A stretch of 64,000 nt of DNA, taken from Flavobacterium amniphilum. GTDB taxonomy: Bacteria; Bacteroidota; Bacteroidia; Flavobacteriales; Flavobacteriaceae. Positions 1-64,000 of the stretch are shown here, one piece after another. The position numbers and the translations under genes were made by a program. The DNA lies in NCBI RefSeq assembly GCF_023634845.1, contig NZ_JAMLJL010000009.1, positions 1 to 64,000 on the forward strand, given 5' to 3'. How positions within the stretch are numbered: position 1 is the stretch's first letter; each line of letters starts with the position of its first letter. Under the pieces are notes generated by a model. That model searched no databases and was not told the DNA's origin. It was given only the letters and a program-made list of their open reading frames with translations.

Positions 1-739
1 CTGACGGTACGGTGACAGTGGCAGGTAATACCCCGGCTGGATCGTACAACGTAGAATATACCATCTGTGAGGTGACCAACCCGTCGAACTGTGATACGGT
101 AATCAGTGTGGTTACGGTAACGGCTCCAGTGATCGATGCGGTAACGGAGACTTACGGGCCGATTAATGGTAACACCGGCGGCACAACGCCGACTGTGGTA
201 CTGAACGATACTTTGAACGGTAACCCGGTAGTGATCGGCACAAATCCTGGACAGGTAACCCTAACCCCGGTTAGTGTTCCAACGGGCTTAACTTTAAACC
301 CTGACGGTACAGTGACAGTGGCAGGAAATACCCCAGCTGGATCGTACAACGTAGAATATACCATCTGTGAGGTGACCAACCCGTCGAACTGTGATACGGT
401 AATCAGTGTGGTTACGGTAACGGCTCCAGTGATCGATGCGGTAACGGAGACTTACGGACCAATCAGCGGTAACACTGGCGGCACAACGCCGACTGTGGTA
501 CTGAACGATACTTTGAACGGTAACCCGGTAGTGATCGGCACAAATCCTGGACAGGTAACATTAACTCCGGTTAGTGTTCCAACGGGCTTAACTTTAAACC
601 CTGACGGTACGGTGACAGTGGCAGGTAATACCCCGGCTGGATCGTACAACGTAGAATATACCATCTGTGAGGTGACCAACCCATCGAACTGTGATACGGT
701 AATCAGTGTGGTTACGGTAACGGCTCCTGTGATCGATGC
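1..739 (+). repeat. 300-bp coding tandem repeat in adhesin
   Basis: Units start at 1, 301 and 601; the third diverges near 739. By eye, units 1 and 2 differ at about 12 of 300 positions. Each unit encodes 100 residues, so the repeat keeps the frame. The first unit is about 52% GC by hand count, against about 34% for the C-terminal domain at 1021-1320. Confidence 0.92.
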
Positions 740-1331
740 AAATGATGATTCGGAGACGATGCAATCCGGATCAAATGGTGGAACAGCAGTTATTGATGTG
801 TTCGAGAATGATACATTGGATGGGAATCCAACAGGATTGTCCGAAGTCACATTGACAGTTGACGCTCCGGATCCTACAGGTCATATTGTTTTGAACCCAG
901 ACGGAACAGTTTATGTTAATCCGGGAACACCGGCAGGAACTTATCAGATTACATATACAATTTGTGAAATATTGAATCCGGGTAACTGTTCTACAGCTGT
1001 TGTAACGGTTATTGTTAACACGATAGAAGATATAGATATTTATACGCATATGACACCGAACGGAGATGGAGATAATGATGTGTTCTATATCGATGGAATA
1101 ACTAAATATCCTAATAATACTGTTGAGATTTACAACAGATGGGGAATATTGGTGTATCAGGCTAAAAAGTATAACAATACTGATGTGGCTTTTGACGGAA
1201 GATCAAGAGGAAGAACGACAGTAAGTGAAGATGATAATTTGCCGGAAGGAACATATTATTACATTGTCAGATATACCAAAACTGATGGGGTAACAAAAGA
1301 AAAAGCAGGATATTTATATATAAACAGATAA
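1..1331 (+). CDS. Giant repeat adhesin, type IX-secreted, C-terminal part (5' end outside window)
   Basis: The frame is open from the left edge, so the gene starts upstream; only the last ~440 residues are visible. The visible part has two full and one partial near-identical ~100-residue repeats, each with a pair of cysteines (ICEV and NPSNC motifs), then one diverged repeat (about residues 245-340). It ends in a ~95-residue type B sorting domain of the gliding-motility C-terminal family: TPNGDGDND, then IYNRWG, then LPEGTYYYIVRYT and a final GYLYINR. Proteins with this tail cross the outer membrane through the type IX system and stay on the surface; SprB is the model. The SprF-like gene begins just downstream, as expected for a type B substrate. 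Base composition changes sharply after the repeats. The exact ligand or role (gliding or adhesion) cannot be told from the tail. Confidence 0.9.
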   Translation, partial: DGTVTVAGNTPAGSYNVEYTICEVTNPSNCDTVISVVTVTAPVIDAVTETYGPINGNTGGTTPTVVLNDTLNGNPVVIGTNPGQVTLTPVSVPTGLTLNPDGTVTVAGNTPAGSYNVEYTICEVTNPSNCDTVISVVTVTAPVIDAVTETYGPISGNTGGTTPTVVLNDTLNGNPVVIGTNPGQVTLTPVSVPTGLTLNPDGTVTVAGNTPAGSYNVEYTICEVTNPSNCDTVISVVTVTAPVIDANDDSETMQSGSNGGTAVIDVFENDTLDGNPTGLSEVTLTVDAPDPTGHIVLNPDGTVYVNPGTPAGTYQITYTICEILNPGNCSTAVVTVIVNTIEDIDIYTHMTPNGDGDNDVFYIDGITKYPNNTVEIYNRWGILVYQAKKYNNTDVAFDGRSRGRTTVSEDDNLPEGTYYYIVRYTKTDGVTKEKAGYLYINR

Positions 1332-1359
1332 TCTATAATGTCTGTTGAAATTTAAAAAA

Positions 1360-2283
1360 ATGATTATGAAATTAAGATTAATTATATTAGGATTATTACT
1401 GAGCTGCATCTTTGCTAATGCACAACAAGAAGCACAGTATACCCAGTATATGTACAATACGGGGAATATAAATCCTGCTTATGCCGGTTCAAGAGGTTCT
1501 TTGAGTGGATTGATTATGCACAGAACCCAATGGGTGGGATTAGATGGTGCGCCGGTAACAAATACGGCGGTTATCAGTTCACCTTTGGGAATTTCACAAA
1601 AATTTGGTTTAGGTGTGAGCGTGATTAATGATAGATTAGGTCCATCCGACAACAATGTTCTTTCTGTGGATTTGAGTTATTACGTCCCTACTTCCGAAAA
1701 CTTTAAACTGGCTTTTGGGGTAAAAGGAACAGCAGATATGTTCAAAGTTGATTTTACAAAAGTTAAGCTGTTTAATCCGAATGATGGTCTGAACCGTGAA
1801 AATATCGATAATAGATTTTCTGCCAATATAGGTGCTGGTTTGTATTGGTATTCTGAAAAAACATACTTAGGATTGTCTGTTCCTTATATTTTGGAAAATA
1901 ATTATTATGATAATGATATACAGTATGTTGCGAGTGATAGAATGCATTTGCATGTCATGGCAGGACACGTTTTTAATTTGGGAAGTGAAACGAAATTTAA
2001 ACCATCAGTTTTAAGTAAAGTAGTTCAAGGTGCTCCTTTACAGGTTGATTTGTCGGCTAATTTCCTGTTTTTTGATAAACTTACACTTGGTGCTGCATAC
2101 CGATGGAGTGCTGCGGTAAGTGCAATGGCAGGTTTTCAGATTTCAGATTCCTGGTTGATCGGTTATTCATATGACAGGGAAACAACAAGACTGGGGAATT
2201 TTAATTCAGGATCACATGAGGTGTTTCTTAGATATGAGTTATTCAGAAAGTATGATAAAGTAATTTCTCCAAGATTCTTCTAA
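1360..2283 (+). CDS. PorP/SprF family type IX secretion outer-membrane protein
   Basis: About 307 residues with a signal peptide ending at ANAQQ, followed by the family's opening block QYTQYMYNTGNINPAYAG and an alternating beta-barrel pattern to a C-terminal aromatic (SPRFF). PorP/SprF proteins are outer-membrane barrels that work with the type IX machinery; SprF is needed to deliver SprB, and type B sorted proteins generally have a cognate SprF-like gene next door. Here it lies 28 bases after the adhesin stop, so it is probably that partner. A TTG start at 1345 is also open, but ATG at 1360 or 1366 gives a better signal peptide. The following OmpA gene begins 3 bases after the stop, which indicates an operon. 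Confidence 0.9.
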   Translation: MIMKLRLIILGLLLSCIFANAQQEAQYTQYMYNTGNINPAYAGSRGSLSGLIMHRTQWVGLDGAPVTNTAVISSPLGISQKFGLGVSVINDRLGPSDNNVLSVDLSYYVPTSENFKLAFGVKGTADMFKVDFTKVKLFNPNDGLNRENIDNRFSANIGAGLYWYSEKTYLGLSVPYILENNYYDNDIQYVASDRMHLHVMAGHVFNLGSETKFKPSVLSKVVQGAPLQVDLSANFLFFDKLTLGAAYRWSAAVSAMAGFQISDSWLIGYSYDRETTRLGNFNSGSHEVFLRYELFRKYDKVISPRFF

Positions 2284-2286
2284 ATA

Positions 2287-4233
2287 ATGACTGGTATGAG
2301 AAAAATTTATATGATATGTGTTTTGTTATTTGGATTGCAAATGCAGGCACAACAGACAAAAGTTGCAAAAGGAGATACTCAATTTAATGACCTTGCTTAT
2401 ATTGATGCTACCGAAACTTATTTGAAAGTGGCTAAAAAAGGGTATAAGTCGAAAGAATTGTTTCAGAAATTAGGAGATTCCTATTATTTCAATGCAAATC
2501 TGAAAGAAGCCAATAAATGGTATACAGAACTTTTTGCACTTGGTCAGCCAATTGAAAGTGAGTATTATTACCGTTATTCACAAACACTTAAAGCAGCCGA
2601 AGATTATAAAAAAGCGGATGAATATTTGGACAAGTTTTATAAGTTGTCTGCAAATGATATCCGGGCTAATTTATATAACAAACAAAGAGATTATAAAAAA
2701 ACAATTGAAAAAAATTCAGGAAGGTACGAAGTTAAAAGTACCACGGTGAATACCCGTAAATCAGATTATGGAACTGCTTTTTTTGGCGACAAAGTTGTTT
2801 TTTCAACTTCAAGGGATACAACCGGTTTTGCCCGTGTTCAAACAAGATGGACAAATCAGTCGTTTACTAATTTTTATGTTTCAAACAGAACAGAAGAAAA
2901 TGATCTGACAAACCCTGAACGCTTCTCAAAAACAATAAATTCTAAATTTCACGAAGATACTCCGGTATTTACAAAAGATTTGAAAACGGTTTATTTTACC
3001 CGTAATAATTTTACTGAAGGAAAAATCGGAAGGGATGAGAAGCAAGTAATTAATTTGAAGTTATACAAAGCGGTATTGAATGCTGAAGGTAAATGGGAGA
3101 ATGTTACAGAGTTACCTTTTAACAGTAATGCATACAGTGTTGCCCATCCTGCTTTAAGTCCGGACGAGAAAACGTTGTATTTCGCTTCTAATATGCCGGG
3201 TACAAACGGACAGTCTGATATTTTTAAAGTAGCAATCTTAGGTGAAAACCAATACGGAACTCCTGAAAAATTATCAAATGCGATTAATACGGAGGCAAGA
3301 GAAACGTTCCCGTTTGTTACGCAGGATAATGAGTTGTATTTTGCATCAGATGGTCATCAGGGATTAGGTGGATTGGATGTTTTTGTGACTAAAATAAACA
3401 CGGACGGATCAATTGGTCCTGTAGTAAATTTAGGAGCGCCAATTAACGGTCCAATGGATGATTTCGCTTTTATAATTGACAATTCTACGCGTAAAGGTTA
3501 TTTTTCTTCCAACAGAAACGGAGGAAAAGGACTTGACGATATTTATAGTTTTACCGAAAAGGAACCTCTTGTTATTGATTGTAAAAGTGAATTAGCCGGT
3601 CTTGTAACTGATGCAGAAACCGGTGTGATCTTGCCTGGTTCAACAGTATCTTTATTTGATGATAAATTCAATTTACTTTCAAAAGTTACTACTGATGGTA
3701 AATCTTCATATCAATTTGAGGTTAAATGTGGTCAGAAGTATTATGTAAGGGCCGAGCAAGCAGAGTATGAAACCAAAGAACAAAATGTTGTTCTGCCGGA
3801 TTCAAGCGGGAAGACAGATCTTCCGATTGCATTAAGTAAAAAGCTTAAAGAGATCAAACCGGGAACCGATTTGGCAAAAACGTTCAATATAAAAATTATT
3901 TATTTTGATCTGGATAAATCAAATATCCGTTCTGATGCTCAGGCTGATTTGGCTAAAATTGCTGAAATCATGAAGGAATTCCCAACTATGAAAGTTGATG
4001 TCCGTTCACATACGGATAGCCGTCAAACGAATGCTTACAATGAAAAGTTATCCAGTGCAAGGGCAAAATCAACTATTGACTGGTTGGTTAAAAACGGAAT
4101 TGAGAAGGAAAGACTTTCGGGAAGAGGTTATGGTGAAAGCCAGTTGATAAACCATTGTGGTGACGGAGTGAATTGTTCTGAAGAAGAACATCAGATGAAC
4201 CGTAGAAGTGAGTTTATTATTTTGAAAATGTAA
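2287..4233 (+). CDS. OmpA family protein with TPR, PD40 propeller and peptidoglycan-binding domain
   Basis: 648 residues. A signal peptide (cleavage near MQAQQ) is followed by TPR-like helices (about 25-135), a PD40/WD40-like beta-propeller (about 150-430, with blades such as HPALSPDEKTLYFASN), a carboxypeptidase-regulatory-like beta-sandwich (about 435-515) and an OmpA C-terminal domain (about 530-648). The OmpA domain keeps the peptidoglycan-binding pattern SHTDSR..AYNEKLSSARA and ends NRRSEFIIL. This architecture matches PorE-like proteins and the OmpA genes that accompany sprF in flavobacteria. It probably anchors the outer-membrane SprF/adhesin complex to the cell wall. The gene is the third of an adhesin-SprF-OmpA operon and is followed by a terminator at 4255-4283. 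The role in this particular complex is inferred from order. Confidence 0.88.
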   Translation: MTGMRKIYMICVLLFGLQMQAQQTKVAKGDTQFNDLAYIDATETYLKVAKKGYKSKELFQKLGDSYYFNANLKEANKWYTELFALGQPIESEYYYRYSQTLKAAEDYKKADEYLDKFYKLSANDIRANLYNKQRDYKKTIEKNSGRYEVKSTTVNTRKSDYGTAFFGDKVVFSTSRDTTGFARVQTRWTNQSFTNFYVSNRTEENDLTNPERFSKTINSKFHEDTPVFTKDLKTVYFTRNNFTEGKIGRDEKQVINLKLYKAVLNAEGKWENVTELPFNSNAYSVAHPALSPDEKTLYFASNMPGTNGQSDIFKVAILGENQYGTPEKLSNAINTEARETFPFVTQDNELYFASDGHQGLGGLDVFVTKINTDGSIGPVVNLGAPINGPMDDFAFIIDNSTRKGYFSSNRNGGKGLDDIYSFTEKEPLVIDCKSELAGLVTDAETGVILPGSTVSLFDDKFNLLSKVTTDGKSSYQFEVKCGQKYYVRAEQAEYETKEQNVVLPDSSGKTDLPIALSKKLKEIKPGTDLAKTFNIKIIYFDLDKSNIRSDAQADLAKIAEIMKEFPTMKVDVRSHTDSRQTNAYNEKLSSARAKSTIDWLVKNGIEKERLSGRGYGESQLINHCGDGVNCSEEEHQMNRRSEFIILKM

Positions 4234-4254
4234 ACGGATATTTATTAAAATTTA

Positions 4255-4283
4255 AAAGGCATCAGTTAATTGATGCCTTTTTC
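4255..4283 (+). terminator. Intrinsic terminator after the OmpA gene
   Basis: A 10-bp perfect stem (AAAGGCATCA / TGATGCCTTT) with a 6-base loop is followed by TTTC. It closes the adhesin-SprF-OmpA operon. Confidence 0.85.
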
Positions 4284-4318
4284 TTTGGATAAAATATTGT
4301 TAATAGATTGCATTTTAC

Positions 4319-4348
4319 TTGTATAATGTATCCGAATTGCTATTTTTG
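4319..4348 (+). promoter_or_regulatory. Flavobacterial sigma-A-type promoter for the parvulin operon
   Basis: TTG at 4319-4321, a 19-base spacer, then TATTTTTG at 4341-4348, which fits the Bacteroidota consensus TTG-N17-23-TAnnTTTG exactly. Start of transcription would be near 4355, about 44 bases before the ATG at 4399. Confidence 0.75.
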
Positions 4349-4398
4349 TTCGTTATTAAAAAAACCAACCCAAAAACAGCCTCATTAAATTAAGGAAT

Positions 4399-6375
4399 AT
4401 GAAGTTTAATAAATTAGTTTTAAGTGTACTGCTAGGCGTAAATGCTGTTTCTTTTTCGCAGGAAATTAAGAAAGAAGTATTGTTTACGGTAGATAATAAA
4501 CCTTACTATACCGATGAATTTGCAAGAGTTTATAATAAGAATATCGACCTTGTCAAAGATGAATCGCAAAAAGATTTAAATCAGTATCTGGAACTTTTCG
4601 TTGGATACAAATTAAAAATCAATAAAGCGAATAAATTAGGATTGCAAAACGATCCGAAATATGTCAACGAATTAAAATCATATAGAAGTCAGTTGGCTAA
4701 AAATTATACTTCAGATACCAAAGTGACTAAGGCTTTGATTGACGAAGCTTATGCAAGAATGCAGAAAGAAGTAAGAGCATCACATATTTTAATTATGGTT
4801 GATGAAAATGCAGCTCCTGCTGATTCTTTGAAAGCATATAATGAAATTCTGGATCTAAGAAAACGCGCATTGGCCGGAGAGAACTTCGGTGATTTGGCAG
4901 CTAAATATTCCCAGGATCCTTCGGCAAAGGAAAATAAAGGAGATTTAGGCTATTTTTCGGCGTTTAGAATGGTGTATCCTTTTGAAAGTGCTGCCTTTAA
5001 AACTAAAGTTGGTGATATTTCAATGCCGGTCAGAACAAAGTTCGGATACCACTTGGTAAAAGTGGCCGATCTTCGTGATAACAGAGGAGAAGTTTCCGTA
5101 GCGCATATCATGATCGTAAAACCGAAACCAACCGGGAATGAATCGGCGGATTTGGAAAAAGCTAAAAATACAATTAAAGAAATTTATACAAAATTGAAGC
5201 AGGGAGAGAAATTTGAAAGCCTTGCAGCCCAATTTTCTGAAGATAAAAATTCCGGACCGAGAGGCGGTGTATTGCCAAAATTCGGTTCAGGCCAATTGAG
5301 TTCGGAAGAATTTGAAAACATTTCATTCGGATTGAAAAATGTTGGTGATTATTCAGAGCCGTTTGAAACACAATTTGGATGGCATATCATAAAATTGGTT
5401 GAAAAACATCCCATTCAGAAGTTAGAAGATTTAGAGCGTGAACTGGAAAATAAAATAAGAAGAGATGACCGTTCCCGTTTAATTACAAACTCGTTGAATG
5501 CTAAACTCCGTAAAAAGTACGTTGTTAAACGTAATGATAAAGTTTACAAACAGATTAAAACCGCAGTAACAGATGTTTATTATGAAGGAAAATGGGTAAT
5601 GCCTGCGGATACTAAAGATTTTGAAAAGGAATTGGTGAAAATACAGGACAAACCGGTATTGGCTACCGGATTCCTTAGAGAATTGGAGTCACAGCAAAAA
5701 TCAAATCTTAAAATCAAGCCAATCGGTAACCTGGTAGATCATTTGTATGAGAAATTTGTGGATAATCAGTTGAATATCTATTACAATGATAATCTGGAAA
5801 ATGAATTTCCCGAATTCGCCAACGTGGTGGAAGAGTACCGTGATGGTTTGTTGCTTTTTGATTTAATGGAGAAAGAAATCTGGAATAAAGCTAAACAGGA
5901 TACGTTAGGTTTGAAAGGTTTCTACGAAAAGAATAAGGGTAAATACCAATGGAAGAATAGGGTGGATGTAATTATTGCTTCGTCGACTAAATCTGATTTT
6001 GCCAAAAAAACACAAAAAATGTTGCAGTCTGATGCCACTATCGATGCGATTAAGGAAAAACTGAACACGAAAGAAGTGGTAAATATCATGGCCAAAGAAG
6101 AAACGTTTGAAGAAGGTAATGAGCATTTTCCTAAAAATGTTGCCTTTAAAACAGGAGTTTCTGAAGTATACAAGGATGGTGAATTTTATTTTGTAAACAA
6201 AGTGGTAAAAACCATCCCGGCCGGACCTAAAGCACTTGACGAAACCCGTGGTAGGGTAATTAATGATTACCAACAATTTTTGGAAGACAACTGGGTTTCT
6301 GAATTGAAAAACGAATTTAAAATTGCTATAAATCAGGATGTTTTTGAAAGATTGAAAACAGCAATGAAAAAATAA
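4399..6375 (+). CDS. Periplasmic peptidylprolyl isomerase with two parvulin domains
   Basis: 658 residues with a signal peptide (ends SFSQE). A SurA-like helical N-terminal region runs to about residue 130. The first parvulin domain (about 132-225) opens VRASHILIMVD and closes FGYHLVKV; the second (about 232-335) opens VSVAHIMIVKP and closes FGWHIIKLVEK. About 300 further residues have no domain I recognise. These enzymes isomerise X-Pro bonds and chaperone outer-membrane proteins in the periplasm. The next gene, 22 bases on, is a second parvulin protein, so the two probably cooperate on the many barrels and type IX clients of this organism. It is much longer than E. coli SurA (428 residues) and not an ordinary SurA orthologue. 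Confidence 0.88.
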   Translation: MKFNKLVLSVLLGVNAVSFSQEIKKEVLFTVDNKPYYTDEFARVYNKNIDLVKDESQKDLNQYLELFVGYKLKINKANKLGLQNDPKYVNELKSYRSQLAKNYTSDTKVTKALIDEAYARMQKEVRASHILIMVDENAAPADSLKAYNEILDLRKRALAGENFGDLAAKYSQDPSAKENKGDLGYFSAFRMVYPFESAAFKTKVGDISMPVRTKFGYHLVKVADLRDNRGEVSVAHIMIVKPKPTGNESADLEKAKNTIKEIYTKLKQGEKFESLAAQFSEDKNSGPRGGVLPKFGSGQLSSEEFENISFGLKNVGDYSEPFETQFGWHIIKLVEKHPIQKLEDLERELENKIRRDDRSRLITNSLNAKLRKKYVVKRNDKVYKQIKTAVTDVYYEGKWVMPADTKDFEKELVKIQDKPVLATGFLRELESQQKSNLKIKPIGNLVDHLYEKFVDNQLNIYYNDNLENEFPEFANVVEEYRDGLLLFDLMEKEIWNKAKQDTLGLKGFYEKNKGKYQWKNRVDVIIASSTKSDFAKKTQKMLQSDATIDAIKEKLNTKEVVNIMAKEETFEEGNEHFPKNVAFKTGVSEVYKDGEFYFVNKVVKTIPAGPKALDETRGRVINDYQQFLEDNWVSELKNEFKIAINQDVFERLKTAMKK

Positions 6376-6397
6376 TTAATGCCAATAAATAGATAAA

Positions 6398-7759
6398 ATG
6401 AAATTTTTAAACTTTAAATGTAATGTAATCATCGCGACTTTGCTGATGGCTTTCGGAGCTTCGGCACAGGAGAAAAAAACCAAAGTTGATGGTGTGATTG
6501 GTGTAGTGGGTGATTATATTATTTTGGATTCTGATATTGATAAAACCTATTTGGAATTGAAACAGCAAGGTGTGGAAACAAATGATATTTCACGCTGCCA
6601 GATGTTGGGGAAAATGTTGGAAGACAAACTTTATGCTCATCAGGCTATTCAGGATAGTATTATTGTTACCGATACTGAAGTAAATCAAAAGCTGGATGAG
6701 CAGTATGCTTATATGGTTGAGCAGTTGGGAAGTACTGAAAAAGTGGTGCAGTATTTTAAAAAATCGAGTGAAGAAGATTTGAAAACGGAACTTTTTGAAA
6801 TTATCAAAACCAATAAATTAACTGCCGAAATGCAGCGTAAAATTGTAGATGGTGTGACGATTACACCTGAAGAGGTCCGTGATTTTTTCAAGAGAATACC
6901 TAAAGACGAGCTGCCGGTTTTCGGTGCTGAAATGGAAGTGGCACAAATTGTTGTGAAGCCAGTAGTTTCTAAAGAAGAGGAACAAAAGGTGATTGATCAG
7001 CTGAAAGGATTTAAGAAAGATATTCTTGAAAACGGGGCTAGTTTTTTCAGTAAAGCAGTTCTATATACCGAAGATGAAGGATCTAGATCTACCGGAGGTT
7101 TATATAAAATGAACCGTAAAACACAATTTGTTAAAGAGTTTAAAGATGTAGCTTTTAGTTTGCAGGAAGGTGAAATTTCCGAGCCATTCAAAACAGAATT
7201 CGGTTACCATATTATTTATTTGGAGAAAGTGAGAGGTCAGGAAATTGATGTAAGACACATTCTTTTAAAACCAAAAGTTTCTCCTGAAGCTATGAAAGCT
7301 GCTAAGGAAAAAATTGATTTGATCCGAAGAAGAATCGTAAACAAAGAAATCTCATTTGCAGAGGCTGCCCGTACAATGTCTGATGAGAAAGAAACCCGTA
7401 ATGATGGAGGTGTTTTGACGAATCCTAAGACACAGGATTCTCGTTTTGAATTGACAAAAATGGATCCGTCATTGTATAGTATTGTTGCCAATTTGAAAGA
7501 AGGGGAAGTTTCATTGCCAATGGCTGATGAAGAACGTGCCGGAGGTAAATTCTTCAAAATCATGACGGTTACAAACCGTTTTGATGAGCATACAGCTGAT
7601 TATTCAAAAGATTACGGCCGTTTGAAAGAATTGGCTTTAAAAGAAAAACAAATCAAGGCTATTGCTAAATGGTCTGAAGAAAAAATTAAAGAAACCTATG
7701 TGAAAATCAATGGCGAATACCGCGATTGTACTTTTACTAATAACTGGTTGAAAAAATAA
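6398..7759 (+). CDS. SurA-like peptidylprolyl isomerase/chaperone
   Basis: 453 residues, close to SurA length. A signal peptide (ends GASAQEK) is followed by the SurA N-terminal chaperone fold, recognisable from DGVIGVVGDYIILDSDID, then parvulin domain 1 (about 175-275, closing FGYHIIYLEKV) and parvulin domain 2 (about 278-380, opening DVRHILLKPK). It folds and escorts beta-barrel precursors in the periplasm. It lies directly downstream of the larger parvulin gene on the same strand with no terminator between, so they share the promoter at 4319. A terminator follows at 7780-7818. Confidence 0.9.
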   Translation: MKFLNFKCNVIIATLLMAFGASAQEKKTKVDGVIGVVGDYIILDSDIDKTYLELKQQGVETNDISRCQMLGKMLEDKLYAHQAIQDSIIVTDTEVNQKLDEQYAYMVEQLGSTEKVVQYFKKSSEEDLKTELFEIIKTNKLTAEMQRKIVDGVTITPEEVRDFFKRIPKDELPVFGAEMEVAQIVVKPVVSKEEEQKVIDQLKGFKKDILENGASFFSKAVLYTEDEGSRSTGGLYKMNRKTQFVKEFKDVAFSLQEGEISEPFKTEFGYHIIYLEKVRGQEIDVRHILLKPKVSPEAMKAAKEKIDLIRRRIVNKEISFAEAARTMSDEKETRNDGGVLTNPKTQDSRFELTKMDPSLYSIVANLKEGEVSLPMADEERAGGKFFKIMTVTNRFDEHTADYSKDYGRLKELALKEKQIKAIAKWSEEKIKETYVKINGEYRDCTFTNNWLKK

Positions 7760-7779
7760 TTATTTTAGTATTTCAAAGA

Positions 7780-7818
7780 AAAGAGTTAGTTTTATAAATC
7801 TATAAGCTAACTCTTTTT
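7780..7818 (+). terminator. Intrinsic terminator after surA-like gene
   Basis: AAAGAGTTAG (7780-7789) pairs with CTAACTCTTT (7807-7816); the loop is 17 bases and a T-rich stretch follows. The moxR gene starts only 20 bases later, so its transcription needs read-through or a promoter inside this hairpin region. Confidence 0.65.
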
Positions 7819-7837
7819 AATTTAAATATATTCCAAG

Positions 7838-8791
7838 ATGTCTGATGTCGCTGCTATTCAAAATTTAGTTCAAAAACAAAAAGAGCTTAAACAGGAAATT
7901 TCAAAAATCATTGTTGGTCAGGAAGAAGTTGTCAATCAAATCATACTGAGTATTTTTTCGGGTGGTCATGCCTTGTTGGTAGGAGTTCCCGGATTGGCAA
8001 AAACGTTAATGGTGAATACAATCTCCCAGGCACTTGGTTTGGATTTTAAACGTATTCAGTTTACTCCTGATTTGATGCCTTCGGATATTTTAGGAAGTGA
8101 GATATTAGACGAAAACAGAACTTTTAAATTTATTAAAGGACCAATATTTTCCAATATTATTTTAGCGGATGAGATTAACCGTACACCGCCTAAAACACAG
8201 GCTGCCTTGTTAGAAGCGATGCAGGAAAAAGCGGTTACCATTGCGGGTCATCATTATAAATTAGCTTTGCCTTTCTTTGTGTTGGCAACACAAAACCCAA
8301 TTGAGCAGGAAGGAACTTATCCGTTGCCTGAAGCACAGTTGGACCGTTTTATGTTTGCCATTAAGCTTGATTATCCTTCATTTGCTGAAGAGGTTCAGGT
8401 GGTGAAAAGCACAACTACTGATTCTTCAGTTCAGATTAATCCGTTGTTTACTGCGCAGGAAATTATCGATTTCCAACATTTAATCCGTCGTATTCCGGTA
8501 GCAGATAATGTAATCGAATATGCCGTTACTTTGGTTTCCAAAACACGCCCTGATAATGCATTGGCTACAGATTTTATTAAAAATTACCTGGATTGGGGGG
8601 CTGGACCAAGAGCTTCGCAGAATCTGATCCTGGCTGCCAAGACACATGCAGCGTTAAACGGAAAATTCTCTCCGGATATCGAAGATGTTCAAGCAGTGGC
8701 CACAGGAATCCTTCGTCACAGAATTATTAAAAATTACAAAGCTGATGCTGAGGGTATCTCTGAAGAAATAATCATCAAAAAGTTGTTTTAA
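7838..8791 (+). CDS. MoxR family AAA+ ATPase
   Basis: 317 residues. Walker A is GVPGLAKT (49-56) and Walker B ILADE (108-112), followed by INRTPPKTQAALLEAMQE and the sensor NPIEQEGTYPLPEAQLDRF typical of MoxR. MoxR proteins are ATP-driven chaperones that insert cofactors or assemble complexes, usually with von Willebrand-A partners. The usual downstream DUF58 and Bat genes are absent here: the next gene, 11 bases on, is a membrane acyltransferase. Its client is therefore unknown. The length and C-terminal end (IIIKKLF) look complete. Confidence 0.92.
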   Translation: MSDVAAIQNLVQKQKELKQEISKIIVGQEEVVNQIILSIFSGGHALLVGVPGLAKTLMVNTISQALGLDFKRIQFTPDLMPSDILGSEILDENRTFKFIKGPIFSNIILADEINRTPPKTQAALLEAMQEKAVTIAGHHYKLALPFFVLATQNPIEQEGTYPLPEAQLDRFMFAIKLDYPSFAEEVQVVKSTTTDSSVQINPLFTAQEIIDFQHLIRRIPVADNVIEYAVTLVSKTRPDNALATDFIKNYLDWGAGPRASQNLILAAKTHAALNGKFSPDIEDVQAVATGILRHRIIKNYKADAEGISEEIIIKKLF

Positions 8792-8802
8792 TACTGACTT
8801 GA

Positions 8803-9924
8803 ATGTTTGGTTTAGATGTTGATTTATCCAAAAGGAATCCCGGACTGGATTTAGCTCGGACTGTTGCGATTACTTTGGTGGTTTTTGCGCATACTTTGTG
8901 GATAAGCAATCATTACCCGCCATTGGTTAGTTGGCTCATGCAGCTTAGCGGTACCATTGGGGTTGAGATTTTTTTTGTTATCAGCGGCTTTCTGATTGGT
9001 AAAATAGTAATGCGGCTCATTATGGATGATGATTTTTCGGTGCAGTCTATTTTTCAGTTTTTGAAAAGAAGATGGTACCGAACTTTACCAAACTATTATT
9101 TTGTGCTTTTTCTGAATTTGATTTTATGGTATGCTATTTATCAGAAAATCCCCGAAAAGCTGATTCTGTATTTTGTCTATCTTCAAAATTTCACAACCAC
9201 TTCGCCTGATTTTTACCGGGTTGCCTGGAGCCTTTCAGTTGAGCAGTTTTGTTATATTATTGGGCCATTCACGCTTTTTTTTCTAATACGGTTTTTTCCG
9301 GAAAAAAAGAGGAGCCAACTTTTTTTATGGATGTGTCTGTTTATTATAGCTGTGTTTTTCGGTGTCAGGCTGTATTACAATCTTCATCATGAAACAAAAT
9401 CCATATACGATTGGAACGAGAATCTAAGGAAAGTTTCTGTGTATCGTCTGGACGCTATTTATTACGGATTTGTATTGTACTATTTCTTCAGTAAAGGGAT
9501 TATCACACCAACGTTGGAACGCGTATTCTTTGTGGTTGGTTTTTTGGGTGTTTTCATACTTCATATTTTTATTTTCGCTATCGGTGTACAGGTACAGCGT
9601 ACTCCTTTCTTTTTTGATGTTTTGTATTTGCCGCTCAATTCAATCGCGATTTGTTTGACCATTCCGTATTTGGCCCGGTTTAAGATGAAAGAAGGTTTTG
9701 TCCTGAAATGGGTAACATTAATCAGTTTATTGGCATATAGTATTTATTTACTGCATTATACGGTTATTCTACATGCGATGAAAACCATTTGTCCGTCTGA
9801 AAATTTAAAAGGTATAGGTTTGTGGATCTATACTTTAGTGTATTGGTTACTGGTTATTTCCCTTTCGTATCTTTTATACCGTTTTTTTGAAAAACCGATG
9901 ACAAATCTCAGGGATAAAAATTAA
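8803..9924 (+). CDS. Acyltransferase 3 family integral membrane protein
   Basis: 373 residues, mostly hydrophobic with about ten predicted membrane segments. The N-terminal family signature is present: PGLDLARTVAITLVVFAHT, with the conserved arginine and histidine, then GVEIFFVISGFLIG and RRWYRTLPNYY. AcylT3 proteins move O-acyl groups from acyl-CoA across the membrane onto sugars of lipopolysaccharide, peptidoglycan or secreted glycans. The substrate cannot be read from sequence. It starts 11 bases after moxR and may be co-transcribed with it. I see no terminator before acnB. Confidence 0.88.
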   Translation: MFGLDVDLSKRNPGLDLARTVAITLVVFAHTLWISNHYPPLVSWLMQLSGTIGVEIFFVISGFLIGKIVMRLIMDDDFSVQSIFQFLKRRWYRTLPNYYFVLFLNLILWYAIYQKIPEKLILYFVYLQNFTTTSPDFYRVAWSLSVEQFCYIIGPFTLFFLIRFFPEKKRSQLFLWMCLFIIAVFFGVRLYYNLHHETKSIYDWNENLRKVSVYRLDAIYYGFVLYYFFSKGIITPTLERVFFVVGFLGVFILHIFIFAIGVQVQRTPFFFDVLYLPLNSIAICLTIPYLARFKMKEGFVLKWVTLISLLAYSIYLLHYTVILHAMKTICPSENLKGIGLWIYTLVYWLLVISLSYLLYRFFEKPMTNLRDKN

Positions 9925-10055
9925 TATTCTGTCAATAATATTTCTGTTAATTTGAATTTTCGCAAAAAAACATTCCCTAGAGTATGCTTTTCGTAAATGA
10001 TTACAACTGAATAACTTATTTGATTGAAAAATTTTCAACCAAAAATCCAATTTTG

Positions 10056-10063
10056 TAAATTTG
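10056..10063 (+). promoter_or_regulatory. Candidate -7 promoter element for acnB
   Basis: TAAATTTG matches TAnnTTTG exactly and lies 25 bases before the acnB ATG at 10089. No TTG stands at the usual 17-23 base spacing, so the -33 box is not identified. Confidence 0.5.
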
Positions 10064-10088
10064 TGCAACAAAAAATAAAACTTCTAAA

Positions 10089-12860
10089 ATGAATACTTAT
10101 CAAGATTACATTAAAGAAATTGAAGAACGTAAAGGTCAGGGACTTCACCCGAAACCAATCGATGGAGCAGAATTATTAAGTGAAATTATTTCACAGATAA
10201 AAGATGTAAATAATCCATATCGTGAAGATTCACTTCAGTTTTTTATTTACAATACGTTGCCGGGTACTACAAGTGCTGCCGGTGAAAAAGCTGAGTTTTT
10301 AAAAGAAATTATTCTTGGAGAAGTAGCTGTTGCTGAAATCACTCCGATATTTGCTTTTGAATTGTTATCACATATGAAAGGTGGTCCTTCAATCAAGGTA
10401 TTGTTGGATTTGGCTTTAGGAAATGATGGCGCCATTGCTGAGCAAGCCGGTGAAGTTTTAAAAACGCAGGTTTTCTTATACGATGCTGATATGGATCGCT
10501 TGAAAGTGGCTTTTGAAAAAGGAAATGCAGTAGCAAAAGGGATTTTGGAAAGCTATGCTAAAGCCGAATTTTTTACAAAGCTTCCAGAGGTTGCTGAAGA
10601 AATCAAAGTAGTTACTTTTATCGCCGGCGAAGGAGATATTTCAACCGATTTATTATCACCGGGTAACCAGGCACACTCACGTTCTGACCGTGAATTACAC
10701 GGGAAATGTATGATTACACCTGAAGCTCAGGAAGAAATCAAAGCATTACAGGCACAACATCCTGATAAATCGGTGATGTTAATTGCTGAAAAAGGTACAA
10801 TGGGTGTAGGTTCTTCCCGTATGTCAGGTGTGAATAACGTAGCGCTTTGGACAGGTAAACAGGCAAGTAAATATGTTCCTTTCGTAAACTTCGCTCCAAT
10901 TGTGGGTGGTACCAACGGAATTTCTCCAATTTTCCTTACTACTGTTGACGTAACCGGAGGTATTGGTCTTGACCTTAAAAACTGGGTTAAAAAGACGGAT
11001 GCTAATGGTGAAGTTGTCCGTAACGAAAGCGGAGAGCCGATTTTGGAAGAAGCTTATTCAGTTGCAACCGGAACCGTGCTTACTATTAATACAAAAGCAA
11101 AAAAATTATACAACGGAGATCAGGAATTGATTGATGTTGCCAAAGCATTCACACCGCAAAAAATGGAATTTATCAAAGCGGGTGGATCATACGCAATTGT
11201 TTTTGGAAAAAAACTACAAACATTTGCTGCTAAAACATTGGGGATTACAGCACCGGTTGTATTTGCTCCATCAAAAGAAATTTCTAATGACGGACAAGGT
11301 TTAACAGCAGTTGAGAAAATCTTCAACAGAAATGCTGTGGGAACGACTCCGGGAAAAACGTTACATGCAGGTTCAGACGTTCGTGTGACGGTAAACATCG
11401 TAGGTTCTCAGGATACTACAGGTTTAATGACGGCTCAGGAATTAGAATCAATGGCGGCTACCGTGATTTCGCCAATCGTTGACGGTGCGTACCAATCGGG
11501 ATGTCACACCGCTTCGGTTTGGGATAAAAAGGCACAGGCTAACATTCCGAAATTGATGAAATTCATGAATGACTTCGGTTTGATCACAGCCCGTGATCCG
11601 AAAGGTGTTTACCATTCAATGACTGACGTTATCCACAAAGTATTGAACGATATTACTATCGATGAGTGGGCAATCATCATCGGTGGTGACTCGCATACAC
11701 GTATGTCTAAAGGTGTGGCTTTCGGTGCCGACTCTGGTACTGTAGCTTTAGCTTTGGCAACCGGTGAGGCTTCTATGCCAATTCCGGAATCGGTAAAAGT
11801 GACTTTCAAAGGAAATATGGCTTCGTTCATGGACTTCCGTGATGTGGTTCACGCGACGCAAGCACAAATGTTGCACCAATATGGTGGGGAAAATGTTTTC
11901 CAGGGAAGAATTATCGAGGTTCACATTGGTACGTTAACAGCGGATCAGGCATTTACCTTTACCGATTGGACGGCTGAAATGAAAGCAAAAGCGTCTATCT
12001 GTATTTCTGAAGATGAAACGTTAATCGAATCATTGGAAATTGCGAAAGGCAGAATCCAAATCATGATCGATAAAGGAATGGACAATGCAAACCAAGTATT
12101 ACAAGGTTTAATTGACAGGGCAAACAAGCGTATTGCTGAAATCAGATCAGGTGAAAAACCAGCTTTACGTCCAGATGCAAACGCTAAATATTATGCTGAG
12201 GTGGTTGTTGATTTAGATCAGATCGCTGAGCCGATGATTGCTGACCCGGATGTAAACAATGCTGATGTTTCAAAACGTTATACACATGATACTATCCGTC
12301 CGTTATCTTTCTACGGAGGGACTAAAAAAGTGGATCTAGGATTCATCGGATCTTGTATGGTGCACAAAGGCGATATGAAAATCCTGGCTCAAATGCTTAA
12401 AAATGTGGAAGCACAAAAAGGGAAGGTTGAGTTTAATGCTCCGCTTGTTGTTGCTCCTCCAACATACAACATCGTTGATGAATTAAAAGCGGAAGGCGAC
12501 TGGGAAGTATTACAGAAATACTCTGGTTTCGAATTCGACGATAATGCGCCTAAAGGTGCAGCACGTACTGAATACGAAAACATGTTATATCTGGAGCGTC
12601 CTGGATGTAACCTTTGTATGGGTAACCAGGAAAAAGCGGCTAAAGGAGATACGGTAATGGCTACGTCTACACGTTTGTTCCAAGGCCGTGTGGTAGAAGA
12701 TTCTACAGAGAAAAAAGGAGAATCATTACTTTCTTCAACTCCGGTTGTGGTATTGTCTACAATCTTAGGTAGAACTCCAACTATCGAAGAATATACTACA
12801 GCGGTAGAAGGTATCAACTTAACTAAGTTTGCGCCTTCGCACAAGTTGTTAGTGAAATAA
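10089..12860 (+). CDS. acnB: AcnB-type bifunctional aconitate hydratase 2 / 2-methylisocitrate dehydratase
   Basis: 923 residues, the AcnB class with a HEAT-like N-terminal domain (about 1-160). It interconverts citrate and isocitrate in the TCA cycle and can dehydrate 2-methylcitrate-pathway intermediates. Iron-sulfur ligands appear in GSCMVHKGD and in RPGCNLCMGNQEKA near the C terminus; the substrate loop GGDSHTRMSKGVAFGADSG is intact. E. coli AcnB is 865 residues, so this form is slightly longer. A strong terminator follows, and a second, non-orthologous aconitase lies downstream on the same strand, so the cell appears to carry both isozymes in tandem. Confidence 0.95.
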   Translation: MNTYQDYIKEIEERKGQGLHPKPIDGAELLSEIISQIKDVNNPYREDSLQFFIYNTLPGTTSAAGEKAEFLKEIILGEVAVAEITPIFAFELLSHMKGGPSIKVLLDLALGNDGAIAEQAGEVLKTQVFLYDADMDRLKVAFEKGNAVAKGILESYAKAEFFTKLPEVAEEIKVVTFIAGEGDISTDLLSPGNQAHSRSDRELHGKCMITPEAQEEIKALQAQHPDKSVMLIAEKGTMGVGSSRMSGVNNVALWTGKQASKYVPFVNFAPIVGGTNGISPIFLTTVDVTGGIGLDLKNWVKKTDANGEVVRNESGEPILEEAYSVATGTVLTINTKAKKLYNGDQELIDVAKAFTPQKMEFIKAGGSYAIVFGKKLQTFAAKTLGITAPVVFAPSKEISNDGQGLTAVEKIFNRNAVGTTPGKTLHAGSDVRVTVNIVGSQDTTGLMTAQELESMAATVISPIVDGAYQSGCHTASVWDKKAQANIPKLMKFMNDFGLITARDPKGVYHSMTDVIHKVLNDITIDEWAIIIGGDSHTRMSKGVAFGADSGTVALALATGEASMPIPESVKVTFKGNMASFMDFRDVVHATQAQMLHQYGGENVFQGRIIEVHIGTLTADQAFTFTDWTAEMKAKASICISEDETLIESLEIAKGRIQIMIDKGMDNANQVLQGLIDRANKRIAEIRSGEKPALRPDANAKYYAEVVVDLDQIAEPMIADPDVNNADVSKRYTHDTIRPLSFYGGTKKVDLGFIGSCMVHKGDMKILAQMLKNVEAQKGKVEFNAPLVVAPPTYNIVDELKAEGDWEVLQKYSGFEFDDNAPKGAARTEYENMLYLERPGCNLCMGNQEKAAKGDTVMATSTRLFQGRVVEDSTEKKGESLLSSTPVVVLSTILGRTPTIEEYTTAVEGINLTKFAPSHKLLVK

Positions 12861-12881
12861 TTATTTAGTATATAAATACCA

Positions 12882-12914
12882 GAAGCCCGAGTCCTAAAAC
12901 TCGGGCTTTTTTTT
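12882..12914 (+). terminator. Intrinsic terminator after acnB
   Basis: AAGCCCGAGT (12883-12892) pairs with ACTCGGGCTT (12899-12908) and is followed by a long T run. Confidence 0.9.
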
Positions 12915-12930
12915 ATTGCTGTTTTATCCC

Positions 12931-12967
12931 GCTCCGCAATCCCGATAGCTATCGGGACCTGACTTTG
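12931..12967. repeat. 37-bp direct repeat with palindrome, copy 1
   Basis: The 37-base element occurs again at 13190-13226 with a single mismatch. Its core is the 16-base perfect palindrome CCCGATAGCTATCGGG. I find no other copy in the window. Confidence 0.88.
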
Positions 12968-13037
12968 AATATCTATCATCGTCAATCTTTTAAATTCTCG
13001 TTGCCTACCTCACAACTTTTATCAGTTATACAAAGCA

Positions 13038-13141
13038 TGTGATAAAAAAAGTGTGATAAAAAAAAATATCACAGAAAAATTATCACAAGTTTGTGATAAA
13101 AAAAGTGTGATAAAAAAATTTATCACAAAAAATTTATCACA
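13038..13141. repeat. Array of eight TGTGATA/TATCACA half-sites in a duplicated 54-bp unit
   Basis: TGTGATA occurs at 13038, 13052, 13092 and 13106; its complement TATCACA at 13067, 13081, 13121 and 13135. Spacing inside each pair is exactly 14 bases and the whole four-site block repeats after exactly 54 bases. Each block can fold as a hairpin. Spacers are mostly A runs. No gene is supported here. Confidence 0.9.
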
Positions 13142-13189
13142 AAAAAATAAAAGGTCATCCCCAGCTCTGCGAAGTCTTAAGATAGGTTT

Positions 13190-13226
13190 GCTCCGCAATC
13201 CCGATAGCTATCGGGATCTGACTTTG
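13190..13226. repeat. 37-bp direct repeat with palindrome, copy 2
   Basis: This matches 12931-12967 at 36 of 37 bases, again around the CCCGATAGCTATCGGG palindrome. The two copies bracket the TGTGATA array. Confidence 0.88.
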
Positions 13227-13294
13227 CACTTCTAATTCAACAATCATTTTGTTTGACGAATTAAAAGATGATAAACATATGCAGGTATAACCTC

Positions 13295-13328
13295 AGGCCC
13301 GAGCTAATAACCCGGGCTTTTTTTTATT
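13295..13328 (+). terminator. Orphan terminator upstream of acnA
   Basis: GGCCCG pairs with CGGGCT (one G-T pair) and a T run follows. It has no gene in front of it; its sequence resembles the acnB terminator (12882-12914), so the two may derive from one duplication. Confidence 0.65.
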
Positions 13329-13393
13329 ACTGCGCAATTTTTTTGTAACTTGTAGGGTTATAAACAAACAACAAAAAATAAAAACTTACTATT

Positions 13394-15658
13394 ATGGCTT
13401 TTGATATTGAAATGATTGAAAAAGTGTACGCAACTATGGCTTCCCGTGTGGATAAAGCACGTGAATTGGTCGGGCGTCCGCTTACGTTATCAGAAAAGAT
13501 TTTATATTCCCACCTTTGGGAAGGAAACCCTACACAGGCGTTTTCAAGAGGTAAAGATTATGTTGATTTTGCTCCCGATAGAGTGGCGTGCCAGGATGCA
13601 ACGGCCCAAATGGCGTTATTGCAGTTCATGCATGCAGGTAAAAGTAAAGTGGCGGTTCCTACAACCGTGCACTGTGATCACTTGATCCAGGCTAAGGTTG
13701 GTGCTGCTACAGATTTGCAGGTTGCAAATACACAGTCGAAAGAAGTTTTTGATTTCTTATCTTCTGTTTCAAATAAATACGGAATCGGATTCTGGAAACC
13801 GGGATCCGGGATTATCCACCAAATCGTATTGGAAAATTATGCCTTTCCGGGCGGAATGATGATTGGTACCGATTCACACACGGTTAATGCCGGTGGTTTG
13901 GGTATGCTGGCCATTGGTGTGGGTGGTGCCGATGCGGTTGATGTCATGTCGGGAATGTCATGGGAATTGAAGTTTCCGAAATTAATCGGTGTAAAATTGA
14001 CCGGAAAACTAAACGGCTGGACTGCACCGAAAGATGTTATTTTGAAAGTAGCCGATATCCTAACCGTAAAAGGAGGAACCGGAGCTATTGTGGAATATTT
14101 TGGTGAAGGTGCTGAATCAATGTCTTGCACCGGAAAAGGAACAATCTGTAATATGGGTGCCGAAATCGGTGCGACAACTTCAACCTTTGGTTACGATGAT
14201 TCGATGAGAAGATATTTAACCGCTACAGGCCGTCAGGATGTGGTAAATGCAGCTGATAAAGTAGCTTCTTACCTAACAGCGGATGCGGAAGTATATACAA
14301 ATCCAAATCAATATTTCGACCAATTAATCGAAATCAATTTATCCGAATTAGAACCACATATCAACGGACCGTTTACTCCGGATCGCGGAACTCCTGTTTC
14401 TAAAATGAAAGCAGAAGCAGAAGCGAACGGATGGCCAATCAAAATTGAATGGGGACTAATTGGTTCGTGTACCAATTCGTCTTATGAGGATATGTCACGG
14501 GCAGCTTCTATTGTGGAGCAGGCAGTTGCACACGGTATCACGCCAAAAGCGGAATTCGGTATCAATCCGGGTTCTGAACAAATCCGCTATACAATTGAAA
14601 GAGACGGCATAATTGCCACTTTCGAAAAAATGGGTACCAAAGTCTTTACGAATGCCTGTGGGCCATGTATCGGACAATGGGATAGGGAAGGTGCTGATAA
14701 ACAAGAGAAAAATACAATTGTTCATTCCTTCAACCGTAACTTCTCGAAAAGGGCTGATGGTAATCCGAATACACATGCTTTTGTAACTTCTCCTGAAATG
14801 GTGGCGGCACTTGCAATTTCGGGACGTTTGGATTTCAATCCGCTTACAGATACTTTATTGAATGATAATGGAGAGGAAGTTAAATTGAATGCTCCTGTTG
14901 GTGATGAGTTGCCAACGAAAGGATTTGATGTGGAGGATGCCGGATTCCAACCTCCTGCTGCTGATGGTTCTTCGGTTCAGGTAGTGGTTTCGCCAACATC
15001 AGACCGTTTACAATTATTAGCGCCTTTCGATGCTTGGGACGGGAAAAATATTACAGGAGCGAAATTGTTGATCAAGGCTTTCGGAAAATGTACAACCGAC
15101 CACATTTCAATGGCCGGTCCATGGTTGCGTTACCGTGGTCATTTGGATAATATTTCAAATAACATGTTAATCGGAGCCGAAAATGCTTTCAATAATAAGG
15201 CTAATTCAGTTAAAAATCAATTGACGGGAACTTACGATGAGGTGCCAAAAGTGCAAAGAGCATATAAGGCTTCCGGAGTTCCGTCTATAGTTGTGGGTGA
15301 TCACAATTATGGTGAAGGTTCTTCCCGTGAGCATGCAGCTATGGAACCACGTTTCTTAGGTGTGAAAGCTGTGTTGGTGAAATCTTTCGCGCGTATTCAT
15401 GAGACAAACCTTAAAAAACAAGGAATGTTAGCCTTGACATTTGCTAACGAAGCCGATTATGATAAAATCAAGGAAGACGATACGATCAACTTTTTGGATT
15501 TAACAGAATTTGCACCGGGAAAACCATTGACTTTGGAGTTTGTCCATGCCGATGGTTCAAAAGATCTAATCATTGCGAACCATACGTATAATGAAAGCCA
15601 GATTGGCTGGTTTGTCGCGGGTTCAGCACTGAACTTGATTGCTGCCGGTAAAGCTTAA
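13394..15658 (+). CDS. Aconitate hydratase, AcnA/mitochondrial type
   Basis: 754 residues, similar in length to mitochondrial aconitase and shorter than E. coli AcnA (891). Cluster cysteines lie in [11 protein letters not shown] and [11 protein letters not shown]; the substrate-binding loops [21 protein letters not shown] and [17 protein letters not shown] are intact. It catalyses the citrate-isocitrate step of the TCA cycle. It lies 533 bases after acnB on the same strand but behind two terminators, so the isozymes are probably transcribed separately. The two enzymes belong to different aconitase subfamilies, so this is not a recent duplication. Confidence 0.95.
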
Positions 15659-15680
15659 TGATAAAGTAATTGTATAAAAT

Positions 15681-15710
15681 AAAAAACTCCTGCAACTGCA
15701 GGAGTTTTTT
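15681..15710. terminator. Bidirectional terminator between acnA and the 2H phosphoesterase
   Basis: AAAAAACTCCTGCA pairs with TGCAGGAGTTTTTT; T runs occur on both strands. It touches the stop codon of the converging gene at 15709. Confidence 0.9.
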
Positions 15711-16209
15711 ATTTTAATTGGAATCGCTCCAAAATTTTCCATTTTTGGCCAATTTCTTGTTCAATCAGGCAAATTTCATTGAAAATAATTGTCTTCGGAA
15801 TTGGAAATTGTTCTATCTGACTGAAAATTTCATTTGTGCATGTTGAATTTCTGGGATGCATCAAAGTGATGTGGGCTTCATGGTTTCTTATGTCGGCAAT
15901 AATTCCTGAAAGAATGTTTTTCCGTAATTGTTTAAATGAATCATCACGACTGACAGCAGGTATCAAAACACCTTTTTCTTCGGAAAAGCGCTTGGTTTTG
16001 CCTAAATTCAATGTTACTGATTCTAAAGGATTGTTTTTAATGTTCCGAATAACCTGTCCGATATCTGTCAGCTCGTCTTCACGGCATAAAGTAACGTGTG
16101 CATCAATTAAGCGAAATTGTTCAGGGTTGAATTCAGCTCTTATTTTTTCAATTGTTTCAGATTGAAATGACGGAATAAATAAAGTGAGCTGTATTCTTTT
16201 CTGGATCAT
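15709..16209 (-). CDS. 2H phosphoesterase / 2'-5' RNA ligase-like protein
   Basis: 166 residues with the two H-x-T catalytic motifs of the 2H superfamily, HVT at 38-40 and HIT at 113-115, each in a beta-strand context (DAHVTLC and EAHITLM). Members hydrolyse 2',3'-cyclic phosphates or related RNA ends, or act on small cyclic nucleotides; the substrate of this bacterial branch is not predictable. The start overlaps the stop of the upstream PD40 gene by one base (TAATG), so the two are probably translated together. Confidence 0.82.
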   Translation of the reverse strand: MIQKRIQLTLFIPSFQSETIEKIRAEFNPEQFRLIDAHVTLCREDELTDIGQVIRNIKNNPLESVTLNLGKTKRFSEEKGVLIPAVSRDDSFKQLRKNILSGIIADIRNHEAHITLMHPRNSTCTNEIFSQIEQFPIPKTIIFNEICLIEQEIGQKWKILERFQLK

Positions 16210-17084
16210 TACTTTTTATATTTCTTTATATCAAAGTCAACGGAATAAATGTCCTCGGTCATTGTTCCGTTTTCTTCTTTTTTCTGACGTGAAAAATATA
16301 GCTTTTTCTCTTTTTGGTGTACAAACGGGCAGAATTCGGCAAGTTCAGAATTAATTGATTTTCCTAAATTAATCGGTTCACTCCATTTTCCTTTCTTGTT
16401 GAAGCTGATGTAAAAATCGATTTCGCCAAATCCGCCCGGTTTGGTTGAGAAATAAATAAGATAATCTTCATTAGGTGAAATGAATGGATTGGACTCTCTT
16501 TCGTCGGTATTTATCGGATTGCCTAAATTAACCGGTTTTTGGTATTCTCCTTTAACATATTTGGAAACCCAAATATCTGAATTCCCCTTTTTGTTTTCAT
16601 TGTCTTTCATGAAGTAAATGTTTCCGTTTTTGGCCATTGAAGCAAAAGATTCAGAAGCATTGGTGTTAATGGTGTGTCCTAAATGATAAGGTTCGCTCCA
16701 ACCGTTTTTTATTTTTTTAGCAGCCCAAATATCGAAACCTTGCCGGTCAGGATAGTTTTCCACACTTCTGTTGGATTGGAATAAAACAGTTTTTCCGTCA
16801 GGTGTGAATACAGGATCGATATCTTTCCACATCCCTTTTTGACTTGAAAAAGAAGCGACAACCGGTTTTGTCCATTTGCCATCTCTTTTGTGGGATTCCA
16901 TAATGATTAAAGTGTCTCTTTTTCCTTTGGAATTGACCCAAAGAGCTGTCTCAGAATCGGGAGATATTGTCAATCCGAAAACACCTCCGTTTGAGATTTT
17001 ATAAGGTTCAAATTTTTCTGGTTCTGTTTGTGCTTGTGTGAATGAAATGGATAGTAAGCTGATGGCTAGGAAAATTTTTCTCAT
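16209..17084 (-). CDS. Secreted PD40/TolB-like beta-propeller protein
   Basis: 292 residues from the ATG at 17084, which gives a clear signal peptide (MRKIFLAISLLSISFTQAQ). The frame stays open 47 codons further upstream, but that segment has no signal and low plausibility. The mature part has repeated PD40-type blades such as IDPVFTPDGKTVLFQSNRS, SNPFISPNEDYLIYFSTK and CPFVHQKEKKLYFSRQK. Such propellers, also in the OmpA protein at 2287-4233, sit in the periplasm or on the surface and bind other proteins. The specific role is unknown. It is first of a two-gene unit with the 2H phosphoesterase. Confidence 0.8.
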   Translation of the reverse strand: MRKIFLAISLLSISFTQAQTEPEKFEPYKISNGGVFGLTISPDSETALWVNSKGKRDTLIIMESHKRDGKWTKPVVASFSSQKGMWKDIDPVFTPDGKTVLFQSNRSVENYPDRQGFDIWAAKKIKNGWSEPYHLGHTINTNASESFASMAKNGNIYFMKDNENKKGNSDIWVSKYVKGEYQKPVNLGNPINTDERESNPFISPNEDYLIYFSTKPGGFGEIDFYISFNKKGKWSEPINLGKSINSELAEFCPFVHQKEKKLYFSRQKKEENGTMTEDIYSVDFDIKKYKK

Positions 17085-17204
17085 TTGTTTAAACTGTTTG
17101 CTTTTGATTTTGTCAAATGTAAACAGATTGCGGTTCGGCCTGAAGTGAATTAACAGTTTGTTAAATAAAAATTGTGATAAAATTAGGGTTGGCAGATTAA
17201 AAAA

Positions 17205-17232
17205 AATCCGCCTGATTGATTTCAAGCGGATT
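17205..17232 (-). terminator. Terminator after the small lipoprotein gene
   Basis: AATCCGC pairs with GCGGATT with a 14-base loop; a T run follows on the minus strand (A run at 17198-17206). Confidence 0.75.
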
Positions 17233-17240
17233 ATGATATT

Positions 17241-17486
17241 TTAATGTACAGTTGTGGTTTTAACATTACAGTTTTTGGAAACCCAGGCTGCATCAAAATC
17301 TTTTATTTCTTTACGTTCACCTTTATAAATGTAATATTCTTTTGGAGTGTTGCTTTCACCAACAGTTGGCATTTTATCAACTATTTTTTCATCAGGACAA
17401 TCCTGAATCAGTGTTGTGGAAGCTTTTTTGGTGCAATTACAACTCGCCAGAATAATGGTTAAGGTAAGAAAAGAGAGCTTTTTCAT
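17241..17486 (-). CDS. Small lipoprotein of unknown function
   Basis: 81 residues. The N terminus is a lipoprotein signal with lipobox LASC, so Cys16 would be lipidated. Three further cysteines follow (in NCT, DCPDE and KNCNV), which may form disulfides. No known domain is recognised. It starts 5 bases after the stop of the upstream propeller gene on the same strand, so the two are likely co-transcribed and both act at the envelope. Confidence 0.75.
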   Translation of the reverse strand: MKKLSFLTLTIILASCNCTKKASTTLIQDCPDEKIVDKMPTVGESNTPKEYYIYKGERKEIKDFDAAWVSKNCNVKTTTVH

Positions 17487-17491
17487 GGTAT

Positions 17492-18304
17492 TTATTTTAT
17501 TAATTTCGGGTTTTCTGCTTTGATGGTTCCTTCGAATGAATTTACCATAATCAACTTATTTAAAGCCGGACTATAGTCTAAATCAGACATTCCTTTGGAA
17601 TTGGATAACAGTACTTTAGGTTGTTTGGCCATTTTTCCAAATTGAAGTAATTTGCTTTTCTTCCAATCTTTGGACCAACTGGTAACGTACATGTTTCCTA
17701 AGTTATCAACGGCTAAACCGTCAAAATTAGTATAATTGGTCGCAAATTGTGATATAACATCTCCGTCTTTTAAATCAACTGTAAAAATACTACTGTTTTC
17801 GGTGGTGTTGCAAACCAGAAGGACTTTTGATGTTTTGTCATAATAAAGTCCGTTAGGTGCTTTGATGGCATTTGCTTTAAGTAGTTTGCTGAATTTCTTT
17901 TCCTTAGTGTTGATTTTGTAGATGTTGTTGCCAGCTTTATCTGAAACATATAAGGTTCCGGTTTCGTCAGCCGTTATGTCGTTGAGTTGTTTGGCCTCAT
18001 CGATTGTGATTGTAAATACTGATTTTTTGGACGTGATGTCAAATCCCATAATCTGATCATCGGCAACAACATATAAAGTATTCTTGTAAATGGTTAGACC
18101 CAGACATTGTGCGTCTATGTGAGCAAAAACGGTCTGTTGGCCTTTTGCATTCTGACGGATGATGTTTTTGCTTTTTACATTGGATATATAAAACGATTTG
18201 GTTGGCAGGTGATAAGTGGCGCTTTCGGGAAGTTCAAGTTTTTGTGCGTTTCCGTAAAAAATCCCCATCGAAAAGAATAATAATAGAGAGTAAAGTTTTT
18301 TCAT
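17492..18304 (-). CDS. Secreted SMP-30/NHL-type beta-propeller protein
   Basis: 270 residues with a signal peptide (ends YGNAQK). Repeating blades such as LNDITADETGTLYVSDKAGN, APNGLYYDKTSKVLLVCN and FDGLAVDNLGNMYVTSW resemble the SMP-30/gluconolactonase and NHL six-bladed propellers. Conserved Asn and Asp positions resemble the metal site of SMP-30, but I cannot confirm an enzyme activity. It may be an ATP- or sugar-unrelated binding protein. It heads a unit with the small lipoprotein gene 5 bases downstream. Confidence 0.75.
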   Translation of the reverse strand: MKKLYSLLLFFSMGIFYGNAQKLELPESATYHLPTKSFYISNVKSKNIIRQNAKGQQTVFAHIDAQCLGLTIYKNTLYVVADDQIMGFDITSKKSVFTITIDEAKQLNDITADETGTLYVSDKAGNNIYKINTKEKKFSKLLKANAIKAPNGLYYDKTSKVLLVCNTTENSSIFTVDLKDGDVISQFATNYTNFDGLAVDNLGNMYVTSWSKDWKKSKLLQFGKMAKQPKVLLSNSKGMSDLDYSPALNKLIMVNSFEGTIKAENPKLIK

Positions 18305-18523
18305 TATGATTGTTAATTAGTTTAGTGCAATTAAATTACTAATTTTTCAAATAACAACATAGAGTTGAATAACTTATCAACTTTTTATTAAGAAAAATTG
18401 ACAATTTTTAATAATTTGATATTGATTTTCTGTGTTTTGGAAATCTTAAAGAAATGCTAAAATAAAGTGAAGGTTTTTTCGTTTGGTTCTTTAGCGCTAT
18501 CTTGCGAAACCAAAAATAAATTT

Positions 18524-19735
18524 ATGTTGAGGTATTGTTGTTTATTATTTCTGTTTTTGTTTACGTTTAAGGGGTTTTCTCAAGAGAAAATCAAACACAT
18601 CGTTGCGGGCGGGGAATCTGTATATAGCATTGCCAAAAAATATGATGTAAAACTGAATGATATTTATCAGTTGAATCCGAAAGCCAAAGGAAGTGTTTTA
18701 GCACTTAAGTCGGTTTTGTGGATACCGGTCAAGCAAACTTCACGCGCTGAGAAAGAGTTGGTTAAAAATGAAAAGCTAGATAAAACTGTAAATCACGAAG
18801 TATTACCAAAAGAAACTTTGTATGGAATTTCAAAAAAATACAAAGTGAGTATCGAGACCATTAAAGAAAACAATCCTGCTATTGAAAAAGAAGGTTTGGC
18901 AATTGGAATGAAATTGCAGATTCCTGTTTCTGAAGAAGTTTATGGTCAAAATTCAATTGCTGAATTACCAAAAAAAGTAGAATTGGAAAATGTGTCAACT
19001 TCGGTAAGGAATGAAGTTGGTACAAAAGATGCTGTTGAAAATGTTGCAACTTCGGAAGAGAATATTACACATACGGTTCAGTTAAAAGAAACGAAATATG
19101 GAATCTCCAAGCGTTACGGAATTTCCATAGCTGATTTAGAGGAAAAGAATCCTCACGCAAGAGGCGGACTTCATGTGGGTGATGTTTTGGTTATCAAAGG
19201 TGAGATTAAAAAGGAGAAAGAAAAAGATAAGGAAAATACTGAAGTTGTAGCGAATCAGCCAGAAAATCAGGAAATTCAAAACAATCAGGATGTGGCTACT
19301 ACCGAAAATGCTCCTGTTGCTATGTTGCCTTTATCGGCAGATGCGAGCATGAAAGCCGATTTTTTAATTGCAAAAGCATCAGAAAATTTGGGATCACGTT
19401 ACAGAAGCGGAGGAACAACACCGGCAGGTTTTGATTGCTCTGGATTAATGTTTGCGACTTTTAAAAACATTGAGATGACATTGCCGCGTTCTTCACGCGA
19501 TATGGCTCAAAATGCCGGAACACGTATTGAGCGCAGTCAGGCACAAAAAGGTGATTTGATCTTTTTTGCAACCATGGGAGGCGGAAGGGTGAGTCATGTG
19601 GGAATGGTAACCGAAGTGCTGGAAGATGAAATTAAATTCATACACTCTTCTACAAGTGCAGGTGTAATCATTTCTTCGACAAAAGAGGCTTATTATGCCA
19701 GACGCTTTGTTCAGGTGAACAGGGTTTTGGAATAA
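18524..19735 (+). CDS. LysM-repeat NlpC/P60 peptidoglycan hydrolase
   Basis: 403 residues from ATG 18524; the frame extends to a GTG at 18467, but the ATG gives a signal peptide ending FKGFSQ. Three LysM domains follow (each beginning like HIVAGGESVYSIAKKYDV, HEVLPKETLYGISKKYKV and HTVQLKETKYGISKRYGI), then an Asn/Glu-rich linker and a C-terminal NlpC/P60 domain of about 120 residues. The catalytic cysteine is in GFDCSGLMF and the histidine in SHVGMV. The LysM domains bind glycan strands and the papain-like domain cuts stem peptides, as in cell-separating endopeptidases. A bidirectional terminator lies just downstream. Confidence 0.92.
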   Translation: MLRYCCLLFLFLFTFKGFSQEKIKHIVAGGESVYSIAKKYDVKLNDIYQLNPKAKGSVLALKSVLWIPVKQTSRAEKELVKNEKLDKTVNHEVLPKETLYGISKKYKVSIETIKENNPAIEKEGLAIGMKLQIPVSEEVYGQNSIAELPKKVELENVSTSVRNEVGTKDAVENVATSEENITHTVQLKETKYGISKRYGISIADLEEKNPHARGGLHVGDVLVIKGEIKKEKEKDKENTEVVANQPENQEIQNNQDVATTENAPVAMLPLSADASMKADFLIAKASENLGSRYRSGGTTPAGFDCSGLMFATFKNIEMTLPRSSRDMAQNAGTRIERSQAQKGDLIFFATMGGGRVSHVGMVTEVLEDEIKFIHSSTSAGVIISSTKEAYYARRFVQVNRVLE

Positions 19736-19755
19736 ATCTATGTTATATATTGAAA

Positions 19756-19785
19756 AAAAACCGCCCTATATTAAGGCGGTTTTTT
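19756..19785. terminator. Bidirectional terminator
   Basis: AAAAACCGCC (19756-19765) pairs with GGCGGTTTTT (19775-19784); T runs are present on both strands, between converging genes. Confidence 0.88.
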
Positions 19786-19803
19786 ATTGTTTATATAAAA
19801 TTA

Positions 19804-20136
19804 TTATACAGTTTCATCTTCAACAGTTGCATCTGGTGCATTTTCTTTCACAGAGTTAATGCCGTTATCTCTTCCGGCTTCAGCTTCATACATTTGGCTT
19901 GAGCCTATTATTTGGCCGTTTCCTGCTTTTAGGTTAAAATGAAATTTGCCGTTCGCTGCTGTTTTTTTGTCGAAATTTGATTCGTCTTGTGAGTTTTTTC
20001 TAACCGATTCGATTCCGTTTTCACAACCTGCTTTGGCTGAATATCCTTCACTGGTAAGAATGACTTGGCCGTTCCCTGCTTTTAAATTAAACTGAAACTC
20101 ACCGTTTGTTCTTTTAGAAATTACAAATTTTCCCAT
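19804..20136 (-). CDS. DUF1508 (YegP-like) tandem-repeat protein
   Basis: 110 residues made of two copies of the ~50-residue DUF1508 unit: FQFNLKAGNGQVILTSEGY..GCENGIESV in the first half and FHFNLKAGNGQIIGSSQMY..GRDNGINSV in the second. There is no signal peptide, so it is cytosolic. Family members such as E. coli YegP are small, abundant proteins without an assigned biochemical function; structures show a pseudo-dimer of two repeats. The gene stands alone. Confidence 0.88.
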   Translation of the reverse strand: MGKFVISKRTNGEFQFNLKAGNGQVILTSEGYSAKAGCENGIESVRKNSQDESNFDKKTAANGKFHFNLKAGNGQIIGSSQMYEAEAGRDNGINSVKENAPDATVEDETV

Positions 20137-20200
20137 AAATGATTGGTTTAAAGTTCTTAATTTATTTTAAGAAAGATACTACTTTTTAAGATACGATGAT

Positions 20201-20234
20201 AAAAAAAATCCGCTCTCATCATGAAAGCGGATTT
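20201..20234 (-). terminator. Terminator after GAPDH gene
   Basis: AAATCCGCT (20206-20214) pairs with AGCGGATTT (20226-20234); an A run at 20201-20208 gives the T tail on the minus strand. Confidence 0.85.
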
Positions 20235-20256
20235 TTACTGTGATATTCAATAACTA

Positions 20257-21705
20257 TTAATAATAAGTATAACGTCTTACCTGAGCGATATATTTAGCTA
20301 AACGGATTACCTGATGGCTGTATCCGTATTCGTTATCATACCAAACATACATTACAACATTTTTTCCGTCAGCCGAAACAATTGTTGCGTTGCTGTCGAA
20401 AATTGCCGGAGCAGAAGTTCCTACAATGTCAGATGAAACTAATTCGTTGTTTAATGAATATTTGATTTGCTCAACTAATTTGCCTTCCAATGCATATTTC
20501 TTCATAATGTTGTTTAAATCCTGTACTGAAGTGTTTTTGTTTACTTCCAGATTTAAAACTACCAATGAACCGTTTGGAACCGGTACGCGGATTGCATTTG
20601 AGGTTAATTTACCGGCTAAGCTTGGTAAAGCTTTGGCAACAGCACTACCGGCTCCTGTTTCGGTGATAACCATGTTTAAGGCAGCTGAACGTCCGCGACG
20701 GTATTTTTTGTGCATATTGTCCACTAAGTTTTGGTCATTAGTGTAGGCGTGAATTGTTTCGATGTGTCCTTTTTCAACTCCTAAAGTTTCTTCAATTGCA
20801 GCTAAAACCGGAGTGATTGCATTGGTTGTACAAGATGCAGCTGAGTAGATTTTTACTTCTTCAGGATTGTAATCTTCGTGGTTTACACCGTATACGATAT
20901 TTGGAACTCCTTTTCCTGGTGCTGTCAATAATACTTTGTCAACACCTTTTGAAGTTAAATGTCTGCTTAATGCTTCTTCAGTTGTGAAAGCTCCTGTATT
21001 GTCAATCACCAAAGCATCGTTGATTCCGTATTGTGTATAATCAATTTCTTCCGGACCATTTGCCGTGATGATGTGAACGGTAGTTCCATTGATTAATAAT
21101 GCATTGTTTTCTACGTCAGCTTGAACAGAACCTTCGAAATCTCCGTGTACTGAATCGTAACGTAATAATGAAGCTCTTTTTTCCAATAAAACAGCATCAT
21201 TCTTATCACGTGTTACAATGGCGCGTAAACGTAATTGTTGCCCTTTTCCAATTTTCGACATCATTTCACGAGCCAATAAACGTCCGATACGTCCAAAACC
21301 ATACAAAACAACATCTTTAGGTTTGATTTCGTTCGTGTGTTTAGCGTCTTTTAATTTGTCGATAACGAATGCGGTCGCATCGTTGTATTTGTTGTCTTCT
21401 AAGTGGTATTCGTACGTTAGTTTTCCAATATCTAAACGTGAAGGTGGTAAATCTAAATTATTGATTGCTCTTAAGATTTCAACAGAATCAAATACATTGA
21501 TAGGTTTTTGTACAAATTCGCCTGCATATTCATGTAAATTCATGATATCACTCACGCTTCTGTCAATCAATTGGTTTCTGAAAAGAACCATTTCGATTGA
21601 TTTGTCGTACCATAAATCGCTGACAATTTTGATAAACTCTACTGCTGCCTTTCTCCTGTCTGCCTGAAAAGCTAACTCTTTTTCGTAAACTGCTGTGTTG
21701 CTCAT
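20257..21705 (-). CDS. Glyceraldehyde-3-phosphate dehydrogenase with N-terminal extension
   Basis: 482 residues. The Rossmann motif YGFGRIGRLLA starts near residue 135, so about 130 residues precede the usual GAPDH fold (typically ~335 residues). The active-site Cys292 lies in SAASCTTNAITPV and the partner His319 in TIHAYTND. The enzyme makes 1,3-bisphosphoglycerate from glyceraldehyde-3-phosphate, or the reverse in gluconeogenesis. The frame is open to 21846, but a TAATTTTG promoter element at 21738-21745 would lie inside that longer version and the protein beginning MSNTAVYEKEL is convincing. The extension is helical and of unknown role; similar long forms occur in other Bacteroidota. Confidence 0.93.
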   Translation of the reverse strand: MSNTAVYEKELAFQADRRKAAVEFIKIVSDLWYDKSIEMVLFRNQLIDRSVSDIMNLHEYAGEFVQKPINVFDSVEILRAINNLDLPPSRLDIGKLTYEYHLEDNKYNDATAFVIDKLKDAKHTNEIKPKDVVLYGFGRIGRLLAREMMSKIGKGQQLRLRAIVTRDKNDAVLLEKRASLLRYDSVHGDFEGSVQADVENNALLINGTTVHIITANGPEEIDYTQYGINDALVIDNTGAFTTEEALSRHLTSKGVDKVLLTAPGKGVPNIVYGVNHEDYNPEEVKIYSAASCTTNAITPVLAAIEETLGVEKGHIETIHAYTNDQNLVDNMHKKYRRGRSAALNMVITETGAGSAVAKALPSLAGKLTSNAIRVPVPNGSLVVLNLEVNKNTSVQDLNNIMKKYALEGKLVEQIKYSLNNELVSSDIVGTSAPAIFDSNATIVSADGKNVVMYVWYDNEYGYSHQVIRLAKYIAQVRRYTYY

Positions 21706-21737
21706 TTTTATGAAAATGTTTTTTGTTTTTACTGTCG

Positions 21738-21745
21738 CAAAATTA
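21738..21745 (-). promoter_or_regulatory. Candidate -7 element for the GAPDH gene
   Basis: On the minus strand this reads TAATTTTG, an exact TAnnTTTG match, 33 bases before the ATG at 21705. The -33 position reads TTTT rather than TTG. It supports the shorter start. Confidence 0.55.
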
Positions 21746-21795
21746 GCTATTTCAAACGTTTTCGTAAAACTTTTTAACGGATATTTTTGAAATAA

Positions 21796-21823
21796 AAAAA
21801 CCTCGGGGTAGCCCGAGGTTTTT
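21796..21823 (-). terminator. Terminator after htrA-type gene
   Basis: AAAAACCTCGGG pairs with CCCGAGGTTTTT, a 12-bp perfect stem with a 4-base loop. It separates the protease gene from the GAPDH gene. Confidence 0.9.
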
Positions 21824-21847
21824 AAAGAAATTAAGTACATAACCAAT

Positions 21848-23239
21848 TTATAATAACATGCGTACTTGTTCTCCGTTTTGGGTTAATATTTCAATTCTGA
21901 ATTTGTCAGTTCCTGATTTGGAATTCAGCATTTTTGACGCCTGTTCCATTGATGTGATTTTCGAACCGTCAATGCTTAAGATGATACTTCCGATTAATTC
22001 ATTTTTGTATTCCATGAATTTTTCATTGGTCACATCCTTGATTTTTACACCGTTGCTTAATCTGAAGCGTTTTTTATCAGCCGCATCGATATCTTCCAGT
22101 TCAAAGCCATTGTATTCATAGTTAACTAATTCTTTTTTAGTTAATTTGATTGGTAGGTTTAATTTGTCATCTCCTCTTAAAATTCCCACTTGTACCTGAT
22201 CGTTAGGGCGTTTGGTGTTGATGTAAGAGGTAAGATCAGCAAAACCTTTAATTTTTTGGTTGTCTAACTGTACAATCACATCGCCTTTTTTCAATCCGCC
22301 TTTTTCTGCACCAGAATTTTTGTATACTTTATTGACATAAAATCCTTGTGTCTCCTTTACGCCGAATTCTTTTGAAGCGGCATCGTTCAATTCACCACCT
22401 TCAACACCTAAAACACCGCGTTGTACATTTCCGAATTCCATTAAGTCTTCAACTATTTTACGGGTGATATTTGAAGGAACTGCGAATGAATAGCCTGTGT
22501 AACTTCCTGTAGGTGAAGATATCATGGTGTTAATGCCGATTAATTCACCTCTGGTGTTTACCAATGCGCCTCCACTGTTACCTGGATTTACCGCTGCATC
22601 AGTCTGGATAAACGACTGAATTCCGTTGTTTGATAAATCCCTTGCTTTTGCCGAAACAATTCCAGCAGTTACCGTTGAGGTTAAATTGTATGGATTTCCA
22701 ACGGCCAATACCCATTCGCCAACTTTGATGTTGTCTGAATTTCCGAAAGTTGCGTACGGTAATTTTTCATTCGCTTCAACTTTGATTAAAGCAATGTCCA
22801 TCTTGCTGTCGGTACCCACTAATTTTGCCTTGTACGTTTTGTTGTTGTTTAGTGTAACTTCTAATTCTGTAGCATCTTTTACCACGTGGTTATTGGTTAC
22901 GATATATCCATCTTCACTAATGATAACTCCTGATCCGGTTCCAATTTGTTTTTGGGGTGTGCCACCTCCCTGGTAACCATAAAAGAATTCCATTAAAGGG
23001 TTGTTGGGAACATTGTAAACAGTAACGTTTTTAACGTGTACTACTGTGTGAATTGCATTATCTGCAGCTGCAGTAAAATCAACGGCATCACCATTAAAAC
23101 CCACGTTTCTGGCAAAGCTGTCTGATGCAATTGATAATTTTGAGCCGGGAACATCATTTTCCATTAATAATTTGTAAGCTCCCAAAGTAGTCGCTCCACT
23201 TAATAAAGAAACTAAAAATAAACTTCCAAATCTTTTCAT
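21848..23239 (-). CDS. HtrA/DegP-family periplasmic serine protease
   Basis: 463 residues with an N-terminal signal or membrane anchor. The trypsin-like domain has the triad His118 (TNNHVV), Asp148 (KMDIAL) and Ser222 (NPGNSGGALVN). The first PDZ domain spans about 275-365 and a second, less clear one follows to the end. HtrA proteases degrade or refold damaged envelope proteins. Transcription is probably from the TTG-N19-TATTTTTA promoter at 23273-23302. It stands alone between terminators, as expected of a stress gene, though no stress-sigma site is evident. Confidence 0.94.
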   Translation of the reverse strand: MKRFGSLFLVSLLSGATTLGAYKLLMENDVPGSKLSIASDSFARNVGFNGDAVDFTAAADNAIHTVVHVKNVTVYNVPNNPLMEFFYGYQGGGTPQKQIGTGSGVIISEDGYIVTNNHVVKDATELEVTLNNNKTYKAKLVGTDSKMDIALIKVEANEKLPYATFGNSDNIKVGEWVLAVGNPYNLTSTVTAGIVSAKARDLSNNGIQSFIQTDAAVNPGNSGGALVNTRGELIGINTMISSPTGSYTGYSFAVPSNITRKIVEDLMEFGNVQRGVLGVEGGELNDAASKEFGVKETQGFYVNKVYKNSGAEKGGLKKGDVIVQLDNQKIKGFADLTSYINTKRPNDQVQVGILRGDDKLNLPIKLTKKELVNYEYNGFELEDIDAADKKRFRLSNGVKIKDVTNEKFMEYKNELIGSIILSIDGSKITSMEQASKMLNSKSGTDKFRIEILTQNGEQVRMLL

Positions 23240-23272
23240 AACTGTAATTGTTTGTTTTATAATTCTATAACG

Positions 23273-23302
23273 TAAAAATATAATTTTCTTATTTTATGTC
23301 AA
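23273..23302 (-). promoter_or_regulatory. Promoter for the htrA-type gene
   Basis: On the minus strand: TTG, 19-base spacer, TATTTTTA (7 of 8 to TAnnTTTG), 33 bases before the start codon. Confidence 0.6.
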
Positions 23303-23349
23303 TGGGTTTAACGCTCGTTTAACAATCTTTAACGTATCATTAATATTTG

Positions 23350-23357
23350 TACTTTTG
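23350..23357 (+). promoter_or_regulatory. Candidate -7 element upstream of dapF
   Basis: TACTTTTG matches TAnnTTTG exactly, about 105 bases before the dapF ATG. No clear TTG lies at the right distance. Confidence 0.4.
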
Positions 23358-23461
23358 TAATGTAAGAATGCCTTTTTCAGGCTTCTGTAATATATCATTT
23401 TTCTGAATTTGGCGTTATATTACATCTCGTTGATTCAGATTTTAAAAGAGTAATAATTATA

Positions 23462-24244
23462 ATGAACTATACATTTTACAAATATCAGGGAACAGGGAAT
23501 GATTTTGTTATAATTGACAATCGCCTTGAAACATTTCCCAAAAATGATACCAAACTAATCGAATTCCTGTGCGACCGCCGTTTTGGTATTGGTGCCGATG
23601 GATTGATGTTGTTGGAAAATGACGAATCGACCGATTTCAAAATGGTCTATTATAATTCGGATGGGAATCAAAGTTCGATGTGTGGTAACGGTGGCCGGTG
23701 TCTGGTAGCTTTTGCCAAGAAATTGGGTGTTATCCAAAATGATACAACTTTTATTGCTGTTGACGGTTTGCATCACGCTACCATTGATGAGAATGATATT
23801 GTGTCGCTTCAGATGAAGGATGTTGATGAAGTGCAACAGCATGAAAACCACATTTTCCTGAATACGGGTTCACCGCATCATGTTCAATTGGTTGAAGATT
23901 TGCATATTTTCGATGTCAGAAATGAAGGATCACGTATCCGTTATGGTAATCTGTATGGTGAGGCAGGAAGTAATGTGAATTTTGTCACACAAACGGATGA
24001 AAACAAATTCGCATTGCGAACATATGAGCGTGGAGTGGAAGATGAAACACTTTCCTGTGGAACCGGCGCAACGGCAGTGGCTATTGCAATGAAATCAATT
24101 GGAAAAACAAATAGTTCGGTAATCCAACTTCGTGTGGAAGGAGGGGAATTGGAAGTTTCCTTTAATGAGAAAAACGGATTCTTTACACAGGTGTTCTTGA
24201 AAGGGCCGGCTAAGTTTGTTTACCAAGGTATTATTACTGTTTAA
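23462..24244 (+). CDS. dapF: Diaminopimelate epimerase
   Basis: 260 residues. Both catalytic cysteines are present, in MCGNGGRCLVAF and SCGTGATAVAIAM, and the N-terminal YQGTGNDFVIID is typical. The enzyme converts LL- to meso-diaminopimelate for lysine and peptidoglycan synthesis in the cytosol. It heads a four-gene run (acetyltransferase, mltG, DUF2279 protein) with gaps of 11, 11 and 3 bases, so it is likely the first gene of a cell-wall operon. Confidence 0.96.
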   Translation: MNYTFYKYQGTGNDFVIIDNRLETFPKNDTKLIEFLCDRRFGIGADGLMLLENDESTDFKMVYYNSDGNQSSMCGNGGRCLVAFAKKLGVIQNDTTFIAVDGLHHATIDENDIVSLQMKDVDEVQQHENHIFLNTGSPHHVQLVEDLHIFDVRNEGSRIRYGNLYGEAGSNVNFVTQTDENKFALRTYERGVEDETLSCGTGATAVAIAMKSIGKTNSSVIQLRVEGGELEVSFNEKNGFFTQVFLKGPAKFVYQGIITV

Positions 24245-24255
24245 ATTGTAATTGG

Positions 24256-24789
24256 ATGATTACTTTAAAAGGAGAAAATATTTACCTGCGCGCACTCGAA
24301 CCCGAAGATTTGGAATTTATCTATAAAATTGAAAATGATGAATCAATTTGGGAAGTCAGTAGTACGCAAACACCGTATTCGCGATTTTTAATCCGGCAAT
24401 ATCTCGAAAATGCACATCAGGATATTTATCAGGCAAAGCAATTGCGTTTGGCAATTTGTAAAAATGAATCCTTTGAAGCTGTCGGTTTGATTGATTTGTT
24501 TGATTTTGATCCACAGCATAAAAGGGCAGGTTTGGGGATTGTAATTAATAATCCGGATGAACGTAATAAAGGAATTGGCAAAGAATCGTTGGGTTTACTG
24601 ATTAATTATGCATTTAATAAGTTAAATCTACATCAGTTGTATGCAAATATTGGTTCTGATAATGCGCCAAGTTTAAAGCTTTTTACTAATTTTGGGTTCT
24701 TTAAAGCTGGAACCAAAAAAGACTGGAATTACCGCAATGGTAAATTTTACGACGAAATACTGTTCCAGTTAATCAATACAAATTTTTAA
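24256..24789 (+). CDS. GNAT-family N-acetyltransferase (RimJ/RimL-SpeG type)
   Basis: 177 residues. The fold shows an N-terminal strand IYLRALEPEDLEFIYKIEND, the acetyl-CoA loop region NKGIGKESLGLLINYAF, and the C-terminal LKLFTNFGFFKAGTKKDW typical of the RimJ/RimL branch. It transfers an acetyl group to an amine, but the acceptor (protein N terminus, polyamine or other) is not predictable. It lies between dapF and mltG. Confidence 0.85.
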   Translation: MITLKGENIYLRALEPEDLEFIYKIENDESIWEVSSTQTPYSRFLIRQYLENAHQDIYQAKQLRLAICKNESFEAVGLIDLFDFDPQHKRAGLGIVINNPDERNKGIGKESLGLLINYAFNKLNLHQLYANIGSDNAPSLKLFTNFGFFKAGTKKDWNYRNGKFYDEILFQLINTNF

Positions 24790-24800
24790 ATTTCACTATT

Positions 24801-25829
24801 TTGAATAAAAAGAAGATTCTTATTGTCCTTTCTGTAATAGCAGTTGCTGTTGCAGCCTATTTATATGTTAGCCTTTTTGCATCGAATACAAAGTTTGATA
24901 AAGATGAGGTTTATGTTTTTGTTCCGACTGGTTCTAAGTATGAAGATGTTCTGAAAATCATCGAGCCTTATGTTAAAGATGTTGATGGTTTTAAAGTTGT
25001 AGCTAAAATAAGATCGTACGACGAAAATGTATTTCCGGGACGGTTTTTGTTTAAGAAAGGAACCGGAAGTTTAGGGTTGGTTTCGGCTTTGCGTCATAAT
25101 CAACCGCTTGATCTGGCTTTTAATAATCAGGAAAGTCTGGAAAAATTGGTTTCAAGGGTTTCGTCGCAAATTGAAGCAGATAGTCTTAGTCTGATGAAAG
25201 CAATTAAAGATCCGGCTTTCATGAAAAAAAACGGATTTAATGAGGAAACGGTTTTAGGGATGTTTATTCCGAATACTTACCAATTCAAATGGAATACTTC
25301 TGCAGAGAAATTCAGGGATAAAATGTTTGCTGAATTTGAGAATTTCTGGACGGAAGAAAGAAAAGCAAAAGCGAAAGCTTTAGATATGACTCCGGTTGAG
25401 GTGATTACGTTGGCAGCAGTTGTTCATAAGGAAACGGTAAAAGCAGATGAGCGTCCAAGAGTGGCTGGTGTATATTTAAACCGTTTAAAAACCGAAATGC
25501 CTTTGCAGGCTGATCCAACTATTATTTTTGCTATGCGCCGTAAGGCTAATAATTTGGATTTGGTGATTAAACGCGTGAAAGGTAGAGAAATGTTAGGGGT
25601 TGATTCTCCTTATAATACTTATGTGCATACTGGATTGCCTCCCGGGCCAATTGCAATGCCTGATATTTCGGCAATTGATGCAGTTTTAAATCCTGAAAAG
25701 CATGATTACATTTATTTTTGTGCAAGTGTGGAGCGTTTTGGTTACCATGATTTCACGGCTTCTTATGCGGAGCATGTGGAAAATGCCAATAAGTATGCTG
25801 AATGGGTTAATAAATTGGGAATTAAGTAG
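24801..25829 (+). CDS. mltG: Endolytic murein transglycosylase MltG
   Basis: 342 residues starting at TTG 24801. One N-terminal membrane segment (about 5-27) is followed by a LysM-like domain and the YceG catalytic domain, recognised from AAVVHKETVKADERPRVAGVY, with the catalytic glutamate in HKET, and LQADPTIIFA and SPYNTYVHTGLPPGPI. MltG cuts nascent glycan strands inside the inner membrane and limits their length. It is 11 bases from the acetyltransferase and 3 bases from the DUF2279 gene. Confidence 0.94.
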   Translation: MNKKKILIVLSVIAVAVAAYLYVSLFASNTKFDKDEVYVFVPTGSKYEDVLKIIEPYVKDVDGFKVVAKIRSYDENVFPGRFLFKKGTGSLGLVSALRHNQPLDLAFNNQESLEKLVSRVSSQIEADSLSLMKAIKDPAFMKKNGFNEETVLGMFIPNTYQFKWNTSAEKFRDKMFAEFENFWTEERKAKAKALDMTPVEVITLAAVVHKETVKADERPRVAGVYLNRLKTEMPLQADPTIIFAMRRKANNLDLVIKRVKGREMLGVDSPYNTYVHTGLPPGPIAMPDISAIDAVLNPEKHDYIYFCASVERFGYHDFTASYAEHVENANKYAEWVNKLGIK

Positions 25830-25832
25830 TTT

Positions 25833-26741
25833 TTGAGGTTTTTTCAATACATACTATTTTTATTGATTTCGATTCCGGTATTTTCACAATCCGGAATCGA
25901 TTCTTTTTTAACGCCTGCCGATTCGCTTAATGTGAGTAGGGAAAAGGCTGTCCTTTACTCCGAATTTGGATTGGCAGCCGGTGCATTGGTTGGTTTGAGT
26001 CAGTTGTGGTATAAAGATTATCCGCAGAGTAAGTTTCATTTTATAAATGATAATTCAGAATGGCTTCAAATGGATAAAATTGGACATTTTTATTCGGCTT
26101 ACCATTTAAACCGCTTGGGTTGTGAAACGATGAATTGGGCCGGATTGCCTAAAAATAAACAATTGGTTTATGGCTCGGTATTGAGTTTGGGTTTTTTAAC
26201 GACTGTTGAGGTTTTTGACGGATTTTCACAGAAATGGGGGGCTTCCTCCGGTGATATTATTGCGAATGTGTCTGGGGCTGGTTTGTATGTATCACAGGAA
26301 TTGCTCTGGAATGAACAACGGATTATTCCAAAGTTTTCTTTCCATACCACAAAATATGCTAAGCTCCGTCCGGAAGCATTAGGAGAAAATTTTAATGAGC
26401 AATTGCTGAAAGATTATAATGGACAAACGTATTGGTTATCTTTTAATTTGCGCTCTTTTTTTAAGGAGTCTAAGCTTCCGAAATGGTTCAATATTGCGCT
26501 TGGATATGGCGGAAATGGAATGATTACAGGTGAGGATTTCGTAAATTCTGATTCTGATTTGTCTTACATAAAAAGAAATCGTGAGTTTTATTTGAGTTTT
26601 GATGCAGATTTGTCAAAAATTGAAACAAAATCACACTTTTTAAAAACTTTTTTCTCTGTTATTAACATGATTAAAATCCCCGCACCAACTGTAAAACTGG
26701 GTGCTAACGGAGTTGTTAACTTTGACTGTTTATATTTTTGA
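25833..26741 (+). CDS. DUF2279 family exported protein
   Basis: 302 residues starting at TTG 25833, with a signal peptide (ends PVFSQS). The DUF2279 core reads MDKIGHFYSAYHLNRLG, TTVEVFDGFSQKWGASSGD and ANVSGAGLYVSQELLW, with conserved His, Glu/Asp and Gly residues. The second half is beta-rich. YfiM-like relatives are predicted envelope proteins without assigned function. Co-occurrence with dapF and mltG suggests an envelope role, but this is inferred only from order. No terminator is evident after it. Confidence 0.8.
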   Translation: MRFFQYILFLLISIPVFSQSGIDSFLTPADSLNVSREKAVLYSEFGLAAGALVGLSQLWYKDYPQSKFHFINDNSEWLQMDKIGHFYSAYHLNRLGCETMNWAGLPKNKQLVYGSVLSLGFLTTVEVFDGFSQKWGASSGDIIANVSGAGLYVSQELLWNEQRIIPKFSFHTTKYAKLRPEALGENFNEQLLKDYNGQTYWLSFNLRSFFKESKLPKWFNIALGYGGNGMITGEDFVNSDSDLSYIKRNREFYLSFDADLSKIETKSHFLKTFFSVINMIKIPAPTVKLGANGVVNFDCLYF

Positions 26742-26774
26742 CAGAAATTAACACGTTTTTAAGTATTTACGCCT

Positions 26775-26782
26775 TACCTTTG
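26775..26782 (+). promoter_or_regulatory. Candidate -7 element for the lysozyme-like gene
   Basis: TACCTTTG fits TAnnTTTG exactly; a TTG at 26748-26750 lies 24 bases upstream, one base longer than the usual range. Confidence 0.45.
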
Positions 26783-26860
26783 TCCCGTAGAAATTTTCTG
26801 GCAATGATAGAATCCGGGTAAAATACGTTCAGGGTTCTTAGTTAGAAGAAAATTATATTT

Positions 26861-27505
26861 ATGACAAAAAAACAAATATTCTATTTTGGATTATTTGCCT
26901 CAATCATCACATTAAGTTCTGGTTTTAGACCATTCCAATCTGAATTATTTCCTTGGTTTCATGTATTTGAAAAGGAAATTACCTACACAGTACCTACAGA
27001 AGTAGAAGTTGGCCAAACATTTTTTGATATTCCTTTTACGGGGAAAACTTTCGTTGGTTTCCAGCAGAGTTTAGCGGCCCGTGAATCCCAGGGAAAATAT
27101 CATAAAGTAAATTCTTTTGGTTATCTTGGAAAATATCAATTTGGTACCGAAACTCTAGAAGAGTTAGGAATCAATGATGAACAAAACTTCCTGAAAAGCA
27201 GAAAGCTTCAGGAGAAGGCATTTATTGCTTATTTGGCGCGTAACAAATGGGACTTACGGAAAGAGATTGAAAGGTATTCCGGAAAGGTAATCAGGGGTAT
27301 TCCTATTACTGAATCGGGTATATTAGCTGCAGCACATCTTGGAGGGCCGGGATCGGTTAAACGTTTTTTGCGTTCGGGAGGACGTAAAAAGTTTGTCGAT
27401 GGTTTTGGGACTTCGATTGCTGAGTATTTAAGAGAATTCGCTGGTTATGATACCAGTTTTATTGAGGCAAATAAAAAAGCAAAAGCTAATTACTACGTGT
27501 ATTAA
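26861..27505 (+). CDS. Lysozyme-like (transglycosylase-fold) exported protein
   Basis: 214 residues with a signal or membrane segment at 5-22. The block FQQSLAARESQGKYHKVNSF (with a candidate catalytic glutamate) and GYLGKYQFG followed by LEELGI resembles the lysozyme/SLT fold. The later AAHLGGPGSVKRFL block matches the far side of that active site. It probably cleaves or binds peptidoglycan. There is no LysM domain in this one. It ends in a 4-base overlap with the converging methyltransferase gene at 27502-27505. Confidence 0.72.
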   Translation: MTKKQIFYFGLFASIITLSSGFRPFQSELFPWFHVFEKEITYTVPTEVEVGQTFFDIPFTGKTFVGFQQSLAARESQGKYHKVNSFGYLGKYQFGTETLEELGINDEQNFLKSRKLQEKAFIAYLARNKWDLRKEIERYSGKVIRGIPITESGILAAAHLGGPGSVKRFLRSGGRKKFVDGFGTSIAEYLREFAGYDTSFIEANKKAKANYYVY

Positions 27506-28227
27506 TAGTTTTTGTGGATGATGAAAATGCAAGGTCGATTATGTAAATCGACCTTTTGTTTTTTCCAGTCTTTTACAGCTAATGTTTTAATGTATTCAGT
27601 GGGAAGCGTGATGTCGCATGCAATACAAAGATTGGTGTTGGGTTGCAATGTACTTAAAAGATCTTCCATTAATTTGTTGTTTCGGTACGGAGTTTCAATG
27701 AAAAGCTGAGATTGATTCTTTTCAAAAGACAACTTTTCAAAATTCTTCAGTGCAGATTTTTTTTCACCTTTGTCAATTGGTAAATAACCGTTGAAAGCAA
27801 AACTCTGGCCATTCATCCCTGATGCCATCACGGCTAGTAAAATTGAGCTTGGTCCAACTAGCGGAACGACCTGAATTCCTTTTTCGTGGGCTAATTTTAC
27901 AATAACGGCTCCTGGATCGGCAACACCCGGACATCCGGCTTCACTCATTAAGCCTATGTTCTGCCCGCTTAAAAGTGGTTTGATGAATTCCTGATGCTCG
28001 TGTGTTTCGGTATGTTTGTTTAATACTGAAATGTGTAAGCTGGGTTGTTTTTTTTCAGGATGAACACTTTTGATAAAGCGGCGTGCGGTTTTTTCGTTTT
28101 CAACGATGTAATGATCAATGAAATCAATGCTCCTTTTGATAGTTTGAGGTAATACATCTTCTGGATTCATTTCGCCCAAAGTGGTTGGGATTAGATATAA
28201 TTTTCCTAAAAATGTAATGGGCTTCAT
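27502..28227 (-). CDS. RsmI-like SAM-dependent methyltransferase (tetrapyrrole methylase fold)
   Basis: 241 residues of the tetrapyrrole-methylase fold: LYLIPTTLGEMNPEDVLP at the N terminus, LMSEAGCPGVADPGAVIV and VVPLVGPSSILLAVMASGMN for SAM binding. RsmI methylates the ribose of C1402 in 16S rRNA. This protein is shorter than canonical RsmI (about 286), and flavobacteria often carry a second copy of this type, so its RNA target is uncertain. It is the third gene after dnaA and the LMW phosphatase, 5 bases behind the latter. Confidence 0.85.
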   Translation of the reverse strand: MKPITFLGKLYLIPTTLGEMNPEDVLPQTIKRSIDFIDHYIVENEKTARRFIKSVHPEKKQPSLHISVLNKHTETHEHQEFIKPLLSGQNIGLMSEAGCPGVADPGAVIVKLAHEKGIQVVPLVGPSSILLAVMASGMNGQSFAFNGYLPIDKGEKKSALKNFEKLSFEKNQSQLFIETPYRNNKLMEDLLSTLQPNTNLCIACDITLPTEYIKTLAVKDWKKQKVDLHNRPCIFIIHKNY

Positions 28228-28232
28228 CGGTT

Positions 28233-28691
28233 TTATTTTTTCAAAAGTTTTTGTGCAATACTGTCGCAGGCTTTGTCTAACATGTGGTAGACTTTTTCAA
28301 AGCCATCCTGTTGTCCGTAATACGGATCCGGAACGTCTACGCGTTCGCCGGGAAAAATCTCATCCAGAATAAGCTGTACTTTAGCTTTATCTGTATTATT
28401 TTGTGCCTGGGCAATCACATCTTTATAATTTTGATTGTCCATAACATAAATATAGTCAAATTCCTGAAAATCTTTTTTCGAAAAGTGACGGCCTCTTAAG
28501 TGGGTGATATCGAGATTGTAGTTTTTAGCCGTGAGTACAGATCTTTTGTCGGGGGGCTGACCTACGTGCCAACTTCCGGTTCCTGCAGAATCTACAATAT
28601 AATCGTTGGAAAGTTTAGAGCGAAGTATGCCTTCGGCCAATGGAGAACGACATATGTTCCCCAAACAAACCATCAATATTTTTGTAGTCAT
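28233..28691 (-). CDS. Low-molecular-weight protein tyrosine phosphatase
   Basis: 152 residues. The P-loop is CLGNICRS (C-x5-R, residues 9-15) and the general-acid loop VPDPYYG is intact. Such enzymes remove phosphate from protein tyrosines, in bacteria often on polysaccharide-export kinases. No tyrosine kinase or polysaccharide gene lies nearby; instead the start codon overlaps the dnaA stop by one base (TAATG), which puts it in the dnaA operon. Confidence 0.93.
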   Translation of the reverse strand: MTTKILMVCLGNICRSPLAEGILRSKLSNDYIVDSAGTGSWHVGQPPDKRSVLTAKNYNLDITHLRGRHFSKKDFQEFDYIYVMDNQNYKDVIAQAQNNTDKAKVQLILDEIFPGERVDVPDPYYGQQDGFEKVYHMLDKACDSIAQKLLKK

Positions 28692-30118
28692 TACAGTGAT
28701 AATTTTTTGTTGATGTCGTCAACAAATTTTTTGAACTGTTTATCGGTAGAAACTAAATTGTCTACTGTTTTGCAGGCGTGTAAAACGGTGGCATGGTCTC
28801 TGTCTCCAATTTGTGATCCGATGTTTGCCAAAGATGCTTTCGTGTATTTTTTAGCAAAGAACATCGCTAACTGGCGTGCCTGTACCACGTGGCGTTTTCT
28901 TGTCTGTGATTGTAAGGTTGATACGTCAAGCTGGAAATAATCCGAAACTACTTTTTGGATGTAGTCGATAGAAATTTCACGCTTCACATTTTTCACAAAC
29001 TTCTCAACGATTTGTTTTGCTAAGTCAATGGTAACTTCTTTTTTGTTAAAAGAAGATTGGGCGATCAATGAAATGATTGCGCCTTCCAGTTCGCGTACAT
29101 TGGTTTTGATGTTGCGGGCAACATATTCAATAATGTCTTCCGGCATTTCAACACCATCGCGGAACAGGATGTTTTTCAAAATTGAAACCCTTGTTTCGTA
29201 GTCTGGCTGGTGTAACTCGGCAGATAATCCCCATTTGAAACGGGATAATAAACGTTGCTCGATGTCCTGCATGTCAACCGGAGCTTTATCTGAAGTCAGG
29301 ATAACCTGTTTGCCGTTTTGGTGCAAGTGGTTGAAGATGTGGAAAAACACATCCTGGGTTCCTGATTTTCCTGATAAAAACTGTACGTCGTCAATGATTA
29401 ATACATCGATTAACTGGTAGAAATGAATAAAGTCATTTCGGGTATTTTTTTTAACGGAATCTATATATTGTTGTGTGAAAATTTCAGCAGAAATATATAA
29501 AACCGTTTTTTCAGGGTATTTGTCTTTTATTTCAACACCGATAGCATGTGCTAAGTGTGTTTTTCCTAATCCTACACCTCCGAAAATCAATAACGGGTTG
29601 AATGAAGTTCCGCCCGGTTTATTGGCAACAGCCATACCGGCACTACGGGCCAAACGGTTTGAATCTCCTTCAAGGAAATTGTCAAAACTGTAATTGGCAT
29701 TCAGTTGTGATTCGATTTTGATGTTTCGGATTCCCGGGATGATAAATGGGTTTTTTAATTCCGGATTTTTTTGTTGAACCGGCACGTCGATTTCCTGTGT
29801 TTTTACAGGTTGGCGTGTTGCGCTTGGTAGCTGTTCTGTAAATGGAAGTTTGTTCCCGTAGGTGTTTTCCATTTTAATTTTATACAGTAACTTCGCATTT
29901 TTTCCAAGTTCTTTCTGTAAGGCAACTTTTAATAACTTAACATAGTGTTCCTCTAGCCATTCGTAAAAGAATTTACTCGGCACTTGAATATAAAGCGCAT
30001 TATCGGTAAGCTCTACAGACTTGATTGGTTCAAACCAAGTTTTGTATGCTTGCTCCTGTATGTTGTCCTTTATGAAAGACAGACAATTTTCCCAGACCGA
30101 TTCCGCAGTTTTATTCAT
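28691..30118 (-). CDS. dnaA: Chromosomal replication initiator protein DnaA
   Basis: 475 residues from ATG 30118 (an in-frame ATG three codons earlier, at 30127, is also possible). Domain I spans 1-90, a short linker follows, then the AAA+ domain with Walker A GGVGLGKTHLAHAIG and Walker B LIIDDVQFL, and domain IV with the DnaA signature GDRDHATVLHACKTV. It binds DnaA boxes and opens oriC. The phosphatase and RsmI-like genes follow with TAATG overlap and a 5-base gap. The 190 bases upstream are AT-rich, but I see no clear TTATCCACA-type boxes there, so oriC is not located. Confidence 0.97.
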   Translation of the reverse strand: MNKTAESVWENCLSFIKDNIQEQAYKTWFEPIKSVELTDNALYIQVPSKFFYEWLEEHYVKLLKVALQKELGKNAKLLYKIKMENTYGNKLPFTEQLPSATRQPVKTQEIDVPVQQKNPELKNPFIIPGIRNIKIESQLNANYSFDNFLEGDSNRLARSAGMAVANKPGGTSFNPLLIFGGVGLGKTHLAHAIGVEIKDKYPEKTVLYISAEIFTQQYIDSVKKNTRNDFIHFYQLIDVLIIDDVQFLSGKSGTQDVFFHIFNHLHQNGKQVILTSDKAPVDMQDIEQRLLSRFKWGLSAELHQPDYETRVSILKNILFRDGVEMPEDIIEYVARNIKTNVRELEGAIISLIAQSSFNKKEVTIDLAKQIVEKFVKNVKREISIDYIQKVVSDYFQLDVSTLQSQTRKRHVVQARQLAMFFAKKYTKASLANIGSQIGDRDHATVLHACKTVDNLVSTDKQFKKFVDDINKKLSL

Positions 30119-30317
30119 TGTGTGCATTCTTATATTGTTAGTTTTAAAGGTTTTACTTGGACAAATTACGGGCCAAGAATTTGAGTAGATTGGGATAGCA
30201 AATATGGATTATAAATATTGTAAAAAAAAATTTTTTTGATATTGATTTTATGAAAAAATTGTTGTAAGAAATTTTATTGGGGTTAAGAAATGTTTAAATA
30301 ATAATTATAAGAAATTG

Positions 30318-30719
30318 ATGAAAATTCATGAATTAAAAGTAAGGGTCAGGTATGCCGAAACGGATCAGATGGGAATGGTTTATCACGGGAATTATGCGCA
30401 GTATTTTGAGTTGGGACGTGTGGAATGGCTTAGAAATCTGGGTGTTTCGTATAAGTTGATGGAAGAAGCAGGAATAATGCTTCCGGTGGTTTCCCTGACG
30501 ATGAATTATAAAAAACCGGCTCGCTACGATGATGAGTTGACGGTGCGTACGATTATGAAAAAACAGGAGTCGGTTAAGATAGAATTCGACTATGAAATCT
30601 TTAACAGTAAAGGTGAGTTATTAACAACCGGAAATTCTGTTTTGGTGTTTGTGGATATGAAAACCGGTAAGCCAATTTTACCTCCTGATTATCTTAAAAA
30701 GTTGTTGACAGAACTTTAG
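30318..30719 (+). CDS. Hotdog-fold acyl-CoA thioesterase (YbgC/FadM type)
   Basis: 133 residues from ATG 30318. The motif RYAETDQMGMVYHGNYAQYF carries the conserved aspartate of the 4-hydroxybenzoyl-CoA thioesterase family, followed by FELGRVEWLRNLG. It hydrolyses small acyl-CoA thioesters; the physiological substrate is unknown. The upstream neighbour dnaA is divergent. Its stop overlaps that of the converging yigZ-type gene by 4 bases. Confidence 0.9.
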   Translation: MKIHELKVRVRYAETDQMGMVYHGNYAQYFELGRVEWLRNLGVSYKLMEEAGIMLPVVSLTMNYKKPARYDDELTVRTIMKKQESVKIEFDYEIFNSKGELLTTGNSVLVFVDMKTGKPILPPDYLKKLLTEL

Positions 30720-31315
30720 ATTTCTTTTATGTCAACTTCAAACAAATTTGTAAAAATGTCGAATACCATTTCGGCATTTTTTTTTCGGGTTGAAATTTCA
30801 ATCTGACAGTTTTCTTCCATTTTCTGTGAAACGATATTGAGGTTTTTCTCCTTAATAATACGCATCACTTTGTTCATGTTTTTGTAATCAAATGTTACAC
30901 TGAAATGAATATCGATCGTTTTTTCGATTATGGTCGAAGCCTCCAAAGCCATTTTGGCACTTTCGCGGTAAGCGGATATCAATCCGCCAACACCTAATTT
31001 TACACCGCCGAAATACCGCACAACAACAACTAAGACATTGGTGACGTCAAATGACTGTATCTGTCCGTAAATGGGCATTCCGGCACTGTTGTTGGGTTCG
31101 CCGTCATCATTGGCGCGGTATTGTATTTTGGTTGTTCCTATCTGATAGGCATAACACCAGTGTCTGGCCGAAAAATGTTCTTTTTTGAGCTTATCAATAT
31201 GGGTTTTGACTTCTTCTTCGGAAGTAATGGGAAAGGCAAAGCCGAAAAACTTACTGTTTTTCTCTTTGTATAAAGTTTCCGGTGAAGCTTCGTCTATTGT
31301 TTTGTAAGTATCCAA
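30716..31315 (-). CDS. YigZ/IMPACT family protein
   Basis: 199 residues. The IMPACT N-terminal domain is clear: KNSKFFGFAFPI, HFSARHWCYAYQIG, ANDDGEPNNSAGMPI and VVRYFGGVKLGVGGLISAY. A ferredoxin-like C-terminal domain of about 70 residues follows. Eukaryotic IMPACT regulates GCN2; the bacterial members lack an agreed function but are linked to translation. It is separated by 42 bases from the HAD gene upstream. Confidence 0.9.
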   Translation of the reverse strand: MDTYKTIDEASPETLYKEKNSKFFGFAFPITSEEEVKTHIDKLKKEHFSARHWCYAYQIGTTKIQYRANDDGEPNNSAGMPIYGQIQSFDVTNVLVVVVRYFGGVKLGVGGLISAYRESAKMALEASTIIEKTIDIHFSVTFDYKNMNKVMRIIKEKNLNIVSQKMEENCQIEISTRKKNAEMVFDIFTNLFEVDIKEI

Positions 31316-31357
31316 TGAAGTTGTTTTTCGGCTTCAAAAATACTTATTTTTTGAAAT

Positions 31358-31966
31358 TTAAACCGGAATTTCTTTCTGCATGAACAAATCGGTTACATCT
31401 TCTTCACCCACCTGAAGGTTCCAAACGTGCATTCCAAGGGATGCGGCAATGTCAGTGTTCTCTTTTTTGTCATCAATAAATAAAGTGCGTTTCATTGATA
31501 ACTCATGTTTCTTGACAATGTAGTTAAAAGCTTCGGGCTCGGGTTTACGCCAGCCTATTTCAAAAGAAAAGTAAATTCTTTCGAAGCATTGGTAAAATTC
31601 ACGGGCGAATGTGTGGCCTACTTTGTGTTCAAATTTGGCAACATGTATTTCGTCTGTGTTGCTTAAAAGGAATAAGCGGTATTTGTGTGACAGTTTCTGT
31701 AAAAACTCAAGTCTCTCTAACGGAAAATCAAGCAAAACTGAATTCCAGGCAGTTCTTATTTCGTCGATGGATGCATTCGGAATCATCTTTTTCATTTCAA
31801 TCATGAACTGAACTTCGGTGATTTTTCCTTTTTCAAATTGTATGTTGATATCATCAAGTTCTTTACTCCATCCGGGTAGCCCCAGTTTCTTTAATGCATT
31901 GAGTGAAGCATTCTTATCTAAATTAATCAATACATCGCCAAAATCGAAAATAATAGTGTTAATCAT
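31358..31966 (-). CDS. HAD-superfamily hydrolase (HAD-IA)
   Basis: 202 residues. Motif I is IIFDFGDVLINLD, where the nucleophile Asp is present and the usual second Asp position is Gly, as in the YihX/epoxide-hydrolase-like branch. Motif II is LLSNTDE, the lysine is in WRKPEPEAFN, and motif III is FIDDKKEN. It probably dephosphorylates a small sugar phosphate or nucleotide. The start overlaps the ribD stop by 4 bases (ATGA type), so it is translated with ribD; a role in the missing riboflavin-pathway phosphatase step is conceivable but unproven. Confidence 0.88.
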   Translation of the reverse strand: MINTIIFDFGDVLINLDKNASLNALKKLGLPGWSKELDDINIQFEKGKITEVQFMIEMKKMIPNASIDEIRTAWNSVLLDFPLERLEFLQKLSHKYRLFLLSNTDEIHVAKFEHKVGHTFAREFYQCFERIYFSFEIGWRKPEPEAFNYIVKKHELSMKRTLFIDDKKENTDIAASLGMHVWNLQVGEEDVTDLFMQKEIPV

Positions 31967-32991
31967 AGTTTAGCATAAATTATTAGTTCGTCACTTCCTA
32001 TTTTTTGTTCTTCTATTATTTTTCCAGTGATTTTAGGGGCTGTTATTCCACTTGAAAAATGCGAATTTCCTTTGAAAACCCTTGCTTCATCCCACAGTTG
32101 GGAATCAATAAAGGTTTGTAGGGTCCGGTTTCCGCCTTCGATGATTACAGATTGGATTCCCTTCCCAAATAAATAGTCACAAAGCTGTTTTGCAACGTTT
32201 TGGGTGAAGTCAATTTCGGTTTCGGTAATCAAAAAAGTTAAGGCCGAATTATCAAATATAGCACTTTCTTTTGAAATCCGGTTTTTTTTATCGAGAACAA
32301 TTCGCACCGGATGGTTTCCTTTCCAGTTGCGGGCTGTTAAACTCGGGTTGTCATCGATTACGGTCTGGGTGCCAACGAGTATTCCCTGTTCTTCGGTGCG
32401 CCATTTGTGAACCAGTTGGCGTGAGTATTGATTCGTTATCCATACCGGTTCCTGTTTGTCTCTTTTTTCTGGAGCAATGAAGCCGTCTTCGGTTTCGGCC
32501 CATTTTAAGATGATGTAGGGACGCTTTTCGGTATGAAAGGTAAAGAATCGTTTGTTGAGCGCATTGCACCGGTCTTCCAAGATACCAACTGTGACATTGG
32601 CCCCGGCTTCTTTCAGTTTGCGGATGCCGTTACCCGAAACTTTGGCAAAAGGATCGATTGTTCCGATGACCACATTCGGTATTTTATGATGAATGATTAA
32701 ATCAGCGCAGGGAGGTGTTTTTCCAAAATGACTGCAAGGTTCTAAACTGACATAAATCGTCGATTGGGATAGCAATGTTTTGTCTTTTACCGAATTGACC
32801 GCATTAACTTCGGCATGGGGTTCGCCGGCTTTCCTGTGCCAGCCTTCGCCAATGATTTTTCCGTCGTGAACAATAACACTGCCTACTAACGGGTTGGGGT
32901 AAGTGGTGCCTAACCCGTTTTGGGCTAATTCAATGCAGCGGCTGATGAATTTCTCATCTGTTGTAAAAGCAGCTTTGGATGTATGGCTCAT
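31963..32991 (-). CDS. ribD: Bifunctional riboflavin biosynthesis deaminase/reductase RibD
   Basis: 342 residues from ATG 32991; the frame stays open to 33039, so the start is uncertain. The N-terminal cytidine-deaminase-like domain has zinc ligands HAEVN and PCSHFGKTPPCAD; the C-terminal reductase domain (from about 150) includes WAETEDGFIAP and VIIEGGNRTLQTFI. It performs the second and third steps of riboflavin synthesis. The HAD hydrolase follows in the same operon, and an acetyltransferase gene diverges 73 bases away. Confidence 0.94.
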   Translation of the reverse strand: MSHTSKAAFTTDEKFISRCIELAQNGLGTTYPNPLVGSVIVHDGKIIGEGWHRKAGEPHAEVNAVNSVKDKTLLSQSTIYVSLEPCSHFGKTPPCADLIIHHKIPNVVIGTIDPFAKVSGNGIRKLKEAGANVTVGILEDRCNALNKRFFTFHTEKRPYIILKWAETEDGFIAPEKRDKQEPVWITNQYSRQLVHKWRTEEQGILVGTQTVIDDNPSLTARNWKGNHPVRIVLDKKNRISKESAIFDNSALTFLITETEIDFTQNVAKQLCDYLFGKGIQSVIIEGGNRTLQTFIDSQLWDEARVFKGNSHFSSGITAPKITGKIIEEQKIGSDELIIYAKL

Positions 32992-33064
32992 TATTTCGGA
33001 ATAACTCTTTTTTTTCATTGACGTTTCGTGTATCTTCACAACACAAAAATAAGCTTTTAAATTT

Positions 33065-33556
33065 ATGTTGATCCGTGAAATCCAGTTGGAAGATAATGTA
33101 CAGGTTGCTAAGGTAATCCGTACTGTTCTGGAAGAATTTAATGTGCCTAAAGTGGGGACTGCTTATGCTGATCCGCAATTGGACCGAATGTATGAAACGT
33201 ATAAGGAACCCAAATCGGCTTACTTTGTGGTCGAAAACGAAGAAAGAATTATCGGTACGGCCGGAATAGCTCCGTTAGCTAACGGTTCGCCGGATGTCTG
33301 TGAATTGCAAAAGATGTATTTCTTACCGGAAACAAGAGGGCTGGGAGTGGGGGCCAAAATGATGGAAGTTTGTCTTGAAAAAGCAAAGTCACTTGGTTTT
33401 AAACAATGTTACCTGGAAACCATGCCTTATATGGAAGCTGCTCAAAAACTATATCAAAGATCCGGTTTTGAATATTTAGATAAACCGATGGGTTGTACCG
33501 GACACACTTCTTGCGGAGTCTGGATGATTAAGGATTTGACAACTGATACCGAATAA
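33065..33556 (+). CDS. GNAT-family N-acetyltransferase
   Basis: 163 residues. GNAT features are IREIQLEDNVQVAKVIR at the start, CELQKMYFLPETRGLGVGAKM as the acetyl-CoA binding motif, and a C-terminal AAQKLYQRSGFEYLDKPMG. The substrate is unknown. The stop overlaps the prmC start by one base (TAATGA), so the two are translationally coupled; this might hint at a link with translation, but that is inference. Confidence 0.87.
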   Translation: MLIREIQLEDNVQVAKVIRTVLEEFNVPKVGTAYADPQLDRMYETYKEPKSAYFVVENEERIIGTAGIAPLANGSPDVCELQKMYFLPETRGLGVGAKMMEVCLEKAKSLGFKQCYLETMPYMEAAQKLYQRSGFEYLDKPMGCTGHTSCGVWMIKDLTTDTE

Positions 33557-34410
33557 TGATACTGAAAGAATATAAAATCCAGTTTACCCAAGAATTAACT
33601 CCTGTTTATGATGAACATGAGATCGACAGTTTTTTCTATATCCTGCTGGAAGCTTTCCATCAGATGAAAAGAATCGATCTGGCGATGAAGCCTGAAATGG
33701 AAATCGATACCATGCAATTGTTGCAGTGGGAAACGGTTTTATCCCAACTTAAAGAACAAAAACCCATTCAGTATATATTAGGAGAAACCGAGTTTTTCGG
33801 ATTGCCTTTTTATGTAAATGAAAATACGTTAATTCCGAGACCGGAAACCGAAGAATTGGTCGATTGGATTCTGGAGAAGTCCAAAGTCGAAAATCCAAAG
33901 AGCAAAGTAAAAATTTTAGACATCGGAACAGGGACGGGATGCATTGCAATATCTTTGGCCAAAAACTTGCCAAATGCCGAAGTCTATGCCATGGATGTTT
34001 CGGAGAAGGCTTTGGCTGTAGCCCAAAAAAATGCAAACCGCAACACAGCGGAAGTTACTTTTCTGCACCAAAGTATTCTGGAGACCGAAGATTTGCTTCA
34101 GCAGTTTGATATCATCGTTTCCAATCCGCCTTATGTGCGGAATCTGGAGAAAGAAGAAATCAAAAAGAATGTCCTGGAATACGAACCGCATCTGGCGCTT
34201 TTTGTGGAAGATCATGACGCCTTGCTTTTCTATCGGAAAATTACTGAATTAGCCCAAAAGAATCTTTCGGATGGCGGCCAGTTGTTTTTTGAGATCAACC
34301 AATACTTAGGGAACGAGATGATCCAATTGCTTAAGGATTATAATTTCTCAAACATCGAACTCCGCAAAGATATTTACGGAAACGACCGGATGATTTTCGG
34401 TATTTTGTAA
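33556..34410 (+). CDS. prmC: Peptide chain release factor N5-glutamine methyltransferase
   Basis: 284 residues. The SAM-binding motif is ILDIGTGTGCIAISLA and the catalytic NPPY is at 190-193 (IIVSNPPYVRN). The helical N-terminal domain with KPIQYILGETEFFG is typical. PrmC methylates the GGQ glutamine of RF1 and RF2. The gene is followed by the 42-bp repeat array at 34464. Confidence 0.95.
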   Translation: MILKEYKIQFTQELTPVYDEHEIDSFFYILLEAFHQMKRIDLAMKPEMEIDTMQLLQWETVLSQLKEQKPIQYILGETEFFGLPFYVNENTLIPRPETEELVDWILEKSKVENPKSKVKILDIGTGTGCIAISLAKNLPNAEVYAMDVSEKALAVAQKNANRNTAEVTFLHQSILETEDLLQQFDIIVSNPPYVRNLEKEEIKKNVLEYEPHLALFVEDHDALLFYRKITELAQKNLSDGGQLFFEINQYLGNEMIQLLKDYNFSNIELRKDIYGNDRMIFGIL

Positions 34411-34463
34411 TGAATATCTGCTTTATTACAGGTTAAGAGACAATTTTGTCAATTCGAAAATGT

Positions 34464-34918
34464 GAACTCCAAACTTAATTAGGTGAACTAGTTACTAAGT
34501 AAGTAGAACTCCAAACTTAATTAGGTGAACTAGTTATTAAGTAAGTAGAACTCCAAACTTAATTAGGTGAACTAGTTATTAAGTAAGTAGAACTCCAAAC
34601 TTAATTAGGTGAACTAGTTACTAAGTAAGTAGAACTCCAAACTTAATTAGGTGAACTAGTTATTAAGTAAGTAGAACTCCAAACTTAATTAGGTGAACTA
34701 GTTACTAAGTAACGTGAACTATAAACTAAAAGATGAGAACTAGTTACTAAGTAACGTGAACTATAAACTAAAAGATTAGAACTAGTTATTAAGTAACGTG
34801 AACTATAAACTAAAAGATTAGAACGAGTTATTAAGTGACGTGAACTACTCGCTAAGTACTAGTCACTAATTACTAAGGACTATTTACTAATCACTCTTCA
34901 CTAGTCACTAATTACTAA
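34464..34918. repeat. 42-bp tandem repeat array (minisatellite)
   Basis: GAACT starts a unit at 34464, 34506, 34548, 34590, 34632 and 34674 (type A), then 34716, 34758 and 34800 (type B), then a degenerate unit from 34842. The period is exactly 42 bases throughout; a further copy of ACTAGTCACTAATTACTAA at 34858 and 34900 is also 42 apart. Each type A unit divides into two similar 21-base halves, both starting GAACT. Stops occur in most frames, so it is not coding, and there are no unique spacers. Confidence 0.94.
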
Positions 34919-34927
34919 ACCAAAAGA

Positions 34928-36169
34928 TTACTCGTAACGAAGCGCTTCGATAGGATCCAGATTTGCGGCTTTAATGGCAGGATAAGAGCCTGATGCCACT
35001 GCAACGATAAAACAAACCACAAAAGCAGATGAAATGGCCAGCCACGGAATAACAAACTGGAAGCTCATACCGGCTGCAATGGCATAACCGATTAAAATCC
35101 CGAAAATAACACCAAAGAGTCCGCCTAATTGTCCGATAACAAGAGTTTCCATAAAAAACTGCATCGCAATGGTACTTTTTTTGGCGCCTAATGCTTTTCT
35201 TGTGCCTATTTCGCGTGTTCTTTCCGTTACCGAAACCAGCATGATATTCATCAATGCAATCGAAGAACCGAAAATGGTAATTACCCCAATTACCCATGCA
35301 GCCATACCTAAATATTGGGTAATGCCCAAGATTTTATTGATAAGGTCGTCACTTCTCGAAACACCGAAATTGTCATCTTCAACCGGATTGAGTTTACGTA
35401 CTTTACGCATGGTGATGGTCGCGTTGTCAACCGCTTCATTAAGCAGTTCCTTTTTATCAATCATGACACTGGTCGTGTAATTGATATTCGGAGCGGTAAA
35501 TAAAGTGCGGGCTACCTGGATGGGAACCAAAACCCTTAAGTCCTGACTGTTTCCGAAAGTAGATCCTTTTTCTTTCAAAACACCCACAACCTTGAATTTG
35601 GCACCACGTACCGAAATGGTTTTGCCAATCGGGTTTACACCGGCCAGTAATTTCTTTTCAAAATCAGAACCAAGGATACATACGTAGTTGTTATTTTCGA
35701 TATCAAAAGGATTGAAGTTTCGTCCTTTCACTACTTCAAGACCTGAATTTGAGGTGTAATTATCATCAATTCCCAATACAGATACTTCGGGATCGGTTTT
35801 TTTATTTTCGAACTTTACTTCTGCGGATGCTGTGGCTGTAAACGATATGGAGGTATGTGTAAAAGGATAATTGTAGTTTTCTTTAAAGGCTTTAACCTCT
35901 GGATAAGAAATAATAGGGTTAATTTTCTTGAGTTCGCCGCCGCCTTCGGTACGGGTTAAATTATCATATTGATTGATGGTAAACGTGTTGGAACCCATTG
36001 AGGCAAAATCTTTCGATAACGTGTTTTCCAATGCAGAAACCAGGCTCAGGATACCCACTAAAGCAGTTATTCCGAAAGCAATAATGATGACAGTTAAAAT
36101 CGTACGCAGTAATTGGGTTCTGATCGAGCCCAGGGCGATTTTTACGTTTTCTCTAAATAATCCTACCAT
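34928..36169 (-). CDS. MacB/FtsX-type ABC transporter permease
   Basis: 413 residues from ATG 36169. The N-terminal membrane segment (LLRTILTVIIIAFGITALVG) is followed by a ~220-residue periplasmic domain and three C-terminal helices with the FtsX signature TREIGTRKALGAKKSTI. It ends SYPAIKAANLDPIEALRYE, typical of MacB permeases. It would act with a separate ATPase in efflux of peptides or lipoproteins, or in mechanotransmission; no ATPase gene is adjacent, so the partner is elsewhere. Confidence 0.92.
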   Translation of the reverse strand: MVGLFRENVKIALGSIRTQLLRTILTVIIIAFGITALVGILSLVSALENTLSKDFASMGSNTFTINQYDNLTRTEGGGELKKINPIISYPEVKAFKENYNYPFTHTSISFTATASAEVKFENKKTDPEVSVLGIDDNYTSNSGLEVVKGRNFNPFDIENNNYVCILGSDFEKKLLAGVNPIGKTISVRGAKFKVVGVLKEKGSTFGNSQDLRVLVPIQVARTLFTAPNINYTTSVMIDKKELLNEAVDNATITMRKVRKLNPVEDDNFGVSRSDDLINKILGITQYLGMAAWVIGVITIFGSSIALMNIMLVSVTERTREIGTRKALGAKKSTIAMQFFMETLVIGQLGGLFGVIFGILIGYAIAAGMSFQFVIPWLAISSAFVVCFIVAVASGSYPAIKAANLDPIEALRYE

Positions 36170-36329
36170 AGTCAATAAGACACTAATTTGTGTTTTTTGT
36201 TACAATCACTTACTAAATTTTAGTATTCGTTCAAAATGTAAGATATTTGTAGGGCAATTTATGAAATGGCCACAATTATCTGTGCATTGCTCATTCATAA
36301 TTCATAATTTATAACTCATAATTCAAAAG

Positions 36330-37757
36330 ATGGCCCAGAAACCCAGTATTCCAAAAGGAACCAGAGATTTTTCACCAGCCGAAGTGGCTAAACGTAACTA
36401 TATATTCAGTACGATCCGTACCCATTTCGAGCGTTTCGGATTCCAGCCTATTGAAACGCCTACGTTTGAAAATTCGGAAACATTGATGGGGAAATACGGT
36501 GAAGAAGGTGACCGTCTGATTTTTAAGATATTGAATTCGGGGAATTTCTTATTTGATAGTAAAAAGATTGAACTACCAAAATCAATTGAGGAACTACAGG
36601 CGAATCCTGCCGATAAAATTAGTTTGGAACAACGAATCGAGTTGAATAAATTTACGAACAGTATTTCCGAAAAAGCATTGCGTTATGATTTAACCGTGCC
36701 GTTTGCGCGTTATGTAGTGCAACACAGGAATGAGATTGAATTTCCGTTCAAACGTTACCAGATTCAGCCGGTATGGCGTGCTGATAAACCACAGAAAAGC
36801 CGTTACAGGGAATTTTACCAATGCGATGCCGATGTAGTGGGGTCAACTTCATTGTGGCAGGAAGTGGAATTGGTGCAATTGTACGATTCGGTTTTTAACG
36901 ATTTAGGTTTAAAAGGAACAACGATAAAAATCAATAACCGCAAAATTTTATCCGGTATTGCCGAAGTAATCGGAGCTTCTGATAAATTGATTGATTTTAC
37001 GGTGGCGCTGGATAAATTGGATAAAATAGGAGAAGAAGGGGTGAAGAATGAAATGCTGGGTAAAGGTATTTCATCAGAAGCTATTACTAAAGTACAGCCT
37101 TTGTTCAGTTTTGACGGAACAATTGATGAGAAGATTCAAAAATTATCGCAGTTACTGGAGTCTTCGGAAGAAGGTTTGAAAGGTGTGGCCGAATTAAAAT
37201 TCATTTGTGAGAACGTACTGGAAATTGGGTTGCTTTCGGCTAATCTGGATTTGGATGTAACCTTAGCCCGCGGATTGAATTACTATACCGGAGCAATTTT
37301 TGAAGTTTCGGCTCCAGAAGGAGTAAGTATAGGTTCTATCGGTGGCGGTGGCCGTTACGATGATCTTACAGGAATATTTGACTCCAAGAATAAAATGAGT
37401 GGTGTTGGTATTTCTTTTGGTCTTGACCGGATTTATGATGTAATTTTCGGATTGGATTTATTCCCTGAAACCGTTACATCGACTTCAAAAGCCATATTCC
37501 TGAACTTTGGTGATGCCGAGGCTAAATATGCGATGCGTGCAATTGCCAAATTACGTCAACAGGGAATCAAAGTAGAATTATATCCTGATGCGGCTAAAAT
37601 GGACAAGCAGTACAAGCATGCTGAAAAGCGCGGAATTCCGTACGCCGTAATTGTGGGTGGGGAAGAAGTGATGAAAAACGAATACAATATTAAAAACCTG
37701 GTTACAGGTGAAAAGCAAACCGTAAATTTTGATGAGTTGCTGAAAGCTTTAAAATAA
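36330..37757 (+). CDS. hisS: Histidyl-tRNA synthetase
   Basis: 475 residues. Class II motifs are visible: [48 protein letters not shown], the histidine loop [15 protein letters not shown], and [13 protein letters not shown] with the C-terminal anticodon domain (about 375-475). It charges tRNA-His. The gene is slightly longer than E. coli HisS (424). It converges on xerD with a shared terminator between. Confidence 0.96.
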
Positions 37758-37776
37758 TAAGCTTTAGTTTAAATAG

Positions 37777-37822
37777 ACCGCAGATTCGCAAATTGTACTT
37801 ATTTAATTTGTGAATCTGCGGT
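37777..37822. terminator. Bidirectional terminator between hisS and xerD
   Basis: An 18-bp stem (ACCGCAGATTCGCAAATT / AATTTGTGAATCTGCGGT), perfect except for one wobble, with a 10-base loop. The T tail is weak (TTTCTTT). Confidence 0.78.
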
Positions 37823-37826
37823 TTCT

Positions 37827-38726
37827 TTATTTATTTCTCGGGTGATACGTTTGCATAACCTGATTGAGGTGTTTCCGGTCTACATGCATGTAAATCTCTG
37901 TTGTGGTGATCGATTCGTGTCCCAACATTAATTGGATGGAACGTAAATCGGCGCCGTTCTCAAGCAAATGCGTTGCAAAGGAATGGCGGAAGGTGTGCGG
38001 ACTAATCGTTTTGTTGAGGTTGATTTTTTTAGCCAAATCTTTGATGATCGTAAATATCATCGCTCTGGTGAGTTGTTTTCCTCTACGGTTTAAAAACAGG
38101 GTGTCCCCGAATTCTTTTTGTATGGGCAAATGAATACGGACTTCATTCTTGTAAAGTTCAATGTATTTCTGGGTATGCGGGCTAACCGGAACAAAGCGCT
38201 GCTTGTTTCCTTTACCGGTTATTTTGATGAAACCCTCTTCAAAAAATAAGTCGGATATCTTCAAGCTGACCATCTCCGAAACACGTAAGCCACAACCATA
38301 AAGTGTTTCGAGCATGGCTCTGTTGCGCTCACCTTCGTTAGTGGATAAATCAACGGCGGCAATCAGGTTGTCGATATCTTCAATATTGAGGGTGTCCGGT
38401 AATTTTCTGCCTAAACGTGGTGCTTCGATGAGTTCAAGCGGATTGTCTTTCCTGTAATCTTCAAAAATCAAATAATTGAAAAAACTTTTCAATCCCGAAA
38501 TTAAACGGGCCTGACTTCTGGGATTTACTTTTTTGGAGGCATCATAAATGAATTCCTGGATGGTTTCTTCATTAATCTGCACAGGAGAAACAGAAATATT
38601 GTTTGCGTCAAGATAAAGGCACAGCTTTTCAATGTCCAGGGTGTAGTTGTCGATGGAGTTTTTTGATAAGCCTCTTTCTATTTTTAAATACGATTGATAA
38701 TTTTTGATGTAGCCTTGCCAATTCAT
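37827..38726 (-). CDS. xerD: Tyrosine recombinase XerD
   Basis: 299 residues. The N-terminal SAM-like core-binding domain (1-95) is followed by the catalytic domain with Arg148 (GLRVSE), Lys172, His244, Arg247 (HTFRHSF), His270 (LGHES) and Tyr279 (EIYMHVD). XerC/XerD resolve chromosome dimers at dif. Length and motifs fit XerD better than XerC, but the assignment between the two is by general resemblance. The outer-membrane gene array begins just upstream. Confidence 0.88.
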   Translation of the reverse strand: MNWQGYIKNYQSYLKIERGLSKNSIDNYTLDIEKLCLYLDANNISVSPVQINEETIQEFIYDASKKVNPRSQARLISGLKSFFNYLIFEDYRKDNPLELIEAPRLGRKLPDTLNIEDIDNLIAAVDLSTNEGERNRAMLETLYGCGLRVSEMVSLKISDLFFEEGFIKITGKGNKQRFVPVSPHTQKYIELYKNEVRIHLPIQKEFGDTLFLNRRGKQLTRAMIFTIIKDLAKKINLNKTISPHTFRHSFATHLLENGADLRSIQLMLGHESITTTEIYMHVDRKHLNQVMQTYHPRNK

Positions 38727-38753
38727 ACGGCCAATTTAGGAAAAAATAAGCAT

Positions 38754-38782
38754 AAAAAAATCCCGCCATAAAAGACGGGATT
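38754..38782 (-). terminator. Terminator after the first barrel gene
   Basis: AATCCCG pairs with CGGGATT with a 10-base loop; an A run at 38754-38760 gives the minus-strand T tail. Confidence 0.8.
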
Positions 38783-38803
38783 CTTTGTAGATATGTTTAC
38801 AGA

Positions 38804-39361
38804 TTAGAATTTGTATCCTACTGATAAAGAGAAAACGTTGTTTTTAACATCAGCACCGTCAGCATCAACGATGTTAGATAAACCTAAGTTATATCTTAAA
38901 CCAGCTGAAACATTTTCAGTAAAGTTGTAACCTAAACCAACGTTAACACCGAAGTCAGTAGATTTTAATTGATCTTTGATATCAACATCATCACCTGAAT
39001 CTGGTTTTACTTTAGCAGACATTAAGAAACCAACTTGTGGTCCAGCCTCAATGCTGAATTGCTCAGTAGCATAGAATTTAGCCATTACCGGGATGTTGAT
39101 GTAATCAACATTTACTTTACCACCGTCAGCTTTACCACCTTGAGCAGAGTATAATAATTCTGGTTGTACAGCGAATTTGTCAGAAACTTTAATTTCAGCG
39201 AAACCACCAATGTGGAAACCAATTTTAGAATCAATACCGTCTGCGTCATCACCTGACCAGTCAGCTAAGTTTAAACCACCTTTAACACCAAATTTAGTTT
39301 CTTGTGCATTTGCAAAACCAAAAGCGAAAACTGCAGCAACAGTTAATACCAATTTTTTCAT
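38804..39361 (-). CDS. Outer-membrane beta-barrel (porin family) protein, paralogue 1
   Basis: 185 residues. The signal peptide (ends FANAQET) is followed by FGVKGGLNLADWSGDD and regular alternating strands with SFHIGGFAEIKVSDKFAVQPELLYS. The C terminus NVFSLSVGYKF ends in Phe, as barrel-assembly signals do. This is the eight-stranded OMP_b-brl type. Function (small-molecule passage or a structural role) is unknown. It is one of five neighbours of the same family; it most resembles the protein at 41081-41638 in both length and sequence. It has its own terminator. Confidence 0.9.
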   Translation of the reverse strand: MKKLVLTVAAVFAFGFANAQETKFGVKGGLNLADWSGDDADGIDSKIGFHIGGFAEIKVSDKFAVQPELLYSAQGGKADGGKVNVDYINIPVMAKFYATEQFSIEAGPQVGFLMSAKVKPDSGDDVDIKDQLKSTDFGVNVGLGYNFTENVSAGLRYNLGLSNIVDADGADVKNNVFSLSVGYKF

Positions 39362-39605
39362 AATTTGTTTTTATTTAAAATTTGAATGCGAAGTTAGGTA
39401 AAATTACCAATAGCTTGAAGCACTGGGTGGCCGCTTTTTTTGTTTTCGTTTTTTAACAATTGATTATCAGTCTCTTTTGTTTTTAATTTGTGAAAAAATT
39501 ATAATTTCATTTGTAAAGAAAGTGAGAAAATACTGTTTTTTGGAATAAATAGAAAAAAATAATATAAAAGGGAAAATCATAATTCTACTTTTCTTCTTTA
39601 AATAA

Positions 39606-39630
39606 AAAAACCTCCATAGCGGAGGTTTTT
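39606..39630 (-). terminator. Terminator after the second barrel gene
   Basis: AAAAACCTCC pairs with GGAGGTTTTT, loop of 5 bases, T tail on the minus strand. Confidence 0.88.
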
Positions 39631-39648
39631 AATGTTCTATATATTGTA

Positions 39649-40242
39649 TTAGAATTTATATCCAACTGATAATGATAATACATTGCTTTTTAATTCAAAT
39701 CCGTCAACGTCTAGGATGTCAGACAGACCTAAACTGTATCTTAAATTAGCAGAAATATTATCGGTAAAGTTATAACCTACTCCGAAATTTCCACTGAAAG
39801 CAGTTGATTTTGTAGAGTCTTCTTTTAAATCTTCTACAGTATCCCCGTCAAAAGTTAATTCAGCTTTTGTCAGGAAACCAATTTGTGGTCCGGCTTCAAT
39901 GCTTAATTTGTCTGTTGCATAGTATTTAGCCATTACAGGAATGTTTACAAAGGCTAAATCCCAGATTAGTTTTTCAGATTCACCATCGATGTCCTGTTTA
40001 GCTCCTTCTACAGAGTATAAAACCTCCGGTTGAAGAGCAAATTTTTCTGATAATTTGATTTCGGCAAATCCGCCTACGTGGAATGAAGTTCTCATTTTAG
40101 TGTCTTCATCAACGAAAGCATCAGTAGCGTTACCGGATAAATTCCCCAAATTTAAACCAGCTTTAACTCCGAATTTTGTTTCCTGTGCATGTGCAAAACT
40201 AAATGCAAACAATGCAGCTGTGGTAAGTAAAATCTTTTTCAT
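39649..40242 (-). CDS. Outer-membrane beta-barrel protein, paralogue 2
   Basis: 197 residues; the same architecture as its neighbours: signal peptide (ends AHAQET), FGVKAGLNLGNLSGN, SFHVGGFAEIKLSEKFALQPEV, and C terminus LSLSVGYKF. It is about 12 residues longer than paralogue 1, with the extra residues in a loop near position 35-45 and around 125-140, where the copies differ most. Such loops would face the outside. The 286 bases upstream hold no gene I can support. Confidence 0.9.
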   Translation of the reverse strand: MKKILLTTAALFAFSFAHAQETKFGVKAGLNLGNLSGNATDAFVDEDTKMRTSFHVGGFAEIKLSEKFALQPEVLYSVEGAKQDIDGESEKLIWDLAFVNIPVMAKYYATDKLSIEAGPQIGFLTKAELTFDGDTVEDLKEDSTKSTAFSGNFGVGYNFTDNISANLRYSLGLSDILDVDGFELKSNVLSLSVGYKF

Positions 40243-40355
40243 AGTTTGTTATGTATTTGAATTTAAGGCAAAAATATTCAAAAAATTATTATCGATCAGC
40301 CATTTTTGTGTTTTTGATGCCTTAAAATGAGGTATTTAGAATGTTTTTAAAATAG

Positions 40356-40380
40356 AAAAGCCATGGTAAACATGGCTTTT
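40356..40380 (-). terminator. Terminator after the third barrel gene
   Basis: AAAAGCCATG pairs with CATGGCTTTT with a 5-base loop. The T tail is only four bases. The stem core is the same as in the terminator at 41029-41055. Confidence 0.7.
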
Positions 40381-40404
40381 TGTAATATTTTAATTAAATA
40401 GTTC

Positions 40405-40968
40405 TTAGAAGCTGTATCCCAGTGATAAAGAGAATACCCCGTTCTTTACATCACTTACATCAGCAGAATCAGGAACTTCAGATAAACCTAAGTTGTATCT
40501 TAAATTGCCTGAAATGTTATCCGTGAAGTTGTAGCCAAGACCAAAGTTTACACCAAAATCTGTAGACTTTAATTGGTCTTTAACGTCTTGAGAACCTCCA
40601 CCTGATTCTGGTTTTAATTTAGCAGACATTAAGAAACCGATTTGTGGACCGGCTTCGATGCTTAATTTGTCAGTTGCATAGAATTTAGCCATTACAGGTA
40701 AGTTAATATAATCAGTGTTGATTTTAGCGCCTTCCCCTTTGGCGCCTTGTGATGAATAAAGTAATTCAGGTTGTACAGCGAATTTGTCAGACACTTTGAA
40801 TTCAGCAAAACCTCCTACGTGGAAGCTTGTTCTTGAATCAGCACCTTCGGCATCGTCCCCATACCAGTCTGCCATGTTTAAACCGGCTTTAGCCCCGAAT
40901 TTCATTCCCTGTGCATTTGCAGTCCCAAATGCAAATACAGCTACAGCTGCGAATAATAGTTTTTTCAT
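40405..40968 (-). CDS. Outer-membrane beta-barrel protein, paralogue 3
   Basis: 187 residues: signal peptide (ends ANAQGM), FGAKAGLNMADWYGDD, SFHVGGFAEFKVSDKFAVQPE, and C terminus FSLSLGYSF. It shares long stretches with paralogues 1 and 4, including MAKFYATDKLSIEAGPQIGF and DVKDQLKSTDFGVNFGLGY. The loop GGGSQD near 120 is unique to it. It has its own terminator at 40356-40380, so each copy appears to be transcribed separately. Confidence 0.9.
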   Translation of the reverse strand: MKKLLFAAVAVFAFGTANAQGMKFGAKAGLNMADWYGDDAEGADSRTSFHVGGFAEFKVSDKFAVQPELLYSSQGAKGEGAKINTDYINLPVMAKFYATDKLSIEAGPQIGFLMSAKLKPESGGGSQDVKDQLKSTDFGVNFGLGYNFTDNISGNLRYNLGLSEVPDSADVSDVKNGVFSLSLGYSF

Positions 40969-41028
40969 TGTTTTCTAGTTTAATTGTTTATTTAATTTGT
41001 TTTGAATACTTAATCTTTTTCGTATAAA

Positions 41029-41055
41029 AAAAAGCCATGTTTAACATGGCTTTTT
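41029..41055 (-). terminator. Terminator after the fourth barrel gene
   Basis: AAAAAGCCATGT pairs with ACATGGCTTTTT with a 3-base loop, and A runs upstream form the minus-strand T tail. Confidence 0.88.
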
Positions 41056-41080
41056 ATATTTTTATTAATCTTGGTTCAGA

Positions 41081-41638
41081 TTAAAATTTGTATCCTACTG
41101 ATAAAGAGAATACGTTGTTTTTAACATCTGCACCGTCAGCATCAATAATGTTTGATAAACCTAAGTTATATCTTAAGTTAGCTGAAATGTTTTCTGTGAA
41201 GTTGTATCCAAGACCTAAGTTAGCACCAAAATCTGTAGATTTTAATTCATCTTTTACGTCAACACTGTCACCAGAATCCGGCTTAACTTTAGCAGACATT
41301 AAGAAACCGATTTGTGGACCAGCTTCAATACTGAATTGTTCAGTTGCATAGAATTTAGCCATTACTGGGATGTTAAGGTAGTCGAAGTTGTATTTACCAC
41401 CATCAACTTTACCTCCTTGTGTAGAGTATACTAACTCTGGTTGTACGGCAAATTTGTCAGATAATTTGATTTCAGCGAAACCACCAACGTGAAAACCTAT
41501 TTTAGAATCGATTCCGTCAGCGTCATCACCTCCAAGGTCAGCCATGTTTAAACCAGCTTTTACCCCAAACTTTGTTTCCTGTGCATTAGCAAATCCGAAT
41601 GCGAAAATTGCAGCTGCAGTTAAAAATAATTTTTTCAT
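41081..41638 (-). CDS. Outer-membrane beta-barrel protein, paralogue 4
   Basis: 185 residues, the closest relative of paralogue 1: signal peptide (ends ANAQET), FGVKAGLNMADLGGDD, FSIEAGPQIGFLMSAKVKPD and NVFSLSVGYKF at the end. The two share the SKIGFHVGGFAEIKLSDKFA-type block almost completely. Differences cluster in short loops, consistent with recent duplication. The following plus-strand paralogue starts about 300 bases away. Confidence 0.9.
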   Translation of the reverse strand: MKKLFLTAAAIFAFGFANAQETKFGVKAGLNMADLGGDDADGIDSKIGFHVGGFAEIKLSDKFAVQPELVYSTQGGKVDGGKYNFDYLNIPVMAKFYATEQFSIEAGPQIGFLMSAKVKPDSGDSVDVKDELKSTDFGANLGLGYNFTENISANLRYNLGLSNIIDADGADVKNNVFSLSVGYKF

Positions 41639-41932
41639 AGTCTATTTTGTATTAAAATTTGTTGATTGAAAAGTACTAAAATTTAATAATTTAACATATG
41701 GGCTATATTAAAGTTATTAACAATTTTAATTAACATTGAAAACCAGTGGTTTAAGTGTTTTTTAGGTTGGTTTTATACCTAATTTTGGTGTTGATGTCTC
41801 ACTAATTTTGGTGATATTTTGTAAGTTATTTCTTTTGGTTGGTTTTGATGGTTTTCTTGATATGGGCTTGAAAATGAAGGGAAAGTAATAAATTTGGCAT
41901 AATTTTCGTTACTTTATTATAAAAACAAATTT
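41639..41932. promoter_or_regulatory. Divergent intergenic region with a 22-bp spaced direct repeat
   Basis: No gene is seen in these 294 bases between divergent barrel genes. CTAATTTTGGTG occurs at 41780-41791 and again at 41802-41813, exactly 22 bases (about two helical turns) apart, a spacing that could suit a dimeric regulator. The rest is AT-rich. No full promoter consensus is found. Confidence 0.35.
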
Positions 41933-42472
41933 ATGAGGAAACTAATTTTTACTGGACTTATGGTTGCCGGATTTGCAACTTTTGGTCACGCACAAGTATT
42001 GAAGTTAGGTGTTAAAGCTGGGGTTAATTATGCAAACTTCAGCGGATCTGATTTGCAAACAGATGCTATAACCAGTTATCATGCCGGATTGTTGGCACAG
42101 ATTAAGCTGGGGGAAAAACTGTCTTTTCAGCCTGAAGTAATGTATTCAACACAAGGAGCTTCATATGATAATCTTTCGGAAGAAGTGAAAGCTAAACTTG
42201 GTTATATTTCGGTTCCTTTATTGGCAAGAATTCATATGGGAAAAACAATCAGTCTTGATTTAGGTCCGCAATTCTCGTATTTATTATCCAAAGATGTAGA
42301 TTTTGATACTGATATCAATGAATTCGATTTTGCCGGAGTTGGAGGTTTGACCGTTAACATAACTGATAATATATTTATTCAGGGAAGATATGTGCTTGGG
42401 TTGACTGAAATATCCAAAAGCGCGGATGTTAAGAACTCTGTAGGACAATTGTCGGCCGGTTTTAGATTTTAA
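41933..42472 (+). CDS. Outer-membrane beta-barrel protein, paralogue 5 (divergent)
   Basis: 179 residues; the same family but more diverged: signal peptide (ends GHAQVL), LGVKAGVNYANFSGSD, ITSYHAGLLAQIKLGEKLSFQPE, YISVPLLARIHMGKTISLDLG and C terminus GQLSAGFRF. It is on the opposite strand to the other four. Its drift suggests an older split in the array. A terminator follows. Confidence 0.88.
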   Translation: MRKLIFTGLMVAGFATFGHAQVLKLGVKAGVNYANFSGSDLQTDAITSYHAGLLAQIKLGEKLSFQPEVMYSTQGASYDNLSEEVKAKLGYISVPLLARIHMGKTISLDLGPQFSYLLSKDVDFDTDINEFDFAGVGGLTVNITDNIFIQGRYVLGLTEISKSADVKNSVGQLSAGFRF

Positions 42473-42490
42473 GAATCTCAATCTACTTAT

Positions 42491-42521
42491 AAAAAACCAT
42501 TCTAATTCGGAATGGTTTTTT
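42491..42521 (+). terminator. Terminator after the fifth barrel gene
   Basis: AAAAAACCATTC pairs with GAATGGTTTTTT, loop of 7 bases, T run. Confidence 0.88.
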
Positions 42522-42543
42522 TATTTTTACCAAAAATCACCAT

Positions 42544-42957
42544 ATGAAAATTCTGATCATCAACGGACCGAACCTTAATTTACTTGGAAAAAGAGAACCT
42601 GAAATTTATGGGAGTCAGAGTTTTGAGCAATATTTCACCGACTTAAAACTTAAATTCCCACAAGTTGAATTGGAGTATTACCAAAGTAATGTTGAAGGGG
42701 GGCTGATAAATAAACTTCAGGAAGTCGGATTTGATTATGATGGAATTGTTTTGAATGCCGGTGCTTACACACATACTTCAATAGGAATAGGGGATTGTAT
42801 AAAAGCGATTACAACACCAGTGATAGAAGTGCATATATCGAATACTTTTTCAAGGGAAAGTTTTCGTCATCAATCCTATATTTCACCCAATGCAAAAGGA
42901 ATAATTATTGGATTTGGATTACAAAGTTATGATTTGGGGATTCAATCTCTTCTTTAG
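42544..42957 (+). CDS. aroQ: Type II 3-dehydroquinate dehydratase
   Basis: 137 residues, the usual length. The lid loop is NLLGKREPEIYG (with the catalytic tyrosine), followed by QSNVEGGLINKLQE, LNAGAYTHTSIGIGDCI and EVHISNTFSRESFRHQSYI (catalytic histidine region). It makes 3-dehydroshikimate in aromatic amino-acid synthesis. It overlaps the converging permease gene by 4 bases at the stop. Confidence 0.95.
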   Translation: MKILIINGPNLNLLGKREPEIYGSQSFEQYFTDLKLKFPQVELEYYQSNVEGGLINKLQEVGFDYDGIVLNAGAYTHTSIGIGDCIKAITTPVIEVHISNTFSRESFRHQSYISPNAKGIIIGFGLQSYDLGIQSLL

Positions 42958-43724
42958 GCTTTCATAAAAATATCGTAACTCAAACGGATTAAAGTCCCGA
43001 TTACGACAACCAGAAAAAAGACCCTGATAAAGGAATTCCCTTTTTTTATTGCGAGTTTGGCACCCATCCATCCGCCAATCCCGTTGCAAAAAGCCATTGG
43101 AATTGCCATTATCCAAAGAATTTTTCCTTTGGAAATGAATAAAACCAACGAGCCTACGTTTGAAGCCAGATTGACTAATTTGGCATTTGCGGAAGCATGG
43201 AGAAAGTCAAACCCCAAAATTGAGATAAAAGCGAGTATCAGGAAACTTCCGGTTCCCGGACCGATGAATCCATCATAAAAACCTATCAGTACACTAATTA
43301 GTATTCCTAAAGCTACCGATTTTTTATAGCTGATTTTTTTTGGTTTATGGTTCCCGAAATCTTTTTTGAAGAAAGTATAAATTGCAACTCCTGTCAAGAC
43401 AAGAAATAATAAAGGTTTCATGAAATCATTACTAACAATTGTCATGACATAACTTCCGGCAAAAGCTGCCAAACATGAGAAAAATGACATTGTGAGTAAT
43501 AATTTCCAGTTCATGTCGACTTTTTTCAAATACTGTAATGATGCTACGCTTGTCCCGGTGAATCCAGGTATTTTAAGTGAACCCATTAAACTTGAGACCG
43601 GTTGTTGAGGTAGTAGAATAAGCGCAGTAGGTGTCTGTATAAGTCCGCCACCACCGGCAACAGCATCTATAAAGCCAGCTAAAAAAGAAGCAATGCAAAG
43701 CAAAATAATAATGTAGGATTCCAT
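42954..43724 (-). CDS. TSUP family (TauE/SafE) membrane permease
   Basis: 256 residues with about eight membrane helices. The family's first motif is AGFIDAVAGGGGLIQTP, and the repeated half-motif ILIGFYDGFIGPGTGSFLI appears near residue 140. TSUP proteins carry sulfur or organic anions such as sulfite or sulfoacetate; the substrate here is not known. The gene converges on aroQ with shared stop bases and stands alone otherwise. Confidence 0.92.
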   Translation of the reverse strand: MESYIIILLCIASFLAGFIDAVAGGGGLIQTPTALILLPQQPVSSLMGSLKIPGFTGTSVASLQYLKKVDMNWKLLLTMSFFSCLAAFAGSYVMTIVSNDFMKPLLFLVLTGVAIYTFFKKDFGNHKPKKISYKKSVALGILISVLIGFYDGFIGPGTGSFLILAFISILGFDFLHASANAKLVNLASNVGSLVLFISKGKILWIMAIPMAFCNGIGGWMGAKLAIKKGNSFIRVFFLVVVIGTLIRLSYDIFMKA

Positions 43725-43807
43725 AGCAGTTTGGTTAAAAAAGAAATTCCAAATCCCAATAGTGATGCAATTGGAATTTGGAATTATTTATCATTTGCTT
43801 TTGATGA

Positions 43808-45118
43808 TTATGCTCTAACGATATTTGCTCCCAATGCTCTTAAACGTTCGTCGATACGCTCATAACCACGGTCGATTTGTTCAATGTTTTGGATTGTACT
43901 GGTTCCTTTAGCTGTTAAGGCTGCGATCAATAATGAGATACCGGCTCTGATGTCAGGTGAACTCATGGTCGTTGCTTTTAGCTGTGATTGGAAATTATGC
44001 CCCATTACAACTGCTCTGTGTGGGTCGCACAACATGATTTTTGCGCCCATGTCAATTAATTTATCCACGAAGAATAAACGGCTTTCGAACATTTTCTGAT
44101 GAATCAAAACGTCTCCTTTAGCCTGAGTGGCCACTACTAAAACGATGCTTAATAGATCTGGTGTAAATCCTGGCCAAGGTGCATCGGCAACAGTTAAAAT
44201 TGATCCATCAATATCAGTTTTGATTTCATAACCGTCTTTATGTGCCGGAATATAAATATCATCACCTTTTCTTTCTAAAGTGATTCCTAATTTTCGGAAC
44301 ACATTAGGGATTACTCCTAAATTTTCCCACGAAACATCTTTGATTGTAATTTCGCTTCGGGTCATGGCAGCTAAGCCAATCCATGAACCTATTTCAATCA
44401 TATCCGGTAAAATTCTATGCTCGCATCCTCCTAACTTCTCAACTCCTTCAATAGTAAGTAAGTTAGAACCAACACCTGTGATTTTTGCTCCCATGGAGTT
44501 CAACATTTTGCATAATTGCTGAAGATAAGGTTCGCAGGCAGCATTGTAAATTGTGGTTGTTCCTTCTGCTAATACTGCAGCCATAACAATGTTTGCCGTT
44601 CCGGTTACTGATGCTTCATCCAGTAACATGTAGGCGCCTTGTAAACGTCCGTCAATTTCAACTCCGTAAAAATGATCTTCTCTTTCGTATCTGAATTTAG
44701 CGCCTAAATTGATGAATCCTTCAAAATGTGTGTCTAAACGACGACGTCCGATTTTATCTCCTCCTGGTTTTGGGATGTAACCACAGCCAAAACGAGCTAA
44801 AAGTGGTCCGACAATCATGATAGATCCTCTCAAACTTCCGCCTTCTTTTTTGAAAGCTTCGGTTTTTAAGTAGTCAATATTAACTTCATCGGCCTGAAAA
44901 GTATAATCACCAGGGCCGTTTTTTTGTATTTTAACACCTAAATTGCCTAAAAGGATAATAAGTTTATTAACATCAATAATGTCTGGAATATTGGTAATTC
45001 TGACTTTTTCCGAAGTTAACAAAACTGGGCATAACACTTGTAATGCCTCATTTTTTGCTCCTTGCGGTTGTACATTCCCTTTTAACGGTTTCCCTCCTTC
45101 GATTTTAAAAGTACCCAT
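43808..45118 (-). CDS. murA: UDP-N-acetylglucosamine 1-carboxyvinyltransferase MurA (Cys-to-Asp variant)
   Basis: 436 residues. The substrate-binding PQGAKNEALQVL and the later DMIEIGSWIG region are intact. The active-site loop reads KPGGDKIGRRRLDTH, where E. coli has PGGCAIGARPVD: the fosfomycin-binding cysteine (Cys115) is Asp121 here (codon at 44756-44758). MurA adds enolpyruvate to UDP-GlcNAc in the first committed peptidoglycan step. Natural Cys-to-Asp forms stay active and resist fosfomycin. It is last in a run with the DUF493 and DUF4290 genes. Confidence 0.96.
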   Translation of the reverse strand: MGTFKIEGGKPLKGNVQPQGAKNEALQVLCPVLLTSEKVRITNIPDIIDVNKLIILLGNLGVKIQKNGPGDYTFQADEVNIDYLKTEAFKKEGGSLRGSIMIVGPLLARFGCGYIPKPGGDKIGRRRLDTHFEGFINLGAKFRYEREDHFYGVEIDGRLQGAYMLLDEASVTGTANIVMAAVLAEGTTTIYNAACEPYLQQLCKMLNSMGAKITGVGSNLLTIEGVEKLGGCEHRILPDMIEIGSWIGLAAMTRSEITIKDVSWENLGVIPNVFRKLGITLERKGDDIYIPAHKDGYEIKTDIDGSILTVADAPWPGFTPDLLSIVLVVATQAKGDVLIHQKMFESRLFFVDKLIDMGAKIMLCDPHRAVVMGHNFQSQLKATTMSSPDIRAGISLLIAALTAKGTSTIQNIEQIDRGYERIDERLRALGANIVRA

Positions 45119-45176
45119 ATGTTTTATGATTAAAAGTTTAGGTCTGGTGTTTTAATTACAGACTTTGCTTTTGACT

Positions 45177-45893
45177 TTATTTCTGATTATTATTTTTATT
45201 GAATGGTTTTTTGTTGTTGTTGTTTTTTGGATTAAATTTTGGCTTACCTCCCGGATTGTTTTGGATTTTGTTTGACATGCGTTTGTTGGTGCGCATCAAA
45301 TCCTGGGTGTTGGACAATTCTTCGGTTGTACTCATTAAATTTAATTTTCCTCCCGAAAGCTCGTACAAATGTTCGAAAATAACAGCATCGGTAACGGTGT
45401 CCTTGTTCCAGCTTAAATATGATTTTTTCATATGGTTTGCAATTACACGCACCAAAGCCTGTTTCATTTCTCCGTCTTCCCATTGATTGGCTTTTTCAAT
45501 CATGTAGGTAATGTTATTTCCGTAGAAACGATACTTAGGGAAGTTTTGAGGGTACTTCAAAGGATCCGGTTTTAACTCTAAAACCTCTTTTGAAGGAATA
45601 GGGTAAGGAGAGTCGACATCCAATTCAAATTTAGACATGATGAAAATCTGATCCCATAATTTGTGTTGGAAATCAGGTACATCTCTTAAATGGGGATTCA
45701 TGCTTCCCATAACCGAAATGATATATTTGGCCAATTTGTTTCTTTCCTCTCGGCTTTCTACTGCTACTGCCTGATCAATCAGTTTTTGCAAATGGCGTCC
45801 ATATTCAGGAATGATTAAAGGTTTTCTTTCAGAATTGTATTCTAAATGAATTACCACATCCCCGGCATTTTCTTGCGTGTATTTTGTGACCAT
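45177..45893 (-). CDS. DUF4290 family protein
   Basis: 238 residues. The conserved family region is IIPEYGRHLQKLIDQAVAVE, NKLAKYIISVMGSMNPHLRD and YPIPSKEVLELKPDPLKYP. The last ~45 residues are a low-complexity, Asn/Lys-rich basic tail typical of nucleic-acid or disordered contacts. The function is unknown; the family is confined largely to Bacteroidota. Its start overlaps the DUF493 stop by one base (TAATG) and murA follows after 58 bases, so all three are probably one operon. Confidence 0.88.
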   Translation of the reverse strand: MVTKYTQENAGDVVIHLEYNSERKPLIIPEYGRHLQKLIDQAVAVESREERNKLAKYIISVMGSMNPHLRDVPDFQHKLWDQIFIMSKFELDVDSPYPIPSKEVLELKPDPLKYPQNFPKYRFYGNNITYMIEKANQWEDGEMKQALVRVIANHMKKSYLSWNKDTVTDAVIFEHLYELSGGKLNLMSTTEELSNTQDLMRTNKRMSNKIQNNPGGKPKFNPKNNNNKKPFNKNNNQK

Positions 45894-46180
45894 TATAATG
45901 AGATTATACCTTCAATAGTTGAGACTTCTTGATATTTTTTAATGATTTCGTCAGCACTTGGCATCACAACATCTACCGAAATACTGGTAAATTTACCGTT
46001 TTTCGATTGGCGAGTGTCTATAATTGCGCCCATTCTGTCAAAAGCTTTTTCCACAGCATGAATTTTATCAGTATCTGTCGGAACTATAAATTTATATAAA
46101 TATTTTGAAGGCCAAACTTTGTTAACACTATTTAATTCTTCTTTTAAACGAATATAAAATTCGGTAGTTTTTTTATCCAT
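45893..46180 (-). CDS. DUF493 (YbeD-like) family protein
   Basis: 95 residues from ATG 46180 (an in-frame ATG three codons earlier is possible). The ferredoxin-like fold is marked by KYLYKFIVPTDTDKIHAVE and the C-terminal FTSISVDVVMPSADEIIKKY. E. coli YbeD is a small conserved regulator-like protein of unclear mechanism that resembles ACT domains. It starts the unit with DUF4290 and murA. Confidence 0.85.
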   Translation of the reverse strand: MDKKTTEFYIRLKEELNSVNKVWPSKYLYKFIVPTDTDKIHAVEKAFDRMGAIIDTRQSKNGKFTSISVDVVMPSADEIIKKYQEVSTIEGIISL

Positions 46181-46293
46181 CTTCTGCATTAAAATAAACG
46201 CAAATATACGTTTTTTGAAATTAGAAACCGGGATATCTGAAAATTGAAATGCTAATATTTTAATTCAATTTTAAAAAACCAAATAGTTTATTT

Positions 46294-46301
46294 AAGTTTG
46301 C
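46294..46301 (+). promoter_or_regulatory. -7 promoter element that fixes the start of the ATPase gene
   Basis: TAAGTTTG fits TAnnTTTG exactly. Transcription would begin near 46308, so an upstream TTG at 46298 cannot be the start; the TTG at 46319 fits, with about 11 bases of leader. No TTG box is found at the expected spacing. Confidence 0.5.
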
Positions 46302-46318
46302 ACCTTGAAAATCGGGTT

Positions 46319-46852
46319 TTGAAAAAAGAAGTAATTGTTATAACCGGTGGACCGGGAACCGGTAAATCGACCATTATCGATGCATTAATCGAAAAAGGAT
46401 ATTCTTGTTATCCTGAAATTTCGCGCGAAGTTACTTTGGAAGCGAAAAGACAGGGAATTGACCAGTTGTTTTTGACTGAGCCTCTTTTGTTTAGTCAAAT
46501 GTTGCTTGAGGGAAGACTTAAACAGTTTCAAAGCGCCATAACGGAAGAAAGTGATCTTGTCTTTATGGACAGGGGAATTCCTGATATATTAGCTTATATG
46601 CATTTTATAGGTGATGATTATCCTGATCATTTTGATAATACCTGCCATGAAAGCCGTTATTCAAAAGTCTTTGTTTTACCTCCTTGGGAAGAAATCTACG
46701 AAAGTGATGAAGCCCGTTATGAAGATTTTGAACAGGCTAAAGTTATCTATGAGCATTTGAAGGAAACCTATGCTAAATATGGATATTCCCTGGTTGAAGT
46801 TCCTAAAGGTACGGTTGAAGACCGCATTCTCTATATCTTAAACCACTTATAA
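46319..46852 (+). CDS. AAA_28-type P-loop ATPase/kinase-like protein
   Basis: 177 residues starting at TTG 46319. Walker A is GGPGTGKST, and DLVFMDRGIPDILAY is the second aspartate motif of nicotinamide-riboside-kinase-like (NadR/Ttd14) AAA_28 proteins. It probably phosphorylates a small molecule or nucleoside, but the substrate is unknown. A frame extension to a TTG at 46298 is unlikely because of the promoter there. It precedes recQ on the same strand by 77 bases. Confidence 0.8.
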   Translation: MKKEVIVITGGPGTGKSTIIDALIEKGYSCYPEISREVTLEAKRQGIDQLFLTEPLLFSQMLLEGRLKQFQSAITEESDLVFMDRGIPDILAYMHFIGDDYPDHFDNTCHESRYSKVFVLPPWEEIYESDEARYEDFEQAKVIYEHLKETYAKYGYSLVEVPKGTVEDRILYILNHL

Positions 46853-46929
46853 ATAAAGTTGGTTTATGGTATTGTGAGTTAAAAACGAAATTACTTAACT
46901 TGCTGACCATAAAACCATAAACTTTTAGA

Positions 46930-48825
46930 ATGCAGGAAGCATTACAGATTCTTGGGAAATATTGGGGCTATTCTGAGTTCAGGCCGGTACAGGAAGAAAT
47001 CATTCATTCTGTTTTAGAAAAAAAAGATACTTTCGGACTAATGCCAACCGGAGGTGGGAAATCATTGTGTTTTCAAGTGCCGGGCATGGTTTTTAATGGA
47101 ATATGTCTTGTGATTTCTCCTTTGGTGGCTTTGATGAAAGACCAGGTTGCCCAGCTGCAAAACAGAAATATTAAAGCAATTGCACTGACAGGGAGTATTA
47201 AATCTGATGAGATGATTCAACTGCTTGATAATTGTCAGTTTGGTAATTATAAGTTTTTGTATCTTTCTCCTGAACGCCTTGAGCAGGAATGGATTCTGGA
47301 GCGGATTAAAGCTTTGCCGATTTCCATGATTGCCGTTGATGAGGCGCATTGTGTGTCACAATGGGGGCACGATTTCAGACCTTCTTATCTGAAAATAAAA
47401 AATCTTAAAATACATTTTCCGAAAATTCCTTTTATAGCATTAACAGCTTCGGCTACTCCGCAGATCCAAAAAGATATTGTTGAATTGCTCTCTTTGGATA
47501 ACCCTGTGGTTTTTAAACAATCTTTCGCGAGAACTAACTTGGGTTATCATGTTGTCAATGCTGAAGATAAATTGTATAAAATCAATCAGATTCTGATTAA
47601 GAACCAACAGTCATCCATTGTGTATGTACGTAACAGGAAAAGTTGCCATGAGTATGCAGCCAAATTGAATCAAATGGGATTTAAGGCTACTTACTATCAC
47701 GGAGGTTTACCTGTAAAAGAGAAAGAGTCAAACATGGGTTTGTGGATGAAAAATGAAGCACAGATAATGATTGCGACGAGTGCTTTCGGAATGGGGATTG
47801 ATAAACCGGATGTAAAAACGGTTATCCATGTTAATTTGCCGGAAAATCTGGAAAGTTATTATCAGGAAGCTGGGCGGGCTGGTCGTAACGGTGAAAAAGC
47901 GTTCGGGATTTTGATTCATTCGCCTCAGGATACTATTCAGGCTGAAAGTCAGTTTATTGCTGTTTTACCGGATGTCTCCTTTCTGAAGTTGGTATATGTC
48001 AAACTTTGTAATTATTTTCAGATTGCTTACGGAGAAGGAATTAATGAGGAATATGCGTTCAGTTTGAATCAGTTTTGTGCCAAATACCAATTGCCGGTTT
48101 TGAAAGCTTTTAATGCTTTGCAATTCTTGGACCGGCAAGGGATTATTGCATTGAGTAATGAATATTCAGAAAAAGCCCAAATTCAGTTTATAATAGAATC
48201 CAAAGAAGTGATCCGCTATATAAGTCTGCATCCTGAAGATGAGTTGGTCATGACAACTGTTTTGCGTGCTTATCCCGGGGTTTTTGACATGCAGGTAAAT
48301 ATCAATACTGCATTTGTGGCTAAAAAAGCAGGTACAACAGAAGCTAAAGTTTTAACTTTGCTCGAAAAATTGGGAGAATCACAAATTATTGATTATTTAG
48401 CCCAGCAAAATGAATCTAAAATTACTTTTTTAGAAGTCAGGGAAGATGACCGTACCATAAACCGGGTAGCAAAGTATCTTGAAAAACAAAATGAAGTTAA
48501 GAAGGGACAATTGGCTTCTGTAATTGATTATGTGAAAGACGGAAAGGAATGTAAGAGTAATTTATTGTTGCATTATTTTGGAGAAGAAACAACTGGCCAA
48601 TGTGGAGTTTGTTCTTATTGTCTTGCCAAAAATAAAGTGGTCAATAATAAAGAAGAAATTCAGGATGCCATAAGGCGAGTGCTCAACGAAAAAGATTTAT
48701 CATCAAGGGAAATTGTTGAAATGGTAAAATTTGAAGAAAGGGAAATTTTGGATATACTGAGGCAAATGCTGGAGTATCATATAATTTCAATCAACACAAA
48801 AAATCAGTTTACATTAAATAAATAA
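46930..48825 (+). CDS. recQ: ATP-dependent DNA helicase RecQ
   Basis: 631 residues. Walker A is MPTGGGKSLCFQ and the DEAH box is VDEAHCVSQWGHDFRP; the second helicase domain has YQEAGRAGRNGEKAF. The C-terminal zinc-binding cysteines (CKSN, CGVCSYC) are present. It unwinds 3'-5' in recombination repair. It overlaps the fmt start by one base (TAATGG), so recQ and fmt form a unit. Confidence 0.94.
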   Translation: MQEALQILGKYWGYSEFRPVQEEIIHSVLEKKDTFGLMPTGGGKSLCFQVPGMVFNGICLVISPLVALMKDQVAQLQNRNIKAIALTGSIKSDEMIQLLDNCQFGNYKFLYLSPERLEQEWILERIKALPISMIAVDEAHCVSQWGHDFRPSYLKIKNLKIHFPKIPFIALTASATPQIQKDIVELLSLDNPVVFKQSFARTNLGYHVVNAEDKLYKINQILIKNQQSSIVYVRNRKSCHEYAAKLNQMGFKATYYHGGLPVKEKESNMGLWMKNEAQIMIATSAFGMGIDKPDVKTVIHVNLPENLESYYQEAGRAGRNGEKAFGILIHSPQDTIQAESQFIAVLPDVSFLKLVYVKLCNYFQIAYGEGINEEYAFSLNQFCAKYQLPVLKAFNALQFLDRQGIIALSNEYSEKAQIQFIIESKEVIRYISLHPEDELVMTTVLRAYPGVFDMQVNINTAFVAKKAGTTEAKVLTLLEKLGESQIIDYLAQQNESKITFLEVREDDRTINRVAKYLEKQNEVKKGQLASVIDYVKDGKECKSNLLLHYFGEETTGQCGVCSYCLAKNKVVNNKEEIQDAIRRVLNEKDLSSREIVEMVKFEEREILDILRQMLEYHIISINTKNQFTLNK

Positions 48826-49775
48826 TGGAAAAATTAAAAATCGTTTTTATGGGTACCCCGGAATTTGCGGTGGGAATCCTGGATGCTATTGTACAGGAAG
48901 GGAAACATGAAGTAGTTGGCGTGATAACAGCAGCAGATAAGCCTGCTGGGCGTGGACAGAAGATTAAGTATTCGGCGGTGAAAGAATATGCACTTGAAAA
49001 AGGATTGCGATTATTACAGCCAACCAATTTGAAAAGTGAAGAATTTTTAACAGAGTTGGCTTCACTTGAAGCAAATTTGCAGGTTGTGGTTGCTTTCAGA
49101 ATGTTGCCAAAAGCAGTTTGGGCTATGCCAAAATTTGGGACATTTAATCTGCATGCTTCGCTTTTGCCAAATTATCGTGGTGCAGCGCCTATTAATTGGG
49201 CAATTATTAATGGTGAAGCAAAAACCGGAGTTACAACTTTTTTTATTGATGAGAAAATTGATACCGGAGCCATGATTTTAAGCAAAGAGACTATGATTGG
49301 AGCAGATGAAAATGCAGGTGAATTACACGACAGGTTGATGGCTATAGGATGTGGGGCGGTTTTGGAAACACTATCCCGGATTTCAGAAGGGAACGTAGCA
49401 ACAACCATACAGAAAGATACTCCTGAAATAAGGACGGCCTATAAATTAGACAGGGAAAATTGTAAAATTGATTTTTCTAAATCCATTGATGAGGTTTATG
49501 ACTTAATAAGAGGTTTGTCTCCTTATCCGGCTGCTTACTGTAGTTTTAGGGATGGTGAAGAAGAGTGGAATGTTAAAATTTATGATGTTGAAAAGGAGAT
49601 TGAGGATCATGATTTTGAAGCGGGTAAGGTAATTTTGGGTAAAAAAGAGATGAAATTAGCTGTAAATGGTGGTTATCTTGTTGTGAAATCCATACAATTT
49701 CCGGGCAAAAAACGAATGTTAATCCATGAATTGTTGAATGGAATGATATTTACAGATGCTGTCAAGGCCTGTTAA
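48825..49775 (+). CDS. fmt: Methionyl-tRNA formyltransferase
   Basis: 316 residues. The start MGTPEFAVGILDAI and the catalytic region FNLHASLLPNYRGAAPINWA (Asn, His) with TGVTTFFIDEKIDTGAMI are canonical; the C-terminal OB-like domain (from about 210) follows. It formylates initiator Met-tRNA. It shares a TAATGG overlap with the recQ stop. Confidence 0.96.
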   Translation: MEKLKIVFMGTPEFAVGILDAIVQEGKHEVVGVITAADKPAGRGQKIKYSAVKEYALEKGLRLLQPTNLKSEEFLTELASLEANLQVVVAFRMLPKAVWAMPKFGTFNLHASLLPNYRGAAPINWAIINGEAKTGVTTFFIDEKIDTGAMILSKETMIGADENAGELHDRLMAIGCGAVLETLSRISEGNVATTIQKDTPEIRTAYKLDRENCKIDFSKSIDEVYDLIRGLSPYPAAYCSFRDGEEEWNVKIYDVEKEIEDHDFEAGKVILGKKEMKLAVNGGYLVVKSIQFPGKKRMLIHELLNGMIFTDAVKAC

Positions 49776-49881
49776 TCCTTGAAAAAAATAAAGAAATCGT
49801 AGGTTTTATCGATGAATAGCGGGGTTTTATCAACAAAAAATCGAAGTTATTAACAAATTTGGCAAAAATAACGCTAAGGTG

Positions 49882-49911
49882 TTGTGTAGTAAGGAAATCC
49901 TATTAAATTTG
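49882..49911 (+). promoter_or_regulatory. Promoter for the HU gene
   Basis: TTG at 49882-49884, a 19-base spacer and TAAATTTG at 49904-49911 fit the flavobacterial consensus exactly; the ATG is 45 bases later. Confidence 0.75.
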
Positions 49912-49955
49912 TAAGACTAACAATTAGTATTAACCAATCATTAATAACAATTATT

Positions 49956-50231
49956 ATGAACAAATCAGATTTAATCGATGCTATGGCAGCTCACGCTGGT
50001 ATTACAAAAGCTGCTGCTAAATTAGCTTTAGAATCATTCTTAGACAATGTTGAAGGTACTTTGAAAAAAGGTGGAAGAGTATCTCTAGTTGGATTTGGAT
50101 CTTGGTCAGTTTCTAAAAGAGCTGCAAGAGAAGGAAGAAATCCTCAAACAGGTAAAACTATCAAGATTGCTGCTAAAAATGTAGTAAAATTCAAAGCTGG
50201 AGCTGAATTAGAAGGTGCAGTAAACAAATAA
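49956..50231 (+). CDS. hup: HU-family DNA-binding protein
   Basis: 91 residues, the normal length. The N-terminal helices MNKSDLIDAMAAHAGITKA are followed by the DNA-arm motif GRNPQTGKTIKIAA. HU bends DNA and compacts the nucleoid. The upstream promoter is a perfect match and a strong terminator follows, as expected of an abundant protein. Confidence 0.95.
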   Translation: MNKSDLIDAMAAHAGITKAAAKLALESFLDNVEGTLKKGGRVSLVGFGSWSVSKRAAREGRNPQTGKTIKIAAKNVVKFKAGAELEGAVNK

Positions 50232-50250
50232 TAGTTTTTTATAAATTATA

Positions 50251-50277
50251 AAAAGCCACGCATTGCGTGGCTTTTTT
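50251..50277 (+). terminator. Terminator after hup
   Basis: AAAAGCCACGCA pairs with TGCGTGGCTTTT, then a T run. Confidence 0.92.
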
Positions 50278-50348
50278 TGTGCTATTTGACGATTTTATTT
50301 GGAGTATCGACAATTAATTTGTTAAATTTAAGTCTAAAATATAGAGTT

Positions 50349-50909
50349 ATGATAGCTGTAAAACCAAAAAAAGGACACTTGCTTGTGGCAGAACCTTCTA
50401 TTACGGGAGACTTATCTTTTAATAGATCTGTGGTTTTGCTTGCAGACCACAACGAAGATGGTTCGGTAGGATTCATACTTAACAAACCGCTTGGTTATAC
50501 CTTACATGAGCTGATACCTGAAATCAGTGCTACATTCAAGATTTATAACGGCGGACCAATCGAACAGGACAATCTGTATTTCATCCACAACGTTCCACAG
50601 CTAATTCCCGGGAGCATTGAAATTGCAGAAGGTATTTATTGGGGTGGCGATTTTGAACTGACCAAAAACCTGATTAATGAAGGTAAGGTTGGGCGTAACA
50701 ATATCCGGTTCTTTTTGGGGTATTCCGGTTGGGATGCCGAACAATTGCAGAATGAATTGGAGTCTAATTCCTGGATTATTTCTGAAAATGAATTGAGAAA
50801 TAAAATCATTGCAAAATCACCTACCGATTTCTGGAAAGAAAAAATCAAAGAGCAGGGCGGTGAGTATTTGATTTGGTCTAACGCTCCGGAAAATCCAATT
50901 TATAATTAA
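50349..50909 (+). CDS. YqgE/AlgH family protein
   Basis: 186 residues from ATG 50349; an open extension to 50277 overlaps the hup terminator and is not likely. The family pattern GHLLVAEPSITGDLSFNRSV, GSVGFILNKPLG, YNGGPIEQDNLYFIH and GYSGWDAEQLQNEL is clear. AlgH was named as an alginate regulator in Pseudomonas, but the general function is not known. The stop overlaps the converging aminotransferase gene by 4 bases. Confidence 0.9.
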   Translation: MIAVKPKKGHLLVAEPSITGDLSFNRSVVLLADHNEDGSVGFILNKPLGYTLHELIPEISATFKIYNGGPIEQDNLYFIHNVPQLIPGSIEIAEGIYWGGDFELTKNLINEGKVGRNNIRFFLGYSGWDAEQLQNELESNSWIISENELRNKIIAKSPTDFWKEKIKEQGGEYLIWSNAPENPIYN

Positions 50910-51715
50910 CCCAATCTAATTTTAGTATTTAATTTTTGAAGTAAATTACTTGAAAAAACTGTTTCAAATTCCTTTTTTCGGTACTTGGTAATCGGCTGGA
51001 TTCCTTTTATTACGTTTGTAAGAAAAAGTTCGTCTGCTTTTTGAAGATCAAAAGGTGAGACAGGTTCTTCTTTGACTTCGATGTTTTTGATGGTTTTGGC
51101 TATCGCTAAGACTTGTTTGCGCATAATGCCGTTCAAACATCCTTCGTTGATGGGAGGAGTGCTTAAAACGCCTTCTTTTAGCATGAAAATATTGCCGTTC
51201 AGGAATTCAGTTACATTTCTTTCTTCATTTAATAAAATACAACTGTCCAATCCGTTTTCATTGGCAAAGATGCTTCCGGTTATGTGGCATATCTTGTTGG
51301 TTGTTTTTAAAGTGGAAAGCAATTGCTTCGAAACATGAAAATCTTTGTAGATATCGACCTCGTATGTTTTGTTTTCGATTGTGTATAGCGGATTTTCAAC
51401 TCCGGAAACGGAAATGATGTAATCCACTTCATTGGTTTTTGGTAAATACAAACCGCCGTCTTTTCTGAAAACGGTTAAACGGGCTCTGGAAGAATTTTCC
51501 ACTTGTTCTTTTTTGGCATCGGAAAGGATTATGTTTTCGAAGAATTCTAAAGTAAAATCCATCGGGATTTCCATTCTCAAAATACGCATAGAAGCCATTA
51601 ACCTGAAATAATGATCTTCGGCAAAAAGAACTTTGCTGTCTAAAATTTTTACCGTTTCAAAAACAGCATCGCCAAATAAAAAACCTCTGTTTGTATGTAA
51701 AGAATGTGGTTGCAT
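50906..51715 (-). CDS. Class IV aminotransferase (PabC-like)
   Basis: 269 residues of the fold type IV family: RGFLFGDAVFETVKI, the probable PLP lysine K137 in STLKTTNK, and LLNEERNVTEFLNGNIFM, which aligns with the glutamate and cofactor-phosphate region. The lysine position matches E. coli PabC (K140), so aminodeoxychorismate lyase is the best single guess; branched-chain or D-amino-acid aminotransferase is possible. It begins at MQPHSL, a little shorter at the N terminus than some relatives. Confidence 0.82.
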   Translation of the reverse strand: MQPHSLHTNRGFLFGDAVFETVKILDSKVLFAEDHYFRLMASMRILRMEIPMDFTLEFFENIILSDAKKEQVENSSRARLTVFRKDGGLYLPKTNEVDYIISVSGVENPLYTIENKTYEVDIYKDFHVSKQLLSTLKTTNKICHITGSIFANENGLDSCILLNEERNVTEFLNGNIFMLKEGVLSTPPINEGCLNGIMRKQVLAIAKTIKNIEVKEEPVSPFDLQKADELFLTNVIKGIQPITKYRKKEFETVFSSNLLQKLNTKIRLG

Positions 51716-51716
51716 A

Positions 51717-51752
51717 AAAAAAATCCCGACTTGTTTTTAGAACAAGACGGGA
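51717..51752 (-). terminator. Terminator after the START-like gene
   Basis: TCCCGACTTGTT (51724-51735) pairs with AACAAGACGGGA (51741-51752) with one mismatch and a 5-base loop. The A run just upstream gives the T tail on the minus strand. Confidence 0.85.
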
Positions 51753-51780
51753 CAAATTTAAGTTTTAATATTTGGAATTC

Positions 51781-52173
51781 CTATACAGATCCTATCACGT
51801 GTTTCAAATCGGATACTTGGTTTTCCCAAAGCATTTTGGCTTCTTCCAGATCATCTTTTTCGGCAAAATCAATTACCATTAAAGAAACGTCTTTTGTGAT
51901 GTCATCTTCCAATATTCGTAATTCGAAGTAATATTCAGTGTCTTTATTTTCATCATCAACCCATCTGAACTTAATCTTTTCACCTGTTTTCTTTGAGTAC
52001 AAGCGCGCTTTTTCCTGCGAGTCGTCCCAAATGAAAGTAAAGAATTCGCCACGCGAATTTACATTGTCTGCAAACCATTCCTGTAAACCTGATGGTGTTG
52101 ATATATATTGATATAAAAGTTGCGGCGAAGAGTGAATAGGAAATTCTAATTCATAACGTATTTTGCTATCCAT
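51781..52173 (-). CDS. START-like (SRPBCC) domain protein
   Basis: 130 residues. The pattern ELEFPIHSSPQLLYQYISTP followed by GLQEWFADNV is typical of the Bet v1/AHSA1-like fold. A later acidic helix holds DDLEEAKMLWENQVSDLKHV. It lacks a catalytic pattern and probably binds a hydrophobic ligand or a chaperone; the ligand is unknown. The gene is followed by a terminator. Confidence 0.82.
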   Translation of the reverse strand: MDSKIRYELEFPIHSSPQLLYQYISTPSGLQEWFADNVNSRGEFFTFIWDDSQEKARLYSKKTGEKIKFRWVDDENKDTEYYFELRILEDDITKDVSLMVIDFAEKDDLEEAKMLWENQVSDLKHVIGSV

Positions 52174-52257
52174 GTACTATTGTTTTTTTTGGAAATATAT
52201 AGAATTAAGTTTGAAAAAAAAATAAAATTTGAAATAAATATTTTTCTTAAAATAAAT

Positions 52258-52287
52258 TTGGAACAAATGAATTTAGTGTTATATTTG
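52258..52287 (+). promoter_or_regulatory. Promoter for tRNA-Met
   Basis: TTG at 52258-52260, 19-base spacer and TATATTTG at 52280-52287, an exact consensus match, about 36 bases before the mature tRNA. Confidence 0.78.
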
Positions 52288-52322
52288 CACCCGCATTGAG
52301 AGATGCAATACCGACGTAAAAT

Positions 52323-52396
52323 GGCGAGGTAGCTCAGTCGGTTAGAGCGCAGGATTCATAACCCTGAGGTCACGGGTTCAACTCCCGTCCTCGCTA
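52323..52396 (+). tRNA. tRNA-Met (CAT)
   Basis: 74 bases. The acceptor GGCGAGG pairs with CCTCGCT (one G-U at the outer pair), the D-arm is GCTC...GAGC, the anticodon loop TTCATAA has CAT, and the T-arm is ACGGG TTCAACT CCCGT. CCA is not encoded. The anticodon stem closes with an A-C opposition. The elongator form is favoured; the CAT anticodon also leaves open a lysidine-modified tRNA-Ile. Confidence 0.9.
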
Positions 52397-52405
52397 CTGA
52401 AAAGT

Positions 52406-52437
52406 AAACCCTAACTAATCAAATAGTTAGGGTTTTT
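52406..52437 (+). terminator. Terminator after tRNA-Met
   Basis: AAACCCTAACTA pairs with TAGTTAGGGTTT, 6-base loop, then T run. Confidence 0.9.
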
Positions 52438-52781
52438 TTATGTTCAAAAATTTAAAATTATCTGAAACTAATTTGAAAGTGTGTTCGCTTAGAACATAAA
52501 AGCGAACATTGTTTTATAACTCAATTGAAGATTCAGTATCCCGATCCCGATTCAAAAAAAAACATGGTTTTTGCTTCGATTTACTTCTTGTTTTGCTGCC
52601 GGACAATGAAATCTTGTTTTAAAGTTGTGACAAAAAAATGAGAATTAATTATTTGTCACAAGGTGAAACGAAACTAAAAGATAGAGATGATTTTTTTTTT
52701 TTTTTTTCTTAGGTTCGTTTCAATAATTTTAAAAAGTGTGGTCAGATAACTTTATTTCTTCTGTTGTTTTAAAAAGTGTAT
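52438..52781. other. Intergenic region with two nested inverted repeats and a 17-T run
   Basis: No gene is supported here between the tRNA terminator and the protease stop. TGTGACAAA (52626-52634) is inverted as TTTGTCACA (52652-52660). GAAACGAAACTAA (52664-52676) is inverted with one mismatch as TTAGGTTCGTTTC (52709-52721), and a run of 17 T (52691-52707) lies in its loop. Confidence 0.8.
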
Positions 52782-54467
52782 TTATTTTTTTAGAAATTTC
52801 CTTGTTGCGGTTTTATTTTCAGATGTTATTTTGATAAAATACATCCCGGTTGGGAAATTTGAAAGGTCAATTTGGATTTCTTTTATGAATTCAGGATTAA
52901 AAAATAAGCTTCTTCCTAAGTTATCATACAATTCAACAGAAGTTTTTCCTGAAACCGATTCAGGTAAATTAATTGTCAGGTGATCTTCTGCAGGATTTGG
53001 GAAAACAGAAAACTGTAATTGTGATTCGTCATCAACAGTTAAAGTTCCTTGTATTTGCTGAATGGCTGCCTGCATGTTGGGAAGTGGTCCGATATGTCCG
53101 CTTACTCCGCTTCCTTGTGGTGTTCCTGTGTTTTTTAATAAGGTATTCATTTCTGAAGGTGACATGAATGATCCGGTTGAATTGTGGTAATAAGATTGTA
53201 AGACAACCACGCAGGATGCTACCATTGGTGTGGCTGAACTTGTTCCTGAAAAATTAGTATAGCCCTGATTCATATCATTGTTGATCAAAACCGAATCTCC
53301 GTAACCACAGGTGAAAACATTTTCAGACCATCCCTGCACGTCGACTCTTGCTCCGTATGTGCTGTATGAAATTCTGTTGTGTGTCGTGTTAGATCTTCCG
53401 CCGCCTACAATGATAGCGCCCGAATTTCCTCTGGCCCTGTAAGAAGTATAATACGCCGAATCCAAATTTTGGTTGCCGTTACCGGCTGCTGCAACGATAA
53501 TGATTCCGGCGTCGGTTGCAGCTTTTGTCAAATCCCAGATTGGATTGTCAAATTCAGCAAGCACGTAATTATTCCCTTGTCCGTAAGTTTGCATTTCGTA
53601 TATGATCACATCTCCGGCCTGAGATGCGGTAATGGCTTCGCTGACTGCATTTACACGGTCATAGCCAATTTCCTGCCATTCAGGAAATAAAACCATTTCC
53701 TGGGCATTATAAGCTAATCCTGTAGTTCCATAGGTGTCTTTGTGTCCCATTACAATTCCGAAAACTGACGTTCCATGTTCTGTGTATAAAGATGTGGCAT
53801 CAGGACTTATGGTCATTCCCGGAGCAATTGAGGCGTTTACTTCGTTCAGGTCTTCATGATTATGATTGAAACCATATTCAACATCACGAACACGGATTCC
53901 ATTTCCGGAAAGCCCCAATCCGTGTGCGTAATTCATGTTTACACCCGGATTAGCTCCAAAATATGTTTGATTGAGCTCGTAATTGCTTGTTGTTGGCGGT
54001 ATATCGGTTGGTGGAGCGATAGGAGTCAATGTCATCAAAGAACAATATTCGACGTCTTTGAGCGCTTCCAGTTTTTCGGCTAATTCCCAAAGTTTTTGAT
54101 TGGTCGGGTTGTTGATTTTAATTTTTAAAATATTTCTGAGTTTTTGTATGGAAACATCGTTTTTGGTTAATCGGAAGGCTTCAGATGACAGGAATTTCAA
54201 TTTGTCTTCTGAAATATTTATTCCTTTTTCAAAATGAATGCCGTATTCGGTAATCAATGATTTCATCTCAGGAATAAGTTGGATGAGGTCCTTATTGAAA
54301 TCTTCAGGATTAAGATTGATTGATGGTTTTATAGATATGTACAACTCGTGTGATTCTGAATTGGGAGTCAAATGGAGATTTCCTTTTCTGTTTTGTGCAA
54401 AAAAGTGTAAGCTCGTTAAAATTAATAGGTAGGTTAGCTGTTTCAAATTGTTTGGTGTTTTTGACAA
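52782..54467 (-). CDS. Secreted S8 (subtilisin-like) protease with type A type IX sorting tail
   Basis: 561 residues. A signal peptide (ends HFFAQN) is followed by an N-terminal prodomain-like region (about 30-150) and the catalytic domain with Asp195 (VRDVEYGF), His231 (EHGTSV), Asn330 (AAAGNGN) and Ser410 (SGTSSATP). The last ~80 residues, beginning FSVFPNPAEDHLTI and ending ITSENKTATRKFLKK, are the type A C-terminal signal for secretion through the type IX system. It is a secreted or surface peptidase for nutrient protein breakdown. It stands alone on the minus strand. Confidence 0.94.
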   Translation of the reverse strand: MSKTPNNLKQLTYLLILTSLHFFAQNRKGNLHLTPNSESHELYISIKPSINLNPEDFNKDLIQLIPEMKSLITEYGIHFEKGINISEDKLKFLSSEAFRLTKNDVSIQKLRNILKIKINNPTNQKLWELAEKLEALKDVEYCSLMTLTPIAPPTDIPPTTSNYELNQTYFGANPGVNMNYAHGLGLSGNGIRVRDVEYGFNHNHEDLNEVNASIAPGMTISPDATSLYTEHGTSVFGIVMGHKDTYGTTGLAYNAQEMVLFPEWQEIGYDRVNAVSEAITASQAGDVIIYEMQTYGQGNNYVLAEFDNPIWDLTKAATDAGIIIVAAAGNGNQNLDSAYYTSYRARGNSGAIIVGGGRSNTTHNRISYSTYGARVDVQGWSENVFTCGYGDSVLINNDMNQGYTNFSGTSSATPMVASCVVVLQSYYHNSTGSFMSPSEMNTLLKNTGTPQGSGVSGHIGPLPNMQAAIQQIQGTLTVDDESQLQFSVFPNPAEDHLTINLPESVSGKTSVELYDNLGRSLFFNPEFIKEIQIDLSNFPTGMYFIKITSENKTATRKFLKK

Positions 54468-54713
54468 AGGTATTAAAAGCCAATGTCAATTTGTTGTATT
54501 TCAATCTTATTTGAAGATTTAAATTTTAAATTTGATAAGAATGAAATCTATTTCTGTTTAGTTGAATGTTAAAAGTGATGGTTTGAAAATCTTGAAGTTA
54601 AATGTTTTAGGATTGAAATTTGGGCAGAAAAAATGGCTGAAATTTTTATAAAATTCTTACTTTTATTCAATAATTTCATTAATATTGCTTAACAACACGA
54701 TAAATTTTAAGAG

Positions 54714-56225
54714 GTGAGGGAGAAGAAATTGAATGTACTTGATGAAATTTATTTGAACCGAATGATTTCTAAACAACCTTATATTTTCTTTCAGTTTACT
54801 ATTGATCAGGATGGTGAGCTTAGATTTGACTATTTGAATGGTCAGATTGAAGAATTCTGCGGTGCTACTTTTTCTGAATTTGAAGATGATCCATGGGCTG
54901 TTTTTAAACGTCTGATACATCCCGAAGATAAATCCAGAATAATTGAATCTGTTAATGAGAAAAGGGTTTTTCCGGGAAATTGGGAAATTGAATTCCGTAT
55001 TCTTGTTCCGGATGATGGTTTACGTTGGTGTAAGGTGATGGCCATGACCGAAAAAACAGATAACGGAACAGTTATTTTTTACGGAATCAATTCGAATATC
55101 ACCCGTCAGAAAAAGCAGGAAGAAGAACATAAAGTTTCCGAGTTGCGTAGTCAATTTGCAAATTTGGCGTCCAGTATCGGGGTTTGGGACTGGGATATGG
55201 TTACCAATAAGGTGTTTTACTCCGCCCAGTCACTTAAAATCCTTGAAATAGAAGATAATGATAATGATTTAGTTGATAATCCTGAGAAATGGGATGAGTT
55301 GGTGCATCCTGATGACAAGGCGGCTTATTTTGGAAATATTCAGGAGCATTTTGACGGAAAAATACCTTATTACGAAACGTATCACAGGGTTTTGTGTAAG
55401 GGTCGCTACAAATGGATTTTGGACAGAGGGAAAGTGATTCTGCGGGATGAAAATGAAAAACCTTTGCGGATTATAGGTACACATACAGATGTTACGGCTC
55501 AAAAGGAAAAAGAACAGAAGCTTCAGGAGACTTTTGATATGGTAAATAACCAAAAAGGGAAGCTGCTTAATTTTGCCCATATTGTTTCTCATAATTTAAA
55601 AAACCATACCGGTAATTTCAGTACGTTGCTTACGTTTCATAAAAATGGCTACCTGACTACTGAAGAGGTGATTAATAGTTTACAGACTGTTTCGGATGAA
55701 TTGACCGGGACGATTGAAAATCTTGTTGAATTGGTGAATGTCCAGGTTTCTGCAAGTGTTGAAAAACAAGATCTGAATATAGCCGAATATTTGGCTAAGG
55801 TGTTATTGATTTTGAATGATGAAATACAGAAGAAAAAAGTCTCTATAGTCAATAAAGTGCCTAATGATGTTGCTGTTTCATTTATTCCGGCTTATCTGGA
55901 AAGTATTATTCTGAATCTGGCAACGAACGCAATTAAGTATTCTGACCCTGATAAACCCGAAACTAAGATTGAGTTTTATTTGGAAGATTGTGAAGAATTT
56001 ATAGAGTATTACGTACTTTGTGTAAAAGACAACGGTTTGGGGATTGATTTGGTTAAATATAAAGATGTTATTTTTGGTTTGTATAAAACATTCCACAAGC
56101 ATAAAGATTCGACAGGAATCGGGCTGTATATTACCAAAAACCAGATTGAAGCCATGGGAGGGAAGATAGAGGTGCAGAGTGAAGTAGGTGAAGGAACGAT
56201 TTTTAAAGTGTATTTTAAGAGATAA
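54714..56225 (+). CDS. Cytosolic PAS-domain sensor histidine kinase
   Basis: 503 residues starting at GTG 54714. There is no membrane segment. Two PAS domains (about 20-135 and 150-265, PAS_3-type with PAC) are followed by a dimerisation helix with His293 in IVSHNLKNHTG and an ATPase domain with NLATNAIKY, VKDNGLGID and STGIGLYITKNQIEAMGG. It senses an intracellular or membrane-derived signal and passes phosphate to an unknown regulator; no response-regulator gene is adjacent. Confidence 0.9.
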   Translation: MREKKLNVLDEIYLNRMISKQPYIFFQFTIDQDGELRFDYLNGQIEEFCGATFSEFEDDPWAVFKRLIHPEDKSRIIESVNEKRVFPGNWEIEFRILVPDDGLRWCKVMAMTEKTDNGTVIFYGINSNITRQKKQEEEHKVSELRSQFANLASSIGVWDWDMVTNKVFYSAQSLKILEIEDNDNDLVDNPEKWDELVHPDDKAAYFGNIQEHFDGKIPYYETYHRVLCKGRYKWILDRGKVILRDENEKPLRIIGTHTDVTAQKEKEQKLQETFDMVNNQKGKLLNFAHIVSHNLKNHTGNFSTLLTFHKNGYLTTEEVINSLQTVSDELTGTIENLVELVNVQVSASVEKQDLNIAEYLAKVLLILNDEIQKKKVSIVNKVPNDVAVSFIPAYLESIILNLATNAIKYSDPDKPETKIEFYLEDCEEFIEYYVLCVKDNGLGIDLVKYKDVIFGLYKTFHKHKDSTGIGLYITKNQIEAMGGKIEVQSEVGEGTIFKVYFKR

Positions 56226-56260
56226 AAAAAGACCGCTATAATTTTTAACGGTCTTTTTTT
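56224..56260. terminator. Bidirectional terminator between kinase and rny
   Basis: AAAAAAAGACCG pairs with CGGTCTTTTTTT, 13-base loop; T and A runs on both sides. Confidence 0.88.
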
Positions 56261-56268
56261 GTTTTATC

Positions 56269-57831
56269 TTATTTAGCGATGTTAACCGCTCTTGTTTCTC
56301 TGATTACAGTGATTTTCACTTGTCCAGGATAAGTCATTTCTGTTTGGATTTTATGCGAAATGTCGAAAGATAATTTGGCTGCCATTTCATCGGAAACTTT
56401 TTCGCTTTCTACAATTACGCGTAATTCTCTACCGGCTTGAATGGCGTAAGCGCTTTTTACCCCGCCAAATCCGTAAGCGATATCTTCAAGATCTTTCAAA
56501 CGTTGGATATAAGAGTCTAAAACCTGACGTCTAGCTCCTGGACGTGCTCCGGAAATGGCATCACAAACCTGAATGATAGGAGATAGCAATGATTTCATTT
56601 CGATTTCATCGTGGTGTGCTCCAATTGCGTTGCAAACCTCTTCTTTTTCACCGTATTTTTCGGCCCATTGCATACCTAACAAAGCATGTGGTAGGTCACT
56701 TTCAGTATCAGGAACTTTTCCGATGTCGTGTAATAAACCGGCTCTTTTTGCCAGTTTTACGTTTAATCCAAGTTCAGCAGCCATCAAACCACATAGTTTA
56801 GCCACTTCACGGGAGTGTTGTAGTAAGTTTTGCCCGTATGAAGAACGGTATTTCATACGTCCTACGATTTTGATTAATTCAGGGTGTAATCCGTGAATAC
56901 CAAGATCGATAACGGTACGTTTACCAACTTCAATAATTTCATCTTCGATTTGTTTTTGCGTTTTGGCAACAACTTCTTCAATACGTGCCGGGTGGATGCG
57001 TCCGTCTGTAACTAGTTTGTGTAATGCTAAACGGGCAACTTCACGGCGTACCGGGTCAAAACATGAAAGGATAATAGCTTCAGGTGTATCGTCAACGATG
57101 ATTTCAACTCCTGTAGCGGCTTCAATAGCACGAATGTTACGTCCTTCACGGCCAATGATACGTCCTTTTACGTCGTCAGATTCGATGTTGAATACAGAAA
57201 CACAGTTTTCAACGGCTTCTTCTGTACCAACTCTCTGAATGGTATTGATGATGATTTTTTTAGCTTCCTGTTGTGCTGTTAACTTGGCTTCTTCAATTGT
57301 TTCCTGAATGTGCGCCATAGCACTGGTTTTAGCTTCAGCTTTTAAGCTTTCTACTAATTGTTCTTTTGCTTCTTCTGCAGATAATCCCGAAATAGTTTCC
57401 AGTTGTTCTACTTGTGAGCGGTGCATTTTTTCTACTTCGGCAGCTTTTTTGTCCAAAGACTCAATCTTTGTTTGGTATTCGGCTGCTTTTGATTCAAATT
57501 CGTCGTTAACTTTTTTAGCTTTTGCTAATTCATTTGAGATCTGTGATTCTTTGTCTCTTACCCTTTTTTCAACCTCGGCAACTTTTCGGTCACGGGCAAT
57601 AATTACCTGCTCATGCTCAGCTTTTAATTCGATGAATTTTTCTTTGGCCTGTAAGATTTTATCTTTTTTGGTGTTTTCGGCCTCAAGATTTGCATCTTTT
57701 AAAATTGAAGCAGCTTCTTTTTTAGCATTTTTGATTAAGTTGGAAACATTGCTTTTTTCAATGAATTTTGCGATCCCAAAACCACCTGCTATCCCTACAA
57801 CGGCTGCAATTATTATTGTCAAAATGTCCAT
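56269..57831 (-). CDS. rny: Ribonuclease Y
   Basis: 520 residues. An N-terminal membrane helix (about 4-22) is followed by a long coiled coil (25-200), a KH domain with [20 protein letters not shown], and the HD domain with [10 protein letters not shown]. RNase Y is a membrane-tied endoribonuclease that starts mRNA decay. It lies immediately after the 6S-like RNA on the same strand; there is no gene between zapA and it except that RNA. Confidence 0.95.
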
Positions 57832-57852
57832 AGTTTGTTTGTGTTTATATAT

Positions 57853-58012
57853 AAAAAAAACCTACATTAGAAGAAATGTATAAACTCGTATGTACAAGTT
57901 TTGAGTTAACTCAGTGTTCAAGCTTCCTACTGAAAGGCTTGCTATAGTACCGAAGATTTACTCATTTTAAAATGTTAGTGTTGAGTTTATCAAATAATTA
58001 CTAATGTAGGTA
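57853..58012 (-). ncRNA. Probable 6S RNA (6S-Flavo type)
   Basis: On the minus strand the ends pair as a long-range closing stem: CCTACATTAG (58010-58001) with CTAATGTAGG (57870-57861). Inside it, ATAAACTC pairs with GAGTTTAT, then a mostly single-stranded bubble, and an apical hairpin CAAGC...GCTTG. A T run follows the 3' end (57860-57853). This closing-stem/bubble plan is that of 6S RNA, and the position just downstream of zapA matches the usual neighbourhood of 6S RNA genes in other bacteria. 6S RNA binds RNA polymerase as a promoter mimic. The family call is mine, without a covariance search. Confidence 0.6.
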
Positions 58013-58038
58013 GTATTGTTAGTATATGTAAAGAACGT

Positions 58039-58332
58039 TTATTTGTCTAAATACTCGCTTAATAAGTCATTTAGGCGCTCCAGTTTTAACTTTGTTGTTT
58101 CTTCAATAGATGTTTTGTCTATTTGTTTTTGTTCAACCTGAGCTGCAAATTGTAAGGCACACATCGCTAAAACATCTTGTTTGTCGCGGACTGCATAATT
58201 TTGTTCAAACTGTTTTATCATTGCGTCTATCTTTTTAGAAGCACTTCTCAATCCTTCTTCCTGACTTGGATCTACCGTTAACGGATAAATACGGTCTGCA
58301 ATCGATATTTTAATTTTTAGTTTTTCACTCAT
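58039..58332 (-). CDS. zapA: Cell division protein ZapA
   Basis: 97 residues. The ZapA fold begins KLKIKISIADRIYPLTVDPSQ, followed by SASKKIDAMIKQFEQ and a C-terminal helix with AMCALQFAAQVEQKQ. ZapA cross-links FtsZ filaments at the division site. It starts 8 bases after the coiled-coil gene, and the probable 6S RNA begins 26 bases after its stop. Confidence 0.88.
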   Translation of the reverse strand: MSEKLKIKISIADRIYPLTVDPSQEEGLRSASKKIDAMIKQFEQNYAVRDKQDVLAMCALQFAAQVEQKQIDKTSIEETTKLKLERLNDLLSEYLDK

Positions 58333-58340
58333 TATGCTTT

Positions 58341-58631
58341 CTAATCAGAAAGTTGGGCTATACAATAGTCTATTTCTCTTATTAATGAATTTATTTTAAG
58401 CTTTGTATCTCGTTTATATTCGTCACTACCAAGTAATGAATTTGTGATTTTTATTGAGTCGGAATTTGCTTTTAATTCTTTAATTTCCTGACTTTGGCTT
58501 TGCATTATTTTCTCAGAATGGCTAAGCTTTATCAACAAACCTTCATTAGTTTGCTGTAGACTTTCCAGCTTTTTGGTAAGTTTTTGAAACTTAACTTCAA
58601 GAGAATCAACAATTCCTCCAATGTCACTCAT
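58341..58631 (-). CDS. Small coiled-coil protein upstream of zapA
   Basis: 96 residues, almost all predicted coiled coil: heptad-rich LEVKFQKLTKKLESLQQTNE, IMQSQSQEIKELKANSD and a C-terminal LIREIDYCIAQL. There is no signal peptide. The size and coiled-coil character recall ZapB, which joins ZapA in E. coli, and the 8-base spacing to zapA supports a shared role. I do not find a sequence signature of ZapB, so this is inference from order and shape. Confidence 0.75.
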   Translation of the reverse strand: MSDIGGIVDSLEVKFQKLTKKLESLQQTNEGLLIKLSHSEKIMQSQSQEIKELKANSDSIKITNSLLGSDEYKRDTKLKINSLIREIDYCIAQLSD

Positions 58632-58659
58632 TGCAATAAAAAATTCATTACGTACTTTA

Positions 58660-58690
58660 CAAAGTTAGTATTCCTGTTGAATTATACCAA
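58660..58690 (-). promoter_or_regulatory. Promoter of the coiled-coil/zapA operon
   Basis: On the minus strand TTG (58690-58688), 20-base spacer and TAACTTTG (58667-58660), exact consensus, about 30 bases before the start codon. Confidence 0.72.
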
Positions 58691-58810
58691 TAGCTTAGCC
58701 AAAAAAAATGATTTTTGTTAATTTTATTTTGTAACAATCTCATATTTAAAGTATTATCAATTAGTGTTGTGCGTAATTTTTTATTAAACAAAATCGTTAT
58801 ATTAGCACAA

Positions 58811-60514
58811 ATGTTTTTTATGCGGATTTTAGTTTTCTTTTTATTCTTTTTAACCCCAATTTTCAGCCAAGACCAGTATCCCAGAGATTATTTCGGATCA
58901 CCGTTGGACATACCGCTGAGTATTGCCGGTTCTTTCGGGGAATTAAGACCGAATCATTTTCATACCGGAATTGATTTCAGGACACAACAAAAAGAAGGTT
59001 TTCCGGTTTATGCCACTGCAGACGGCTTTATTTCGAGGGTAAATATTTCGACATACGGTTACGGAAAATGCATTTATATTGACCACCCGAATGGGTTTAC
59101 AACAGTTTATGCGCATTTACAGTCACTTGCGCCCGCAGTTCATAAATTAGTTTATGAAACACAGTATGCCCAAAAAAGTTATTCGATTGAAATCAGACCG
59201 GGAGCCGATATTTTACCGGTAAAAAAAGGTGAACTTATCGGTTATTCAGGAAATACGGGAGGTTCATCCGGGCCACACCTGCATTTTGAAGTCCGTGATA
59301 CAAAAACAGAATTTGCGATCAATCCGTTTTTTTTTGGATATGATGAAAAAGTAAAAGATACGAAAGCTCCCATTATCAGTGGTCTTTTGGTTTATCCGAT
59401 AAGTGATAAAACAAATGTGAATGGATCTGAAAAACCGGTAAATATTCCGTTGACACTACAAAAAGACGGTACGTATTTAGCCGGAAAGGTAACAGCAAAC
59501 GGCTCTATCGGTTTTGGATTGAGCGCACATGATATTTCCGATTATAATTATGGGAAAAACGGAATTTTCAGGGTTGATGCTTATTTAAACGGAATACCTT
59601 ATTATGAGTTCAAGTTTGATTCGTTCTCTTTTGATGAAATGAAGCATATCAATTGTTTTATTGATTATCCGAGATACAAACTAACCAAACAGCGTTTTCA
59701 GAAACTTTTTGTGGGATTTCTTTATCCGGTGAGCATTATTAAAATGATGAAGAATAGCGGAATTATTGAGTTGGCCAATAATTTCACACTTTATTATAAA
59801 ATTGTTCTCGAAGATTTTCACGGAAATAAAAGTATTATCAATGTACCTATTTCGTATGGAAAGCTTCCGGTTACCCAATTTGATGATGAAGTCAAAACAC
59901 CTTATTTACTGAAAGCCCAAAATGATAATAGTTATGCAAAAGATGATATTTCGGTGTTTTTTCCCGAAAATACATTTTACGAAGATTTTTATTTAAAATT
60001 TGAAGTTAAAAACAATGAGTTACTTTTGCATGACGAGACAGTTGCTGTCAATAATCCGTTCCAGATAACGTTTGATGTTTCCAAAATTCCGGCGGAAGAA
60101 CGTGAAAAAATGTTTATAGCAAACTTAGACGGGAATAAAACGGAATACAATTCAACTTTCAAAAAAGAAAATATCTTTCTGATAAAAACTAAGAAATTGG
60201 GTAAATTTTTTCTTGGGAAAGATGAAATGATGCCAAAAATATACAACCCGAATTTCAAGGAAGGCGATACGCTTGATTTGCAAAATAATCTGAAAATATC
60301 AATATCGGATGAGTTGTCCGGTATTAAGGAATACAATGCCTATTTGAACGGGAAATGGATTTTAATGGAATATGAAACAAAATTAAATAGATTGATACAT
60401 AATTTTTCCGATGATATATTTGCAGACGGAAGAAATGACTTTTTGATAGAAGTCAAAGATAATATGGGTAATACCGCTAAATTTGAATCACACTTTTTTA
60501 AAACAAAATCATAA
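58811..60514 (+). CDS. M23 family metallopeptidase (LytM-type)
   Basis: 567 residues from ATG 58811 (a second ATG is 9 bases on). The signal peptide ends TPIFSQD. The M23 domain lies at about 30-180, with zinc ligands in HFHTGIDFR and SGPHLHFEVRD. The remaining ~390 residues are beta-rich and unclassified. It probably hydrolyses peptidoglycan cross-links in the periplasm or acts as an activator in cell separation. The TonB-type receptor gene follows with a 3-base gap, so the two may be co-transcribed. The open frame to 58715 has no signal and was rejected as a start. Confidence 0.88.
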   Translation: MFFMRILVFFLFFLTPIFSQDQYPRDYFGSPLDIPLSIAGSFGELRPNHFHTGIDFRTQQKEGFPVYATADGFISRVNISTYGYGKCIYIDHPNGFTTVYAHLQSLAPAVHKLVYETQYAQKSYSIEIRPGADILPVKKGELIGYSGNTGGSSGPHLHFEVRDTKTEFAINPFFFGYDEKVKDTKAPIISGLLVYPISDKTNVNGSEKPVNIPLTLQKDGTYLAGKVTANGSIGFGLSAHDISDYNYGKNGIFRVDAYLNGIPYYEFKFDSFSFDEMKHINCFIDYPRYKLTKQRFQKLFVGFLYPVSIIKMMKNSGIIELANNFTLYYKIVLEDFHGNKSIINVPISYGKLPVTQFDDEVKTPYLLKAQNDNSYAKDDISVFFPENTFYEDFYLKFEVKNNELLLHDETVAVNNPFQITFDVSKIPAEEREKMFIANLDGNKTEYNSTFKKENIFLIKTKKLGKFFLGKDEMMPKIYNPNFKEGDTLDLQNNLKISISDELSGIKEYNAYLNGKWILMEYETKLNRLIHNFSDDIFADGRNDFLIEVKDNMGNTAKFESHFFKTKS

Positions 60515-60517
60515 ATT

Positions 60518-62977
60518 TTGAAAACTAATTTTTCACTGCTTTTTTTCTTTTTTTCGATAACTTTTTTTGCGCAGACAGCCAGAATAAAAGGAATTGTTTT
60601 TGATGAAGATAATAAACCTGTAGAAGGAGTTAATATCTCTTTTCAGGATAAAAAAACAATAACTAACGAAAACGGATTTTATGTCTTGGTTGTTGAACCG
60701 AATGTAAAATCAAATTTGAAATTTTCACACGTTTCACTTAAACCGGCAGTTGTTGCTATGGAATTAAGGAAGAATGAAGATTATGAATTCAACGTTGTGA
60801 TGAAAAATTCAGCTGAGACTATAGGAGAGGTGTTCGTTGATAAAAACAGAAAAAAAAGGGTCGAAGGAGTGACAACTATTTCGCCAAGAACCGTAAGAAA
60901 AATACCTGGGGCTAATCCTGGTGTTGAAAATATTTTAAAATTATTACCGGGAGTTAATTTTAATAATGAGTTGAGTACACAATATGCAGTACGTGGTGGT
61001 AATTATGATGAAAATTTGGTGTATGTCAATGAAGTAGAAGTGTACCGTCCTTTTTTAATCCGTTCCGGGCAACAGGAAGGGTTGAGTTTTGCCAATACGG
61101 ATTTGGTTCAGAATATCGATTTTTCGGCAGGTGGATTTCAATCAAAATTTGGGGATAAATTATCTTCTGTTTTGGATATAACCTACCGTAGGCCAACAAA
61201 ATTTGGTGTTTCATTGGATGCTAGTTATTTAGGTGTAAATCTGGCTGTTGAAAATGCTTCTAAAGATCAAAAATGGACCCATATTACCGGAATCCGTTAC
61301 CGTGATAACAGTATGTTGGTTAAAAGCCAGCAGACGGAAGTAGATTTCAGACCACGTTTTGTTGATGTACAGTCGTATATTACCTATACGCCCAATAGTA
61401 AATGGCAACACGGTTTCCTTGGCAATATCTCTCAAAATAAATACGATTACAGACCAAAAGTTCGTCAGACAAATTTTGGTACAATCAGTGAGCCAATTGC
61501 TTTACTGGTTTATTATGAAGGTCAGGAAAAGGACAGATACACTACTTTTTTTGGAGCTTATAAAGGTGTTTTTGAAAAAAGTGAAAACTTTACGCTAAAA
61601 TTGATAGGTTCGGCTTATCATACACAGGAACAGGAGTATTTTGATATTTTTGGACAGTACCGATTAGGAGAAGTTAACGGTGATATGGGGGATGATGATT
61701 TCGGAGAAGTTGAATTTACAAGAGGAATTGGTTCACAGTTAACACATGCCCGAAATGATTTGGATGCTTTGATTTTTAATGCCGAAGTAAAAGGAACACA
61801 CAAGAAAAACCAGAATCAAATTGACTGGGGATTAAAATATACAAGGGAAAGTATCCGTGACAGGATTAGGGAATGGGAGGTAGTGGATTCGGCAGGATTT
61901 TCACTAAACGATCCTATATTGGATTTTCCGGTAAATGATCAGCCATATAATCCGTATACTGGACCATTGGCACCATACAGTAATGTAAGGGCAATTAATT
62001 TTACTAACATTGACAGAATTTCGGGTTATGCACAATGGAACAGACGTTCATTTTGGAATAAACACGAGATTTTTACGAATATAGGAGTACGTGCACATCA
62101 GTGGCAGGTTAGTGGTGAGGATATTTCAGGTAAAAGCCAGATGACTGTCAGTCCGAGGGCGCAATTTGCTATCAAACCGGATTGGGATATGGACATGTTG
62201 TTCCGTTTGTCAGGTGGATTATATCATCAGCCTCCTTTTTACAGGGAATTGCGTGATAAACAAGGTGTGGTCCAGCCTGATGTGAAGGCACAACAATCGG
62301 TGCATATTGTTCTGGGTAATGACTACAGTTTTAAAATGTGGGAAAGGCCTTTTAAATTGGTTTCCGAAGCGTATTATAAGTCGCTTACAGATGTAAATCC
62401 GTATACATTGGATAATGTCCGTATCCGTTATGCAGCAGAAAACAATGCAACTGCATACGCTCAGGGTCTGGATTTACGTTTAAATGGTGAATTTGTTCCC
62501 GGAACAGAATCCTGGTTGAGTTTTGGATATATGCAAACGGAAGAAAACATTGATAATAAAGGTTTTATTGCAAGGCCAACAGACCAAAGATTGAAGTTCG
62601 GAATTCTTTTTCAGGATTATGTGCCTAATATTCCGGCATGTAAAGTGTATCTGAATTTGGTTTACAACACGGGACTGCCAGGTGGTTCACCATCTTATGC
62701 AGATCCGTATGATTACCAATTAAGATTAAGGGATTACCGTCGTGCTGATGTTGGTTTTTCATATGTATTTACAGATAGGGCCAGAGCTAAAGATGTTTCA
62801 AGTTGGTTGAATAAATTCAAGGATTTGTCAGTGGGACTGGAGATTTTTAATATGTTTAATAACCAGAATGCTATTACAAATACCTGGGTAAGGGATGTGT
62901 ATACAAAATCACAGTATGGAGTGCCTAATTATCTTACCTCACGCGTTTTTAGTTTTAAAATCAGCGCCAAATTGTAA
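60518..62977 (+). CDS. TonB-dependent receptor with carboxypeptidase-regulatory-like domain
   Basis: 819 residues starting at TTG 60518. A signal peptide (ends FFAQTA) is followed by a carboxypeptidase-regulatory-like domain (about 20-105), a plug domain (about 125-235, with QYAVRGGNYDENLVYVNEVEV) and a C-terminal barrel ending RVFSFKISAKL. It imports a bound ligand with energy from TonB. No SusD-like gene is next to it, so it is not a classical glycan-utilisation pair; the ligand is unknown. Confidence 0.93.
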   Translation: MKTNFSLLFFFFSITFFAQTARIKGIVFDEDNKPVEGVNISFQDKKTITNENGFYVLVVEPNVKSNLKFSHVSLKPAVVAMELRKNEDYEFNVVMKNSAETIGEVFVDKNRKKRVEGVTTISPRTVRKIPGANPGVENILKLLPGVNFNNELSTQYAVRGGNYDENLVYVNEVEVYRPFLIRSGQQEGLSFANTDLVQNIDFSAGGFQSKFGDKLSSVLDITYRRPTKFGVSLDASYLGVNLAVENASKDQKWTHITGIRYRDNSMLVKSQQTEVDFRPRFVDVQSYITYTPNSKWQHGFLGNISQNKYDYRPKVRQTNFGTISEPIALLVYYEGQEKDRYTTFFGAYKGVFEKSENFTLKLIGSAYHTQEQEYFDIFGQYRLGEVNGDMGDDDFGEVEFTRGIGSQLTHARNDLDALIFNAEVKGTHKKNQNQIDWGLKYTRESIRDRIREWEVVDSAGFSLNDPILDFPVNDQPYNPYTGPLAPYSNVRAINFTNIDRISGYAQWNRRSFWNKHEIFTNIGVRAHQWQVSGEDISGKSQMTVSPRAQFAIKPDWDMDMLFRLSGGLYHQPPFYRELRDKQGVVQPDVKAQQSVHIVLGNDYSFKMWERPFKLVSEAYYKSLTDVNPYTLDNVRIRYAAENNATAYAQGLDLRLNGEFVPGTESWLSFGYMQTEENIDNKGFIARPTDQRLKFGILFQDYVPNIPACKVYLNLVYNTGLPGGSPSYADPYDYQLRLRDYRRADVGFSYVFTDRARAKDVSSWLNKFKDLSVGLEIFNMFNNQNAITNTWVRDVYTKSQYGVPNYLTSRVFSFKISAKL

Positions 62978-63016
62978 TTCAAAAAGTAGTATATTTGATA
63001 CAAAATCAGTCGGAAA

Positions 63017-63724
63017 ATGAGAAAGCTGTTATATATATTGCCCATACTTTCGTTAATGGCAAGTTGTAAGGAAGAAGAGAAACCAAAAGTGATTTACGAA
63101 GATTCTAAAGTTCAGGAGGTTAAGAAAGATTCTTCTCAGATTAAGGTAGCTGATTTGCCTATTCACATGGAAGGTACCAAATATTTGTTACATGCAATCG
63201 GTGATGTTCAGGTTGCTTATGAAAGGGGTAGCTATGGATCGGTTAAAACTAACGTAGGGAGTTATGCTTTGTCGAATTATAACAGTTTTGAATTGACAGG
63301 TTATTTCCAGAATATCAAATTCCAGCATATTGATTCTACTTCTTTACGTCCATTGACAGATAAGAATGTACAAATTCAGACGGCTACATTTTTAAATACT
63401 ATTGCCAGTAAAACCAAAAGACAAATATTGGTTTATTCTCTTGTAGATTCAGATACAAACCGTGACGGTAAAATTGATGCAAATGATATTAAGTCATTAT
63501 ATATAAGTGATTTCAGTGGTTTTCGTTTCCAGAAACTTTCAGGTGAATTACAAGAGTTGATTGATTGGAATGTAATTGATTCCCTAAACAGACTATATTT
63601 CAGAACAATCGAAGATATTAATAAAAATGGCGCATTCGATAAGAAGGACAAGATGCATTACCATTATGTGAATCTGAATGCTGATGAATGGAAAGTTGAA
63701 GATTATTCGCCAATTGAACAATAG
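63017..63724 (+). CDS. Lipoprotein with EF-hand-like loops
   Basis: 235 residues. The lipobox LMASC gives a lipid-bearing Cys17. Two loops resemble calcium-binding EF-hands: DSDTNRDGKIDAND near residue 148 and DINKNGAFDKKDK near 204. The N-terminal half is beta-rich. The function is unknown. It sits 39 bases behind the TonB receptor and overlaps nothing, with the next gene starting at the base after its stop codon, so a shared operon is likely. Confidence 0.78.
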   Translation: MRKLLYILPILSLMASCKEEEKPKVIYEDSKVQEVKKDSSQIKVADLPIHMEGTKYLLHAIGDVQVAYERGSYGSVKTNVGSYALSNYNSFELTGYFQNIKFQHIDSTSLRPLTDKNVQIQTATFLNTIASKTKRQILVYSLVDSDTNRDGKIDANDIKSLYISDFSGFRFQKLSGELQELIDWNVIDSLNRLYFRTIEDINKNGAFDKKDKMHYHYVNLNADEWKVEDYSPIEQ

Positions 63725-64000
63725 ATGAAAGAGTTAAGGGAGAACATAAAAAAGATTGTGTTCCTGATTTTGTTATTAGGTTTCACATCATCTCATGCCC
63801 AGAAAAAATTCTTTCAATCTCCTAAAGAGATCTCTGAATTTTCAAAGAAAGCAACCAACCTTTTTAAAGAAGGTAAATTTCCTGTTTTTTTTAAAGAATT
63901 AAAGCCTTATTGGCCTTTGCCTGATAATGAAATGACAAGTCTTGAAGATAAAACAGTTCAATTTATGGAACTGTTACAGTCAAGATTTGGTAAAGTTGAA
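63725..64000 (+). CDS. Exported protein of unknown function, 5' part (runs off window)
   Basis: An ATG directly follows the TAG of the preceding gene. The first 92 residues carry a signal peptide (hydrophobic IVFLILLLGFTSSHAQ) and then a charged region with many Lys and Phe residues; the frame is still open at the window edge. No domain is recognised. The position suggests one operon with the EF-hand-like lipoprotein. Confidence 0.78.
   Translation, partial: MKELRENIKKIVFLILLLGFTSSHAQKKFFQSPKEISEFSKKATNLFKEGKFPVFFKELKPYWPLPDNEMTSLEDKTVQFMELLQSRFGKVE

Follow-up and report, generated by a model that had tools for sequence, protein, structure and literature searches.

A boxA-like element in front of the 6S RNA gene behind zapA in Flavobacterium and other Bacteroidia

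In Flavobacterium amniphilum a 6S RNA gene lies directly behind zapA, and a boxA-like element stands in front of it at the zapA stop codon. Across the class Bacteroidia this element is associated with 6S rather than with zapA or with rny, the gene for ribonuclease Y. 6S RNA sits on RNA polymerase and damps transcription; as a class it is a stable transcript that is more plentiful in stationary phase. There is usually one gene per genome, and some bacteria have two. By its sequence the RNA behind zapA belongs to 6S-Flavo, a 6S family already described, and our observations concern its family, structure and gene order, the places of the promoter words, and the occurrence of the element together with its association with 6S. 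On these comparisons, we consider it fairly probable that the 6S RNA is cut from a zapA transcript whose polymerase carries Nus factors, as in rRNA synthesis. The features lie within one window, the whole stretch of DNA analysed (64,000 nucleotides; contig NZ_JAMLJL010000009.1, positions 1 to 64,000), and are collected in Table 1.

Table 1. Features of the zapA-6S-rny region in window coordinates.
Feature	Position	Strand	Basis
TAACTTTG, sigma-A -7 box (TAnnTTTG) of the operon	58660..58667	minus	genus-wide TAnnTTTG count
Small protein in the zapB place, 96 aa	58341..58631	minus	ORF
zapA, 97 aa	58039..58332	minus	PF05164, E 3.6e-19
boxA-like element ACGTTCTTTACATA, immediately behind the stop codon of zapA	58025..58038	minus	resembles rRNA-leader boxA; outside the interval of the original prediction
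6S RNA gene (6S-Flavo), whole structured unit	57853..58018	minus	R2 match and Rfam core RF01685
Closing stem, 5' arm	58001..58011	minus	helix 1: 99.8% of cells paired, 3 pairs changed on both sides
Inner stem, 5' arm ATAAACTC	57983..57990	minus	helix 2, nearly invariant
Bubble, 5' side ACTCAACACTAACA, predicted pRNA template	57973..57986	minus	A1 columns show little or no variation
Inner stem, 3' arm GAGTTTAT	57880..57887	minus	helix 2
Closing stem, 3' arm, also terminator-like stem	57860..57870	minus	consensus fold and covariation count
U-run after the closing stem, eight U, intrinsic-terminator-like 3' end	57853..57860	minus	sequence
rny, ribonuclease Y, 520 aa	56269..57831	minus	TIGR03319, 642.9 bits

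The whole unit of 166 nt (G000:C56:57853-58018) matched R2, our second covariance model, with 142.7 bits (E 2.5e-27), a score that carries the caveat that the window's own sequence is among the 32 from which R2 was built. A cmscan of the neighbourhood placed RF01685, the 6S-Flavo model, at 57882-57986 on the minus strand over model positions 1-108 of 108, with 78.3 bits (E 4e-13). This is below the Rfam gathering cut-off of 85, which is a curation threshold and not a biological trait. Only a tRNA was found in the window at the gathering level, so annotation at that level would miss the 6S gene. We attribute the score to a tight cut-off and not to failed membership, since 26 of the 101 genus genomes exceed it, including those of loci L003-L025, which have the same gene order. 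One strong RF01685 match was present in 99 of the 101 genomes (further matches there had E 0.17 or worse), and no match was found in G028 and G086, which are 92% and 85% complete, respectively. With 26 genomes passing against 99 clear matches, roughly three quarters of the 6S genes of the genus are missed by the Rfam cut-off. The F. amniphilum genome itself has one strong match, and we take a second, at E 1.6, as noise. RF00013 (6S / SsrS) and RF01693 (Bacteroidales-1) gave weak full-length matches of 21.1 and 21.8 bits on the same strand, covering the whole unit. The original prediction had named a probable 6S RNA downstream of zapA and pointed to the described 6S-Flavo motif, and had proposed a search with the 6S-Flavo and 6S covariance models; the full-length RF01685 match, the gene order and the covariation described below all agree with it. 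The 6S-Flavo family stems from the work of Weinberg in 2010 (PMC2864571). Elsewhere in the class, genome G146 has, in addition to its zapA-linked 6S, a lower-scoring R2 match of 53.4 bits on contig C93 at 5471-5686, a possible second 6S gene.

The structure reads on the minus strand. The original prediction gave no strand, and the parts that it listed (a 10-base pairing of the ends, an inner stem, a bubble, an apical hairpin and a T run) are all present there. Together they form the 6S outline of closing stem, large bubble and apical arm, in an RNA class whose usual size is about 150-200 nt. The closing stem has 11 pairs, including a terminal A-U. The transcript strand folds at -36.5 kcal/mol, compared with -23.0 +/- 3.3 in 200 shuffles (z -4.05, no shuffle as low), and the plus strand has a z of -2.86. 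RNAalifold on alignment A1, which holds 93 distinct genus sequences (six identical rows were left out of 99), gave 36 pairs, among them the closing and inner stems of the original prediction, and standard pairs filled 98.8% of the pair cells. A lack of covariation in relatives had been named in advance as evidence against a 6S RNA; instead, changes on both sides were seen at 16 of the 36 pairs, with 220 such cells against 59.2 in shuffles. None of 500 shuffles was as high on the covariation measures, and 5 of 500 were as high for the number of further pair types. When the structure was slid along the alignment the paired fraction fell to 23-41%, a comparison that favours the real structure over the slid ones because a single alignment served both to derive the structure and to count its pairs. 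The closing stem is among the covarying helices, although it lies outside RF01685, whereas the inner stem hardly varies and is conserved but without proof by covariation. A T-run of at least five lies within 60 nt of a GAGTTT word in all 99 genus loci. By analogy with its family, the RNA would imitate melted promoter DNA and hold the housekeeping RNA polymerase, and release of the polymerase would come by copying a short pRNA from the bubble, whose 5' strand is, by comparison with other 6S RNAs, the predicted template.

The 99 genus loci comprise 98 of the 99 genomes with a match (G063 was left out, but it is represented in the class set by L169, which has the element) and G292 (L036). The order zapB-like gene, zapA, 6S holds in all 99, with rny next in 98; in L028 the rny match after 6S begins only at residue 143. 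The name zapB-like rests on position, because the 96-amino-acid protein has no ZapB match in Pfam; its coiled-coil character was judged by eye. The word TAnnTTTG has been reported as the sigma-A -7 box of Flavobacterium (PMC9723704). All 99 loci have it within the 130 nt that precede the zapB-like gene, mostly at -36, but only 3 of 99 have it in the 88-nt window before 6S, and we therefore reject, for the genus, a sigma-A promoter directly in front of 6S. Given these counts, the 6S RNA most likely belongs to the zapA transcript, as the original prediction had thought possible, and would be cut out of it. The same box lies between the 3' part of 6S and rny in 2 of 99 loci, and the rny of F. amniphilum is without one. 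Since such a box seldom stands before rny or 6S, rny would appear to rely on read-through or on another kind of promoter. A further suggestion of the original prediction, that the neighbouring RNase Y could process the RNA, draws no support from the gene neighbourhood: in the class loci rny follows zapA in 35 of 37 with 6S and in 92 of 100 without. The adjacency of zapA and rny is thus independent of 6S, and the argument from position for RNase Y as processing partner fails and was rejected, though RNase Y may process the RNA all the same. Counted over the class set as a whole (L159-L288 and seven others), rny comes directly after zapA in 127 of 137 genomes, whether 6S is present or not, which marks an old gene pair.

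The boxA-like element, which the original prediction did not mention, is well conserved in the genus. In the leaders between zapA and 6S, ACGTTCTT is kept in 89 of 99 and ACGTTC[AT]T in 92 of 99, and we read the element as a putative boxA. In L036 it reads ACGCTCTTTACATA, which we take to recall the E. coli boxA core. The pattern ACGTTCNTN{0,2}ACATA occurs at three places in the 4.3 Mb of the F. amniphilum genome, namely the 16S leader, the 6S leader and a repeat array; the reversed pattern, as a control, gave 1 match, so that by itself the pattern has no more than fair specificity, and the comparison that follows is the stronger evidence. The third match, at C14:6653, was rejected as a candidate. 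It lies in a degenerate array that spans about 6400-6830 of C14 (1250-1680 of L156) beside a gene end, with units like CAACGTTAAACACACAAGGCT, and no RNA family match was found in this array. Three genus loci, L006, L010 and L022, are without the element and in L003 it is degenerate. In a genus tree that took 97 of the 99 loci, the first three form one small group (support 92, below the program's mark of 95) and L003 stands separate. Among the three, L022 has a TAnnTTTG box, TAGGTTTG, right before 6S, L006 has TAAGATTG, one letter off TAnnTTTG, and no such box was seen before 6S in L010. All three leaders contain, judged by eye, a short inverted repeat between zapA and 6S.

The link between the element and 6S extends well beyond the genus. 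Our class set of zapA loci consists of 137 of the 138 hits from 149 genomes searched (G161 was left out), and 6S lies behind zapA in 37 of these, from 15 families (30 found by R2 and seven from an earlier search). GTTCTT was present within -12..+45 of the zapA stop in 33 of the 37 loci with 6S, compared with 6 of the 100 without. Six control windows of the same width gave 0 of 37 each, and 5, 0, 2, 0, 2 and 1 of 100. The Fisher p of 3e-21 over the 137 loci overstates their independence, because loci of one family share ancestry; counted per family, the element is present at least once in 14 of 15 and in every locus in 11. R2 was built from many of the same 37 loci, yet this has no bearing on the element, because the model begins downstream of it. 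R2 finds 6S in 106 of 295 class genomes, so that "without 6S" here means without a match to R2, and three of the six element-bearing loci so classed have weak 6S matches (L171, E 0.13; L180, E 0.038; L217, E 0.045). The zapA-linked loci without the element are L168, L207, where 6S begins 230 nt after the zapA stop, and L038, together with L034, which has only GTTCATT. In the three loci of family f28 with a zapA-adjacent 6S (L255, L256 and L273) the element overlaps the zapA stop codon.

6S genes that lie away from zapA allow the element to be followed independently of the operon. We called a 6S gene unlinked when it lay on a different contig from zapA, although contigs could in principle be neighbours, or no less than 60 kb away, and took 25 such loci, a subset of the unlinked 6S genes of the class. 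Three of them (L291, L292 and L294) were identified by RF01693 only, L294 with a score below the RF01693 cut-off, and the RF01693 hit L298 was left out as partial (model 55-143) with no R2 match. Seven of the 25, from families f10, f13, f25 and f55, have GTTCTT within 80 nt, and none of these seven has TAnnTTTG within the same distance; six of the 25 have TAnnTTTG, none has both words and 12 have neither. GTTCTT is absent at 18 of the 25, so a 6S gene in itself can do without the element. INDEPENDENCE from zapA and rny, it goes with 6S, since 7 of 25 unlinked 6S genes have the element and rny occurs with or without 6S. GTTCTT also lies upstream of 6S in L345, L349 and L351, which belong to a group (L344-L351) left out of the 25-locus set. 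In L289-L292, Bacteroidales-1-type 6S genes away from zapA and the four loci with the strongest RF01693 matches, TAnnTTTG lies 22-26 nt in front with no GTTCTT within 80 nt; these TAnnTTTG-led genes represent an alternative route to 6S within the class. In L296 and L333 (family f3), where the strict GTTCTT is absent, the near-rRNA words GTTCATcGACATATC and GATCTTTGA stand before 6S.

The 16S rRNA leaders offer a second comparison. In the F. amniphilum genome the 6S element ACGTTCTTTACATA and the proximal 16S box ACGTTCATAGACATA are similar, not identical, and the 16S leader also has GAGTTCTTTAACATAA at -422. Among genus 16S leaders of at least 200 nt, 22 of 23 have a proximal GTTC[AC]TAGACATA (GTTC[AC]TAG), where the 6S element has GTTCTT; the idea that each genome's 6S element matches its 16S box was thus rejected for the genus, where only a likeness holds. 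A copy of GTTCTT lies further up in 8 of the 23, that of F. amniphilum among them. In seven 16S leaders (L126, L129, L134, L137, L144, L148 and L153) TAnnTTTG boxes stand in a row and GTTCTT lies well upstream of the proximal GTTC[AC]TAGACATA. In the wider class, 22 of 40 chosen genomes with 6S had a 16S gene, and 14 of these 22 leaders carry GTTCTTTGA 85-150 nt before 16S. Three leaders of family f41 have other GTTCTT forms further up, that of L371 has GATCATTGACA, those of L369 and L370 are incomplete, and the leaders of G232 and G370, from a sister genus, have GTTCATTGA (2 of 22). In these last two genomes GTTCATT stands in the 16S leader and before 6S alike. We regard this matched variant as a good sign that one protein may read both sites; it is no general rule, since the 6S and 16S words differ within the genomes of our own genus.

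We suggest that transcription would start before the zapB-like gene and then read that gene and zapA. As translation ends at the zapA stop, the nascent RNA would expose an rRNA-type boxA, to which NusB/S10 and other Nus factors would bind and then stay with the polymerase, and the Nus-carrying polymerase would cross the untranslated, structured 6S gene without Rho. Pairing of the closing stem before the U-run would form the 3' end of 6S, and the 5' end would have to arise by cutting. In rRNA transcription NusB with S10 binds boxA, and the downstream boxC is proposed to stay near the exit channel until the trailer pairs with it (PMC10250234). The 6S layout is like that of rRNA: the element precedes one arm (5') of a long-range stem, and the other arm (3') ends at the U-run. 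We speculate that the Nus complex might retain the first of these arms by the exit channel until its partner has been synthesized. Spacing gives this tether step no support. From the element to the closing stem the spacer spans 5 to 98 nt in the class, as counted in those 28 of the 37 linked loci that are R2 hits with GTTCTT, and its unpaired length matches that of shuffles (14.8 compared with 14.6); the idea of a constant effective spacing was dropped on the latter ground. The 23 spacers above 17 nt, five of 17 nt or less being left out of the hairpin test, have a mean hairpin z of -3.25, and 17 of them have a z under -2, so that most of these hairpins exceed chance in stability. Stable hairpins fill the spacer in L182, L183, L188, L190, L255, L256 and L273; in families f5 and f28 they are long and differ in part from each other. 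Counting against the proposal, Nus factors have been reported as not required against Rho at E. coli rRNA (PMC5725501). More tentatively, we put forward a broader reading that we hold to be possible rather than probable: in much of the class 6S would be an honorary rRNA, transcribed by an rRNA-type Nus antitermination complex loaded at boxA, often at the zapA stop, with the amount of 6S tied to the same elongation machinery as rRNA and perhaps to the same pool of free S10 (NusE).

Could the 6S gene instead have an ordinary promoter of its own, of which ACGTTCTT is a part, for example the CGT box of an ECF sigma factor? Motif SM6 of F. psychrophilum does have a CGT box in its -10 region (PMC9723704), CGTTC lies 22-24 nt from the 6S start in 79 of the 95 genus leaders that contain it, and the genus 16S box differs in letters from the 6S element. 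However, the boxA-like words in the genus 16S leaders printed lie downstream of TAnnTTTG boxes, and what precedes the 6S element is mostly zapA coding sequence, in which no conserved -35 word was seen by eye. The variable distance between element and stem (5-98 nt in the class) and the overlap of the element with the zapA stop codon in the three f28 loci also speak against a promoter, and we consider this explanation unlikely. A boxA might instead serve rny, with a Nus-modified polymerase reading through the 6S terminator so that rny is expressed. Such a role would suit the scarcity of TAnnTTTG between 6S and rny (just 2 of 99), and E. coli offers a known case of a protein gene under boxA-led control, suhB (PMC5725501). 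Yet among the 100 zapA loci without 6S, rny is next in 92 and the element is present in only 6, and the element also precedes 7 of the 25 6S genes away from zapA. As its main role we find service to rny quite improbable; read-through to rny may be a second effect of the element beside its role for 6S.

We give very little credence to the remaining explanation, namely a 3'-UTR structure that terminates the zapA mRNA, 6S-like in outline and without 6S function. Its appeal is that the RNA probably lies within the zapA transcript. Against it stand the full-length covariance match at E 4e-13, the conserved bubble and covarying stems, and the 6S genes of the same model that lie away from zapA in other families. 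6S RNA has, moreover, been detected in F. psychrophilum by RNA-seq (PMC9723704) and, with its pRNAs, in B. thetaiotaomicron (PMC7366714). We continue to prefer a 6S RNA cut from a zapA transcript made by Nus-carrying polymerase.

Compared with known systems, our 6S RNA has the same conserved words and pairs as 6S-Flavo RF01685, over a full-length match. It differs in that the RF01685 consensus line leaves the inner stem unpaired, and the 108 model positions stop short of the closing stem, which covaries here. RF00013 and RF01693 share its outline of closing stem, bubble and apical arm, but our copy is far under both cut-offs. In the zapB-zapA-ssrS arrangement of beta- and gamma-proteobacteria (PMC7641849) 6S lies directly behind zapA, as it does here after a small gene in the zapB place; the next gene there is ygfA or an EVE gene, whereas here it is rny, and there is no ZapB profile match. 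The available text of that paper makes no mention of boxA at zapB-zapA-ssrS. Nor did a literature search, with most subscription papers outside its reach, find a link between boxA and 6S RNA described; among the papers listed, only PMC2694808 contains both terms. As far as these searches show, a widely conserved boxA-like element before 6S would be new. If true, it would be a new target of Nus factors, would account for the expression of a zapA-adjacent 6S gene that lacks its own promoter box, and would link 6S dosage to the rRNA machinery. The word resembles the boxA of rRNA leaders and of E. coli suhB (PMC10250234, PMC5725501), and here too it comes before an untranslated RNA. Unlike rRNA boxA, the putative boxA lies behind the stop of a protein gene and before a small RNA, and in the genus its letters differ from those of the proximal 16S box. 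A leader signal for 6S that is like the one before rRNA genes suggests that both kinds of RNA may be made similarly.
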